Source: Ignavibacteria bacterium RIFCSPLOWO2_12_FULL_56_21 (lineage in GTDB: Bacteria > Bacteroidota > Ignavibacteria > UBA10030). From it: a DNA stretch of 47,930 nucleotides. A program made the translations under genes and the position numbers. Below are positions 1-47,930 of the stretch, piece by piece. Within the stretch, counting starts at the first letter, position 1. Every line of letters begins with the position of its first letter. The notes under the pieces are model-generated. The model was given only the letters and a program-made list of their open reading frames with translations. It was not told the DNA's origin and did no database searches. The stretch spans positions 1 through 47,930 of the forward strand of contig MHAK01000006.1 of NCBI GenBank assembly GCA_001802945.1. Reading direction: 5' to 3'.

Positions 1-570
1 GACGTTGCCGTGCTGATGCTCACGTTCCTGCTGACGGTCCTCATCGATCTGACGGTCGCGATCCAGGTAGGCGTTGTCCTCGCCGCTTTCCTCTTCCTCC
101 AGCGTATGTCCGATGTGACGCAGGTCGGTCTGATCACGAAGGAACTCAAGAGCGAAGAAACGGACGAAGATGGAGATGACTCGCTGTCGCTGGACCGGCG
201 GAAGGTCCCGGAAGGCGTAGAGGTATTCGAGATCCAGGGATCGCTGTTCTTCGGGGCTGTCGAGCAGTTCAAGGACGCCGTACGTCAGGTGGAAAGCCCT
301 CCGAGCGTCCTCATCGTCCGCATGCGGTTCGTCTTCGCCATCGACGCATCCGGCATTCGCGTACTCGAAGAACTGCTGGCCGACTCCTGGAGGAAAGGGA
401 CGAAAGTCATACTTTCAGGCGTTCATGCCCAGCCCATGGTCGCCCTCGAGCGCGCGGGTATGCTGATGCAGGTCGGCGAGATCAATCTCGCGGGGAACAT
501 CGACCTAGCCTTGCAGAGGGCCGAGGAAATTTTGAAGGAACAGCATCAACAGTCCACAGCAAAGGTGTAG
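1..570 (+). CDS. SulP-family anion transporter, C-terminal part with STAS domain (5' truncated by window)
   Basis: The reading frame is open from the first base, so the gene starts upstream of the window and only the last 189 residues are seen. They begin with hydrophobic helices (FLLTVLIDLTVAIQVGVV), the last membrane spans of the transporter. A charged linker of about 30 residues rich in Glu and Asp follows, then a STAS domain over roughly the last 115 residues. The STAS loop AIDASGIRVLEEL corresponds to the conserved D-x-S-G region that is a regulatory phosphorylation site in anti-sigma antagonists. SulP proteins move sulfate, bicarbonate or other anions across the inner membrane; the substrate cannot be told from this fragment. 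No terminator is visible before the next gene 58 bases downstream. Confidence 0.88.
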   Translation, partial: DVAVLMLTFLLTVLIDLTVAIQVGVVLAAFLFLQRMSDVTQVGLITKELKSEETDEDGDDSLSLDRRKVPEGVEVFEIQGSLFFGAVEQFKDAVRQVESPPSVLIVRMRFVFAIDASGIRVLEELLADSWRKGTKVILSGVHAQPMVALERAGMLMQVGEINLAGNIDLALQRAEEILKEQHQQSTAKV

Positions 571-628
571 AGAAGGGACCCACCACAACACGTTTATCTA
601 GAACGCACTTCCAGTACCGGAGGAAAGC

Positions 629-2716
629 ATGAAGCGTTCACTGTCCATCCTCGCAGCCGCAGCCCTGACTATGTCCGCATCCGCACAACTGCCGCAGCCC
701 CCTGTCGCAAAGAAGGTTCGCGTGACCGACACACTCCACGGCGATGTTCGCGTCGACGACTACGCATGGATGAAGGTGAAGACGAACCCCGGCGTCGTGG
801 AGTACCTCGAAGCAGAAAATGCGTATATGTCAGCTGTGACAAAGCCGAATGAACAATTTCAGGAGACGATCTATCAGGAGATCATCTCACGGACGAAGCT
901 GACGGACCTCAGCGTTCCCTACCGGAAAGGGAATTACTTCTATTATTCACGGACGCTCGAAGGAAAGCAGTATCCGATCCATTGCCGCAAGAAAGGCTCA
1001 CTCGAAGCTCCGGAAGAGATACTTCTGGAAATGAACCTCATGGCCGAGGGTTTGAAATTTCTGGGCCTGGGAGTATTCAGGGTTAGCGACGACGGGAATC
1101 TTCTCGCGTATTCCCTGGATACGACCGGGTATCGCGTATACGATCTCTCTATCAAGGATCTTCGCACAGGCGAACTGCTGTCCGACCGCATCGGACCCGT
1201 CGTCTCCTTCGAATGGGCAAAGGACAATCGGACGTGTTTCTATGTCAAGGAAGATGCTGCGAAGAGACCGTACAAGATGTTCCGGCATGTCATTGGCAAT
1301 CCATCCGACGACCCCCTGTATGAGGAGAAGGATGCGTTGTACCGTCTCTGGCTCGGAAGATCGTCTGACCGTTCAACGATGATGGCCCTATCAGCCAGCG
1401 CCACGACAACAGAATACCGGACACTCTCCGCGGCTGAACCGCGCGGGGAATTCCTCGTCCTCTTCCCGCGCGAGAACGAGCATGAGTATTATGCGGACAT
1501 CCGCGACGGGGAGTACTTCATCCGTACAAACAAGAACGCGAAGAACTTTCGGCTCGTGACTGCCCCCGTTGCCAACCCGACACAGTGGTCGGAGCTTCTT
1601 CCCCATCGTCCGTCCGTGAAGCTCGAACACGCCGTCCTCTTCAAACAGTTCGCCGTTTTCTACGAGCGAGAGAACGGGCTCACGAAGCTCCGCGTATACG
1701 ACTTCGCAAAGAAGTCCGCCGTCCCGATCAAGTTCCCGGAACCGGTCTACATGGCGGCGCCGGGACAGAACGAGGAGTACACGGCCACGACGTTCAGGTA
1801 TTCCTACCAGTCGTTCATCACGCCGAGTTCGATCTTCGATTATGACGTTCGAACGGGGAAGTCGCAGCTCATGAAGCAGACTGAGGTCCTCGGTGGATAC
1901 GATCCCACGCAGTATGTCTCCGAAAGGATCTTTGCAAAGTCCTCGGACGGCACTCGTGTGCCCATCTCACTCGTATACAAGAAGGGAACGAAGAAGGATG
2001 GCACACATCCGCTTTGGCTGTACGGATACGGCTCGTACGGATCGTCGCTGCCGATCGGCTTCTCCATTCCGAGGCTGAGCTTGCTCGACCGAGGCGTGAT
2101 TTATGCGCAGGCACACATCAGGGGCGGCGGAGACATGGGAGAACAATGGTACGACGACGGGAAGATGATGAAGAAGATGAATACGTTCACTGACTTCATC
2201 GATTGCGCCGACCATCTGGTGAATGAGAAATATACGTCCAGGGACCGGCTTGCCATTCAGGGAGGAAGCGCGGGCGGACTGCTCATCGGCGCGGTCGTGA
2301 ACATGCGTCCCGACATCTGCAAGGTTGCTCACCTCGCCGTCCCCTTCGTTGACGTCATCAACACTATGCTGGATGAATCCCTCCCCCTTACAGTGCAGGA
2401 ATTCCTGGAATGGGGAAATCCTAAGAAGAAGGAAGAATACGAGTACCTCAAGAAATATTGTCCCTATACGAACATCCGGCAGATCGCATATCCCACAATG
2501 CTTATCACGACATCGTTCAATGACAGCCAGGTTGGATACTGGGAGCCGGCAAAGTACACGGCGAAGATGCGCGTCATGCGCTCCGACAAGAACGTGCTCG
2601 TCTTTAAGTGTAACATGGGGGCGGGACACGGAGGAGCTTCGGGCCGGTATGATGCCTTCAAGGAGACGGCATTCAATTATGCGTTCGTGATGTCACAGCT
2701 GGGCATCGTGAAATAG
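629..2716 (+). CDS. ptrB: Secreted prolyl oligopeptidase family (S9A) peptidase, oligopeptidase B-like
   Basis: This is a 695-residue serine peptidase that cleaves short peptides. The N-terminus (MKRSLSILAAAALTMSASAQ) is a signal peptide, so it acts in the envelope, unlike cytoplasmic E. coli protease II. Residues about 25-430 form the beta-propeller and 430-695 the alpha/beta hydrolase domain. The catalytic triad is visible: Ser547 in GGSAGG, Asp632 in the FNDSQV loop and His667 in GAGHGG. The stretch PFVDVINTMLDESLPLT followed by EWGNP is typical of oligopeptidase B, which prefers Arg/Lys at P1. The start is supported by GGAGGAAAGC just upstream. The length is normal for S9A. The closely following MOSC gene (19-base gap) suggests co-transcription without an obvious functional link. 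Confidence 0.93.
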   Translation: MKRSLSILAAAALTMSASAQLPQPPVAKKVRVTDTLHGDVRVDDYAWMKVKTNPGVVEYLEAENAYMSAVTKPNEQFQETIYQEIISRTKLTDLSVPYRKGNYFYYSRTLEGKQYPIHCRKKGSLEAPEEILLEMNLMAEGLKFLGLGVFRVSDDGNLLAYSLDTTGYRVYDLSIKDLRTGELLSDRIGPVVSFEWAKDNRTCFYVKEDAAKRPYKMFRHVIGNPSDDPLYEEKDALYRLWLGRSSDRSTMMALSASATTTEYRTLSAAEPRGEFLVLFPRENEHEYYADIRDGEYFIRTNKNAKNFRLVTAPVANPTQWSELLPHRPSVKLEHAVLFKQFAVFYERENGLTKLRVYDFAKKSAVPIKFPEPVYMAAPGQNEEYTATTFRYSYQSFITPSSIFDYDVRTGKSQLMKQTEVLGGYDPTQYVSERIFAKSSDGTRVPISLVYKKGTKKDGTHPLWLYGYGSYGSSLPIGFSIPRLSLLDRGVIYAQAHIRGGGDMGEQWYDDGKMMKKMNTFTDFIDCADHLVNEKYTSRDRLAIQGGSAGGLLIGAVVNMRPDICKVAHLAVPFVDVINTMLDESLPLTVQEFLEWGNPKKKEEYEYLKKYCPYTNIRQIAYPTMLITTSFNDSQVGYWEPAKYTAKMRVMRSDKNVLVFKCNMGAGHGGASGRYDAFKETAFNYAFVMSQLGIVK

Positions 2717-2735
2717 CAGAACTGAGGAATTCTCG

Positions 2736-3545
2736 TTGAGCATGGATCGGATCTCGGTCACCCGGCTCTTTCTGTATCCCATTAAATCGTGCCGCGGCAT
2801 TGCCGTTCAAACGACACACCTCCACCCCATGGGATTTGACTTCGACCGTCGTTGGATGCTGGTGGACGATGCGAATGTGTTTATCACGCAGCGTACTCAT
2901 CCGCGGCTGGCGACGATCTCTGTCACCATGCACGATGACCGGCTCGAAGTTCTGGCGCCAAGATGTGCCATCCTTCGAGTACCGATAGTGTCATTCGCGA
3001 ATGCTTCGATCGCAGTCCGCATTTGGAAGGACACGCTCGACGCCCATCCCGTGAGCGAAGAGGCGGACAGGTGGTTCTCAGCATATCTCGGCGATTCAGT
3101 ACGCCTCATGCGTATCCCCGAAGGTCCGGTACGCCGCATCGACCCGAAGTTTGGGCGTCCCGACGACCATGTCAGCTTTGCAGACGCATTTCCCCTGTTG
3201 ATCACTTCCGAAGAATCTTTGGAAGCGCTCAACGGACGTCTGACCGCACCGTTGCCGATGGATCGTTTTCGACCGAACATCGTCGTGAGCGGCGGCGGCC
3301 CGTTCGGCGAGGACGGCTGGACTATGCTCCGGCGTCCGAACCTCGAACTCCGTCTTGTCAAACGATGCGCACGATGCGTCACAACGACTGTCGATCAGAA
3401 GACAGGCTCCGTGGGAAAGGAGCCGCTCGCGACGCTTGCGACATTCCGGCGCTCGAAAGACAAGGTGTTCTTTGGTATGAACGCCATTCCGGACAGTTCG
3501 GGCGAAATTTCGGTGGGCGACATGTTCGTTCCGGACCTCGGGTAG
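2736..3545 (+). CDS. MOSC domain protein (YcbX/mARC-like)
   Basis: A 269-residue protein with an N-terminal MOSC_N beta-barrel (residues about 5-115, opening SVTRLFLYPIKSCRGI) and a C-terminal MOSC domain (about 125-265). The region VKRCARCVTTTVDQKTG carries Cys211 and Cys214, where YcbX and mARC proteins bind the molybdenum cofactor. Such proteins reduce N-hydroxylated compounds using electrons from a flavin or ferredoxin partner; no partner domain is fused here, whereas E. coli YcbX carries a 2Fe-2S domain at its end. The TTG at 2736 sits 5-6 bases after GAGGAAT and an ATG two codons later is the alternative. The start of glnD lies 4 bases after the stop, so the two are probably co-translated. 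The exact substrate is unknown. Confidence 0.85.
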   Translation: MSMDRISVTRLFLYPIKSCRGIAVQTTHLHPMGFDFDRRWMLVDDANVFITQRTHPRLATISVTMHDDRLEVLAPRCAILRVPIVSFANASIAVRIWKDTLDAHPVSEEADRWFSAYLGDSVRLMRIPEGPVRRIDPKFGRPDDHVSFADAFPLLITSEESLEALNGRLTAPLPMDRFRPNIVVSGGGPFGEDGWTMLRRPNLELRLVKRCARCVTTTVDQKTGSVGKEPLATLATFRRSKDKVFFGMNAIPDSSGEISVGDMFVPDLG

Positions 3546-3549
3546 CGCC

Positions 3550-6129
3550 ATGAAGCTAAACATTCAAGGCGCCCGGGATAAGGTCATTGCACTGCACAGA
3601 AACCGCAGATCTGGTCTGGCAGTCGTACGAGCACTGACTCAGGCATATGACCGCATCGTCACCGATGTGTTTTCCGCTGTGCCCGGCAGTGCAACGAGTA
3701 CACTCTCCATCGTCGCCCTCGGAGGCTACGGCCGCCGCGAGCTTTGCTTCGCTTCGGATATTGACCTGATGATCCTGGCACCGTCGGAAGGGGCGAAGAG
3801 AGACCAACTGGAAGTCATGCAGGTTTTCTTTCACCGATTACTCGACGAAGGACTCGATATCGGACATTCCTTCCGTACGATCGACGATTGCCTCGACCTT
3901 CGACGCAGCAACCTCGATATCTGGCTGTCACTTCTCGATGCGCGGTTTGTCTGCGGCGACACAACAACATTTCGCCGGTTTTCCCGGAGCGTCCAGACAT
4001 CGGCGATGGAGTCAGATCGTGCTGCGTTCGTTCGGGAACTCCTTGCACTTCAGGACGCCCGGCATGACAAGTACGGGAGATCGTCGAAACTCCTTGAGCC
4101 AAACATCAAGAACAGCGCCGGCGGCCTTCGGGATGTTCAGACGATAGGCTGGATCTTCACCGGTGCGGGTCTCGAGCGGTTCGGCGCTCCGAAGACGAGG
4201 GGGACTCTGGAAAACATCCTTACGTCGCGTTCCGTCCGTGGACTGGTCCCTGCGGGAGTCCCGTCGCGGGCAGTCCGTGCTCTCGACTTCATTCTGCGTG
4301 TCCGGAATGAAATGCATCTGTCGGCCGGAGCTCTCCACGACACCCTTGAATTCAGCACCCAATCGAAGATTGCCGCAAACCTCCGCTATCGGACAACAGC
4401 GACTTCCTCAAGCGTTGAACGATTCATGCGGGACTATTTTGATGCCACCAATTCGATCGCGGAGTTGAGCGCCCGCGTCGGGCTGTGGGCGCGGGACCGC
4501 TGGCTGGGACCTTCCGGCGTTTCGCCCACTCGTCGGATCGGCGACCGGCTCCGGTTGAGGTCAGGAAAGATCGAACTTGCGAAGCCGCGTGCGGAGCTGC
4601 CGTCGACCGTTGTACTCGAGGCGATCCATGCGAGTACAGAGTGCGGGGCAGAATTTAGCTTTCAGCTGGAAGATGCGATCCATCGCCGCCTGCGGCAATT
4701 CCGTCCGCTGCGATCCAAGGAAGAGTCTTCACTATTCCTCGAACTGTTCAAGCTGCATCGCGGTGCGGCGGACAGTCTGCGGCTCATGAACCGTCTCGGC
4801 CTGCTCGAGAGATGGCTTCCCGAATGGCGTCCGCTCGTCCGTTTCTTCCAGCATAATCAGTATCATTTCTATACCGCGGACGAACACACGCTCAATGTCC
4901 TGAGTTCTGCGGAACATCTCCGCGACGAGTCGTCGGCGTTCGGCGAAGCCTGCCGCGCCCTTCCCCGATTCGACACGCTTTCGTTTGCATGTCTCTTCCA
5001 CGACATCGCAAAACCGGACAGGATCGAGGACCACGAAGTCGGCGGTGCGCGCATTGCGGCTGCCGTGCTGCGCCGTCTTGGCGCAAACGACATTGCAGAG
5101 GACGTCGCATTCCTCGTCCGCCACCATCTCTTCATGGAGCAGACCGCATTCCGGAGAAATCTCAGCGACCCTACGACCGTACAGGAATTCGCCTCCCGTT
5201 TTCAACGGCCCGACCTGCTCGATTATCTGTTCGTCCTGACACGCGCCGACCTTTCGTCTGTAAACTCAAATGTCTGGACAGAATGGAAGGCCGCCTTGTT
5301 AACGGAGCTGTATCATAAATCGCGGGCTGTGCTCAGACCTGATGCGGCGGTGTCGCGTCCGCAGCCCTCCACGTCGCTTGTAAGCCGTCTTGAACGGACG
5401 TTCGGGCCCGAAGAACTTGCGGCACATGCGTCGCTCCTTGAATATGACGGCTATCGGACCGCGTTTTCGCCGGACGAGATCGTGGGCCATATACGGACGG
5501 TCTCATCGTTCGACGGCATAGCGGTCCTGGTTCAGCATTGGACGGACGTCACGGAAGTGACGGTGGTGACTCGCGATGCCCCGTTTCTCCTTGCCCGATG
5601 CTGCGGAGTGCTCTCGGCGAACGACGCAAACATCATCGACGCCCAGATCTTTACACGGGACGACGGCATCGTCATCGACAAGTTCCGCGTCGTTGAGGCG
5701 GTGACCCATTCGGTGCTGTCCGAAGAACGATGTCAGAAGATCGGCGAGGATCTTCGTGAGGTGTTCGCGGGACGCACGGACCTCGCACACCTCATCGAAC
5801 GGCACAGGCGAAAATGGAAACGAAAGACCGGGCGCCGCAACCCCAACATTCGGATCGACGTTGAATTTGAGGAACATCCCCTGTTCACGATCATCGACGT
5901 CTTCGGCGCTGATACGCTGGGCTTCCTCTACCGTGTGACGGAAACGATCTCCGGACTCGGCCTGAGCATCCATTTCGCGAAGATTTCGACGCGCGGAGAC
6001 GGGATCGTAGACTCGTTCTATGTGCTGGATAGGAACGGCGGACGCCTGGAAGACGCCAAGCGCAAGGAGGAAGTAAAGCAGAAGATCCTGGTCGTACTGA
6101 GGGAACTGTCGGAATCCACATTGACGTAG
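3550..6129 (+). CDS. glnD: [Protein-PII] uridylyltransferase / uridylyl-removing enzyme
   Basis: An 859-residue bifunctional nitrogen sensor that attaches UMP to PII when glutamine is low and removes it when glutamine is high. Domain order is complete. The nucleotidyltransferase has GGYGRRELCFASDIDLM (Gly58-Asp72, with the D-I-D metal pair at 70-72) and the family motif LEPNIKNSAGGLRDVQ (182-197). The HD hydrolase domain has His446 and His484-Asp485 (ACLFHDIAKPD). Two C-terminal ACT domains lie at about 670-745 and 785-855. The length matches GlnD. No glnB, glnK or amtB gene lies in the window, so the partner must be elsewhere. It starts 4 bases after the MOSC stop. A GC-rich hairpin 70 bases downstream probably ends the transcript. 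Confidence 0.93.
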   Translation: MKLNIQGARDKVIALHRNRRSGLAVVRALTQAYDRIVTDVFSAVPGSATSTLSIVALGGYGRRELCFASDIDLMILAPSEGAKRDQLEVMQVFFHRLLDEGLDIGHSFRTIDDCLDLRRSNLDIWLSLLDARFVCGDTTTFRRFSRSVQTSAMESDRAAFVRELLALQDARHDKYGRSSKLLEPNIKNSAGGLRDVQTIGWIFTGAGLERFGAPKTRGTLENILTSRSVRGLVPAGVPSRAVRALDFILRVRNEMHLSAGALHDTLEFSTQSKIAANLRYRTTATSSSVERFMRDYFDATNSIAELSARVGLWARDRWLGPSGVSPTRRIGDRLRLRSGKIELAKPRAELPSTVVLEAIHASTECGAEFSFQLEDAIHRRLRQFRPLRSKEESSLFLELFKLHRGAADSLRLMNRLGLLERWLPEWRPLVRFFQHNQYHFYTADEHTLNVLSSAEHLRDESSAFGEACRALPRFDTLSFACLFHDIAKPDRIEDHEVGGARIAAAVLRRLGANDIAEDVAFLVRHHLFMEQTAFRRNLSDPTTVQEFASRFQRPDLLDYLFVLTRADLSSVNSNVWTEWKAALLTELYHKSRAVLRPDAAVSRPQPSTSLVSRLERTFGPEELAAHASLLEYDGYRTAFSPDEIVGHIRTVSSFDGIAVLVQHWTDVTEVTVVTRDAPFLLARCCGVLSANDANIIDAQIFTRDDGIVIDKFRVVEAVTHSVLSEERCQKIGEDLREVFAGRTDLAHLIERHRRKWKRKTGRRNPNIRIDVEFEEHPLFTIIDVFGADTLGFLYRVTETISGLGLSIHFAKISTRGDGIVDSFYVLDRNGGRLEDAKRKEEVKQKILVVLRELSESTLT

Positions 6130-6200
6130 CCCCGATAGCACCGTACGTCCATCACCGGGTCTTCCCAACGGTTTCGATTTCCGATTGCGCGTCTTTTGCG

Positions 6201-6221
6201 TCCCGCCGTTTTTTGGCGGGA
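6201..6221 (+). terminator. Hairpin after glnD, probable terminator
   Basis: A perfect 7-bp stem (TCCCGCC / GGCGGGA) encloses a T-rich loop. There is no T-run after the stem, so it may be Rho-assisted or simply a stable 3' end. A similar CGCC-T-rich-GGCGGG hairpin recurs at 17402-17417. Confidence 0.45.
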
Positions 6222-6231
6222 ACTATTCACC

Positions 6232-6251
6232 ACCCTCGACTTCGCTCGGGT
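6232..6251. repeat. Short palindromic element upstream of murI
   Basis: ACCCTCGACTTCGCTCGGGT can fold with ACCC/GGGT plus GA/TC pairs. It resembles the CCTTCGACT-CGCTCAGG type of small interspersed palindrome I recall from intergenic DNA of many environmental bacteria. Only one copy is present in this window. Confidence 0.35.
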
Positions 6252-6312
6252 TGAAATTTACTATGTACCTCATTGTGTCCATGAGGCTTCTCTTCCAACG
6301 ATTCTAACATCT

Positions 6313-7113
6313 ATGGAACTCTCCTCTCGCCCCATTGGCGTTTTTGATTCCGGCATCGGCGGTTTGACGGTAGTCCGCGCGCTCCTGCATCACCTGCCGA
6401 ATGAGAATATCGTCTACTTTGGCGACACGGCGCGTGTGCCGTACGGCTCCAAATCTCCTCAGGTTGTCCGCGAATACGCCCTGCAGGACACGGACGTGCT
6501 TCTACGGCACAACGTCAAAATGATCGTTGTCGCCTGCAACACAGTCTCGGCAGTCGCGCTCGATGTGGTGCAAAAACGGGCGGGTATTCCAGTCGTCGGC
6601 GTGATCATCCCCGGGGCGGAAGCCGCGACGAGGACAACAAAGAACGGGCGCATCGGCATCATTGGCACGCAGGGAACGATCGCGAGCAACGCATACAACA
6701 ACGCGATCCGGACACTCAACCCGGCCGATGAGGTCTTCGGGCAAGCGTGCCCGCTGTTCGTGCCGTTGGCAGAAGAGGGATGGACGGACCACGCCGCTAC
6801 GGAGCTCATTGCAAAACATTATCTTTTCCCTCTTGCGCAGAACAAAATCGACACTCTGGTCCTTGCGTGCACGCACTATCCACTCCTGAAAGACGTGATC
6901 CGTAAGGTCGTACCACAGAACGTCACGCTCATCGATTCAGGGGAGGCGACGGGAAGAACGGTGAAGAAAATGCTCTCCGAAGCAGGTGAACTCAATCCGA
7001 GCTCCATGAATCCAAACCTGCAATTCTTTGTAAGCGATATTCCGTTGAAGTTCTCGGAGGTAGGAGAAAGATTTTTGGGGATGAAATTGGGGAGAGTGCA
7101 ACGTGAGAGTTGA
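6313..7113 (+). CDS. murI: Glutamate racemase
   Basis: A 266-residue enzyme that converts L- to D-glutamate for peptidoglycan synthesis in the cytoplasm. The N-terminus PIGVFDSGIGGLTV is the family signature. The two catalytic cysteines are Cys75 in VVACNT and the later one in LACTHYPLL, with FGDTARVPYG between the start and the first. I chose the ATG at 6313 because homologues begin just before the PIGVFDSG strand. An in-frame ATG at 6196 would add 39 residues of non-conserved sequence that reads through the hairpin after glnD. No convincing Shine-Dalgarno precedes 6313. It stands apart from cell-wall genes, with spacers rich in repeats on both sides. Confidence 0.93.
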   Translation: MELSSRPIGVFDSGIGGLTVVRALLHHLPNENIVYFGDTARVPYGSKSPQVVREYALQDTDVLLRHNVKMIVVACNTVSAVALDVVQKRAGIPVVGVIIPGAEAATRTTKNGRIGIIGTQGTIASNAYNNAIRTLNPADEVFGQACPLFVPLAEEGWTDHAATELIAKHYLFPLAQNKIDTLVLACTHYPLLKDVIRKVVPQNVTLIDSGEATGRTVKKMLSEAGELNPSSMNPNLQFFVSDIPLKFSEVGERFLGMKLGRVQRES

Positions 7114-7123
7114 ACATAAAACG

Positions 7124-7226
7124 TTCCAAATGGCCAAACAGTCTAAACTTTCCAAACTGAAGGGCACAAGAATGTTTGACCTGTATGGAAGGTTTGGCAC
7201 GTTTGGCACGTTTGGCAAATTTGGAC
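7124..7226. repeat. Intergenic word tract with inverted arms (CCAAAC / GTTTGG)
   Basis: The left arm (7124-7158) repeats CCAAA-type words about every 9-10 bases. The right arm (7190-7226) repeats TTTGGCACG words in tandem and is the imperfect reverse complement of the left arm, so the RNA could fold into a long hairpin between murI and the deformylase. It is not coding. Confidence 0.6.
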
Positions 7227-7238
7227 TTTCAACCTGAT

Positions 7239-7760
7239 ATGTCCATCCAGCCAATTCGCCTCTTGGGCGACCCGGTGCTCCGAACAAAGTGCCGGAGCGT
7301 AAAGGTAGCGGGGTCACCCACAGTTCAACAGACGATCGAGGACCTCCGCGACACGCTCAGCGATTTCCGTTCCCGCAAGGGATTTGGACGCGGCATCGCC
7401 GCTCCCCAAATAGGTGTGTCAGAACGTATCATCTTCGTCGATTTCGAGTATTCCGGGCCGCTCATCAACCCAAAGATCCTGGCCCGCAGCAAGGGGATGT
7501 TTGAATTGTGGGATGATTGTTTTTCTTTTCCGGATCTGCTAGTTCGCGTTCGGAGGCACACAGGCATCGAAGTGGTTTTCCTGGACGCCGAGGGGAAGCG
7601 GCAACGGCTGCAAGCGAGAGGAGCGCTCTCCGAGCTCCTCCAACACGAGATTGACCACATTGACGGCATTCTTGCACTTGACAGAGCGATCAGTCCGAGG
7701 CATATTATCCTCAGAAGCGAACTCGGGCGATTCGAGGGCTTGCATCGAAAAGAGCGGTAA
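7239..7760 (+). CDS. Peptide deformylase family protein with variant motif 2
   Basis: A 173-residue metalloenzyme of the deformylase fold. Motif 1 is intact (GRGIAAPQIG) and motif 3 is intact (QHEIDHIDG, with the two His metal ligands and catalytic Glu). Motif 2, usually EGCLS, is DDCFS: the Cys metal ligand is kept, but the Glu-Gly pair is Asp-Asp. Deformylases remove formyl from the initiator methionine in the cytoplasm. With this change it could be the working enzyme or a relative with another substrate. The ATG at 7239 is chosen because homology (IRLLGDPVLR) starts right after it; a start at 7176 would run through the word-repeat tract. No good ribosome site is visible. Confidence 0.82.
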   Translation: MSIQPIRLLGDPVLRTKCRSVKVAGSPTVQQTIEDLRDTLSDFRSRKGFGRGIAAPQIGVSERIIFVDFEYSGPLINPKILARSKGMFELWDDCFSFPDLLVRVRRHTGIEVVFLDAEGKRQRLQARGALSELLQHEIDHIDGILALDRAISPRHIILRSELGRFEGLHRKER

Positions 7761-7776
7761 GCGCAGTTGAAGGAGT

Positions 7777-7847
7777 TCTCCCACGAAGACCACGAAATGT
7801 AGCACTGTTTCGTCTTACAGTATTTTCTTTGTGTCCTTGGTGGGAAA
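7777..7847. repeat. Intergenic inverted pair of CCACGAA-type words
   Basis: TCTCCCACGAAGACCACGAA (from 7777) is mirrored by TTTGTGTCCTTGGTGGGA (ending about 7845), giving an imperfect stem-loop. Related CCACGAA / CACGAA words occur at 19978-20025 and, on the other strand, at 37892-37933. Confidence 0.55.
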
Positions 7848-7892
7848 GCTTATCTTGAATATGAGCTGTAAAAACTCTCTGCAAGGAGCCCT

Positions 7893-8174
7893 ATGAAGCC
7901 GACTGTTCTTACCGAGCACGAAATACGCGACCAGCTTCACAGCATTCCAGGCTGGACCCAATCGCGCAAGGAGATCAGTCGGACGTTCGAACTAAAGGAC
8001 TTCGTCTCGGCTATCGGGTTTGTCACGTCTGTAGCCATCCTCGCAGAACGAGCGGACCATCACCCGGACATCGACATCCGCTGGAACCGAGTCACACTTA
8101 CTCTTTCGACGCACAGTGCGGACGGCCTGACAATAAGAGATTTCGACCTCGCCCGCTCGGTCAATGCGCTATGA
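7893..8174 (+). CDS. phhB: 4a-hydroxytetrahydrobiopterin dehydratase (pterin-4a-carbinolamine dehydratase)
   Basis: A 93-residue protein of normal length for the family. It has the active-site signature AERADHHPDIDIRWNRVTL, with the two adjacent histidines, and the closing strand TLSTHSADGLTIRDFDLA. It dehydrates the 4a-carbinolamine formed by aromatic amino acid hydroxylases; in bacteria without such hydroxylases it has also been linked to pterin or molybdopterin chemistry. No phenylalanine hydroxylase gene is in the window. AAGGAG seven bases before the ATG supports the start. Its end overlaps the next gene by four bases (ATGA), so the two are translationally coupled. Confidence 0.93.
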   Translation: MKPTVLTEHEIRDQLHSIPGWTQSRKEISRTFELKDFVSAIGFVTSVAILAERADHHPDIDIRWNRVTLTLSTHSADGLTIRDFDLARSVNAL

Positions 8175-8482
8175 ATGTGCAGCGCATCGAGCGCCTCCGC
8201 AAGCATCTCGAAGCCGACCCGACCGATCCCTTTACGCAGTACGCCCTCGCTCTCGAATACGACGCGGGTGGCGACACACCTCTGGCCATTCGTACGTTGG
8301 AAGAGCTTGTCGTTCAATCTCCCCGTTATGTTCCCTCCTATCAGCAACTCGGATATCTCTTTCAGAAAACAGGTCAGGCAGACAAGGCATGCGAGATTTT
8401 CAACCGCGGTATTGCCGTGGCCCGGGCGGAGAACGATCTCCACGCTGCCGGCGAAATGCAGGAAGCTTTGGATGAGATGTGA
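8171..8482 (+). CDS. Small tetratricopeptide-repeat protein
   Basis: A 103-residue protein made of two to three TPR helix pairs: DPFTQYALALEYDAGGDTPLAIRTLEE is the first (split here by its two helices) and YVPSYQQLGYLFQKTGQADK the start of the second, with the usual Tyr/Ala/Gly spacing. No signal peptide or membrane segment is seen, so it is probably cytoplasmic and mediates protein contacts. It overlaps phhB by four bases and is likely co-translated. Its partner is unknown. Confidence 0.8.
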   Translation: MNVQRIERLRKHLEADPTDPFTQYALALEYDAGGDTPLAIRTLEELVVQSPRYVPSYQQLGYLFQKTGQADKACEIFNRGIAVARAENDLHAAGEMQEALDEM

Positions 8483-8487
8483 ACCTA

Positions 8488-8580
8488 AAGAACAACTGCC
8501 AAGGGCCAAGAGCCAACTGCCAAACAGGCAATTGCCTATTAACCAACCACCGATTCACATTCGCAATTTAACCAACCCCC
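8488..8580. repeat. Intergenic word tract (CCAACTGCCAA / AACCAAC words)
   Basis: Overlapping near-copies of AACTGCCAA, GCCAAGAGCC and TTAACCAACC occupy the spacer before pyrE. It contains the inverted pair GCCAAACAGGCAATTGCC. It is non-coding in all frames as far as I can judge. Confidence 0.5.
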
Positions 8581-8650
8581 AAGTTCTTTGTAAGTGCCCA
8601 CACTTCTCCGTATTTTCCCTTCGTCTCAATCCTCCAAGCGAAATTCACCA

Positions 8651-9232
8651 GTGAAACTTCCCAAAGAACAGATCCTCGAGATCTTCAAGGACTCTGGAGC
8701 ACTGCTGGAAGGGCATTTTCAGCTCACGTCCGGACTTCACAGTCCTCACTATTTCCAGTGCGCAAAGGTCCTGCAATACCCAAAATTCCTCCATTTGTTC
8801 GCCGGAGAGATAGCAAAACATTTCGAATACAGCGAGATCGAGGTCGTCATCTCCCCGGCCATCGGTGGAATCGTGGTCGGGACCGAAGTGGGACGCGTTC
8901 TCGGTTGCCGTACAATCTTTGCGGAGCGCAAAGACAGCACAATGCAGATTCGCCGCGGATTTGAACTCCGTCAGGGTGAACGGGTCCTCGTCGTTGAGGA
9001 CGTAGTCACTACGGGCGGGTCCGTCTTCGAAGTCATGGACATCGTCAAAGGTTCCGGCGCGCGGACCGCGGGGGTCGGATATATTGTCGATCGCAGCAAC
9101 GGCAAAGTGCGGTTCGATGCCAAGCAAGCATCGATCCTGCAAATGGACGTCGTCACATATCAACCGGCGGACTGCCCCCTCTGCCGTGCGGGAGGTGCCG
9201 CTGTCAAACCGGGAAGCCGGGGAAATACCTGA
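8651..9232 (+). CDS. pyrE: Orotate phosphoribosyltransferase
   Basis: A 193-residue enzyme that joins orotate and PRPP to give OMP in pyrimidine synthesis. The PRPP loop [13 protein letters not shown] is intact, and [14 protein letters not shown] carries the flexible-loop lysine and arginines. The opening [20 protein letters not shown] is typical. I chose the GTG at 8651 because it lies a few residues before the conserved helix; an in-frame ATG at 8594 would add 19 residues encoded by the repeat-rich spacer. The C-terminus has DCPLC, a Cys pair often seen in this OPRT subgroup. The stop overlaps the start of the next gene (TGATG). No other pyr biosynthetic gene is adjacent. Confidence 0.93.
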
Positions 9233-10335
9233 TGCAGGAGCGTCTGTATCATATGTTCGGGGGAGCCAGGTCGGCGCCATTCGTCGACGCAGTGACGACG
9301 TTTTTTGCCGTCCTCGTGGCCGGGTGGATCTTGAAAGTGTTCTTTGACAAGGTCGTCAGAAAGATCGTCAAGAGGACGCAGACGACTCTCGACGACAGCG
9401 TGCTTGCGATCTTTGTTCCGTCGCTCCGCTGGTTCACGCTCATCATAGCCCTCACGCTGGGCATCGACCAGATCCAGGGGAAAGCCGGCCTGCTGACAAA
9501 ATCGGCTCAGCTCATCCTTCTTTACGTCGATCACCTTCTGTACGCGGCTGGCGTACTGATCATCGCGATCTTGTTCATTCGACTGTCGCTCCTGTCGCTC
9601 GAACACGTTCTCCGCCGCTACGACAAGAGAGGCGGGGCAGGCGTCAACGAAGCGCTCAACCCGCTCCTGGAACGGCTGGTCAACATTCTCGGCCTCCTCC
9701 TCGCCGCAACGATTATCTTGGACCGGTTCGGCATCAACGTCAGCAGCTTGCTGGTGTTTCTCGGCGGCAGCTCCGTGGCGATCGCCCTTGCCGCGCAAGA
9801 GACCTTGTCCAATATGATCTCTGGATTTGTCATTATGATCGACAGGCCGTTTCGGGTAGGCGACCGCATCAAACTTCCGACCGGCGAAACAGGGGATGTG
9901 TATGAGATAGGACTGCGTTCGACGAGGATCATGGATTTCGACAATAACCTCATCATTAGTCCGAATGCGGAGCTGGTCAAGGCCAAGGTTGTCAATTACG
10001 CTTATCCCCAACGTCTCATCCGCGTCAAAGTCGACGTCAACGTCGCATATGGAACCGACATCAAACGCGCCCGCACCGTCCTTGAGGGCCTGGCCAAGCG
10101 TCATCCCGACGTCCTGCGCGATCCAGTGCCAGAGGTCTTCGTCACCGCTCTCGGCGAATCTGCGGTCGCATTAACGTTGATCGCACGAACGGACGACTTC
10201 ATGAAGAAATTCAAGGCCGAAGCCGATATACGCGAACAGATTCTTGAATCATTCCCGAAAGATGGCATCGACATACCTTTCCCGCAACGAGTTGTCACGG
10301 TAAAGGACGAGCGGCATTCTCCCAAAGCGTCGTAG
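9232..10335 (+). CDS. Small-conductance mechanosensitive channel (MscS family)
   Basis: A 367-residue inner-membrane channel that releases solutes on osmotic downshift. N-terminal membrane helices lie at about 15-35, 60-80 and 100-125. The pore helix region SSVAIALAAQETLSNMISGF and IMIDRPFRVGDRIKL, the beginning of the beta domain, are diagnostic of MscS. The C-terminal alpha/beta cage domain ends in GIDIPFPQRVVTV. It is longer than E. coli MscS (about 286 residues), with one or two extra N-terminal helices. It begins within the pyrE stop codon, so it is translationally coupled to it. Confidence 0.92.
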   Translation: MQERLYHMFGGARSAPFVDAVTTFFAVLVAGWILKVFFDKVVRKIVKRTQTTLDDSVLAIFVPSLRWFTLIIALTLGIDQIQGKAGLLTKSAQLILLYVDHLLYAAGVLIIAILFIRLSLLSLEHVLRRYDKRGGAGVNEALNPLLERLVNILGLLLAATIILDRFGINVSSLLVFLGGSSVAIALAAQETLSNMISGFVIMIDRPFRVGDRIKLPTGETGDVYEIGLRSTRIMDFDNNLIISPNAELVKAKVVNYAYPQRLIRVKVDVNVAYGTDIKRARTVLEGLAKRHPDVLRDPVPEVFVTALGESAVALTLIARTDDFMKKFKAEADIREQILESFPKDGIDIPFPQRVVTVKDERHSPKAS

Positions 10336-10360
10336 TCTCCCCTGCCTGCCACTCCACATC

Positions 10361-10400
10361 TCTCGGGTCACGTCTCACGTCTCTCGTCTCACATCCCATA
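10361..10400. repeat. Intergenic word tract (CACGTCT / CTCGTCT)
   Basis: Four imperfect copies of a 7-9 base word (TCACGTCTCACGTCTCTCGT, with further copies either side) fill the spacer after the mechanosensitive channel gene. There is no open frame of note across it. Confidence 0.55.
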
Positions 10401-10410
10401 ACTCCCTGCA

Positions 10411-10602
10411 ATGCCTGCCATCCCCCCTCCTGACGACGCATATCCTGGTCGAAAGTACATCCTCGACCTCAAACGGTGCTTTGTGCGGGCCTGCGGCGGC
10501 GAGCTGGCAGAATTGAGTTATTATGAGAGAAACAATTGGGTGACGGTAGAATACAAGTGCGCCAAATGCGGGCGCGAATTCACCATCAAGGTGGAAGGAT
10601 AA
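10411..10602 (+). CDS. Small zinc-ribbon-like protein, function unknown
   Basis: A 63-residue protein with two cysteine pairs: RCFVRACGG (C-x4-C) and YKCAKCGREF (C-x2-C), arranged like a small zinc ribbon. Between them lies a hydrophilic beta-rich stretch. No signal peptide is visible. The reading frame runs to 4 bases before the phosphorylase start, which argues that it is a real gene of the same transcript. I do not recognise a named family. It could bind zinc and nucleic acid or protein, but that is only a guess from the ribbon pattern. Confidence 0.65.
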   Translation: MPAIPPPDDAYPGRKYILDLKRCFVRACGGELAELSYYERNNWVTVEYKCAKCGREFTIKVEG

Positions 10603-10606
10603 GCGC

Positions 10607-12040
10607 GTGAATACCGTCGACCTCATCCGGCGCAAACGGGATGGCGGAACGCTCACACGCGAGGAATGGGGATCCCTCATCGACTCGTTTACAGATGGAA
10701 AGCTCCCCGAGTACCAGATGTCCGCCTTCCTCATGGCATGCTACTTCCGCGGTATGAGCAGGGAGGAGATGTTGACGTTTGCCGACCGGATGCTCCATTC
10801 GGGAGTCGTCCTCGATTTGTCCGATATCCCCGGCTACAAGGTGGACAAACACTCCACAGGCGGCGTCGGTGACAAGGTGTCACTCATCCTTGCCCCCATA
10901 GCGGCGGCATGCGGAGTTGCCGTCCCCATGATCTCAGGACGCGGACTTGGCCATACGGGCGGGACACTCGACAAGCTCGAATCGATCCCGGGATTCCGGA
11001 CGTCTCTCACGATCGCTGAATATAAAGAGGTCTTGCGTTCAGTCGGAGCCGTGCTCATCGGCCAAACGACAGAAATCGCTCCGGCAGACAAGAAAATGTA
11101 CGCCCTTCGCGATGTGACCGCGACGGTCGAGTGCATTCCGTTGATTGCGGGCAGCATTATGAGCAAGAAACTGGCGGAAGGGAGCGACGCGCTCGTCCTG
11201 GACATCAAGACCGGCCGCGGCGCGTTTATGAAGGAATTCGGGAAAGCTCTGGAACTCGGGAAAGCGCTCGTGGAAATCGGTGAATCGGCCGGAAAGCGGA
11301 CGATCGGCTATGTGACGGACATGAGTCAACCGCTTGGATCGCATATTGGCAACTGGCTGGAGGTCGTTGAATCCGTGATGTGTCTCCGAACGACCGATGG
11401 GAAATACGGACTTTCCACCGACGTGATGGACTTGACGCTGCTGCAGGCGGGGACTATGGTCATGTTGAGCGGAAAAGCGCGAACCGTCGAGGAAGGAATG
11501 ACGTTGTGTAAGGCGACACTTGCCGATGGAACTGCATATACCAAGTTCCTGGACATCGTCCGGGCACAAGGCGGGAGCGTTGCGTCCATCGAACGATTGG
11601 ATGCACATCCTCCCGCGACACATCAGATCGCAGTATCAGCGTTCCGTGATGGTTTCGTCCAATCGATCGATGCGATGGAATGTGGGTTGGTGTCGATCCT
11701 TCTCGGGGCTGGACGGACGAAGATGGAGGATCGCATTGACCCGGTGTCGGGCATCGTGCTCCACAGAAAGCGAGGGATGTCCGTAAGAAAAGGGGATCCG
11801 CTGGCGACGGCGTATACGAACGACCCCTCCGTCATTCCAGAGGCCGCTTCCCGTCTCGGAAAAGCCTTTGTCGTCGGACCACGCCCGCCCCAACCGGTGC
11901 CTCTCGTGAAAGCGCGGATAGACTCACATGGCGTTAAACTGATCGGCTCCCGATCCAACGTGACAGGCAAAAGACCAGCTTCTATCCGAAAACGTCGGGC
12001 AAAGCCGACAAAAAAGCGGAATCAGCGGTCACGAAAATAG
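10607..12040 (+). CDS. pdp: Pyrimidine-nucleoside / thymidine phosphorylase
   Basis: A 477-residue enzyme of nucleoside salvage that splits thymidine or uridine with phosphate into base and (deoxy)ribose-1-phosphate. The family signature SGRGLGHTGGTLDKLES is intact. DKHSTGGVGDKVSLILAP carries phosphate-binding residues, and the C-terminal domain has the usual swivelling beta-rich fold. The last 35 residues are basic and low-complexity (KRRAKPTKKRNQRSRK), an unusual tail for this family. The GTG start is preceded by GGAAGGATAAGCGC, a good ribosome site. Substrate preference (Pdp versus DeoA) cannot be settled by reading. It sits 4 bases after the zinc-ribbon gene. Confidence 0.92.
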   Translation: MNTVDLIRRKRDGGTLTREEWGSLIDSFTDGKLPEYQMSAFLMACYFRGMSREEMLTFADRMLHSGVVLDLSDIPGYKVDKHSTGGVGDKVSLILAPIAAACGVAVPMISGRGLGHTGGTLDKLESIPGFRTSLTIAEYKEVLRSVGAVLIGQTTEIAPADKKMYALRDVTATVECIPLIAGSIMSKKLAEGSDALVLDIKTGRGAFMKEFGKALELGKALVEIGESAGKRTIGYVTDMSQPLGSHIGNWLEVVESVMCLRTTDGKYGLSTDVMDLTLLQAGTMVMLSGKARTVEEGMTLCKATLADGTAYTKFLDIVRAQGGSVASIERLDAHPPATHQIAVSAFRDGFVQSIDAMECGLVSILLGAGRTKMEDRIDPVSGIVLHRKRGMSVRKGDPLATAYTNDPSVIPEAASRLGKAFVVGPRPPQPVPLVKARIDSHGVKLIGSRSNVTGKRPASIRKRRAKPTKKRNQRSRK

Positions 12041-12060
12041 CGGTGGCAGAGATGTTTTTC

Positions 12061-12158
12061 TCCATAACTCCAACCACGGCTATTCGCTGTGACTCCATCA
12101 CTCCAATCATCGCCCTTTACCGTTCCCCCAACACTCCGACCCCTGCTTTTCGCTGTTG
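12061..12158. repeat. Intergenic word tract (ACTCCAA / TTCGCTGT)
   Basis: ACTCCA-type words recur about six times, and two longer units end in ATTCGCTGT and TTTCGCTGT. The tract covers most of the spacer between the phosphorylase and the CBS protein. Confidence 0.5.
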
Positions 12159-12221
12159 TCCCAATTCTCATTTTTGCCTATAATGACCTCCCGGCGCGCC
12201 AGAGCCGGCAGGAGGTGGCGT

Positions 12222-12680
12222 ATGAGCTCGATCGGTGCATTGGTTAAGGAACATCCTCTCTACACAGTTTCCGGATCGTTGACGGTACTGGAAACGGCTC
12301 GGTACATGACGGAGAAGAATGTTGGAGCACTTCCCGTCGTCGATGCGAACCAACTTGTCGGGATATTTTCCGAGCGGGACATGGTCACACGCGTAATCGC
12401 CAAAGGGCTCGACCCCAAGACCCTTCTGACCCGCGACGTGATGACGACGCGACTGGTTGTGGCACAAATGGATGAATCTCTCGACGATTGTCTGCTGAAG
12501 ATGCAGCAAGCACACTGCCGACACATGCCCGTCGTCAAGGGAGAGCATCTTGTCGGATTTGTCTCGCTGCGCGACCTTCTTCAGCTCGACATCACTGCGA
12601 AAGACGAGAGCCTGGAGTATCTGCATAGCTACATTTACACGGTGCCGCCGGGCATGGCAAAGCGGTATGAGACACATTAA
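12222..12680 (+). CDS. CBS-domain pair protein
   Basis: A 152-residue cytoplasmic protein consisting almost only of two CBS motifs (residues about 8-65 and 75-130; GALPVVDANQLVGIFSERD and CRHMPVVKGEHLVGFVSLRD). Tandem CBS domains bind adenine nucleotides and act as energy sensors, alone or on partner proteins. The ATG at 12222 is preceded by AGGAGGT at the ideal distance, so I reject a longer TTG start at 12156. The partner is not evident; it stands alone between repeat-rich spacers. IMP dehydrogenase-like or signal-transduction annotations in databases would describe the same thing. Confidence 0.88.
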   Translation: MSSIGALVKEHPLYTVSGSLTVLETARYMTEKNVGALPVVDANQLVGIFSERDMVTRVIAKGLDPKTLLTRDVMTTRLVVAQMDESLDDCLLKMQQAHCRHMPVVKGEHLVGFVSLRDLLQLDITAKDESLEYLHSYIYTVPPGMAKRYETH

Positions 12681-12724
12681 GTAGAAACGCAGTTCTCACA
12701 GAGTGGCTTTATAAACGCAGTTGC

Positions 12725-12785
12725 CTTTTTCTTTTTCCCCTTTCATTTCTGTTTGTGGTTTTTCATTTTCAGTTTTATTCCCACA
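12725..12785. repeat. Pyrimidine-rich intergenic tract
   Basis: A run of TTTTC/TTTCA words (three to four near copies around TTTCATTT) just before the ferredoxin-like gene. Upstream of it AAACGCAGTT occurs twice within about 40 bases. Confidence 0.4.
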
Positions 12786-12798
12786 TTCTCCACACGAC

Positions 12799-13248
12799 AT
12801 GCCTACCATAACGTTCGCGAACGAACATCGCTCGATCGATGTATTGCCAGGAACAAATCTTCGCAAAGCCGCCCTCAAAGCGGGCGTTCAATTGTATTCG
12901 CCGCTCGCGCGTGTGTTCCATGTGAATCTTGAACTTGGACCTGTAGCGCTCCACAGTACGTCCGACGTAGTGGAAGTGCTCGAAGCGAAGGGCATTCCGG
13001 CGAGGAATGAAGCGGAAGAAGCTTTGGTGGCTGGACGCTTTGTAAAGCGCAAGGTCGCGCCAAATCTCCGACTTGCCAGCCAGATCACCGTCAACGGCGA
13101 CATCACCGTACGCGCGATGCCGAAACGGGAGGTCGACGTCGAAGCCACGAAAGCCCATATTGGATTCATGGCTGTGGTGGGTGGATTCGTTTTGTTCGTA
13201 CTTCTTTTGTTTCTCATCCTGGGACTCGACCTTACGAAACGGATTTAG
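12799..13248 (+). CDS. Ferredoxin-fold protein without cysteines, membrane-anchored
   Basis: A 149-residue protein. Its first 110 residues follow the 2Fe-2S plant-type ferredoxin pattern: ITFANEHRSIDVLPGTNLRKAALKAGVQL is here split as the first strands (ITFANEHRSIDVLPG) and helix (TNLRKAALKAGVQL). NEAEEALVAGRF and NLRLASQITVNGDITV match the later ferredoxin segments. The cluster-ligand loop is replaced, the usual LACQ cysteine is Ser (LASQ), and the whole protein has no cysteine, so it cannot hold an iron-sulfur cluster by the normal ligands. A single C-terminal helix (FMAVVGGFVLFVLLLFLILG) anchors it in the membrane. No clear ribosome site precedes the ATG. Function unknown; a structural or regulatory role is possible. 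Confidence 0.72.
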   Translation: MPTITFANEHRSIDVLPGTNLRKAALKAGVQLYSPLARVFHVNLELGPVALHSTSDVVEVLEAKGIPARNEAEEALVAGRFVKRKVAPNLRLASQITVNGDITVRAMPKREVDVEATKAHIGFMAVVGGFVLFVLLLFLILGLDLTKRI

Positions 13249-13308
13249 CAGCAACCTCTGGGCCGCGTCTATTCTTCTGCTGTTCGAACCGAACGGTCCG
13301 AAAATAGG

Positions 13309-13340
13309 AAAGCCCCTGCAAAGATCTGCAGGGGCTTTTT
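13309..13340. terminator. Strong bidirectional intrinsic terminator
   Basis: A near-perfect 12-bp stem (AAAGCCCCTGCA / TGCAGGGGCTTT) with a 6-base loop has T-runs on both strands. It separates the plus-strand ferredoxin-like gene from the convergent minus-strand suhB, whose stop is only 13 bases away. Confidence 0.92.
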
Positions 13341-13352
13341 CCGTCAATGAGG

Positions 13353-14129
13353 TCAGGCGAGATTCTTCTTCAGTATGCTGATCATCTGCTCGTGAATACG
13401 CCCATTGGTTGCCACAATACTTTTCCCCATAACCGTCGTTGGGAATCCGCGGAAATCCGTGACCTTTCCTCCCGCTTCCTCCACAAGTAACAATCCTGCG
13501 GCCATATCCCACGGATGCAGTGCAACCTCCCAGAATCCGTCGAAGCGACCCGCGGCAACATATGCAAAGTCCAGCGCCGCCGATCCCAGCCTCCGAACGG
13601 CTTGTGATTCCTTCAGAAATGCCCCGAAATGCTCGACGGCATTGAGCGGATTTTCCCGTACGTTATACGGGAATCCGGTCACCAGCAGACTCTTGATAAG
13701 CTTCTCCCTTTCTGATACGCGGATCTTCTTCCCGTTCAGATATGACCCCCGTCCTCGCTGAGCTGTGAACATCTCGTCCCGATTGGGGTCGTACACAACC
13801 CCCGCCACAAGTCCTCCTTTTTCTTGTATGCCAATTGAAACGCAGAAGATGGGCAGGCCGTGCGTAAAATTCGTCGTTCCGTCAAGCGGATCGATGATCC
13901 AGATCGTATCCGCAGTCGGAGTCGTCGAACCCGTTTCCTCCCCCAGAAATCCATGATGCGGATAGCGGCGCCTCACTGCGCCGATAATCATTGCTTCCGA
14001 CTTCTTGTCTATCTCCGTGACGAGGTTTGTTTCCTGACCTTCCTTCGTTTCAATCGCGCGGATCCCTCCCACGCTCCTTTTGAGGAACATACCGGCTTCG
14101 CGGGCAACTTCAACGGCAAATTCAAGCAT
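13353..14129 (-). CDS. suhB: Inositol-1-monophosphatase family protein
   Basis: A 258-residue magnesium-dependent phosphatase. Metal-binding motifs are intact: EET in GFLGEETG, DPLDGTTNF, and WDMAAGLLLVEEAGG near the C-terminus. Family members hydrolyse inositol-1-phosphate and related sugar phosphates; E. coli SuhB also has a role in rRNA antitermination. The length is typical. It is convergent with the ferredoxin-like gene and shares its terminator, and divergent from the glycosidase gene across a 67-base spacer. A single-gene transcript is likely. Confidence 0.93.
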   Translation of the reverse strand: MLEFAVEVAREAGMFLKRSVGGIRAIETKEGQETNLVTEIDKKSEAMIIGAVRRRYPHHGFLGEETGSTTPTADTIWIIDPLDGTTNFTHGLPIFCVSIGIQEKGGLVAGVVYDPNRDEMFTAQRGRGSYLNGKKIRVSEREKLIKSLLVTGFPYNVRENPLNAVEHFGAFLKESQAVRRLGSAALDFAYVAAGRFDGFWEVALHPWDMAAGLLLVEEAGGKVTDFRGFPTTVMGKSIVATNGRIHEQMISILKKNLA

Positions 14130-14145
14130 CGACGTTTCCTTATGA

Positions 14146-14158
14146 CGTTAAGATAACG
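14146..14158. promoter_or_regulatory. Short perfect inverted repeat in divergent promoter region
   Basis: CGTTA-AGA-TAACG lies midway between the divergent starts of suhB and the glycosidase gene. It is placed and sized like an operator half-site pair, but it could be chance in a 67-base spacer. Confidence 0.25.
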
Positions 14159-14196
14159 AAAAATGACGCGACATCCCGCCGCCGATTGAGAACCCG

Positions 14197-17100
14197 ATGA
14201 AAAAGGCGTACGTTGCATTTCATCACATGAATACTTTCTTTCGCATGTACAGTCTACATCGCCTCTCCCCCGTCATTCTTATCGCGAGTCTCGCTTTTGC
14301 CGCCGGATGTTCTCCTTCCGCTTCACGCGAACGACTCTGGACACTCGACGAGCTCGAAGTCGAGGTGACCGATACCACGCGCGAAGTGGCCTATACGAAT
14401 GGAGCGGCGGGATTCTACTACACAGAATCCAATGCACCCCAACGGAATGGCTGGCAGGGATGGCATAGTATGTCGGTTAGGATACTGGACGACTACCAGG
14501 TGGCCATCGACGGGAAACCGCTGGATCGATCCTCAGTCCACCTCGCCCGCGTTTGGCCGCATCAATTCACGCGGGCCTATCCACAAGGCGTACAGGAATC
14601 GGTCACGTTGCTCGATTCCGTCGACGCCTTAGTTGTGGAATTCGATAACATCTCCGGCGACGGATTCACCGCCGCACCGCTCTTTTCCGAGGCTGATACT
14701 TCGCAGTATATCATCGTTGAACGGGACGGCGCTTTGCTTGTCGCGCTTCGACGGCATCTCCATCGTACGCCGCGCGAAGACTTCCCTGTCTGGATCGGAA
14801 TGACCGTAGCAGGTGGATCCTCAATTCGCCGGGGTGATGGTGTAAGGAACGGACGCCATTTTGCTCCCGCTTCCCTCGACGCATCCCTTTCCGAAGACAA
14901 AGCCACTCTCCTCTTTGTCGCGGGAGATACCGAGGATGCAACATTGACGGCCCTCAAGGACGTTGCCGGCCGCGTTTCCGAATCGATTTCCCTGCGCAAA
15001 GCGCGGATGGAGAGAATCCTCAACGAAAGTCATTTCCGCTCTTCCAACGAACGGTTTGACAATGCTCTCGCGTGGGCAAAGCTTTCCATAAATTCGCTGA
15101 TCATGCGGCAGGGGAAAAGGGGGATCTTCGCCGGACTTCCCTGGTTCAGCAATTATTGGGGGCGCGATACGTTCATTTCGTTGCCCGGTGCGACTCTTGT
15201 GACTGGCAATTTCGATGATGCACGCGAGATCCTGGAATCGTTCGCCGCGTGGCAAATGACCGATCCGACAAGCCCGAACGAAGGCCGCATTCCCAATCTG
15301 GTCACCACGACGTCGACGTCGTATAACACGACGGACGGAACTCCCTGGTTCACGCTTGGTGTGTTCGACTATGTGAAATATTCCGGGGACACCGCGTTCG
15401 CAAGAAAAATGTTCCCAGTCCTCCGTTTGGCGATCGAGGGAGCACTGCGGCACCGGGTTGACAAAGAGAAATTTCTTACACACGGGGATGCTGAATCATG
15501 GATGGACGCAGTGGGCCAGGAAGGCCCCTGGAGCCCCCGGGGGAATCGGGCGAACGATATTCAGGCCCTCTGGTACCGCCAGCTCCTCGTTTCCACAGCC
15601 TTCGCCGAAGCTCTGGGTGACAGGGCAACCGCCGAGCGCTGGCATGCAATCGCACAAGAGCTCTTGTACAACTTCCAGGAGCGGTTCGTCGACCCGGACA
15701 GCAATATCATCTACGATCACTTGAATATCGACGGAACACCCGATCCCTCGAGCCGGCCGAATCAATTGTTTGCCCTGGACATTGTCGCAGAAACCGACAT
15801 ACGACAGAGGATATTTGGGACCATCACCAAAAGTCTCGTCTACGAGCACGGCGTTGCATCGCTCAGCCAGGACGACCCCAAATTCCATCCGTACCATCAT
15901 CACGAGCCCTACTATGTGCAGGATGCCGCGTACCATAACGGCATCGTCTGGACATGGTTGGCAGGAGCATGGATCAAGTCCGCCGTTGAATTCGGACAAC
16001 CCAATCTGGCCTATCGCGTTACGGAGAACATGGTCGGACAGATCCTCGAACGCGGGGCTGTTGGAACTCTTTCGGAATTGCTCGACGCTGCCCCGCATCC
16101 CGGCGAAATACAGCCTCGACTCTCCGGAACGTTCAGCCAGGCGTGGAGTCTCGCGGAGTTCATCCGCGTCGCATATCATTCGTATCTTGGCGTCTCCGTC
16201 GACGCCCCCAACAATCAGCTCTGGCTGATACCCCAGTTGCCCCATAGATTGAACGCAGCGACGTTTGACGTGGCCATCGGACGCACACGGGTGCGCATTT
16301 CGTATGAAGGGGAGGGCATGAAGGGAAGGATCGTTGTTCGGTCACTCAAACAGGATACACCTCTGAGCGTCAATTTCGGATGGCCCTTTGCCAATGCAAG
16401 GGGCAGAAGCGGCAGCTTTCTTCTCCGGCCGGGTAAGACAGTGGATATTGCGTTGACCGAAGCGTCGGCGAACACGACGTCCGACGACCCGACGATAAAC
16501 GTGGAGTCGGAAGTCCAATTCCTGACACAGTTCCGGGCACTGGCGAGTCTGGATCTCGCGCGTCCGCACGTGCGCCCGAACCTACAGTCACTCATGGGTC
16601 CGGGATATCCGCTGCTCTCCAACAACGATATCCAACGGGCGCTACACAACGGACATACCATCGTCGAGCGGTCCGACCCAATTGGGGATGACCGAGGTCC
16701 CGGCTCATACGCATATCCGACGACCCCGCATCTGAAGCCGGGAAGTCTCGACCTGACGAATTTCCGCGTCGCAACCGACGACTCAGTTGTTCAGTTTGAT
16801 TTCCAGTTCCGCACACTGTCCGATCCAGGCTGGCATCCGGAGTATGGATTTCAATTGACGTACATTGCCGTCGCCATCGATACTGACCACAAGGCCGGTT
16901 CCGGCAATCGCGACATTGGACACAACGCGCGATACCGGCTTCCTGCCGACCGTGCGTATGAGCGCATCGTCTATATCGGAGGCGGTGTGCGCATTGAGGA
17001 TCGCGGATCAGTCCTCGCAGAGTATCTGCCAGTCTTGGGGGATGAGCACCGTCCGCTCGGCACAGCCTCGACAGGAACGATCTCTTTTTCCCTGCCTACA

Positions 17101-17304
17101 CAATATTTCGGCGGGCGCCCGGACACTTGGCGGTTCACAGTCCTGGTCGGAGCGCAGGACGACCATGGAGGCGCGGGGATCGGCGATTTTAGGTCGGTTG
17201 AAGCCCAGGCGGGCGAATGGAACGGCGGTGGCCGACGTTCACCTGAAGATTCCAATGTCTATGACGTGCTGGTGACACAGGCCGAACACGCACACAAAAA
17301 GTAA
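14197..17304 (+). CDS. Lipoprotein amylo-alpha-1,6-glucosidase-like enzyme with C-terminal glucodextranase-type domain
   Basis: A 1035-residue exported glycosidase. The N-terminus is a lipoprotein signal (LIASLAFAAGC, lipid attachment at Cys38), so it should be membrane-anchored outside the cytoplasm. Residues about 60-260 form a beta-sandwich and about 285-700 an (alpha/alpha)6 barrel as in glycogen debranching enzymes. WFSNYWGRDTFISLPG, GDAESWMDAVGQEGPW and the acid residues there fit the active site. The last 260 residues match the C-terminal module of glucodextranase-like proteins (DPIGDDRGPGSYAYPTTP), which probably binds carbohydrate. Substrate is inferred to be an alpha-glucan or oligosaccharide. 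Starts at 14227 and 14245 are also in frame; no ribosome site decides between them. Confidence 0.85.
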   Translation: MKKAYVAFHHMNTFFRMYSLHRLSPVILIASLAFAAGCSPSASRERLWTLDELEVEVTDTTREVAYTNGAAGFYYTESNAPQRNGWQGWHSMSVRILDDYQVAIDGKPLDRSSVHLARVWPHQFTRAYPQGVQESVTLLDSVDALVVEFDNISGDGFTAAPLFSEADTSQYIIVERDGALLVALRRHLHRTPREDFPVWIGMTVAGGSSIRRGDGVRNGRHFAPASLDASLSEDKATLLFVAGDTEDATLTALKDVAGRVSESISLRKARMERILNESHFRSSNERFDNALAWAKLSINSLIMRQGKRGIFAGLPWFSNYWGRDTFISLPGATLVTGNFDDAREILESFAAWQMTDPTSPNEGRIPNLVTTTSTSYNTTDGTPWFTLGVFDYVKYSGDTAFARKMFPVLRLAIEGALRHRVDKEKFLTHGDAESWMDAVGQEGPWSPRGNRANDIQALWYRQLLVSTAFAEALGDRATAERWHAIAQELLYNFQERFVDPDSNIIYDHLNIDGTPDPSSRPNQLFALDIVAETDIRQRIFGTITKSLVYEHGVASLSQDDPKFHPYHHHEPYYVQDAAYHNGIVWTWLAGAWIKSAVEFGQPNLAYRVTENMVGQILERGAVGTLSELLDAAPHPGEIQPRLSGTFSQAWSLAEFIRVAYHSYLGVSVDAPNNQLWLIPQLPHRLNAATFDVAIGRTRVRISYEGEGMKGRIVVRSLKQDTPLSVNFGWPFANARGRSGSFLLRPGKTVDIALTEASANTTSDDPTINVESEVQFLTQFRALASLDLARPHVRPNLQSLMGPGYPLLSNNDIQRALHNGHTIVERSDPIGDDRGPGSYAYPTTPHLKPGSLDLTNFRVATDDSVVQFDFQFRTLSDPGWHPEYGFQLTYIAVAIDTDHKAGSGNRDIGHNARYRLPADRAYERIVYIGGGVRIEDRGSVLAEYLPVLGDEHRPLGTASTGTISFSLPTQYFGGRPDTWRFTVLVGAQDDHGGAGIGDFRSVEAQAGEWNGGGRRSPEDSNVYDVLVTQAEHAHKK

Positions 17305-17354
17305 ACCGCTAATGAACGCGAATGAAGATTGGGATAAATAGTGAATGTCTTTCT

Positions 17355-17390
17355 CTTCACGGTTCACGATTCACGATTTACAATTCACCA
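17355..17390. repeat. Intergenic word tract (TTCACGAT)
   Basis: Five consecutive near-copies of an 8-base word, from TTCACGGTTCACGATTCACG onward. The spacer also contains CGCTAATGAACGCGAATG at about 17308, a word echoed at 35290 (CCGCTAATG). Confidence 0.6.
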
Positions 17391-17401
17391 TTTTCATCAT
17401 T

Positions 17402-17417
17402 CGCCATCTTTTTGGCG
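17402..17417. terminator. Small hairpin resembling that after glnD
   Basis: CGCCA and TGGCG flank a T-rich loop and are followed by GGT. The hairpin lies 100 bases after the glycosidase stop and could end that transcript, but no T-run follows. Confidence 0.35.
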
Positions 17418-17517
17418 GGTCCATTCGCGGTTCCATTTTTCCGACAGATAGTTTTTATCAAAGAAGCATCATACTTGCATTTGTGTACTGACATTCATTC
17501 ACTCAACGGAGGCAGTT

Positions 17518-18408
17518 ATGTTATTCATAGTCAGTGTGCTCATTGGCGTCGGAGCATTTCTCTGGTATTGGAATGCCCGTCGGAAATTTCGTGAAGAGAA
17601 GAACCAGGTCTTCCAGGTGGCGTCCAACGTTGCCGGGGTTGTTTTTCTGATATTCTCGGTCCTTGCACTTTCCCGGACGGTCGCGATCATTCCTCCGGGA
17701 CATGTCGGCGTCGTGGTGTTGTTCGGCAGCACCTCCGAGACCACGCTCAAGTCAGGTATCAATACGATCAACCCCTTCGCGGATGTGATCGAATTCAGCG
17801 TCCGAACGGAAGAATTGAAGGAAGTGATGGATGTTCCTTCGAAAGAAGGGTTGACCGTCCGGCTCGAAGTCAGCGTATTGTATCACCTCGACCCCGATAT
17901 GGCCGATGACGTGTACCGGCAGATCGGTCCGACGTATGTCGAAACGATCCTCGAGCCGAATTTCCGGTCCGTCACCAGGGGCGTCACTGCAGGCTACGAT
18001 GCGAGAGCTCTCTACACGTCTGAACGAGAACAGTTGGCTCAATCGATCATGAAGGACCTGGAGAACATAGTCGGCCCGCGAGGTATTGAAGTTGAATCTA
18101 CGCCGCTTCGCACAGTCATACTGCCGACCGGACTGACCGCATCGATCGAAGAGAAATTGCGGGCGGAGCAGGAGAGCCAGCGAATGCAATTCGTGCTGAC
18201 GAAAGAGCGTCAGGAAGCCGATCGAAAGCGGATCGAGGCACAGGGTATTTCGGACTTCCAGAACATTGTCGCGCGAGGAATCAGCGAAAACCTGCTGCGT
18301 TGGAAGGGCATCGAGGCAACAGAGAAACTCGCACAATCACAGAACACGAAAGTTATCGTGATCGGCGCGGGCAAGGATGGATTGCCGTTGATACTCGACA
18401 CGAAGTAG
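17518..18408 (+). CDS. Prohibitin-family SPFH domain membrane protein
   Basis: A 296-residue membrane protein. Two N-terminal hydrophobic helices (about 1-18 and 36-53) precede an SPFH/prohibitin domain (about 55-235; IIPPGHVGVVVLFG, then VPSKEGLTVRLEVSVLYHLD). A coiled-coil segment rich in Glu, Arg and Gln follows (SIEEKLRAEQESQRMQFVL). Such proteins form large ring assemblies in the inner membrane and modulate membrane proteases and microdomains. GGAGG before the ATG gives a strong start. An intrinsic terminator follows 41 bases after the stop, and the spacer upstream is long, so this is probably a single-gene transcript. No FtsH or NfeD partner is adjacent. Confidence 0.9.
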   Translation: MLFIVSVLIGVGAFLWYWNARRKFREEKNQVFQVASNVAGVVFLIFSVLALSRTVAIIPPGHVGVVVLFGSTSETTLKSGINTINPFADVIEFSVRTEELKEVMDVPSKEGLTVRLEVSVLYHLDPDMADDVYRQIGPTYVETILEPNFRSVTRGVTAGYDARALYTSEREQLAQSIMKDLENIVGPRGIEVESTPLRTVILPTGLTASIEEKLRAEQESQRMQFVLTKERQEADRKRIEAQGISDFQNIVARGISENLLRWKGIEATEKLAQSQNTKVIVIGAGKDGLPLILDTK

Positions 18409-18449
18409 CTCGCCGTACATAGCTGGAAGGTGAAGATTGTACATTGCAG

Positions 18450-18480
18450 ACGCCCGGATCTTCGTCCGGGCGTTTGTGTT
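18450..18480 (+). terminator. Intrinsic terminator after the prohibitin gene
   Basis: A perfect 9-bp stem (ACGCCCGGA / TCCGGGCGT) with loop TCTTCG is followed by TTGTGTTTTC. The stop of the convergent SSS symporter gene is 21 bases further on, so the same hairpin may also help end that minus-strand operon. Confidence 0.85.
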
Positions 18481-18501
18481 TTCAATGAGATGTTCGTGAC
18501 C

Positions 18502-19923
18502 TCACCTTGCACTCGCAAACCTCTGCTGCAGGACTTTGCTGATCAGCCAAACACAAGCGCTGACGCCCAGACCGGGCAACAGTGGTTCGATGCCCAAGGG
18601 ATATGCAGGACCGCCGGGGCCCGCGAACGCCATTCCCCACACAAGACACGACGTTGAAACGAAAGTACCCGATATCATGACCGCAAGAACTCCACCCGCC
18701 TGAATCCGCAGACGAGGTACATATGCGCCAAGCACCGGCAGCAACAGCCCCGGAATAAGGCACGTACCAAATGAGTACCAAAGCGTGACAACAGATGGCA
18801 TGAGCCACGCGAGAACAATGGATAATCCCGCTGCACCGCCAAGCCCCAGTCTTACCCAGCGTTGGATCAGCTTTTCATCGTTCCTCCCCGCCCATCTCGC
18901 CCCAATATCCCGTCCCGCCGTCAGTCCCGACAACATCAGCATGCTCGTCAACGTGGACATGACCGTAGCGAACAGGCCGACATAGAACAACCCTCGCAAT
19001 CCAACGGGAAGAATTGCGTTCGCGAGCGCCGGATACGACAGCGCCGCCTGGTCGATGCGTGGCAAGATCGCTCGAGCGTACAGTCCCGTGCTTACGGTCA
19101 TCGCATCGAACAGGAACCAGAAAAAGACCGACACGAGAACTCCGTTGCGTGCGGTTCTCTCATCCTTCGCGGACGCAGATCTCTGATGGAACGACGGATC
19201 GACCATCGTCCATAATGCAATGAGAAACCATACAAGTATGTACTGCGGTGATTGTCCCCCCGTCAACGTCAGATGTTCGGGTGGCACATTCTCGGTAAGA
19301 AAATCGAAACCGCCAAACGTCGTCACCGCAACGGCCACCATAACGGCGAACCCGAGATACATGAGGAGGAACTCAGCAACATTCGTCATCACCCCGGACC
19401 GAAATCCTCCAACCAGCAGGAACATGCCTGAAACGGCCGTCCCGATGCACAGATGGAGCAGGAGATCGCCGCCAAAGAACATCTGCGACAAGAGCCCGAG
19501 CATCAGCACATAGGGGGCGGGATTGACGAGCAGAAACGTCAGTATGGCGCCGCCGAGTGCCGCGGGACGGCCATACATGTCTTCGAATCGATCCGGGATG
19601 GACAGGACGTTGCTGCGGCGAATCCGCGGAGCCAGGAAGAAGGCGAACAGAACGGCGAACACGTAATACGGTAAGCCGAAGACGGTCCATGTGGAAAGGC
19701 CATGCGTGTATGAGAACTCACCGACGCCCAAGATTCCGCCGTACCATGTGGAAACCAGCGTCGCCACGAACACCGGCAGCGTCAGCGATCTGCCGGCGGC
19801 AAGGAATTCATCGCTTTCGTGGCCGCGGCGCGCCGTCCGAAAACCGATGACGAGTACAGCGACGGCAAACGCGACAATCAGAGCGATGTCGAATGGGGCG
19901 AGGGGAAACTGGGGCTGGTTCAC
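18502..19923 (-). CDS. Sodium:solute symporter (SSS family), candidate thiamine transporter
   Basis: A 473-residue inner-membrane protein with about 13 hydrophobic helices. The N-terminal region (DEFLAAGRSLTLPVFVATL, then STWYGGILGVGEFSY) is typical of SSS sodium symporters. The gene is the last of three on the minus strand behind a TPP riboswitch, after a TonB receptor and thiamine pyrophosphokinase. By context it would carry thiamine, or a precursor, across the inner membrane. SSS-family proteins have been predicted as thiamine-pathway transporters before (ThiV), whereas Bacteroidetes usually use PnuT here. The substrate is an inference. A 188-base spacer with a repeat tract separates it from thiN, so it may have its own promoter. 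The start is GTG without a clear ribosome site. Confidence 0.83.
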   Translation of the reverse strand: MNQPQFPLAPFDIALIVAFAVAVLVIGFRTARRGHESDEFLAAGRSLTLPVFVATLVSTWYGGILGVGEFSYTHGLSTWTVFGLPYYVFAVLFAFFLAPRIRRSNVLSIPDRFEDMYGRPAALGGAILTFLLVNPAPYVLMLGLLSQMFFGGDLLLHLCIGTAVSGMFLLVGGFRSGVMTNVAEFLLMYLGFAVMVAVAVTTFGGFDFLTENVPPEHLTLTGGQSPQYILVWFLIALWTMVDPSFHQRSASAKDERTARNGVLVSVFFWFLFDAMTVSTGLYARAILPRIDQAALSYPALANAILPVGLRGLFYVGLFATVMSTLTSMLMLSGLTAGRDIGARWAGRNDEKLIQRWVRLGLGGAAGLSIVLAWLMPSVVTLWYSFGTCLIPGLLLPVLGAYVPRLRIQAGGVLAVMISGTFVSTSCLVWGMAFAGPGGPAYPLGIEPLLPGLGVSACVWLISKVLQQRFASAR

Positions 19924-19977
19924 GAGGCAGGCGATTGAATACTGTGACAGCGAAATGAGATCGCCTCAAAAGCATTT

Positions 19978-20025
19978 TCCACGAATGCACACGAATGTGT
20001 GTGCTGCTTCACGAATTCTGTGACA
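19978..20025. repeat. Intergenic word tract (CCACGAATGCACACGAATG)
   Basis: CACGAAT words occur three times, with GTGTGTGC mirrored to GCACAC. The tract lies in the spacer between thiN and the symporter gene. Confidence 0.55.
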
Positions 20026-20111
20026 TACTTAAACGAGGGGTCACAACCAGCCTTCTTTACTTGGCAACCTTGGCGGTCCATCTTTTCTTGAATTCTGGAC
20101 ATCTTCTGCTG

Positions 20112-20777
20112 TCACACCTTGCCCCTCGACCGGTTTGCTGCCGCTTCTGAAAGCCGGAACAACAGAAGCGTTCCCCTCCGGACCTTAATGTCCACCGGAC
20201 TCTTCACGACAACATTGCTTGTGCTTTCCCGCTGACCGAGGGCAAGTGACTCATACTTCAGTTCCCATTTCAACCCGCGTGTGATGATTCCCTCGCACAG
20301 CGTCAGTGGAAGCAGCGACACGATCGTCCCCAAAGGCGCCTCGAATGTCAGATCGGACCCGACATACGTGATGTCGCCGTCCAAGTCGTACATGGATATC
20401 CTTGCCTTGCGGGAGTATTTCGCCAGAGCGCTGAGATTGCCGATCGTATGGTCCAGACGTCCCCCCGTCGCACCGAAGATCCGGATGTCTCTAAATCCTT
20501 TTCGGATCAGCCACGTCAGGGCCTTTTCCAGGTCCGTGCTATTCTGATCGGCGATCCTTCGCGCCGTGACGCCGCTGAATTTCTTGATCGTTTGCTGGAG
20601 AATGGAATCCAGGTCGCCGATGATAAGGTCGGGCGTCAACCCGAACCGCGCTGCCGTGTTCGCGCCACCATCGGCGCACACGAGCGATCCGGCATCCGTT
20701 AGATGCTTCGACAGAAGTCCTTTGGGGGGAGGATAGCCATTGGCAAGGATGACGGCATGTGATGTGGGCGAAGCCAT
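20112..20777 (-). CDS. thiN: Thiamine pyrophosphokinase
   Basis: A 221-residue cytoplasmic kinase that converts thiamine directly to thiamine pyrophosphate with ATP. Family motifs are all present: ADGGAN (35-40), GDLDS (54-58), DQNSTDLEKA (77-86) and GATGGRLDHT (102-111), followed by the C-terminal beta-sandwich that binds thiamine. AAGGA seven bases upstream supports the ATG. It follows the TonB receptor by 71 bases and precedes the SSS symporter, all downstream of a TPP riboswitch. That context says it acts on imported thiamine. The Bacteroidetes thiamine salvage operon with the same kinase next to a TonB receptor is the closest known arrangement. Confidence 0.95.
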   Translation of the reverse strand: MASPTSHAVILANGYPPPKGLLSKHLTDAGSLVCADGGANTAARFGLTPDLIIGDLDSILQQTIKKFSGVTARRIADQNSTDLEKALTWLIRKGFRDIRIFGATGGRLDHTIGNLSALAKYSRKARISMYDLDGDITYVGSDLTFEAPLGTIVSLLPLTLCEGIITRGLKWELKYESLALGQRESTSNVVVKSPVDIKVRRGTLLLFRLSEAAANRSRGKV

Positions 20778-20814
20778 TGTCGTCCTTCAGGGATCAGAAT
20801 TCGGCAAAATACTT

Positions 20815-20845
20815 GCTGCAATGGTCACCAACCGGTTCTTGCAGC
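20815..20845 (-). terminator. Intercistronic hairpin between receptor and thiN
   Basis: Perfect 7-bp arms (GCTGCAA / TTGCAGC) sit 3 bases after the receptor stop codon. On the minus strand a short T-rich run (TATTTT) follows. It could be a leaky terminator or an mRNA-stabilising end that sets the ratio of receptor to kinase. Confidence 0.45.
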
Positions 20846-20848
20846 CTA

Positions 20849-23119
20849 CTAAAACCTCAACATCATGCCAAGAACATAGTTCCGCTCGGCTGACGGGAAA
20901 AACGCTTCCCCTTCGCCGCTTAAAGTATAGAGCTTGTTCAGCGCGTTCCGCACTTCACAGCGCAGCGTCATGTCTGCGAAACCGGCAAATGGAATTCGCC
21001 ACGTGCCCTCCAAATTGACAATCCTGTACTCATCGTTCCGGTTATCGACGTTTTTGAAATTGTCGGTGTAGAACGGACCGACGTATTTCGCGGTCGCGGC
21101 TGCACCGATTGTTCCGTCATCATACGACGCGCGAAGGTTCATCAGAACATCTGGAAAGCCTGCGATCGGATTCTCATCAAGCGCGACTGTCGAATCATCG
21201 ACGATCACACGATATCGCACAAGACGGTTCCGGGAATAGGTGAAATTTCCGGAAAGCGACCAGCGATCATTCAGTTTGACTGACCCGTCAACTTCCAGTC
21301 CAATATGCCTGGTTTTGTCCGCATTTCCCGTGACCGGCTGACCAAAAATATCCACCTGGCCGCTTTTTACCAGTTCATCAGTGAAGTCCATCCAAAATAG
21401 GTTCGCAGTGAGATGAGCATTCGCTGACGTCCATCCTCCTCCCATTTCGATGTCGAGCAGCCGCTCAGGCTTTGCCAGAGGTCGTGAAAAATCGTAACGG
21501 ACCACTCCCCCCGTCGTGTCTGCCGCGAACTCCGGAGTAGCTCCAAAGAATGCGTCCTCTGCTGCGTAATGATTTCTCATCCTTGGCTCGCGGGATGTGT
21601 AGCCGATGAATCCATAAACATGCAGATGTTCCGTCAGATTGACGTTCGCACCCACACGCGGGTTTACAAACCAGTACGGCACGGACCATGTGTGCCCAAG
21701 AAACCTCTCGTCCCGCATACCATACCGATTGTAAACAAGCTGTACATCGGCGGTGACGGCAACTCTTTCATCCATCCTGTAGACCTCGTGGACATATGCC
21801 GAAGCAATGTCCCTCAGCCCGCGATATTCATAGATCCGTGTATCAGGCGCATATGCCGATGACGGATACTGTGAGGCAAAGAGAATCTGCCCGTAATGCA
21901 GCGACCTGTGCATCCTCAACTCCAGCCCCAGAGTCATCGTTCCGTCTCCATGGTCGATCTCCACGCGAGGGAGTATACCCCACTGCCTGTTCTCCACCGA
22001 CCCGCGGATCAGCATCGTTGGATATGATGTGACCCCGAATGTCGAGTCGTATCCCACGTGTCGCTGAAACCAATCGACGGCGGGCGGAGTGTATGATAAC
22101 CAGTCACCGTCATAATCAAAGTAGCCGTCCCCCTGGACAAAGAACGCCGTCGTGTGCAACGCCAACCGCTCACTGAGCTTCCAATCGTGGATGATCTCAT
22201 AATGCGGCTGTGAGAACCATTCCCGCGACTGAGATTTCTGTGGAACGGCGTATTCAAACGACACACCGGTTGAATCGTATTTCCAGTCGCTGAAGTTCGT
22301 CCTGCGCAAGTTCACGTCGTTATTGTATGACTTCGGCAGACCCTTGTATGCCAATCCGTCCGTGATCGGCCCTCCAAAGAGATGTATGCGGGTGACCATA
22401 TCGCCGTCAAATCGTGCCGCACCGAGAAAGTACGAATGCATGTTGACCCAGGCGAGCTCACGGTATCCGTTCGTGCTCAGCCGTCCCAAACGCCCGTAGA
22501 ACATGTAGGTGCCATCGACGAGCCCGGAGTTCACGCTGAGCGCCAGTTTTCGCGTCGCCAGATCGGTCCTTCCCTTGCCTGCAAGTTCTTGAAAACCGAA
22601 CGCCGACTCAAACGTGACCCCCGGATTCGACGCGAAAGGATTGGCGATGAGATTGACAGAGCCGCCGATCGCAGGGGGACCGTAGAACGCACTTCCCGCG
22701 CCTCGCTGAACCTGCACGACTTGCGTGGACGCCAGGAGGTCGGGAAAATCGATCCAGTAGACATTATGGTCTTCCGGATCATTCTGCGGAACTCCATTGA
22801 TCATGACAGAGATGCGCCGCTGGTCAAATCCCCGCAAGTTGATGTAATTGTAGCCGATACCCGATCCGTTCTCTGAATAGCTCGTCATCGACGGAAGGTC
22901 GGACAAGAGAACGGGAATGTCCTGCGTGGAGTACGTCCTCTGAATCTGTGTGCGGGTCAGGTCGCTGAATGGTATGGGGGAAAGTCTGTGAGTAGCCGTC
23001 GTGGCTGTCACGACAACCGGGCTCATACGATATACTGTATCCTGACGCACGTCGGACTCTTGGGCAAATGCAATGCCCGTCATGAAAAGCAATGCGGTGC
23101 TAAGTCGAAGTTGGATCAT
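20849..23119 (-). CDS. TonB-dependent outer-membrane receptor, probable thiamine uptake
   Basis: A 756-residue outer-membrane transporter. It has a signal peptide (MIQLRLSTALLFMTGIAFAQ), a likely TonB box (SPVVVTAT), a plug domain (about 45-160, with YNYINLRGFDQRRISVMING) and a 22-strand-type barrel ending in a C-terminal Phe (YVLGMMLRF). It uses proton-motive force through TonB/ExbBD, which are not in the window. A TPP riboswitch with a terminator lies directly upstream and thiN directly downstream, so the cargo is inferred to be thiamine or a phosphate ester of it. There is no SusD-like partner. The family alone would also fit siderophores or cobalamin; the riboswitch is what argues against them. 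Confidence 0.9.
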   Translation of the reverse strand: MIQLRLSTALLFMTGIAFAQESDVRQDTVYRMSPVVVTATTATHRLSPIPFSDLTRTQIQRTYSTQDIPVLLSDLPSMTSYSENGSGIGYNYINLRGFDQRRISVMINGVPQNDPEDHNVYWIDFPDLLASTQVVQVQRGAGSAFYGPPAIGGSVNLIANPFASNPGVTFESAFGFQELAGKGRTDLATRKLALSVNSGLVDGTYMFYGRLGRLSTNGYRELAWVNMHSYFLGAARFDGDMVTRIHLFGGPITDGLAYKGLPKSYNNDVNLRRTNFSDWKYDSTGVSFEYAVPQKSQSREWFSQPHYEIIHDWKLSERLALHTTAFFVQGDGYFDYDGDWLSYTPPAVDWFQRHVGYDSTFGVTSYPTMLIRGSVENRQWGILPRVEIDHGDGTMTLGLELRMHRSLHYGQILFASQYPSSAYAPDTRIYEYRGLRDIASAYVHEVYRMDERVAVTADVQLVYNRYGMRDERFLGHTWSVPYWFVNPRVGANVNLTEHLHVYGFIGYTSREPRMRNHYAAEDAFFGATPEFAADTTGGVVRYDFSRPLAKPERLLDIEMGGGWTSANAHLTANLFWMDFTDELVKSGQVDIFGQPVTGNADKTRHIGLEVDGSVKLNDRWSLSGNFTYSRNRLVRYRVIVDDSTVALDENPIAGFPDVLMNLRASYDDGTIGAAATAKYVGPFYTDNFKNVDNRNDEYRIVNLEGTWRIPFAGFADMTLRCEVRNALNKLYTLSGEGEAFFPSAERNYVLGMMLRF

Positions 23120-23192
23120 GGCGCAGGTTCTCGATTATAATTTGCAATGATTCGTGATGAAGAGCATGACCTCTTGTTCGGAAGCAATCGAC

Positions 23193-23241
23193 CAAAAAAA
23201 AGAAAACCGTTTTCCGAAAGGGGCACCCGATCGAAAAACGG
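23193..23241 (-). terminator. Riboswitch-controlled intrinsic terminator
   Basis: On the minus strand an 11-bp stem (CCGTTTTTCGA / TCGGAAAACGG, one G-U pair) is followed by TTTTCTTTTTTTT. It begins about 20 bases after the TPP aptamer and ends 73 bases before the receptor start. That is the standard layout of a transcription-attenuation expression platform. Confidence 0.88.
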
Positions 23242-23261
23242 CTCAAGAAGAATTGGTTTCC

Positions 23262-23348
23262 GGTTTCCTACGCTGGCATGATCCAGGTCAGGTTCGAGGG
23301 TATGTTCTCAGCTCCCGATGTTTCGGGAACACCCCTAACGGTGAAAGG
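23262..23348 (-). promoter_or_regulatory. TPP riboswitch (THI element)
   Basis: Read on the minus strand, the conserved core is unmistakable: GGGGTG, then GAGCTGAGA, ACCCTCGAACCTGA, CTGGATCATGCCAGCG and AGGAAA. Terminal bases (TTTC near 23345 and GAAA near 23265) can close the P1 stem. In the variable arm GTTCCCGA and TCGGGAGC can pair. The riboswitch binds thiamine pyrophosphate and, with the terminator just downstream, should stop transcription of the receptor, thiN and symporter genes when TPP is plentiful. Confidence 0.96.
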
Positions 23349-23430
23349 CAAAGGAAAGAACAGAGGCAAGGACGAGCCTTGCGTCGCTGTTAGAAGGTAG
23401 GAATTCGAACAACGGAAATCAACCGGGCAA

Positions 23431-23970
23431 CTATTTGACCAGCATCAATTTTCTTGACTGCGCCAGGTCGTCCGCCTTCAACCTGTAGATGTACACACCA
23501 GAAGATACGTTCTGACCGGCGTCGTTTCGTCCATTCCACACCGCTTCATACCGCCCGGGTCCCTTCTCCTGATCCACCAGCGTGGCGACTCGCTGACCTA
23601 GAATGTCATAGAGAACTAGTGTCACACCGGCACGACGTGGAATATCGAACCGAATGGTCGTCGAGGGATTGAATGGATTCGGGTAGTTTTGCGAAAGCGA
23701 GAATGATACCGGTATTTCGGGAAGATCTTCTACGCCGGTCTGCATTCCGGGCGCGTAGACGAACGAGCCGAATCCGATCTGCAGATCGACGTTCTCCCCG
23801 CTCATGGCCCCGACCAAAGACTGTCCCGCCGTGGAATAGACCGAGATCGGGGGAACGGACGAGATTCCGCCACCGGACCCGAACGCAAACCATTCCAACC
23901 GGGTTTGCGCCTGCAATTCAAGTCCGCACGCAGAAACGACTGCTGCCAATATGATCCTGTTCATGTTCAT
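23431..23970 (-). CDS. Small exported protein with type IX secretion sorting domain
   Basis: A 179-residue protein with a signal peptide (MNMNRIILAAVVSACGLELQAQ). A short beta-rich segment follows (residues 23-80, including YSTAGQSLVGAMSG). Then comes a T9SS type A C-terminal sorting domain (about 91-179: NYPNPFNPSTTIRFDIP, YDILGQRVATLVD, SGVYIYRLKA, RKLMLVK). It should be exported by Sec and then carried over the outer membrane by the Por/T9SS machinery, with the tail removed. The mature part is tiny, so it may be a scaffold or surface marker. It lies 10 bases after the collagen-like gene and is surely co-transcribed with it. The function is unknown. Confidence 0.88.
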   Translation of the reverse strand: MNMNRIILAAVVSACGLELQAQTRLEWFAFGSGGGISSVPPISVYSTAGQSLVGAMSGENVDLQIGFGSFVYAPGMQTGVEDLPEIPVSFSLSQNYPNPFNPSTTIRFDIPRRAGVTLVLYDILGQRVATLVDQEKGPGRYEAVWNGRNDAGQNVSSGVYIYRLKADDLAQSRKLMLVK

Positions 23971-23980
23971 GTGCGGCGCT

Positions 23981-25213
23981 TCAATTCAGTGAATAGAATC
24001 CGTACCACGATGCGTCCGTACCGCTGCTTCGGAACAAATCGACACGAGACCACTTGTCGATAATCTTCACCATGAGCGTGAGCCTATGAGCATCCCCGAT
24101 TTCCAACACCCGAGACGATTCCTGAGTGACAGAGCCGGATGCTCCTCCCTCCGTCGATCCACCCTGCCAAAGAGCAGAAAATGTTGCGTTGACTGATTGA
24201 CCCGACGGGATCACGAGCTGCATGGTCGAAACGGAATTTGTCCGCACCAACTGCACATGTTCGGAATTCGAACTTGCCCCTGAATACAGTACGAATACTG
24301 TGGCTCCTTCAGCCGATTCCAGCGACGAGATGGGTACGGAGCTGAGTTGTCCCTGGGGTCCTGTCGGACCGGCCGGACCCGGAGGACCGGGAGCTCCCGA
24401 AGGTCCTTGTGGTCCTGGTGCGCCGCTGTCCCCTTTGGCCCCTTGAATTCCTTGCAGCCCTTGTGGACCTTGATCACCCTTGTCGCCTTTGGGTCCTTGA
24501 ACTCCCTGCGGACCTTGAGGGCCTGTGTCGCCGGGATCACCCTTGTCCCCCTTTTGTCCCTGAAGCCCTTGAACTCCTTGCGGACCCTGATCACCTTGAT
24601 CACCTTTGGGTCCCTGAATCCCCTGCGCACCTTGAGGACCTGTGTCGCCCGAATCGCCTTTGTCGCCCTTGTCCCCCTTGGACCCTTGAAGACCTTGAGA
24701 ACCTTGAATGCCCGCTTCTCCTGGATCACCTTTTGGTCCCTGCGGCCCAACGACTCCTGGTTCTCCATTTCCTCCTTGAAGTCCCTGCGGACCCGGAGGA
24801 CCTGCTTCACCCTTGGGCCCCGGCGGGCCAGGATTGGAAGCGGAGTCCGCCACACGGGCATGTGCGGCCGTGAAACTGAACGGAACGGATGCGAAGGGGA
24901 CTCGTGGAGAGAGTACGGTGCCGTTGAATACGATCCCGAGCGAATCAATACCGTCAAACCTCAGCTCATTCGGGAACGGCCCGAGGAGTGTGCTGAACAA
25001 TCCGTTGCTGACAGGAAGGGAGATTTGCTGGCTCGTCCAAACATCCTGCGAGCCGTTGAAAAGTGTAAAGACGAACGTGGCTTGTCCGTTGAACGGTTGT
25101 CCGTCCGTTCGCACAATGCCTTGATAGGAGATGACGCGGGGAACTTGGGCTGCCACCGGAAAGACAAAACCGATGAGAGCGAGAAGTGCGGCGACGGGGA
25201 AGCGAAAGTTCAT
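23981..25213 (-). CDS. Exported collagen-like (Gly-X-Y repeat) protein
   Basis: A 410-residue protein from the ATG at 25213, chosen because GGAGG precedes it and a signal peptide ([16 protein letters not shown], cut after VAAQ) begins there; an earlier in-frame start would add 26 residues. Residues 25-125 form a globular domain ([19 protein letters not shown]) seen at the N-terminus of bacterial surface and fibre proteins. Residues 129-290 are 54 unbroken Gly-X-Y triplets rich in GPQ, GDK, GPK and GDQ, forming a collagen-like triple helix about 46 nm long by usual geometry. A C-terminal beta-rich head (about 292-410) probably drives trimerisation. It has no sorting domain of its own and precedes the T9SS-tagged gene by 10 bases. 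Confidence 0.9.
24344..24829 (-). repeat. Coding Gly-X-Y repeat tract
   Basis: This stretch encodes the 54 collagen triplets. At DNA level longer units of about 60-100 bases recur ([10 protein letters not shown]-type and GDTGPQG-type blocks), suggesting growth by duplication and a potential for length variation between strains. Confidence 0.85.
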
Positions 25214-25633
25214 GCGAACCTCCAGGAAAAAGAAGATTGGTTCGTCTCTCGAACTCGCCCAACATCCTATCACAAGACTCTCCGCCCACACATATCCGAG
25301 AGCAGCAACCCCCGTTGCCGTGCTTCCCCTGACGACTTAGCAAATCCAGGGGCCAAAATGAACTAATACCAATGTGAAAACATTGTCCTGTATCACATTG
25401 GGACATGAGAATCCGAGCGATGTGAGTACGATCAACACAGTGAATGTTGGCGAAAGAAATAGAAGATCATAAGCCCCCATCAATAAATGACTAATCCGCT
25501 TTAGGTTGCGTCGAGCCTAATGGAACGTGAGTAACCTTTGCATTAAATCTATCTTGCGGGAGTGCGGGGAAGGAAGTGAAGAGGAACGACCTGTGGAATT
25601 ACCGTTGCAGGGGCTCTTATCGCAATTGGGATT
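25214..25633. other. 420-base gene-free region upstream of the collagen-like gene
   Basis: No supportable gene lies here. It holds two inverted repeats: CCCCTG/CAGGGG (25326-25352) and CCAATGTGA/TCACATTGG (25369-25401, 15-base spacer, with AATGTgaaaACATT nested inside). It must include the minus-strand promoter of the collagen-like/T9SS pair, and the inverted repeats are candidate regulator sites. Confidence 0.6.
25369..25401. promoter_or_regulatory. 9-bp perfect inverted repeat, candidate operator
   Basis: Arms CCAATGTGA and TCACATTGG are perfect reverse complements 15 bases apart, about 155 bases upstream of the collagen-like start codon. The TGTGA/TCACA halves resemble CRP/FNR-type sites (TGTGA-N6-TCACA), but the spacing is longer than that family's usual six. 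Confidence 0.4.
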
Positions 25634-26578
25634 CTACACGATCAATTGACTCACATGCTGCTCAACGCTTTCTGCGAGTGCGTGCATATCGTACCCGCCC
25701 TCCAACACAGAGACCACGCCGCATGTCGTCGATGTGGCAACCGCATCTCTCAACATTCTCGTGAGCATAGCAAAAGTTGTCGAATCAAGATTGATGTTCG
25801 CGAGCGGGTCACTTTTGTGGGCGTCAAATCCTGCCGAGATCATAAGAAGTTGTGGCCCAAATTTCTTGAGCGCCGGTCTGATTGTATCACGGAAGGCCGC
25901 CGCGTATTCCTTTTCGCCGCTTCCCGGAGCCATGGGACAATTGACCGTAAAACCCGTGCCAGGGCCTTCGCCCACTTCCGAGGCAGATCCAGTTCCGGGC
26001 CATAAAGGATACTGATGAAGGCTCACGTACAGGACAGTCGGGTCATGCCAGAAGATCTCTTGTGTCCCATTTCCGTGGTGCACATCCCAATCCACGATCG
26101 CCACCCGTTCTACCCCATGCTTCTTCTGGGCGGTGCGGGCGCCGATTGCGATATTGTTGAAAAGGCAGAATCCCATTGCGCGCGAGGTCATGGCATGATG
26201 TCCCGGAGGCCGAACCGCGCAAAAGACATTTCTCTTTTCCTTTCCGCACGCGACTTCGACCCCCTGAAGCACACTCCCCACTCCGAGCAGCGCTGCGCGC
26301 CATGATTCTCTGCAAACGCGCGTATCTCCTTCGTCCAGCAGGGTTTCCCCTTCGGCAATGCTCTTCTGCACCCATTCGACGTAGTGCTTCGCATGAGCAA
26401 GCGTCAGGTCATCGATCTTCGCCTCCTCCGGCCTGGCGTGATCAAGTTTCTGCCACAGGTCCGTGGTCATCAAGTGGGCAACCATCGTCTCCAGGCGTTC
26501 CCGGCGTTCCGGATGTCCGGGACCGGTGTTATGGAGCAGCGCATCGGGATGGTAGATGAATGAAGTGCGCGATGGCAT
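25634..26578 (-). CDS. Histone deacetylase family protein (class II / acetylpolyamine amidohydrolase-like)
   Basis: A 314-residue zinc-dependent deacetylase. Active-site residues are complete: His127-His128 in RPPGHHA, the metal-binding Asp163/Asp165/His167 in DWDVHHGNG, Asp252 in SAGFDAH, and the transition-state Tyr in LEGGYD near residue 296. In bacteria such enzymes deacetylate polyamines, acetoin-pathway enzymes or other small amides; histones are not implied. The start lies 13 bases after the stop of the ABC permease, so it is the third gene of that transcript. The shared transcript hints at a link between the exporter and an acetylated compound, which is only inference. Confidence 0.92.
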   Translation of the reverse strand: MPSRTSFIYHPDALLHNTGPGHPERRERLETMVAHLMTTDLWQKLDHARPEEAKIDDLTLAHAKHYVEWVQKSIAEGETLLDEGDTRVCRESWRAALLGVGSVLQGVEVACGKEKRNVFCAVRPPGHHAMTSRAMGFCLFNNIAIGARTAQKKHGVERVAIVDWDVHHGNGTQEIFWHDPTVLYVSLHQYPLWPGTGSASEVGEGPGTGFTVNCPMAPGSGEKEYAAAFRDTIRPALKKFGPQLLMISAGFDAHKSDPLANINLDSTTFAMLTRMLRDAVATSTTCGVVSVLEGGYDMHALAESVEQHVSQLIV

Positions 26579-26591
26579 TGCAGTTCACTCG

Positions 26592-27356
26592 TTACTCAAC
26601 GGCCCTGCTTAACGCCCACAGCGCCACCCGGAATGCGATCAACGAAAAGATGAAGAAAGCGGCTGCCTGTACCAGCGCCGACTCGGTCGACCCAACACCG
26701 GTTAACGCCCAACGAAAGACGTCTGTGTGCCAGGTGACAGGATTGGCGTACGAAAGCACCCTGAACGCACTCGGCAGACGGTCGATAGGATAGAACATGC
26801 TGCTGACGAACATCAGCACGAAATATGCGACATTGATGACCGTGTTGAACGTGTCCGTCCGGCGCATCAGGAACGCGAGGCTTGCAAACGTGAAGAACCA
26901 GCCCGAGGTGACGATGAGAATGCCTACTCCGAGGTACACAAGCGACGAGCTTGGGATGTTAACACCGAGAATCCACGCAGCCGCCGCGAGCGACAAGGCC
27001 GTCTGGATCACTGCGAGAATGCATTGGAAGATGATTTTCCCGAGCAGGAACTCCCCACGCGTGATCGGATACGTCAGCGTCTCATAGAAGATCCCGCTGT
27101 CCCTGTCCACAAAGAACCCGTACGATTGATTCATCGCAAGACCGAAACATGCCATACTGATCACGCCCGCAAGAAAGAATTCATTGTATGACAACGACCG
27201 TCCCTCCAGTTCTATGCCCAGGCCGAGAGCGGAGTTGAATCCGACGCCGAACATCAGCAGATACATGACGGGAACCACGAGGTCGAAAAACAACCACAAG
27301 GGGCTGGTCGTACGCATCACATAGTCCCGATACAGCACCGGAAAGAGGCCTTTCAT
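26592..27356 (-). CDS. ABC-2 type transporter permease
   Basis: A 254-residue inner-membrane protein with six hydrophobic segments in the ABC-2 arrangement. It starts with a cytoplasmic helix (LFPVLYRDYVMRTTSPLW) and has a late PIDRLPSAFRVLSYANPVTW segment, typical of drug or polysaccharide export permeases (DrrB/NodJ-like). Its start overlaps the ATPase stop by four bases, so the two form one exporter. It likely exports a hydrophobic compound. The substrate is unknown. Confidence 0.9.
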   Translation of the reverse strand: MKGLFPVLYRDYVMRTTSPLWLFFDLVVPVMYLLMFGVGFNSALGLGIELEGRSLSYNEFFLAGVISMACFGLAMNQSYGFFVDRDSGIFYETLTYPITRGEFLLGKIIFQCILAVIQTALSLAAAAWILGVNIPSSSLVYLGVGILIVTSGWFFTFASLAFLMRRTDTFNTVINVAYFVLMFVSSMFYPIDRLPSAFRVLSYANPVTWHTDVFRWALTGVGSTESALVQAAAFFIFSLIAFRVALWALSRAVE

Positions 27357-28321
27357 GTATCCCCCGCTCGTTCCTGCCGGTCGACAATGTCCATGAAGAC
27401 GTCCTCCAGACTTGCGGCGGCAACTTCAAAATGCCGGAATCCTCGCATGCTCCGAACGCTGTTCAGCACATCCATGGCGACGGATTCGCTACGCACTTGT
27501 ACATCTATGGTGTCTTCGGTGTGCGCAATCTTATGCGGTTTCAGGCGCTCAAGTTTCCTGAGAACGCCGGAAGTGACGCGGTTGAACGTGAGGGTGACGG
27601 TGATCAGCCGCAGACTGGACGACTTGACCTCCTGCGTCGAGCCCGATGCAATAATGCGGCCGTGGTTCACGATCGCCAGTGAATCACAAAGCTCTTCCGC
27701 TTCTTCCAGGATATGTGTGGTCAGGACAATCGTTCGTCCGCGGGATGCTTCGTGCTTGATGGCTTCGAGCGTTTCCCGCTTGTTGAACGAATCCATGCCC
27801 GTAGTCGCTTCGTCCAGAAACACCACGGGTTTGTCGACAAGGAACGTTTTCGCTACCTGCACGCGTCGTTTTTGACCGCCGCTGAGTTCCGACCCCTTCA
27901 TATTGAGTACATCCTGTAGTCCGAAGATCTCTGTTACGCGGCTTGACTGCCGGGAGATATCGGCACCCGACATGCCGTGAAACCGCCCATACACGCGGAA
28001 GTTGTTCTGCACCGAGAGAAACATCTCTACGGCGTTGTCCTGCATAACGGCGCACATCGCCCGGCGGGCTTCGAGCGGATGTTGAACGACATCCCGATCC
28101 AGGATCCGCGCAGAACCGCTTGTCGGACGCAATAATGTTGTCAGGATCTTGATGGCGGTGGTCTTGCCTGCTCCGTTCGGTCCGAGCAAACCGAAGATCT
28201 CGCCGCGGCGGACGGTAAAAGAGATGCCTTTAAGCGCCTCCACCGGCATCGACCCTCGTTTGTGGTACACTTTGCGAAGGTCCGTAACCTCGATCGCGGG
28301 TTGTTCGGTCGTTCGTTTCAT
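27353..28321 (-). CDS. ABC transporter ATP-binding protein (DrrA/NodI type)
   Basis: A 322-residue ATPase. Walker A is LGPNGAGKTT (46-55), the signature is SELSGGQKRRVQV, Walker B is PVVFLDEATTGMD, and the H-loop is VLTTHILEEAEELCDSL. A C-terminal extension of about 90 residues is as in DrrA-like exporters. It pairs with the overlapping permease gene (ATGA overlap). It is the first gene of the ATPase-permease-deacetylase transcript and is divergent from the 28397 gene over a 75-base spacer. Confidence 0.93.
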   Translation of the reverse strand: MKRTTEQPAIEVTDLRKVYHKRGSMPVEALKGISFTVRRGEIFGLLGPNGAGKTTAIKILTTLLRPTSGSARILDRDVVQHPLEARRAMCAVMQDNAVEMFLSVQNNFRVYGRFHGMSGADISRQSSRVTEIFGLQDVLNMKGSELSGGQKRRVQVAKTFLVDKPVVFLDEATTGMDSFNKRETLEAIKHEASRGRTIVLTTHILEEAEELCDSLAIVNHGRIIASGSTQEVKSSSLRLITVTLTFNRVTSGVLRKLERLKPHKIAHTEDTIDVQVRSESVAMDVLNSVRSMRGFRHFEVAAASLEDVFMDIVDRQERAGDT

Positions 28322-28396
28322 GAAGGGGACAATCTAAAAACAATTTCCATTTGTTGCAGAGGTGAGTATATTCGATGATTCCTTTTCTCACCCTGT

Positions 28397-28795
28397 ATGC
28401 CGCCGGAGAAAGAACCGCAATCGTCTCTCGAAGCCTTTATCAAAGGGCGCGTTGGAAGCCGCGTGCGGCTTGTACTCGACTTGGACGGACTGGATCTTAC
28501 AACAGACTTCGAACGAACGTTGCTGAGGCTCGGATACGCAGCCACAACAGTCGGTGCCGTTGAAGTTCAGCCGGGCGAACGAGTGCCGGCGTTCTTTGTC
28601 GAGAACGGGATTGCGAATTTTGGCTGGATCTTTTGGGAGAAATTTACGGACACGCGAATGCGAAAGCTGTGGGGATCGGAGGAGAGGAACGCGAAGGGAG
28701 ATTGGGCCATGCAGATCCCTGCGAATCGCGAGACGCGCGTGTACGCGAACGTGAGACTCAAGATCCCCATGGACGTCGATCGACCGGTGGGCTGA
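28397..28795 (+). CDS. Conserved-looking protein of unknown function
   Basis: A 132-residue soluble protein that I do not recognise. It opens with an acidic helix (KEPQSSLEAFIKGRVGSRVR), then a mixed segment with LVLDLDGLDLTTDFERTLL, and ends in beta-type sequence rich in Arg and Val. There is no signal peptide, membrane helix or cysteine. No ribosome site is clear; TATATT about 25 bases upstream of the ATG would suit a -10 box with a very short leader. It is followed at 45 bases by the DNA glycosylase gene in the same direction. Codon use looks like that of its neighbours, which supports it being real. Confidence 0.6.
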   Translation: MPPEKEPQSSLEAFIKGRVGSRVRLVLDLDGLDLTTDFERTLLRLGYAATTVGAVEVQPGERVPAFFVENGIANFGWIFWEKFTDTRMRKLWGSEERNAKGDWAMQIPANRETRVYANVRLKIPMDVDRPVG

Positions 28796-28839
28796 AACGA
28801 GGCGCATGTCAGACTGAAGCATGACAATCCTCCTGTTCT

Positions 28840-29754
28840 ATGAAACTCTCACTCCGCCTTCCCCCTCACTACCACCTCCGCTCCGTCATACTCAGCCATG
28901 GATGGTCGGCGCTTGAGCCATTTCGTGTCATGCCGCGACGCGACGGGCTTTCGGTTGCTATCCGCATGTCCACCGGAAAGCCTGTCGTGCTCCTCTGCAC
29001 GCAAACGGGGCGTCGTTTGCAGATCAAAGCGGAAGGAACGGACGCTGTGACGGAAGGCGAAAGGGAAGAAATCCGCGGCATGGTCGCTGCGATGTTTCGC
29101 ACGGATGAGAATTTGGACGGTCTTTACGCGTGGGCCCGCAGGAAGAAGCGTCTTTCATGGATCCTGGCCGTTGGCGCCGGAAGAATCTTGCGCGCCCCGA
29201 CGGCGTTCGAAGACACCGTCAAAATGATCTGCACTACCAATTGCTCCTGGTCGCTCACAACGCTCATGGTCGGAAGACTCACGAACTCCCTTGGTACCGC
29301 GATCGGCGACAGGCACACTTTCCCTTCTGCGGCTGACATGGCAAACCAAACAGAACGATTCTACCGCCGGGAGATCAAGGCCGGCTATCGCTCTCCGTAT
29401 CTTCTGGAATTGGCGCGACGCGTCGCGTACGGAGATCTGCACATCGAACGGGTCCGAAATGGAGAACTGGCGGAGCAGGAGAAGATCGACCTTTTCGCGA
29501 ACATCATGGGAGTCGGTCCATACGCGCTCGGGAATCTCCTTCGCCTGCATTCCGTCTATGATCGTTATGCTCACGATTCCTGGATCACCGCAGAGTACGC
29601 AAAACGTTACCACGACGGGCGGAAGGTTTCGGAACGGACGATCGAGAGAAGGTATGAAGCATTCAGTCCGTATCAAGGATTGATCTATTGGCTGGATATG
29701 ACAAAGCCGTGGTACAGGAAGAAGCATGACTTCGACAGCGATTTTACGTCATGA
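28840..29754 (+). CDS. HhH-GPD superfamily DNA glycosylase (AlkA/OGG-like)
   Basis: A 304-residue base-excision repair protein. The N-terminal 100 residues are beta-rich as in AlkA and Ogg1. The C-terminal helical domain holds the helix-hairpin-helix GVGPYALGNLLRL followed by DRYAHDSW, where the catalytic Asp sits 18 or so residues after the hairpin. DTVKMICTTNCSW matches the helix that in related enzymes begins the glycosylase core. No Lys is seen at the Ogg1 nucleophile position in GVGPYAL, so a monofunctional, alkyl-base type activity is more likely than a lyase. No iron-sulfur loop is present at the C-terminus. It overlaps the next gene by four bases. Confidence 0.82.
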   Translation: MKLSLRLPPHYHLRSVILSHGWSALEPFRVMPRRDGLSVAIRMSTGKPVVLLCTQTGRRLQIKAEGTDAVTEGEREEIRGMVAAMFRTDENLDGLYAWARRKKRLSWILAVGAGRILRAPTAFEDTVKMICTTNCSWSLTTLMVGRLTNSLGTAIGDRHTFPSAADMANQTERFYRREIKAGYRSPYLLELARRVAYGDLHIERVRNGELAEQEKIDLFANIMGVGPYALGNLLRLHSVYDRYAHDSWITAEYAKRYHDGRKVSERTIERRYEAFSPYQGLIYWLDMTKPWYRKKHDFDSDFTS

Positions 29755-30098
29755 GCTGGATGGACGACATCGAGAAAGAACTGGCCTCGGCTCGAGAGGC
29801 GCTCAGAACTGGAAATGCGGGGAGGGCACGCACGTGCAGCCGTCGGGCGGCCGGCATCGCATTGACGGAATTTCAGCGCCGGAATCCGAGCGTCTACTAT
29901 GGACAAGATTACGTGCGACAGCTGAGAGGACTCGCGGACGATGCAGGGGTGCCGGACGGCGTGCGCAACGCCGCGGATCGATTGCAGGCAAAGCTGGCAG
30001 AGAATTTTACCTCAATGTCCGCGCAGCCCTTGGAAGACGCGAGAATCATCATCGCCTATGTCCAGGTGGAGATGACCAATTCCGACAATGAACGGTAA
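29751..30098 (+). CDS. Small helical protein of unknown function
   Basis: A 115-residue, mostly alpha-helical protein (opening MSWMDDIEKELASAREALRT, closing AQPLEDARIIIAYVQVEM). The pattern of charged helices with ALRTGNAGRARTCSRRAAG resembles HEPN-like or four-helix proteins, but I see none of the HEPN catalytic R-x4-6-H motif. Its ATG overlaps the glycosylase stop (ATGA), so it is translationally coupled to it and may act with it. Function unknown. Confidence 0.7.
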   Translation: MSWMDDIEKELASAREALRTGNAGRARTCSRRAAGIALTEFQRRNPSVYYGQDYVRQLRGLADDAGVPDGVRNAADRLQAKLAENFTSMSAQPLEDARIIIAYVQVEMTNSDNER

Positions 30099-30135
30099 AG
30101 CCTTTTGTGGACGGGCCGGTACAGGGAGGGGACCG

Positions 30136-30279
30136 TTACACTACGTCTTCTGAAAGCAACTCAGACGTATCGTAGTGAAGATCCGGAGTGCGGCGGCGGA
30201 AAATCCGCAGGATCAAGGTCACGACAACAGGGAGCGTGAGCATCGAGCCGATCAGGACGGCCCACCGGAGTGTCTTCAT
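30136..30279 (-). CDS. 47-residue single-span membrane microprotein
   Basis: A short open frame starting ATGAAGACACTCCGGTGG encodes a positively charged start (MKTLRWAV), one hydrophobic helix (LIGSMLTLPVVVTLILRIF), a stop-transfer patch RRR and an acidic tail (HYDTSELLSEDVV). Such an ordered layout is unlikely by chance. It lies 10 bases after the stop of the 49-residue gene and so is probably coupled to it. Function unknown. No strong ribosome site is present. Confidence 0.6.
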   Translation of the reverse strand: MKTLRWAVLIGSMLTLPVVVTLILRIFRRRTPDLHYDTSELLSEDVV

Positions 30280-30289
30280 TGCGCGACGT

Positions 30290-30439
30290 TCAGTTCAGAG
30301 GGACCATGATCTCTGCGATCAGCCCTTTGAGGACAACGACGGCAAACCACCGCTGCACATCCATCTGCTCAAAGAGGACCTGTTCCAACAGCTTTTGTTC
30401 GCGTTCCGTCATACGACGGGGCTCATAGCGCTTCGTCAT
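30290..30439 (-). CDS. 49-residue microprotein downstream of rsmI
   Basis: The frame encodes a basic start (MTKRYEPRRMTEREQKLLEQ), an amphipathic helix and a hydrophobic stretch (WFAVVVLKGLIAEIM). GGAGA precedes the ATG at a good distance. It sits 68 bases after the rsmI stop on the same strand and 10 bases before a second microprotein. Function unknown; the partner is probably the next gene. Confidence 0.58.
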   Translation of the reverse strand: MTKRYEPRRMTEREQKLLEQVLFEQMDVQRWFAVVVLKGLIAEIMVPLN

Positions 30440-30507
30440 GGGGTCTCCGGCGCGTCGTGTACATGGGGAAGTGTACTACTTCCCGGCGGGACGACCTGTA
30501 ATCCCGG

Positions 30508-31215
30508 TCACATTTCGTCTGTATCGCCGCGATTCCCTTCCACCACGAGGACATATTCCCCCCGCGGTCCTTTTGCGGTGATCTTCTCGATGACATCATC
30601 CAGCCTGCCACGCACAACTTCCTCGAATTTCTTGGTCAATTCCCGTGCGACGGCGACCCGCCGATTCCCCAAATGCTCACGCAATTCACGAAGGGTCTTT
30701 TGGACTCTGTGCGGCGATTCGTAGAACACGATCGTCCGTTCCTCTTCGCGAAGTACTTGCATCCGCGTTCGCCGCCCCTTTTTTACGGGCAGGAACCCTT
30801 CGAATACAAACCGGTCGGTGGCCAGTCCGCTTACCACAAGCGCGGCGACGAAAGCCGCGGGACCGGGAGCCGGGATCACTGTGATCCCCGCTTCGATGGC
30901 CGCCCGGACGATGGCAACGGCGGGGTCGGAGATCCCCGGCGTTCCCGCATCGGTGACAACAGCAACCGACACTCCACCGAGAAGTCGTTCGATGAGCTGC
31001 GGTATACGGCGTTGTTCGTTGTACGAATAATACGAGACGAGAGGTTTGACGATACCGTAATGATCGAGAAGGACCTTCGTAGTGCGTGTATCCTCGGCCG
31101 CTATGACATCGACGGAAGAAAGAATGGCGAGAGCCCGGCGGGTAATGTCCTGCAGATTGCCGATCGGCGTGGCAACAATGTACAGCGTGCTTCGAGTTAC
31201 CTCCGAATCATTCAT
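30508..31215 (-). CDS. rsmI: 16S rRNA (cytidine-1402 2'-O)-methyltransferase
   Basis: A 235-residue SAM-dependent methyltransferase of the tetrapyrrole-methylase fold. The N-terminus LYIVATPIGNLQDITRRAL is the family signature, with AAEDTRTTKVLL, TDAGTPGISDP and PAPGPAAFVAAL following. It modifies C1402 of 16S rRNA in the decoding centre. The length is a little shorter than E. coli RsmI (286) because the C-terminal extension is missing. It follows nadE by 83 bases and is followed by two microprotein genes. Confidence 0.95.
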   Translation of the reverse strand: MNDSEVTRSTLYIVATPIGNLQDITRRALAILSSVDVIAAEDTRTTKVLLDHYGIVKPLVSYYSYNEQRRIPQLIERLLGGVSVAVVTDAGTPGISDPAVAIVRAAIEAGITVIPAPGPAAFVAALVVSGLATDRFVFEGFLPVKKGRRTRMQVLREEERTIVFYESPHRVQKTLRELREHLGNRRVAVARELTKKFEEVVRGRLDDVIEKITAKGPRGEYVLVVEGNRGDTDEM

Positions 31216-31247
31216 TCGGCGTTTAGTTCCTTAAGACTGCTCATCCC

Positions 31248-31280
31248 AATCCGCAATCGAAAATCCGCAATCCGCAATTT
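31248..31280. repeat. Intergenic word tract (AATCCGC)
   Basis: Four near-copies of AATCCGC (AATCCGCAATCGAAAATCCG and onward) fill part of the nadE-rsmI spacer. Confidence 0.55.
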
Positions 31281-31298
31281 CTCCGACCTACCCACAGC

Positions 31299-32141
31299 CT
31301 AGACTCCCCAATCCCTGACGTATCGAAAATCGACATTGACCGTCCTGTACGAGACTTTGGCAATCAGTGGCGGACGACGCTTGAATTGGTTCTTCCGTAA
31401 CAGATCACGTACGCGCTGCACGAAGGCGACGTTGAAACCTGCATCCTTCAGTTCGGCGTCCGTCCTCCGCTCATCGACCATGGCGAACAACAGTTTGTCC
31501 GCGTTGCTGTATGAGAACCCCAGCTCCTTCTCGTCCGTTTGGCCCGTCCACAGGTCTGCCGTCGGCACCTTGTCGATGATACGCTGCGGAAGTCCAAGCT
31601 CCTTTGCCAGCATCCATATCTGCGTTTTATACAGATCGCCGATGGGATTGATCGCGGAAGCCAGGTCGCCGAACTGCGTACCATACCCAAGCAGTATCTC
31701 CGTCTTGTTGCTCGTGCCAAGCACCAGTCCCTTTTCGCGGGCCGAACGGTCGTAGAGCACGATCATGCGTGCCCGTGCCATGACGTTGCCCAGCCGAACG
31801 TTATCAACCTTTCCCGCAGCCGCAACGAATCCGTCGACCATCGGCGTGATGTCGAACGTCTCGTGCCGGACCTTCAGCATTTCAACAAGAAGGCGCGCAT
31901 CTTCCAGGCTGGCAGGTGAACTCTGCTTATGCGGGAGCATCATGGCGAGGACGTTTTTCGGTCCAAGCGCCTGCGCCGCAAGCGCGGCGACAATGCCGGA
32001 ATCGACGCCGCCGGAAAGGCCAACGACCGCATTTGTGTATCCAGCCGCAGCAACCTCGTCCTTGATGAATCGGACAAGGATCTCCCGCGCAAACTTGAGA
32101 TTCATACCCGCGGGGCCGTTCTTTGTTTCAGAAGTATCCAC
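31299..32141 (-). CDS. nadE: NH3-dependent NAD+ synthetase
   Basis: A 280-residue enzyme that amidates deamido-NAD to NAD+ using ammonia. The ATP-pyrophosphatase loop is GLSGGVDSGIVAAL (41-54) and the NaAD-binding region is GTSNKTEILLGYGTQFGDLA. There is no N-terminal glutaminase domain, so it relies on free ammonia. The GTG start at 32141 adds 12 residues; an internal ATG at 32105 (MNLKFAREIL) is equally plausible as no ribosome site decides it. It follows the lysine aminotransferase by 46 bases; both this pathway and the dehydrogenase upstream depend on NAD, which may be why they are together. Confidence 0.95.
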   Translation of the reverse strand: MDTSETKNGPAGMNLKFAREILVRFIKDEVAAAGYTNAVVGLSGGVDSGIVAALAAQALGPKNVLAMMLPHKQSSPASLEDARLLVEMLKVRHETFDITPMVDGFVAAAGKVDNVRLGNVMARARMIVLYDRSAREKGLVLGTSNKTEILLGYGTQFGDLASAINPIGDLYKTQIWMLAKELGLPQRIIDKVPTADLWTGQTDEKELGFSYSNADKLLFAMVDERRTDAELKDAGFNVAFVQRVRDLLRKNQFKRRPPLIAKVSYRTVNVDFRYVRDWGV

Positions 32142-32187
32142 GTCCCATGCTTTCTTAAGAAAATGCCGACTGTTTTCCGCCTACCCC

Positions 32188-33573
32188 TTATTCGCCCTTC
32201 GTTATCTCCCGCAATGCGGTGCGGATGACCTGGAGGCCCTCATCGACTTCCGTTTTCGAAAGATTGAGCGGCGGACGAAACCGGATGGAATGATCGCCGC
32301 ACCCGATAAGGATAAGTCCTTCTTCGTACGCCTTCGTCCGCAAATGGTCGCGATTTAGTGCGGTATCCAGGTCGATGGCGCACATCAGACCCCGTCCACG
32401 GGCGTTTGTTACGAGGCCCGGAAACTCCTGCTCGAGCGACTGCAAATGGCTCAACAGGTATTCCCCCGTCATCCGAGCATTCTCCACGAGCCGCTCTTCC
32501 TCGATGATCTCAAGTATGCGCGAGAACCGGACCATGTCGACAAGGTTGCCGCCGAACGTTGAATTGATGCGGCTTGGTTTATGAAACACATTGTCGAGAA
32601 CGTCGTCGATCCTCGTGCTGCTGAGGAAGCCGCAAATCTGCGTCTTCTTCCCGAACGTCATCAGGTCGGGCGCGACGAAGTATTCATGCGCCCACATTTT
32701 CCCCGTTATCCCGATGCCGGTTTGGACTTCGTCGTAGATCAGCAGGATATCGTTTTCGTCGCAGAGTGTACGCAGATCTTTGAGGAACTCCGGCCGAAAA
32801 TGATTGTCGCCTCCTTCTCCCTGGATCGGTTCGATGATCAAGCCGGCGATGTCGTCAGGATTGTTGATGATCGCTTCTTTGATCTCCTGGATCGCCATTG
32901 CCTCCTCTCGCTGCACCAGCGCCAGATTGTGTTCATTGAGAGGAAACCGAACGGCAGGATTATGGATGCGCGGCCATTTGAATTTGGGATAATAATTCGT
33001 CTTCGTCGGGTCCGTGTTGGTCATCGAAAGCGTGTATCCGCTCCGACCGTGGAAAGATTTACGGAAGTGGACTATCATCCGGCCTCGCTCTTCCGTAAAG
33101 CCTTTGACGAAGTTCTTCCTCACCTTCCAGTCAAATGCTGTTTTGATCGCGTTCTCGACCGCCAGCGCTCCCCCGTCGACGAAGAACGCATACGGCAGAT
33201 ACTTCGGCTGTGCGATGAGTCCGAACGTCTCCACGAATTCTGCCATCTCCACAGTGTATGCGTCGGAATTTGACGGTTTGTTGACCGCCACATAGCCAAG
33301 CTTACTCAGGAATTCCGGCGTCGTCATTTTGGGATGGTTCATGCCGACGGACCCGGAGGCAAAGAAGGTGAAGAAATCGAGGTATCGTTTGTCCGACCGC
33401 GAATCGAAGAGGTAGGAACCCTGACTGCGCTTAAGGTCGACCACAAGGTCGAAGCCGTCTACAAGCATGCGACGGCTCAGGGTGGCGTGCACGTCCTTGG
33501 GTTCAACGCGCACCGAATTGGTTGTTGTGGGGCGCCCGGAGGCGAGTGTTGTGGTGCTGTTCAATGCCGCCAT
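32188..33573 (-). CDS. lat: L-lysine 6-aminotransferase (class III PLP enzyme)
   Basis: A 461-residue aminotransferase that moves the epsilon-amino group of lysine to 2-oxoglutarate, giving alpha-aminoadipate semialdehyde. Features specific to this subfamily include FFASGSVGMNHPKM, GALAVENAIKTAFDWK and EPIQGEGGDNHFRPEFL. The PLP lysine lies in DLMTFGKKTQICG, and FHKPSRINSTFGGNLVDM is as expected. The ATG at 33573 is chosen because AAGGAG sits seven bases upstream; a TTG two codons earlier would leave no spacing. The leader can fold to hide this ribosome site (see 33581-33691). The aldehyde dehydrogenase just upstream would take the next step. Confidence 0.92.
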   Translation of the reverse strand: MAALNSTTTLASGRPTTTNSVRVEPKDVHATLSRRMLVDGFDLVVDLKRSQGSYLFDSRSDKRYLDFFTFFASGSVGMNHPKMTTPEFLSKLGYVAVNKPSNSDAYTVEMAEFVETFGLIAQPKYLPYAFFVDGGALAVENAIKTAFDWKVRKNFVKGFTEERGRMIVHFRKSFHGRSGYTLSMTNTDPTKTNYYPKFKWPRIHNPAVRFPLNEHNLALVQREEAMAIQEIKEAIINNPDDIAGLIIEPIQGEGGDNHFRPEFLKDLRTLCDENDILLIYDEVQTGIGITGKMWAHEYFVAPDLMTFGKKTQICGFLSSTRIDDVLDNVFHKPSRINSTFGGNLVDMVRFSRILEIIEEERLVENARMTGEYLLSHLQSLEQEFPGLVTNARGRGLMCAIDLDTALNRDHLRTKAYEEGLILIGCGDHSIRFRPPLNLSKTEVDEGLQVIRTALREITKGE

Positions 33574-33580
33574 GATCAAT

Positions 33581-33691
33581 CTCCTTTGTGAAAGCGTTCG
33601 AGTACGAATTCATTCTTACTGTATCCCTCATTCTGCTGTGAAGCCGCAGAAGCGGTCAGAAGAATTCCTGGTGCTCGTACAAGGAGGTGAT
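33581..33691 (-). promoter_or_regulatory. Structured leader that can sequester the lat ribosome site
   Basis: In the minus-strand mRNA, ATCACCTCCTT (33691-33681) is an 11-base copy of the 16S anti-Shine-Dalgarno end. It can pair with the lat ribosome site AAGGAG (33586-33581). Next to it, GTACGA (33680-33675) pairs with TCGTAC (33607-33602), then GAATTC with GAATTC, and CCGC-TTCT-GCGG (33655-33644) forms a small hairpin inside. All pairs are nested, so one fold can form that blocks translation start. No known riboswitch class is recognised. Confidence 0.5.
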
Positions 33692-33714
33692 ATAATGGCG
33701 TCCTGAGGTCATTG

Positions 33715-33750
33715 TGAAATGCGAAATTCGAATTTCAAAATGCGAATTGA
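33715..33750. repeat. Intergenic word tract (AAATGCGAA) with 14-bp palindrome
   Basis: Words of the type GAAATGCGAA and AAATGCGAATT flank a perfect palindrome GAAATTCGAATTTC (33723-33736). The tract lies seven bases after the aldehyde dehydrogenase stop codon. Confidence 0.55.
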
Positions 33751-33756
33751 TGATGC

Positions 33757-35244
33757 TCAATAATTGTCTATCTGTGCGCGCTGCAATTTTCCGCTGTAGT
33801 CGACGTAGACCGCTTTCCACTCGGAGAAGAAATCATAGACCGTCCATCCTCCCTCCCGGTGGCCGTTCCCCGTCTGCTTCACGCCGCCGAACGGCATATG
33901 AGCCTCGGCGCCAATGGTGGGAACGTTGATGTAGGTGATCCCCGCCCGGATGTCGCGAATAGCCGTGAACGCCTTGTTGATGTCGCGTGTATACAGCGAG
34001 GAGGAGAGGCCGTACACGGTGTTGTTCAGAGTCGTGACGGCTTCTTCGAGCGACCGCACGCGGAGCACTGAGAGAACCGGCCCGAAGATCTCCTCTTTTG
34101 CGATGCGCATGTCGGGCCGAACATCCGTGAAGATCGTCGGTTCGTGGAACCAGCCTCCGTCCAGTCCGCCTCCCTGGGCGATACGGCCGCCGGCAATAAT
34201 GTTCGCCCCTTCCTTCTGTCCGATTTCCACATACGATTGGACGGTCTTTCGCTGGCCTTCATTCACCAGCGGGCCCACCTCTGTATCCGCCTTAAGGCCG
34301 TCTCCCAGCTTCAGCTTCTTCGCACGCCCGACAAGCATGTCCATGAACTTGTCATATACTTTGTCGTGCAGAATGAGACGGCTGGTGGCCGTGCAACGCT
34401 GCCCGGTCGTGCCGAATGCTCCCCACAGTATCCCGTCGAGCGCAAGGTCCAGGTCCGCGTCGTCCATCACGATCTGCGCATTCTTACCGCCAAGCTCGAG
34501 CGACACCCGCTTCAACGTATCCGCCGAATCCCGGGTGATCTGCTTCCCCGTCGCCGTTGAACCGGTGAACGAAATGAGGTCAATGTCGGGATGCTGCACG
34601 ATGGCATTTCCGACAGCTCCGCCGCCGCCGTGGACGATGTTCACGACGCCGGGGGGCACTCCGGCCTCCATCATGATCTCCACGAGCAGCGTGGCAACAG
34701 CAGGCGTGTCAGAGGCCGGCTTGAACACGACCGTGTTGCCCGAGAGGATGGCCGGGAACATCTTCCAGGTCGGAATGGCCATCGGAAAATTCCACGGAGT
34801 AATGATACCCGCGACCCCAATGGGGACACGGATGGCCATCGCAAACTTGTTCGGCAGTTCGGACGGAACTGTCTTTCCAAACAACCGCCGGCCTTCACTG
34901 CCGGCATAATATGCCGTATCGATGCCTTCCTGAACGTCGCCGCGCGTTTCGGCCAGCACTTTTCCCATTTCCCGCGTCATGAGCCGGGCGATCTCTTCCT
35001 TTCGCTGCACAAGGAGGTCGCCGATTTTACGCATAATGTCGCCGCGGGCTGGTGCCGGAACAAGCCGCCATTTCTCGAACGCAGCACGTGCCGCCGCGAC
35101 TGCCGCGTCGACATCGACCTTCGAAGACTTCGGAAATACGCCGACGACCTCGCTCCAATTTGCCGGATTTCGGCTCTCGAATGTTTCGCCCGATCGGGCG
35201 TCCTGCCATTTGCCGTCTATGAGGTTATGATATTTCTGGGCCAT
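33757..35244 (-). CDS. NAD(P)-dependent aldehyde dehydrogenase, probably for alpha-aminoadipate semialdehyde
   Basis: A 495-residue aldehyde dehydrogenase of normal length. Active-site elements are intact: ITPWNFPMAIPTWK, SFTGSTATG, the general-base Glu in LELGGKN and the nucleophile Cys in TTGQRCTATSR. EEIFGPVLSV and PFGGVKQTGNGHREGG complete the pattern. Alone the substrate would be open. The next gene is lysine 6-aminotransferase, whose product is a semialdehyde, so oxidation to alpha-aminoadipate is inferred. The 183-base spacer to lat holds the repeat tract and structured leader, meaning the two may be regulated separately. No clear ribosome site precedes the ATG. Confidence 0.9.
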   Translation of the reverse strand: MAQKYHNLIDGKWQDARSGETFESRNPANWSEVVGVFPKSSKVDVDAAVAAARAAFEKWRLVPAPARGDIMRKIGDLLVQRKEEIARLMTREMGKVLAETRGDVQEGIDTAYYAGSEGRRLFGKTVPSELPNKFAMAIRVPIGVAGIITPWNFPMAIPTWKMFPAILSGNTVVFKPASDTPAVATLLVEIMMEAGVPPGVVNIVHGGGGAVGNAIVQHPDIDLISFTGSTATGKQITRDSADTLKRVSLELGGKNAQIVMDDADLDLALDGILWGAFGTTGQRCTATSRLILHDKVYDKFMDMLVGRAKKLKLGDGLKADTEVGPLVNEGQRKTVQSYVEIGQKEGANIIAGGRIAQGGGLDGGWFHEPTIFTDVRPDMRIAKEEIFGPVLSVLRVRSLEEAVTTLNNTVYGLSSSLYTRDINKAFTAIRDIRAGITYINVPTIGAEAHMPFGGVKQTGNGHREGGWTVYDFFSEWKAVYVDYSGKLQRAQIDNY

Positions 35245-35352
35245 GAGAGAGCTTCAGTTTTCGATACAGTGTGAAAGCAAAAGCAAACCGCTAATGTGAA
35301 TTGGTATTTGAGAACAATACTTCTGGAGACGTCTTCAACCCTTCGTCGCGGT

Positions 35353-36648
35353 TCAATCTAATCCGACGCGCGCGAAGATCTCATCGACGTGCGTCAAACT
35401 CCGTTTTGGATCAAAGAGCTCTTCCAGTTCGTTCGCCTTCAGATGTTGCCGTACTTCCGGCGTATTCGCAATGAGAGTCCGGAAATCGGAACCGTTCTTC
35501 CACACTTCCATCGCGCGTTCCTGAACGATCTTGTAGGCATCCTCCCTTTTCATTCCCTTCTTCGTGAGCGCCAAAAGGACTTCCTGCGAGTAGATCAGAC
35601 CGCGCGTCAGGTTCAGATTCTTCTCCATTCGATCCGGATACACAAGCAGCGTGTCCATCACTTTCGTGAATTGGTCCAGCATGTAATCAAGGAGGATGCA
35701 AGAATCGGGAATGATCACCCGTTCGACCGACGAATGCGTGATGTCCCGTTCGTGCCAGAGCGCAACGTTCTCCATCGCCGCCGAGGCATTGCCGCGCAGA
35801 ACTCGGGACAACCCGGCGATCCGTTCACAGGTAATCGGATTCCGTTTGTGCGGCATGGCGGACGACCCCTTCTGTCCTTTGGAGAAGTACTCCTCAGCTT
35901 CCAGAACCTCAGTCTTCTGCAGATGTCGCACTTCAGTAGCGAACTTTTCCAGTGAACAACCGATTAATGCGAGCATACACATGAACTCCGCGTGCCGGTC
36001 CCGCTGAAGAACTTGCGTCGATACCGGGGCCGGTTCCAATCCGAGGTTTTGACAAACATGGCGTTCGACCGAAGGGTCCAGGTGCTGAAACGTCCCGACA
36101 GCCCCCGAGATCTGGCCAACGGCAATCGACTTTATTGCACTCTCAAGCCGTTCAATGTCGCGAAGTGTTTCCGCGTACCAGAGCGCCATTTTCAACCCAA
36201 ACGTCACCGGTTCGGCATGAATGCCGTGCGTCCGGCCGACCATGACCGTATACTTGAATTCTTTGGCCCGGCGGGCGAGAACCTGTTTCAGGGCGTGAAG
36301 ACCCTTCAGCAGCAGCTCCCCCGATTGTTTCATCTGAACGGCTAACGCAGTATCGAGGACATCCGAAGAGGTCATGCCCATATGGAGAAAGCGCGATTCG
36401 GGCCCGACATATTCCCCGACATTCGTTAAGAACGCGATCACATCGTGCTTGACCTGTTCCTCGATCTCCAGGATGCGGGGCACGCTGAATTTCGCTTTGT
36501 TCCGGATGGCACCTGCCGCTTCCTTCGGGATTGCACCGAGCCTTGCATTCGCTTCGCATGCCAGGATCTCGATCTCCAGCCAAATGCGGTACTTGTTATC
36601 GTCCTCCCAGATGCGGCCCATCTCGCGGCGTGTGTACCGTTGTATCAT
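35353..36648 (-). CDS. purB: Adenylosuccinate lyase
   Basis: A 431-residue enzyme of purine synthesis that removes fumarate from SAICAR and from adenylosuccinate. The superfamily signature GSSAMPHKRNPITCE is intact, and HMGMTSSDVLDTALAVQMK and GRTHGIHAEPVTFG are the other two conserved blocks with catalytic His and Thr/Ser. The length equals the Bacillus-type enzyme. It starts 13 bases after the HtrA stop, so the two share a transcript despite unrelated roles. Confidence 0.95.
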   Translation of the reverse strand: MIQRYTRREMGRIWEDDNKYRIWLEIEILACEANARLGAIPKEAAGAIRNKAKFSVPRILEIEEQVKHDVIAFLTNVGEYVGPESRFLHMGMTSSDVLDTALAVQMKQSGELLLKGLHALKQVLARRAKEFKYTVMVGRTHGIHAEPVTFGLKMALWYAETLRDIERLESAIKSIAVGQISGAVGTFQHLDPSVERHVCQNLGLEPAPVSTQVLQRDRHAEFMCMLALIGCSLEKFATEVRHLQKTEVLEAEEYFSKGQKGSSAMPHKRNPITCERIAGLSRVLRGNASAAMENVALWHERDITHSSVERVIIPDSCILLDYMLDQFTKVMDTLLVYPDRMEKNLNLTRGLIYSQEVLLALTKKGMKREDAYKIVQERAMEVWKNGSDFRTLIANTPEVRQHLKANELEELFDPKRSLTHVDEIFARVGLD

Positions 36649-36661
36649 TTCGGCACCGGTC

Positions 36662-37867
36662 TCAACTGCGCTCCAATTTCATCGAAACATCCATGGTCTT
36701 CTTGTCACGATACACCTTGAGTTTGAGGATGTCACCGGGACTCGAGTCCACAAGAACGGAAATGATATCCTCTTCGGATTTTACTTTGTCGCCGTTGACC
36801 TCGAGGATGATGTCCCCGACCTTCAGTCCGGCCTTGTCGCCCGGCCCTCCCGCACGCAGGTCGCTGATGATGACGCCCGACACCTCGCGCATTCCAAAAT
36901 AGCGGGCGATGCGTGCGTCCACCGGCTGAACGTCAAGACCCGTGGAAATGTCGCGCGATACCTTTCCCTTCATTTTCAGCTCGTCAACGACCTTCTTCAC
37001 TTTGTTGACGGGAATGGCAAATCCGTATCCGACATATGTCGACGTCTGTCCCCCCGTGAAAATCAGCGTGTTCATACCGATCACTTCGCCCGAAGAGTTG
37101 ACAAGAGGTCCGCCGCTGTTCCCGCCGTTGATGGCGGCGTCCGTCTCGATCATGTCGCGGTAGTACCTGTTGTTCATGCTTCCAAGGTTCATTCCCGTCG
37201 ACGAGATGACACCGACGGTCACGGTCGGCTTGTCGTTGATTTCGAAAAGTCCAAAAGGATTTCCAAGCGCGATCGCCCATTCCCCTATGACGATGTCATC
37301 CGAGTTTCCCAGGGTCACGTTCGGGAAATCCTTTCCATCCACCTTGAGGAGACTGATGTCGGTCAGACCGTCCGTGCCGACAAGTTCTGCCTTCAACCGC
37401 CGACCATCGGTCATCGTAACCGTGATCTGAGCTGCATTCCCCGCCACATGGTCGTTCGTAATAATATAGCCGTCGCTTGAAATGATGAATCCTGAGCCGA
37501 GTCCCTTGACCTCCTGCTGATACGTCCGGTCGCCGAAGAATTGTCGAAAGAGGGGGTCGTCTCCGAAGAACCGGGACATCGGGTCACGGTATTGGCGAAT
37601 CTCCGTGACGTTGATGCCGACGACCGACGGGCTCACGGCAGCAACGGCCCTCGTGATTGCATTGCGTCGCGAAACCGCAATGTCCTCCTGTTGCTGAGGG
37701 GATGTTTCGGTCACTGCGCGGCTCGTCGCCGCTTCGACGAATGTCCCGTCGACTTGCTCCGCTCCGGCCGCTGCGGTATCTGACGGATGAAGCGCATACC
37801 CTATCCCGAGACCCGCCATCAGGGGAATCGCAATGATGATCGCAATTCGAACGTATGGGCTTCTCAT
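36662..37867 (-). CDS. degQ: HtrA/DegQ-type periplasmic serine protease
   Basis: A 401-residue envelope protease. I place the start at the ATG at 37867: AAGGA lies six bases upstream and a signal anchor (IAIIIAIPLMAGLGIGYAL) begins directly; earlier in-frame starts add 21-27 residues of no conserved sequence. The catalytic triad is His140 (TNDHVAG), Asp170 (LTDISLLKV) and Ser251 (GGNSGGP). A single PDZ domain lies at about 305-395, whereas E. coli DegQ has two. The N-terminal hydrophobic segment has no clear cleavage site, so it may stay membrane-anchored like DegS. It removes or refolds damaged envelope proteins. It shares a transcript with purB. Confidence 0.93.
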   Translation of the reverse strand: MRSPYVRIAIIIAIPLMAGLGIGYALHPSDTAAAGAEQVDGTFVEAATSRAVTETSPQQQEDIAVSRRNAITRAVAAVSPSVVGINVTEIRQYRDPMSRFFGDDPLFRQFFGDRTYQQEVKGLGSGFIISSDGYIITNDHVAGNAAQITVTMTDGRRLKAELVGTDGLTDISLLKVDGKDFPNVTLGNSDDIVIGEWAIALGNPFGLFEINDKPTVTVGVISSTGMNLGSMNNRYYRDMIETDAAINGGNSGGPLVNSSGEVIGMNTLIFTGGQTSTYVGYGFAIPVNKVKKVVDELKMKGKVSRDISTGLDVQPVDARIARYFGMREVSGVIISDLRAGGPGDKAGLKVGDIILEVNGDKVKSEEDIISVLVDSSPGDILKLKVYRDKKTMDVSMKLERS

Positions 37868-37891
37868 ATGATCCTTACTGGGCAACATATA

Positions 37892-37933
37892 CGTCCTTCG
37901 TGGCCCTTCGCGCATCTTCGTGTTGCTCGTGGA
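37892..37933. repeat. Intergenic word tract (CTTCGTG, reverse strand CACGAAG)
   Basis: CGTCCTTCGTGGCCCTTCGC and the following CTTCGTGTTGCTCGTGG are near-copies of one word. Reverse-complemented they read CCACGAGCAACACGAAG and CCACGAAGGACG, the same type as the tracts at 7777 and 19978. Confidence 0.55.
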
Positions 37934-37976
37934 CCATTCCTTCAACACCGCTGTATGAAATTCTTAGATTTCCGCT

Positions 37977-38624
37977 TCAAGCTGCACCGGTGTTCCATGC
38001 CTTGATCGCATCGCGATGGCTGACCAGGAACAACACGTCGAGCACAGTCACGAGGGCAGCGTACTCCACAGTGTCCACATCACGTATCATGAAGAACTGA
38101 ACGAAACTCTGTGGTGCAATCCACACGGCTGCGAGCGAAAAGATCGTCGCGAGCACGTTTGCCCTGAGAATGTCTTTTCGCAACCTATACAGCACGAGCC
38201 ACGATCCAATCCACGCGACGCCCAGGAAATGTCCTACACCGAACATGGCTCCGAGCGCGGTTGCCAGACCCCTTCCCCCCTTAAACTTCAACCACAGCGG
38301 GTAATTGTGGCCGAGAATGACGCCAACAATAGCCGCTGCCTGAAGCAGAAAATCTGCCGGAGCAACGGCCCATGCGGCAAGCGCAACAGCCAGCCCCTTT
38401 GCCGCGTCAAACGCGATCACCAGCGCCCCCACTGACTTGGAGCCTGTGACCGTGTATGCATTGTACCCCCCCACGTTCCCGCTCCCCACCGACCGGATGT
38501 CTGTCCCCGCTTTCCGTTTCACCAACAGAAAGGCGGTGGGAAATGAACCTATGCTGTAACCCAGGGCCAGGGCGACAAAAGTAAGCAAGGATGAGGAAAG
38601 CGAATAAAGAGAAGGAATGAACAA
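37977..38624 (-). CDS. plsY: Acyl-phosphate:glycerol-3-phosphate acyltransferase
   Basis: A 215-residue inner-membrane enzyme that makes lysophosphatidic acid from acyl-phosphate, the first step of phospholipid synthesis with PlsX. The family motifs are clear: GYSIGSFPTAFLL, GSGNVGGYNA (usual form GSGNIGATN; Tyr replaces Thr) and KFKGGRGLATALG. Five to six membrane helices are present. The start is uncertain: a TTG at 38624 opens the frame and another in-frame TTG lies at 38588, with no ribosome site near either. Confidence 0.93.
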   Translation of the reverse strand: MFIPSLYSLSSSLLTFVALALGYSIGSFPTAFLLVKRKAGTDIRSVGSGNVGGYNAYTVTGSKSVGALVIAFDAAKGLAVALAAWAVAPADFLLQAAAIVGVILGHNYPLWLKFKGGRGLATALGAMFGVGHFLGVAWIGSWLVLYRLRKDILRANVLATIFSLAAVWIAPQSFVQFFMIRDVDTVEYAALVTVLDVLFLVSHRDAIKAWNTGAA

Positions 38625-38766
38625 AAAATACGGAAAACGGCGTGGGGAAGCAAGGAACGAGGGAGCTGCTTTCGTTCTAACTCATTGAATTACGAGATGT
38701 TACAACCGCAGGAGGATGTTAGAGGACGCCTATCTGGCGCTTGCCGGCTGGAGAATCGTTACCGGG

Positions 38767-40101
38767 TCAAATGAAGGAAAACAAGAATGCGCAGATAAAC
38801 CCTGCAATTGTCGACAACCCTACTTCTGCACCTCCGTGTTCGTATGCTTCGGGCATCATCACGGATGAAACCATCGCCAGTATTCCGCCCCCCGCAACCG
38901 CCTCAACGAGTGTGATCGCTACAGGAGGGGCGTCAAGCAGGAAAACGTTGCCGATTGCAGCAGCGAACGCTCCGGCGATGACGAGGCCTCCCCAGAGTCC
39001 GAAGATTCGCATTCTACTGAAGCCGGCTTCGGCCATACCGGCCGAACTTGCCATCGCTTCAGGAAGGTTGGACAAAAAAACGGCTGCAAGGAAAGTGTAT
39101 TGGTAGGACGCCAAGGAAACAAAGCTCGACCCGATGACGATCGATTCGGGAATCCCATCCATCATCGCTCCCATGAAGATGGCCAACGGCGCCCCTGCCG
39201 ACGCATGCTTCTGCATGAGACTCACTTCTTCGTTTCGGCTCAGTCGCTGTATGTTCGATACTGCGACTTTCTGCCAAAGTTCCGCATCCATCGTCCCCTG
39301 CGTCGTCCTGACGTTGTGTTCCAGTCGCTTGGCGTTCAACGACTCCACCGAACGCCGCAGATTGGGCGACTTGTCAATCAACTCATCGAAATGCTCTTTG
39401 TCGATCTTCAAAAGCTCCACGTCTGAGAGCGCGACAGCAGACGCAGTGCGCGGCTCGCCCGTCAGGAGCGCCATCTCACCAAACGATTGACCGGGACCGA
39501 GGAGCGCAACACGTTTCTGGCCGCTTCCCTGGTTCGGCACGCAAATGTCGACTTCTCCCTCGTCCACGAAATACAGCGCGTCTCCCTGTTCTCCTTGACG
39601 AAAGATGACCGTCCCGGCCGGAAGAACGACTGGATGAACGCACAGCAGAACATCTTCCATGTCCTCCGGAGGCAGCGACCGAACGAGTTCGACCTTCGAC
39701 AACTGCTTCAAGATTGCGGCCGACTCTTCACGCTTCTTGTTCAAAAGGTAGAGCTTTGCCATAGCCGGATGACGAAGGGCCCCTCCCCAGATATCGATGA
39801 GACGATTTCCGACATAATACACGCTTCCGCCGGCGACGAAACCGCCCGCCACCCACATCCAGCTCATCAGGCCGCTCAAGTGCGCATGATGCATGAGCCT
39901 ATCGGCCCCTTCCTGTGCCAGTTGGAGTGCAAGCGCCTGGATGAGCGCCCCCGTACCGAACGCCATGATCATCGCATGCACCTTCTGCGAAGGTCGGGCG
40001 TAGAGGCCGATCGTCGTGCCGACGAGAAGCGACGTCATGGCGACGACCGCCATAAGCGCCGCAAAGACCATCCGGGAAATATCTATGGAGAGTACTTCCA
40101 A
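38767..40101 (-). CDS. ZIP-like membrane protein with an inserted cyclic-nucleotide-binding domain
   Basis: A 444-residue membrane protein with an unusual order. Residues 10-105 hold three helices like the first part of a ZIP metal transporter (GTTIGLYARPSQKVHAMIMAF is split here as helix 1 end and helix 2). Residues about 135-255 form a cyclic-nucleotide-binding domain with the phosphate cassette FGEMALLTGEPRTASAVA. Residues 300-444 hold five helices with the ZIP motifs MDGIPESIVIG and LSNLPEAMASS. In ordinary ZIP proteins these motifs carry metal-binding His (HNxPEG, HExPH); here they are Asp-Gly and Ser-Asn, though Pro-Glu is kept. A ligand-gated ion carrier is inferred. The start is a TTG with AGGA upstream; an ATG at 40071 is the alternative. 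Confidence 0.82.
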   Translation of the reverse strand: MEVLSIDISRMVFAALMAVVAMTSLLVGTTIGLYARPSQKVHAMIMAFGTGALIQALALQLAQEGADRLMHHAHLSGLMSWMWVAGGFVAGGSVYYVGNRLIDIWGGALRHPAMAKLYLLNKKREESAAILKQLSKVELVRSLPPEDMEDVLLCVHPVVLPAGTVIFRQGEQGDALYFVDEGEVDICVPNQGSGQKRVALLGPGQSFGEMALLTGEPRTASAVALSDVELLKIDKEHFDELIDKSPNLRRSVESLNAKRLEHNVRTTQGTMDAELWQKVAVSNIQRLSRNEEVSLMQKHASAGAPLAIFMGAMMDGIPESIVIGSSFVSLASYQYTFLAAVFLSNLPEAMASSAGMAEAGFSRMRIFGLWGGLVIAGAFAAAIGNVFLLDAPPVAITLVEAVAGGGILAMVSSVMMPEAYEHGGAEVGLSTIAGFICAFLFSFI

Positions 40102-40155
40102 CGCGGGTCCTGAATCAAACGGAAAATACTCCTTCTTCTAGAAATGCAAATGCCT

Positions 40156-41274
40156 TTAATGTTCCGGCTGAAACTTCTCAACTTCCTCCAGGATCGTCTT
40201 CACGATCTCTTCTTCTTTCACCCGCTTCACCATTTCCCCTTTTCTGTAGAGGATGCCCACACCCTTCCCGGCCGCAATGCCGATGTCCGCGGCGCTCGCT
40301 TCTCCCGGACCGTTCACAACGCAGCCAAGGACGGCGATGGTGACGGGCTTTTTTACGTGCGCAAGCTTTTCCTCGAGTTGCGCCATGATGCCGAACAGGT
40401 CCACTTCCAGCCGCCCGCATGTGGGGCATGCGATGAGGTCCACGTTTCGGGACGCCAAGCTGAGAGAGCGCAGGATCTCCTTGCCTACCTCCACTTCTTT
40501 GACCGGGTCGTCCGTGAGAGAAACACGGATCGTGTCGCCGATACCTTCTGCCAGAAGCGTTCCGATCCCCACGGATGACTTGATCGTGCCAACGCGCGTT
40601 GTCCCGGCCTCTGTAACGCCGAGGTGCAGGGGGATATCGGTCTTTTCGGCCACCAGTCGGTAAGCCTCGACCATCAGCTTCACATCCGTCGATTTTACGG
40701 AAATAACGATGTCGTGAAAATCGAATTCACTGCAAATGTCCACGTGCCGCATTGCACTTTCGTACAGTGCTTCCGCTGTCGGATACCCGTGCTTCTGCAG
40801 AATATCTTCCTCCAGCGAACCGGAATTCACGCCGATGCGGATCGGAATGCCCCGTTGTTTCGCAGCTGTCAGCACCTGGCGGATACGGTCTTTGGAGCCG
40901 ATGTTCCCCGGGTTCAGGCGAACCTTGGCGACGCCCGCTTCGATCGCCCGCAGTGCGAAGACATGATTGAAGTGTATGTCTGCGACGATCGGCACGGGAG
41001 ATTGCTTCACGATCGCCGCCATCGCCTCGGCCGCTTCTTTATCGTTGACTGTGACGCGAACAAGATCGACGCCGGCGTCCGCAGCCGTTCTGATCTGACT
41101 GACGGTACCGGCAACATCGTCCGTCTTGGTCTTCGTCATGGTCTGTACGGAAATGGGCGCATCGCCTCCCACTTTCACGCCTCCGACGGAGACCTGCCGC
41201 GTCTTCCTTCGCAGACCATCCCGAAATGTACCTACCCGATATGTCGCATGCTTCTGTTCGGTTGCTTCGATCAC
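40156..41274 (-). CDS. ispG: 4-hydroxy-3-methylbut-2-en-1-yl diphosphate synthase
   Basis: A 372-residue iron-sulfur enzyme of the non-mevalonate isoprenoid pathway. Cluster ligands are visible: Cys283 and Cys286 in ACPTCGR, Cys318 in LGCVVNGPGEA, and the fourth ligand Glu325. The TIM-barrel part has IRIGVNSGSLEED and GVTEAGTTRVGTIKSSVG. Its length fits the short bacterial form, without the plant insertion domain. The GTG start has GGAG about eight bases upstream. The dxs, ispC and ispH genes are not in the window. Confidence 0.95.
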   Translation of the reverse strand: MIEATEQKHATYRVGTFRDGLRRKTRQVSVGGVKVGGDAPISVQTMTKTKTDDVAGTVSQIRTAADAGVDLVRVTVNDKEAAEAMAAIVKQSPVPIVADIHFNHVFALRAIEAGVAKVRLNPGNIGSKDRIRQVLTAAKQRGIPIRIGVNSGSLEEDILQKHGYPTAEALYESAMRHVDICSEFDFHDIVISVKSTDVKLMVEAYRLVAEKTDIPLHLGVTEAGTTRVGTIKSSVGIGTLLAEGIGDTIRVSLTDDPVKEVEVGKEILRSLSLASRNVDLIACPTCGRLEVDLFGIMAQLEEKLAHVKKPVTIAVLGCVVNGPGEASAADIGIAAGKGVGILYRKGEMVKRVKEEEIVKTILEEVEKFQPEH

Positions 41275-41293
41275 AGATCACTCCAAAGGTGTT

Positions 41294-41328
41294 CGTCTCA
41301 ACGACTCAACTACTCATCGACTCAATAC
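41294..41328. repeat. Intergenic word tract (CGACTCAA / ACTCAAT)
   Basis: CGTCTCAACGACTCAACTAC and its continuation contain five near-copies of an ACTCAA word. It fills nearly the whole 54-base spacer between the rhomboid and ispG genes, ending at the rhomboid stop. Confidence 0.55.
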
Positions 41329-42225
41329 TCAATTCAGCTTCTTGCTTGCCTCAAACAGTATCTTCTTCTCCTCCTCCGTCAGGCTCTGATAACCACTCTG
41401 GCTGATCTTGTCGAGGATACCATCGATCTTCTTTTGCGTGTCGGGCTCGATTGTCGGCGGCTTCGGCTTTCCGTCGTGAATATCGAAGACCTTCGCATCG
41501 ACGACATTGCCGGACGGACGCTTCGACGCCGTCGTAAACGTCCGCTTCCAGTCGGCAAACACCCTGCTGTTCGAACCAAATCCGCCCCGATCATACACGA
41601 CAAACACATAACCCGCAAGCGCGCCGCCGAGGTGTGCGAGGTTCGCCACGTTCCCTTGCTGTCCCACGGACATCACGCCCATGACGATAAGGAACATCAC
41701 AACGAATTTCACGCGAACCGGCACGGGAAGAGGGAACACGAAGATCTCCCGGTCGGGAAACATCGTGGCAAACGCAACCATAACGCCGTACACCGACCCC
41801 GAAGCGCCGACGGTCGGCCCAATCGCTTGTGTCGGGTCGAAGATCGGAGACAGGGTCAATTGGGCCAGGCCGGCTACAACGCCGCACATAAGATAGAAGA
41901 TGAGAAACTTGCGGGCACCCCAAATGTTCTCGACTTCCATGCCGAACATCCAGAGGCCGAACACCATGTTGAAGAAGAGATGCCAGAACCCCGCGTGCAT
42001 GAACTGATAGGTGATGAGCTGCCAGGGGAAGAACCCGTGTCCAAACGGCATCAACCCGAAATAGACGTTGAGAACATCATCCAGCGGCGCACCGTTAAAC
42101 CGGAACGATCCGAAAAACGTCATCAACACGAATGCCCCTGCGTTGATGATGAACAACATTTTGATCACCGGAGGGAATAACGAAAACCCGCCGAAGAACG
42201 GGGGACGATAGAAGTTTGCGGACAA
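41329..42225 (-). CDS. Rhomboid-family intramembrane serine protease
   Basis: A 298-residue inner-membrane protease with six helices. The catalytic dyad is Ser142 in GASGSVYG and His198 in NLAHLGG; the WR-loop region is ENIWGARKF. The first-helix segment QFMHAGFWHLFFNMVFGLW has the conserved His/Asn oxyanion residues. The C-terminal 35 residues (KIDGILDKISQSGYQSLTEE) are a soluble helical tail often found on rhomboids of this group. It cleaves single-span membrane proteins; substrates are unknown. The start is a TTG with weak upstream signals. Confidence 0.92.
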   Translation of the reverse strand: MSANFYRPPFFGGFSLFPPVIKMLFIINAGAFVLMTFFGSFRFNGAPLDDVLNVYFGLMPFGHGFFPWQLITYQFMHAGFWHLFFNMVFGLWMFGMEVENIWGARKFLIFYLMCGVVAGLAQLTLSPIFDPTQAIGPTVGASGSVYGVMVAFATMFPDREIFVFPLPVPVRVKFVVMFLIVMGVMSVGQQGNVANLAHLGGALAGYVFVVYDRGGFGSNSRVFADWKRTFTTASKRPSGNVVDAKVFDIHDGKPKPPTIEPDTQKKIDGILDKISQSGYQSLTEEEKKILFEASKKLN

Positions 42226-42290
42226 GGAATCTTAGAATTCTATGAGTGAAGGTTTTCTGTTTTCGCTGAAAGAGCAACCGTCTTTCTCTC

Positions 42291-42320
42291 GACTGCATAC
42301 CGCCTACTGCATACTTTCAC
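42291..42320. repeat. Intergenic word tract (ACTGCATAC)
   Basis: GACTGCATACCGCCTACTGC and the following ATAC give two close copies of CTACTGCATAC in the spacer between pgk and the rhomboid gene. Confidence 0.45.
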
Positions 42321-42337
42321 CAGCCATACGCAAGATA

Positions 42338-43534
42338 TCAACCCCTCGACAGAGCCGCAACGCCGGGGAGGACTTTCCCTTCAAGGAATTCGAGGGATGC
42401 ACCGCCGCCCGTTGAAACATGAGAAACGCCCTTTTCCAGACCGGCCTGGGCAATTGCCGCCGCGGAATCCCCGCCCCCAACTATGGTCACGGTCCCCGCC
42501 TTCGTTGCCTCAACAAGCGCTTTGGCCACGGCGTTCGTGCCGGCGGCGAAGGCCGGCATCTCGAAAACTCCCATGGGACCATTCCACACGACCGTTCTCG
42601 CCTTCCGAATCTCGCTTGCGAATAATTCCGCGGTCTTTGGACCTATGTCCAGACCGGACCAACCGGCGGGGATATGCTGTACGTCCACGACCTTTGTGGC
42701 AGCGTCCTTTGCCACTTTGTCGGCGACGACGGTATCTACCGGCAGCAGAAGCCGAACGTTCCGCTTCTTCGCCTCACTGAGAATCGTTTTTGCCAAGTCG
42801 ACCTTGTCTGCTTCCAACAATGAAGATCCAATCTCCATTCCCTGCGCCTTGTAGAAGGTGAACATCATCCCGCCGCCGATGAGGAGTGCATCCACCTTGT
42901 TCATCAGGTGCTGGATGACATCGATCTTTCCCGAGATCTTCGACCCGCCCAGAATCGCCGTATACGGGCGTACGGGATTTCCGACGGCGCGTCCGAGATA
43001 CTCAAGTTCCTTCTGCATGAGGTAGCCGGCCACACTGACCTTGATGTGCTTCGTCACGCCTTCGGTCGATGCATGGGCGCGATGCGCCGACCCGAAGGCA
43101 TCGTTGACGTAAATATCCCCGAGCTCCGCGAGTTTTGCCGCGAACCCTTCGTCGTTCGCTTCCTCCTCGGGATGGAAGCGTAAATTCTCAAGAAGGAGGA
43201 CTTCACCGTTTTTCAAAGCATCGACCTCGCGTCGTGCTGCGTCCCCGACGCAATCGGTTGCGAACCGCACGTGGGAATGAAGTATCTTCGCGAGGTGATT
43301 CGCGACCGGCTTCAGACTGAACTCCGGCTTTGGTTTCCCTTTCGGGCGGCCGAGGTGACTCATCAGGATGGCCCGCCCTCCGTCCTTGATGATCTTCCGG
43401 ATCGTAGGAAGCGATTCGACGATGCGATTATCATCCGTGATATGCTGATGTTCGTCCAGCGGAACGTTGAAATCGACCCTTACGAGCACGCGTTTGCCTT
43501 TCAGGTCGACCGAATCTATGGTCAGAGTTTTCAT
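42338..43534 (-). CDS. pgk: Phosphoglycerate kinase
   Basis: A 398-residue glycolytic enzyme that makes ATP from 1,3-bisphosphoglycerate. The signature [29 protein letters not shown], and the C-terminal [16 protein letters not shown] and [10 protein letters not shown] are all intact. It follows gap, separated by an 80-base spacer with a strong hairpin, as in many bacterial gap-pgk pairs. AGGA before the ATG gives a fair ribosome site. Confidence 0.97.
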
Positions 43535-43552
43535 GGTCGTATCCTAAAGTAG

Positions 43553-43590
43553 AGAACGGGCTGCGACCCGTTGAGTCCGCAGCCCGTTCT
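43553..43590 (-). other. Strong intercistronic hairpin between gap and pgk
   Basis: Perfect 13-bp arms (AGAACGGGCTGCG / CGCAGCCCGTTCT) enclose a 12-base loop. There is no real T-run after it on the minus strand. It looks more like an mRNA-stabilising or processing hairpin, which could give gap and pgk different message levels, than a full terminator. Confidence 0.8.
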
Positions 43591-43614
43591 TCGATGTCTG
43601 CATGCAGCCGCTGA

Positions 43615-44673
<1,059 letters not shown>

Positions 44674-44762
44674 TCAAGACAAAAGCATGAAAACGTACCG
44701 ACAAATGGAGTGAAATGCAACCGGGAGTCGGCAAAGCATGATGAAAGGCCGATGGTAGATGG

Positions 44763-45476
44763 TCAGAGGTCCGAGTCTTTCGCTGCCAGCGCAACGGATG
44801 CCGCAACGACTCGTGTTGCCCCCGCTTCCTTCAGCACGCGTGCACATTCGACGATCGTGGCTCCCGTGGTGATCACATCATCCACGACCATCACCGTGGC
44901 GTCATGGAGGTCCGGCACGTTACGATCACGAAAGACGAACGCCGAGCTTACGTTCTTCTGTCGTTGCTCGAACGAAAGCTTCGTCTGCGTCCGCGTGTTC
45001 TTCACCCTTTTGAGCAACTCCGCATCGACCTGCCAACCTGCTTTTTCAGCGATCCCACGCGCCACAGCTTCCGCCTGATTATACCCGCGATCACGCTGTT
45101 TTGCCGCGTGCAGCGGCACCGGCACCAGGAGTGACGGCACTATGCACCTGGCCGCTATCTCCTTCTCTATGAAATGTCCCAACATTGTTCCCGCCGCCTC
45201 AATATTCTGATACTTCAGAGCATGGATTATCTTCTGCAAACCCCCTGTCTTCTCGAATACAAACGCCGAGACCAGGTCGTCGACAACTCCCGAACTGCGC
45301 ATCCGATCTCGTGACGCAATAAACAACGGATGTTCGGAACTGAGGCGCGGAATCTCGGAGAGACATTCGGCACAGCACAGGTCCGACTCGTCTTCAAGCA
45401 GCCTGTTGCACGAAAGGCAGAGCGGCGGATAGACGAAATCGACGAGTGTACGAAATGCGCTGGTGATGATTCCCAT
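44763..45476 (-). CDS. comF: ComF-family phosphoribosyltransferase-like protein
   Basis: A 237-residue cytoplasmic protein. The N-terminus has a four-cysteine zinc finger (CLSCNRLLEDESDLCCAEC). The C-terminal part is a type I phosphoribosyltransferase fold with RDRGYNQAEAVARGIA and the PRPP loop VMVVDDVITTGATI. ComF proteins are needed for DNA uptake in naturally competent bacteria; many non-competent species also have them. The ATG at 45476 has AGGGGA upstream; a TTG at 45521 would add 15 residues and nearly touch uvrB. It follows uvrB, a DNA repair gene, in the same transcript. Confidence 0.92.
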   Translation of the reverse strand: MGIITSAFRTLVDFVYPPLCLSCNRLLEDESDLCCAECLSEIPRLSSEHPLFIASRDRMRSSGVVDDLVSAFVFEKTGGLQKIIHALKYQNIEAAGTMLGHFIEKEIAARCIVPSLLVPVPLHAAKQRDRGYNQAEAVARGIAEKAGWQVDAELLKRVKNTRTQTKLSFEQRQKNVSSAFVFRDRNVPDLHDATVMVVDDVITTGATIVECARVLKEAGATRVVAASVALAAKDSDL

Positions 45477-45526
45477 GCTTCCCCTCAGGAAGGACATCAA
45501 ACTCCGGACTGAACACCGCAAACCGA

Positions 45527-47539
45527 CTACTTCCCTTTGCTTTCCAACCGCCCTATCTCGTCCCTCAACTGTGCTGCCCGTTCGAATTCCAGATCTTTCG
45601 CCGCCCGCCGCATTTCTTCCCTTAGCTCCGCCAGAAGATCCGCCTTCTGATCGTCGCTCAGGTATTTGGCAACCGTATCGCTGACAACGTAGACCTTCTT
45701 CTGGCCGTAATTCTCCTTCCGCGAACGGACATCTGCCACTGCGGTTGCGGCCATGATCTCTTCAACCGACTTATAGATCGTCTCGGGAGTAATGCCGTGT
45801 GCCGTGTTATAGGCCACCTGCTTCGTTCTGCGGCGTTCTGTTTCGTCCATCATGCGCTTCATCGACCCTGTCACATTGTCGGCATACAGGATGACCTTGC
45901 CGTTGACGTTGCGGGCCGTCCTGCCGGCTGTCTGAATAAGCGAGCGGTCGGAACGGAGAAACCCCTCCTTGTCGGCGTCGATAATGGCAACGAGCGATAC
46001 CTCCGGCAAGTCCAGCCCCTCGCGCAACAGGTTGACGCCAACGAGCACATCGAAATCCCCCAGCCGCAGTCCGCGCAGCGTTTCGACCCGTTCCAGGGCA
46101 TCGACCTCCGAATGAATGTAGCGGACCTTCACGCCGATGTTCTCCAGATATTCCGTTAGGTCTTCCGCCATCCGCTTCGTCAGCGTCGTTACAAGCGTCC
46201 GTTCCTTCCGCGTTGTGCGCGTTCTAATCTCGGCAATGAGGTCGTCGATCTGGTGCTTGGACGGGCGAACTTCCACGTCCGGGTCAACCAGACCGGTCGG
46301 CCGAATGACCTGTTCGACGACAATGCCCTGCGATTTCTTGAGCTCGTACTCCCCCGGCGTCGCGCTCACAAAGATCACTTGGCCGACCATTTCCTCCCAT
46401 TCGTGGAACTTCAGCGGACGGTTGTCAAGTGCCGACGGCAGCCGAAAGCCATATTCGATCAGCGTCGACTTCCTCGACCGATCCCCTTCATACATGCCGC
46501 CGATCTGCGGTACGGTGACGTGCGATTCATCGATGACCGTAATGAAATCTTTCCCGAAATAGTCGAGCAAACAGTAAGGACGGGAACCTGCCGGACGACC
46601 GACAAGATGACGCGAATAGTTCTCGATTCCCTGACAGTAACCGACCTCTTTCATCATCTCCATGTCGAACCGGGTCCGTTGCTGCAACCGCTGGGCTTCG
46701 ACGAGCTTCCCCAAAGACGTCAATTCGGCGACGCGTTCCTTGAGTTCCTGTTCGATCGGTCCCAACGCCTTCTCGATCGTCGGCCGAGTCGTGACGAACT
46801 GTTTCGCTGGATAGATCATCTCAAAATCCGTCTCGCCGATGACCCTTCCGTCGAGCCGGTTCACGAAGGCTATACGCTCAATCTCGTCTCCGAAGAATTC
46901 GACCCGGATCGCTTCTTCATTCTCATATCCGGGAACAATCTCCACAATGTCTCCACGAACGCGGAACGTACCGCGCACGAACTCATAGTCGTTCCGCGTA
47001 TACAACATGTCGACGAGTTTTTTCAGCAACGCCTGGCGCCCGGGGGACTCCCCCTTACGCAGAACGATCGTCTGGCTGATCCACTCATCCGGCGCGCCAA
47101 TGCCGTAGATGCAGCTTATGGAGGCGACAACGATGACGCGGGGATCTCCGCTCAGCAGTGCGCTCGTGGCGCGGAGACGAAGACGTTCAATCTCGTCGTT
47201 GATCGATGCGTCCTTTGCGATATACGTGTCCGTCGTCGGGACGTATGCTTCCGGCTGATAATAGTCGTAGTAGGAAATGAAGAATTCGACCCTATTCTTT
47301 GGGAAGAATCCCTTGAATTCCGCGTATAGCTGGGCGGCCAGGGTCTTGTTGTGGGACATGACGAGGACTGGGCGGTCGAAATCCTTGATCACGTTCGAGA
47401 TCGTGAACGTCTTCCCACTGCCCGTCACTCCCAACAACGTTTGACATCTGTCTCCCCGATGGACACCCTCGACCAATTGGCGAATGGCCTCGGGTTGATC
47501 CCCCGAGGGGGTCATGTCAGAATTGAGTTGATAGGGCAT
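45527..47539 (-). CDS. uvrB: UvrABC system protein B
   Basis: A 670-residue helicase-like subunit of nucleotide excision repair that verifies DNA damage and recruits UvrC. Walker A is GVTGSGKTF (38-46). The beta-hairpin region [29 protein letters not shown] and QTAGRTARN are all present. The C-terminal UVR motif ([17 protein letters not shown]) is the UvrC-binding segment. The length is normal. It is the first gene of a minus-strand run and its upstream region (47540-47822) is divergent from the next gene. Confidence 0.97.
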
Positions 47540-47750
47540 AGCTGAGGAATGGTTCGGAATTTTTAATGTACCTCATTCAATCTCCGCCCGCAAAATTGGA
47601 CGGATTCATGAATTCGCAAAACAGAACAAAAATTCCCACAGAGTGTCTCAATATCATACTGACGCGGTAAAAAATACCCTCCAATGGTTCCCGACATTGA
47701 GAATTGGTGAAATTTCCATGAATTGAGCACAAACCCGGAGAATTTCGGAT

Positions 47751-47775
47751 GGCACATGGTTTGGAGATATGTGCC
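47751..47775. promoter_or_regulatory. Perfect 7-bp inverted repeat upstream of the last gene
   Basis: GGCACAT and ATGTGCC are 11 bases apart, about 50 bases before the start codon at 47823 in the 283-base divergent spacer with uvrB. The spacer also has CCAAT/ATTGG arms near 47680-47710 and an ATTCATGAAT palindrome near 47604. It could be an operator or an RNA hairpin in the leader. Confidence 0.35.
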
Positions 47776-47822
47776 AGTTCGTAATTCACTCAGTCCCGCA
47801 TCCACAACTCTAAGGAGACCTT

Positions 47823-47930
47823 ATGGGTCAGCAACAGCTTCTCCTCATTATTCTTGGCGTTATCATTGTCGGTATCGCCATTGCGGTCGGTCTGAGCCTC
47901 TTCTCGGCCCAGAGCATCCAAGCCAACAAG
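47823..47930 (+). CDS. Small protein with N-terminal membrane helix (3' truncated by window)
   Basis: The first 36 residues are visible. A polar start (MGQQQ) leads directly into a long hydrophobic helix (LLLIILGVIIVGIAIAVGL) and then a polar segment (FSAQSIQANK). AAGGAGACCTT before the ATG is a strong ribosome site. The pattern is that of a membrane-anchored or type IV pilin-like exported protein, lacking the usual pilin leader peptide. I recall similar MGQQQ-starting proteins from Ignavibacteria genomes annotated only as hypothetical. Function unknown. Confidence 0.75.
   Translation, partial: MGQQQLLLIILGVIIVGIAIAVGLSLFSAQSIQANK

Follow-up and report, generated by a model that had tools for sequence, protein, structure and literature searches.

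PnuT is the usual inner-membrane transporter of thiamine. In Bacteroides, where PnuT carries thiamine, the OMthi-pnuT-tnr3 operon brings together a TPP riboswitch, a TonB receptor, an inner-membrane transporter and a TPP-forming kinase (PMC5613172). The operon described here has likewise these four kinds of parts, but its gene order is different and a sodium:solute symporter (SSS) stands where Bacteroides has PnuT; B. thetaiotaomicron, moreover, also makes thiamine de novo, unlike the organism studied here (PMC5613172). The same set of parts as in our operon is found in another phylum, in the Caldithrix abyssi locus Cabys_3975-3977 (Front Microbiol 2017), which has a TPP riboswitch upstream of a TonB receptor, together with an SSS protein and a thiamine pyrophosphokinase (TPK) (PMC5317091). 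There the locus is proposed for thiamine transport and its receptor, reported to be similar to the Bacteroides thiamine receptor OMthi (BT2390), is named as the likely thiamine transporter; exclusivity with PnuT or ThiC, breadth of the family and residues are not covered in the portion consulted (PMC5317091). An earlier note on this DNA had called the combination of a symporter with a TonB receptor and TPK unusual; the Caldithrix locus is a precedent for it. Two Calditrichia loci among the relatives that we collected (L095 and L114) have the TPP-TonB-TPK-SSS arrangement in the order seen here.

SSS proteins named ThiV or SSSP are known as candidates for thiamine or HMP transport (PMC4260697, PMC2211319) and have been described from SAR11, Methylobacillus and algae (PMC11452348, PMC4260697). 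Like the protein studied here, they are PF00474 symporters with links to thiamine metabolism and to a TPP riboswitch, and in our operon too a TPP riboswitch stands at the head. HMP as the cargo of SAR11 ThiV has been proposed and partly measured (PMC11452348), whereas the symporter in our operon is predicted to carry thiamine. The gene set of the operon (PMC5317091) and the existence of thiamine-tied SSS proteins are already known. The new points are the exclusion of PnuT and ThiC, the exchange with PnuT in place, the breadth of the family, the lack of ThiE and the mapping of residues. A literature search that covered few subscription papers returned no paper on the exclusivity of this SSS protein with PnuT.

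Operon layout and probable riboswitch control

The stretch of DNA analysed (the window, 47,930 nucleotides) comes from a genome of 95.1% completeness. The parts of the operon follow one another on the minus strand in the order TPP riboswitch, predicted terminator, TonB receptor, TPK and SSS protein:

23248..23346, minus strand: TPP riboswitch aptamer (RF00059), 63.1 bits, model positions 1-105 complete
23202..23244, minus strand: intrinsic terminator (predicted) in the expression platform of the riboswitch; stem of 14 bp, with a U-tract reaching about 23194
20849..23119, minus strand: TonB-dependent outer-membrane receptor, probable thiamine receptor (PF07715 and PF00593)
20112..20777, minus strand: thiamine pyrophosphokinase (TPK/thiN; TIGR01378, PF04263 and PF04265)
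19924..20111, minus strand: TPK-SSS spacer, 188 bp
18502..19923, minus strand: sodium:solute symporter (SSS; PF00474) with a GTG start, predicted inner-membrane Na+:thiamine symporter

The riboswitch was identified with cmscan as a full-length match above the gathering score (54.3 bits; E 3.7e-10). Nothing else in the window matches Rfam, and the genome, at its 95.1% completeness, has no second TPP riboswitch. The receptor has both a plug (PF07715, 58.5 bits) and a barrel domain (PF00593, 87.4 bits). A phmmer search of the PDB with this protein gave the colicin I receptor as its sole match, which is uninformative for the ligand; homologues of the receptor in relatives sit 3' of a TPP riboswitch with either the SSS protein or PnuT downstream. 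TPK scores 162.6 bits against the TIGR01378 cut-off of 76.4 and contains both PF04263 and PF04265, which places it in this equivalog. The three minus-strand genes that the earlier note had read behind a TPP riboswitch are hence borne out by the Rfam, Pfam and NCBIfam scores, the coordinates and the order.

The hairpin at 23244-23202 has a folding energy of -22.4 kcal/mol, which is 5.3 SD below that of mononucleotide shuffles. The 3' side of the aptamer can alternatively pair with the 3' arm of the terminator, forming a competing duplex of -10.9 kcal/mol, and a terminator-like hairpin between aptamer and receptor is present in 24 of 39 related loci. The hairpin with its U-tract, the competing pairing and the recurrence in these loci together point to control of the whole operon by transcription attenuation. 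According to this mechanism, the aptamer would fold when TPP is high, the downstream terminator would form and the operon would be switched off; when TPP is low, the operon would be transcribed. The operon is predicted to be one transcript, with TPP as its repressor.

The earlier note had also suggested that the spacer upstream of the symporter leaves room for a separate promoter. A scan covering sigma-70-like sites found none in the 188-bp TPK-SSS spacer, and the median TPK-to-SSS distance among 80 named relatives is 43 bp. We have therefore set aside an own promoter for the symporter. The spacer holds a stretch of 27-29 bp with further copies on two more contigs of this genome.

Several other genes of the window deserve mention. 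On the minus strand, the product of positions 23981-25291 contains long Gly-X-Y repeats of collagen type (GPPGPQG...), and a type IX secretion sorting-domain protein (23431-23970) lies directly downstream of it. A histone-deacetylase-family protein (25634-26578, minus strand; PF00850, 327.8 bits) has no NCBIfam match. On the plus strand, a protein of 1035 aa (14197-17304) contains a GDE_C amylo-alpha-1,6-glucosidase domain and a C-terminal glucodextranase binding module, and a 518-aa open reading frame (40624-42180) has no Pfam match.

Linkage to TPK and exclusion of PnuT and ThiC

The symporter, TPK, the PnuT family and ThiC were searched in 247 genomes drawn evenly from the phylum. A symporter orthologue is present in 72 of them, one in each genome (73 matches, as the copy of G004 is split over two contigs), and TPK is present in all 72. 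In 59 of the 73 matches the symporter directly follows TPK, that is, it starts at most 250 bp from the end of the TPK match on the same strand. A scan of GTDB genomes gave at least 577 confirmed relatives. The best 80 of these, picked by similarity and therefore favouring near relatives, were examined as named loci; their record titles include Ignavibacteria, Bacteroidetes, KSB1, Kryptoniota, Armatimonadetes, Neomarinimicrobiota, Calditrichia, Acidobacteria, Balneolaceae, Elusimicrobia and one Ectothiorhodospiraceae. Among these best 80 of at least 577, TPK lies directly upstream of the symporter in 71 of the 78 loci with room for it, and the full TPP-TonB-TPK-SSS order is found in 46 of the 64 loci with more room. 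Recurrence of the riboswitch-receptor-TPK-SSS arrangement in dozens of genomes is far beyond chance. The earlier note had proposed such a count of neighbours and had named orthologues lying mostly away from thiamine genes as the contrary outcome; in both samples the orthologues mostly adjoin TPK (59/73 and 71/78), often under a TPP riboswitch.

PnuT-family proteins above cut-off are found in 102 of the 247 genomes and ThiC in 87, and neither occurs in any of the 72 symporter genomes of this sample. PF04973 (PnuT) has no match in the genome of the window, and ThiC and ThiE are absent from it at its completeness of 95.1%. G152, one of the symporter genomes, does contain a PF04973 match, but this falls below the threshold and is interrupted by an internal stop. 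Fisher's test of PnuT or ThiC against the symporter gives P = 1e-53, a value uncorrected for kinship, and as the genomes are related the counts do not represent independent events. In the class to which the window belongs, all 61 genomes have exactly one of the three, namely the symporter (52), PnuT (7) or ThiC (2). Among 50 further symporter genomes, none has a PnuT-family protein and 48 have no ThiC, which is present in the other two. Hence the absence of PnuT alongside the symporter, which the earlier note had expected, holds in both sets (0/72 and 0/50), and that of de novo thi genes holds for ThiC in all of the 72 and in 48 of the 50. Eight of the 247 genomes (G079, G125, G133, G147, G181, G195, G199 and G237) have none of symporter, PnuT and ThiC, and another thiamine route is therefore expected there.

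Switches are seen even within families: three genomes with the symporter and one with PnuT in family f3, one and four in f6, and one with the symporter and one with ThiC in f13. The PnuT genome of f3 (G093) has an operon of a TPP riboswitch, a TonB receptor (51% identical to that of the window), TPK and PnuT, the last in the slot which the symporter occupies in its f3 relatives. Exclusion between symporter and PnuT, together with exchange in place, is, judged from genome sequences, the pattern of non-orthologous replacement. As the Bacteroides PnuT carries thiamine (PMC5613172), this pattern points to the same cargo for the symporter.

Family, fold and likely cargo of the symporter

The symporter scores 81.2 bits against PF00474 (gathering score 22.8), which is above the cut-off of the superfamily, and 91.1 bits against the narrower model TIGR00813, which is below the curated cut-off of 184. 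We have filed it as an SSS protein on the basis of the Pfam cut-off, the predicted fold and the putative Na2 site. No named NCBIfam equivalog fits this PF00474 protein. Weak matches to TIGR02119 (PanF), TIGR02121 (PutP) and others could suggest a pantothenate, proline or sugar carrier whose position in the operon is incidental, and the earlier note had mentioned proline and sugars as other possible solutes. However, the scores are far under the curated cut-offs (57.9 vs 328.05 bits for PanF and 39.5 vs 515.5 for PutP), for which reason we have rejected these annotations, and both the linkage to TPK and the exclusion of PnuT would need to be matters of chance; such a carrier is hardly credible. 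The SSS proteins retrieved from plasmid records stand in unrelated contexts, at 21-29% identity. The STWYGG and DPxFHQR motifs are found, among the several SSS genes of the genome, in the symporter of the window only.

The AlphaFold model of the symporter (pLDDT 91.1) has the SSS (LeuT-type) fold, and its nearest fold is that of the human choline transporter CHT1 (Z 41.5, rmsd 3.1 over 462 residues), with SGLT and SiaT behind it at Z of about 33. Choline transporters are the closest solved structures by sequence as well. Residues of CHT1 (from PMC11589582) were mapped onto the symporter by HMMER alignment and their conservation was scored over 26 orthologues. The Na2 hydroxyl ligands of TM8, S346/S347 in CHT1, correspond to S323, which is Ser in 26/26 orthologues, and T324, which is Thr or Ser in 26/26; residues at the Na3 site, in contrast, vary among the orthologues. 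From the choline cage (W62, Y91, W141, W254 and W406), three aromatics are kept as W60, Y86 and W382. The Na2 ligands and these three aromatics are common to CHT1 (SLC5A7), the bacterial sfCHT and the symporter, whereas the Na3 ligands and the cage residues W141 and W254 are not conserved, the latter two being replaced by N134 and D242. Across the orthologues the first position is Asn, Ser or Thr and the second Asp, and Trp occurs at neither of them in any of the 26.

The nearest structures, the retained aromatics and the transport of choline by a bacterial CHT homologue (PMC13220886) would be compatible with a choline-type (CHT-like) transporter to which TPK is merely a neighbour. Alanine mutants of W141 and W254 in CHT1, however, lose transport (PMC11589582, PMC13220886), and with these two essential cage residues missing we have rejected this identity. 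Transport of choline would also leave the linkage to TPK and the TPP riboswitch and the exclusion of PnuT unexplained, and the locus has no choline context; we consider this reading very improbable. A quaternary-ammonium cage which is partly kept, opened and made acidic would instead suit the thiazolium and the aminopyrimidine of thiamine. D242 itself is not diagnostic and was discarded as a thiamine-specific residue, since Asp is present at this position in other SSS proteins too (L143 and L146, for example).

The signature described for ThiV/SSSP comprises Tyr78 in TM2, Asp139 in TM3 and Phe254 with a His in TM6, in SiaT numbering (PMC11452348). In a comparison made by description and not by alignment, Tyr86/87 and F245-H246 of our symporter fit this signature, the F-H pair of TM6 resembling Phe254-His of ThiV, but the TM3 stretch contains no Asp and a counterpart of Asp139 is not seen. 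A rival reading has HMP, the pyrimidine precursor, as the cargo in place of thiamine. It is favoured by the ThiV of Ca. Pelagibacter, an SSS protein under a TPP riboswitch which is a likely HMP transporter (PMC11452348).

The occurrence of ThiE bears directly on this alternative. ThiE is the TMP synthase, and a cell without it cannot use HMP; TPK, on the other side, has thiamine as its substrate. A strong ThiE match is absent from all 52 SSS genomes of the class, one of which (G236) has one joined weak match, and within the class ThiE is clearly present in the two ThiC genomes only. The organism of the window, with no ThiE, could not make thiamine phosphate from HMP, and the kinase partnered with the symporter acts on thiamine; in G093, moreover, the operon slot of the symporter is occupied by PnuT, and the relative of that protein in Bacteroides is a thiamine carrier (PMC5613172). 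ThiE was also found in eight symporter genomes outside the class, which speaks for HMP to some extent, and use of the precursor is possible in those eight. For the symporter of the window we regard HMP as improbable; its cargo is most likely thiamine itself.

Taking these observations together, the locus is very probably an operon with which a thiamine auxotroph salvages the vitamin and in which an SSS protein has taken the role of PnuT; we infer the substrate of that protein from the genomic and residue evidence given above. Thiamine would pass the outer membrane through the TonB receptor. The SSS protein, powered by Na+ bound at the conserved Na2 site, would then carry it over the inner membrane; the imported thiamine would be turned straight into TPP by TPK, with the symporter as the substitute for PnuT at the inner-membrane step. 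The full route from uptake to TPP put forward in the earlier note stands in its parts, order, linkage and exclusivity, while thiamine as the cargo and Na+ as the driver are predictions, the literature search having returned no transport assay of any member of the symporter family. If this assignment holds, a particular protein family would account for the inner-membrane thiamine step that had been missing in Ignavibacteria-type bacteria and in many uncultured lineages without PnuT and ThiC, and auxotrophy for vitamin B1 could thereby be read from the genomes of these lineages. The assignment also supplies concrete residues with which the possible recognition of a large aromatic cation by an SSS protein could be probed.

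Unlinked and divergent members of the family

In families f6, f7 and f10 the riboswitch and the receptor are kept and the symporter lies elsewhere, beside housekeeping genes and not beside TPK or a riboswitch. The four symporters of these families that are in the tree form one clade (support 99) which is sister to the TPK-linked rows, and the operon has therefore probably broken up in this lineage, as judged from tree and gene positions.

A second clade (L091, L092, L098 and L101; support 100) adjoins genes for a class-I fumarase and a SIS-domain protein, the neighbours of L098 being judged by gene sizes only. Among the aligned rows, exactly these four have the TM6 motif DPxFHQR changed to (A/S)PxFHQF, with the loss of Asp242 and Arg248. 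The confinement of the altered motif to this clade and its fumarase and SIS neighbours raise the possibility that most of the family carries thiamine and that the substrate has switched in some unlinked clades such as this one. However, the genomes of the clade (G263 and G278-G280) are also without PnuT and ThiC and still need a thiamine route, so that these symporters may carry thiamine as well; we put the switch forward tentatively, as somewhat less probable than its opposite. It is a refinement which does not conflict with our explanation of the operon in the window, and it leaves room for close homologues with another cargo.

Whether the relatives as a whole make up a broad family of Na+ symporters for intact thiamine, distinct from the HMP-carrying ThiV, we regard as evenly balanced. 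Such a family would extend over at least eight phyla by record title, would have a cation pocket like that of choline transporters and would repeatedly have replaced, or been replaced by, PnuT or de novo synthesis.

Armatimonadota have a DUF1559 (PF07596) gene with a mostly pseudopilin-like product (L075 231-986, L077 201-1097 and L094 4392-5093) between the TPP riboswitch and the TPK-SSS pair, at the position of the TonB receptor gene in other phyla. The protein might be a surface protein for the capture of thiamine.
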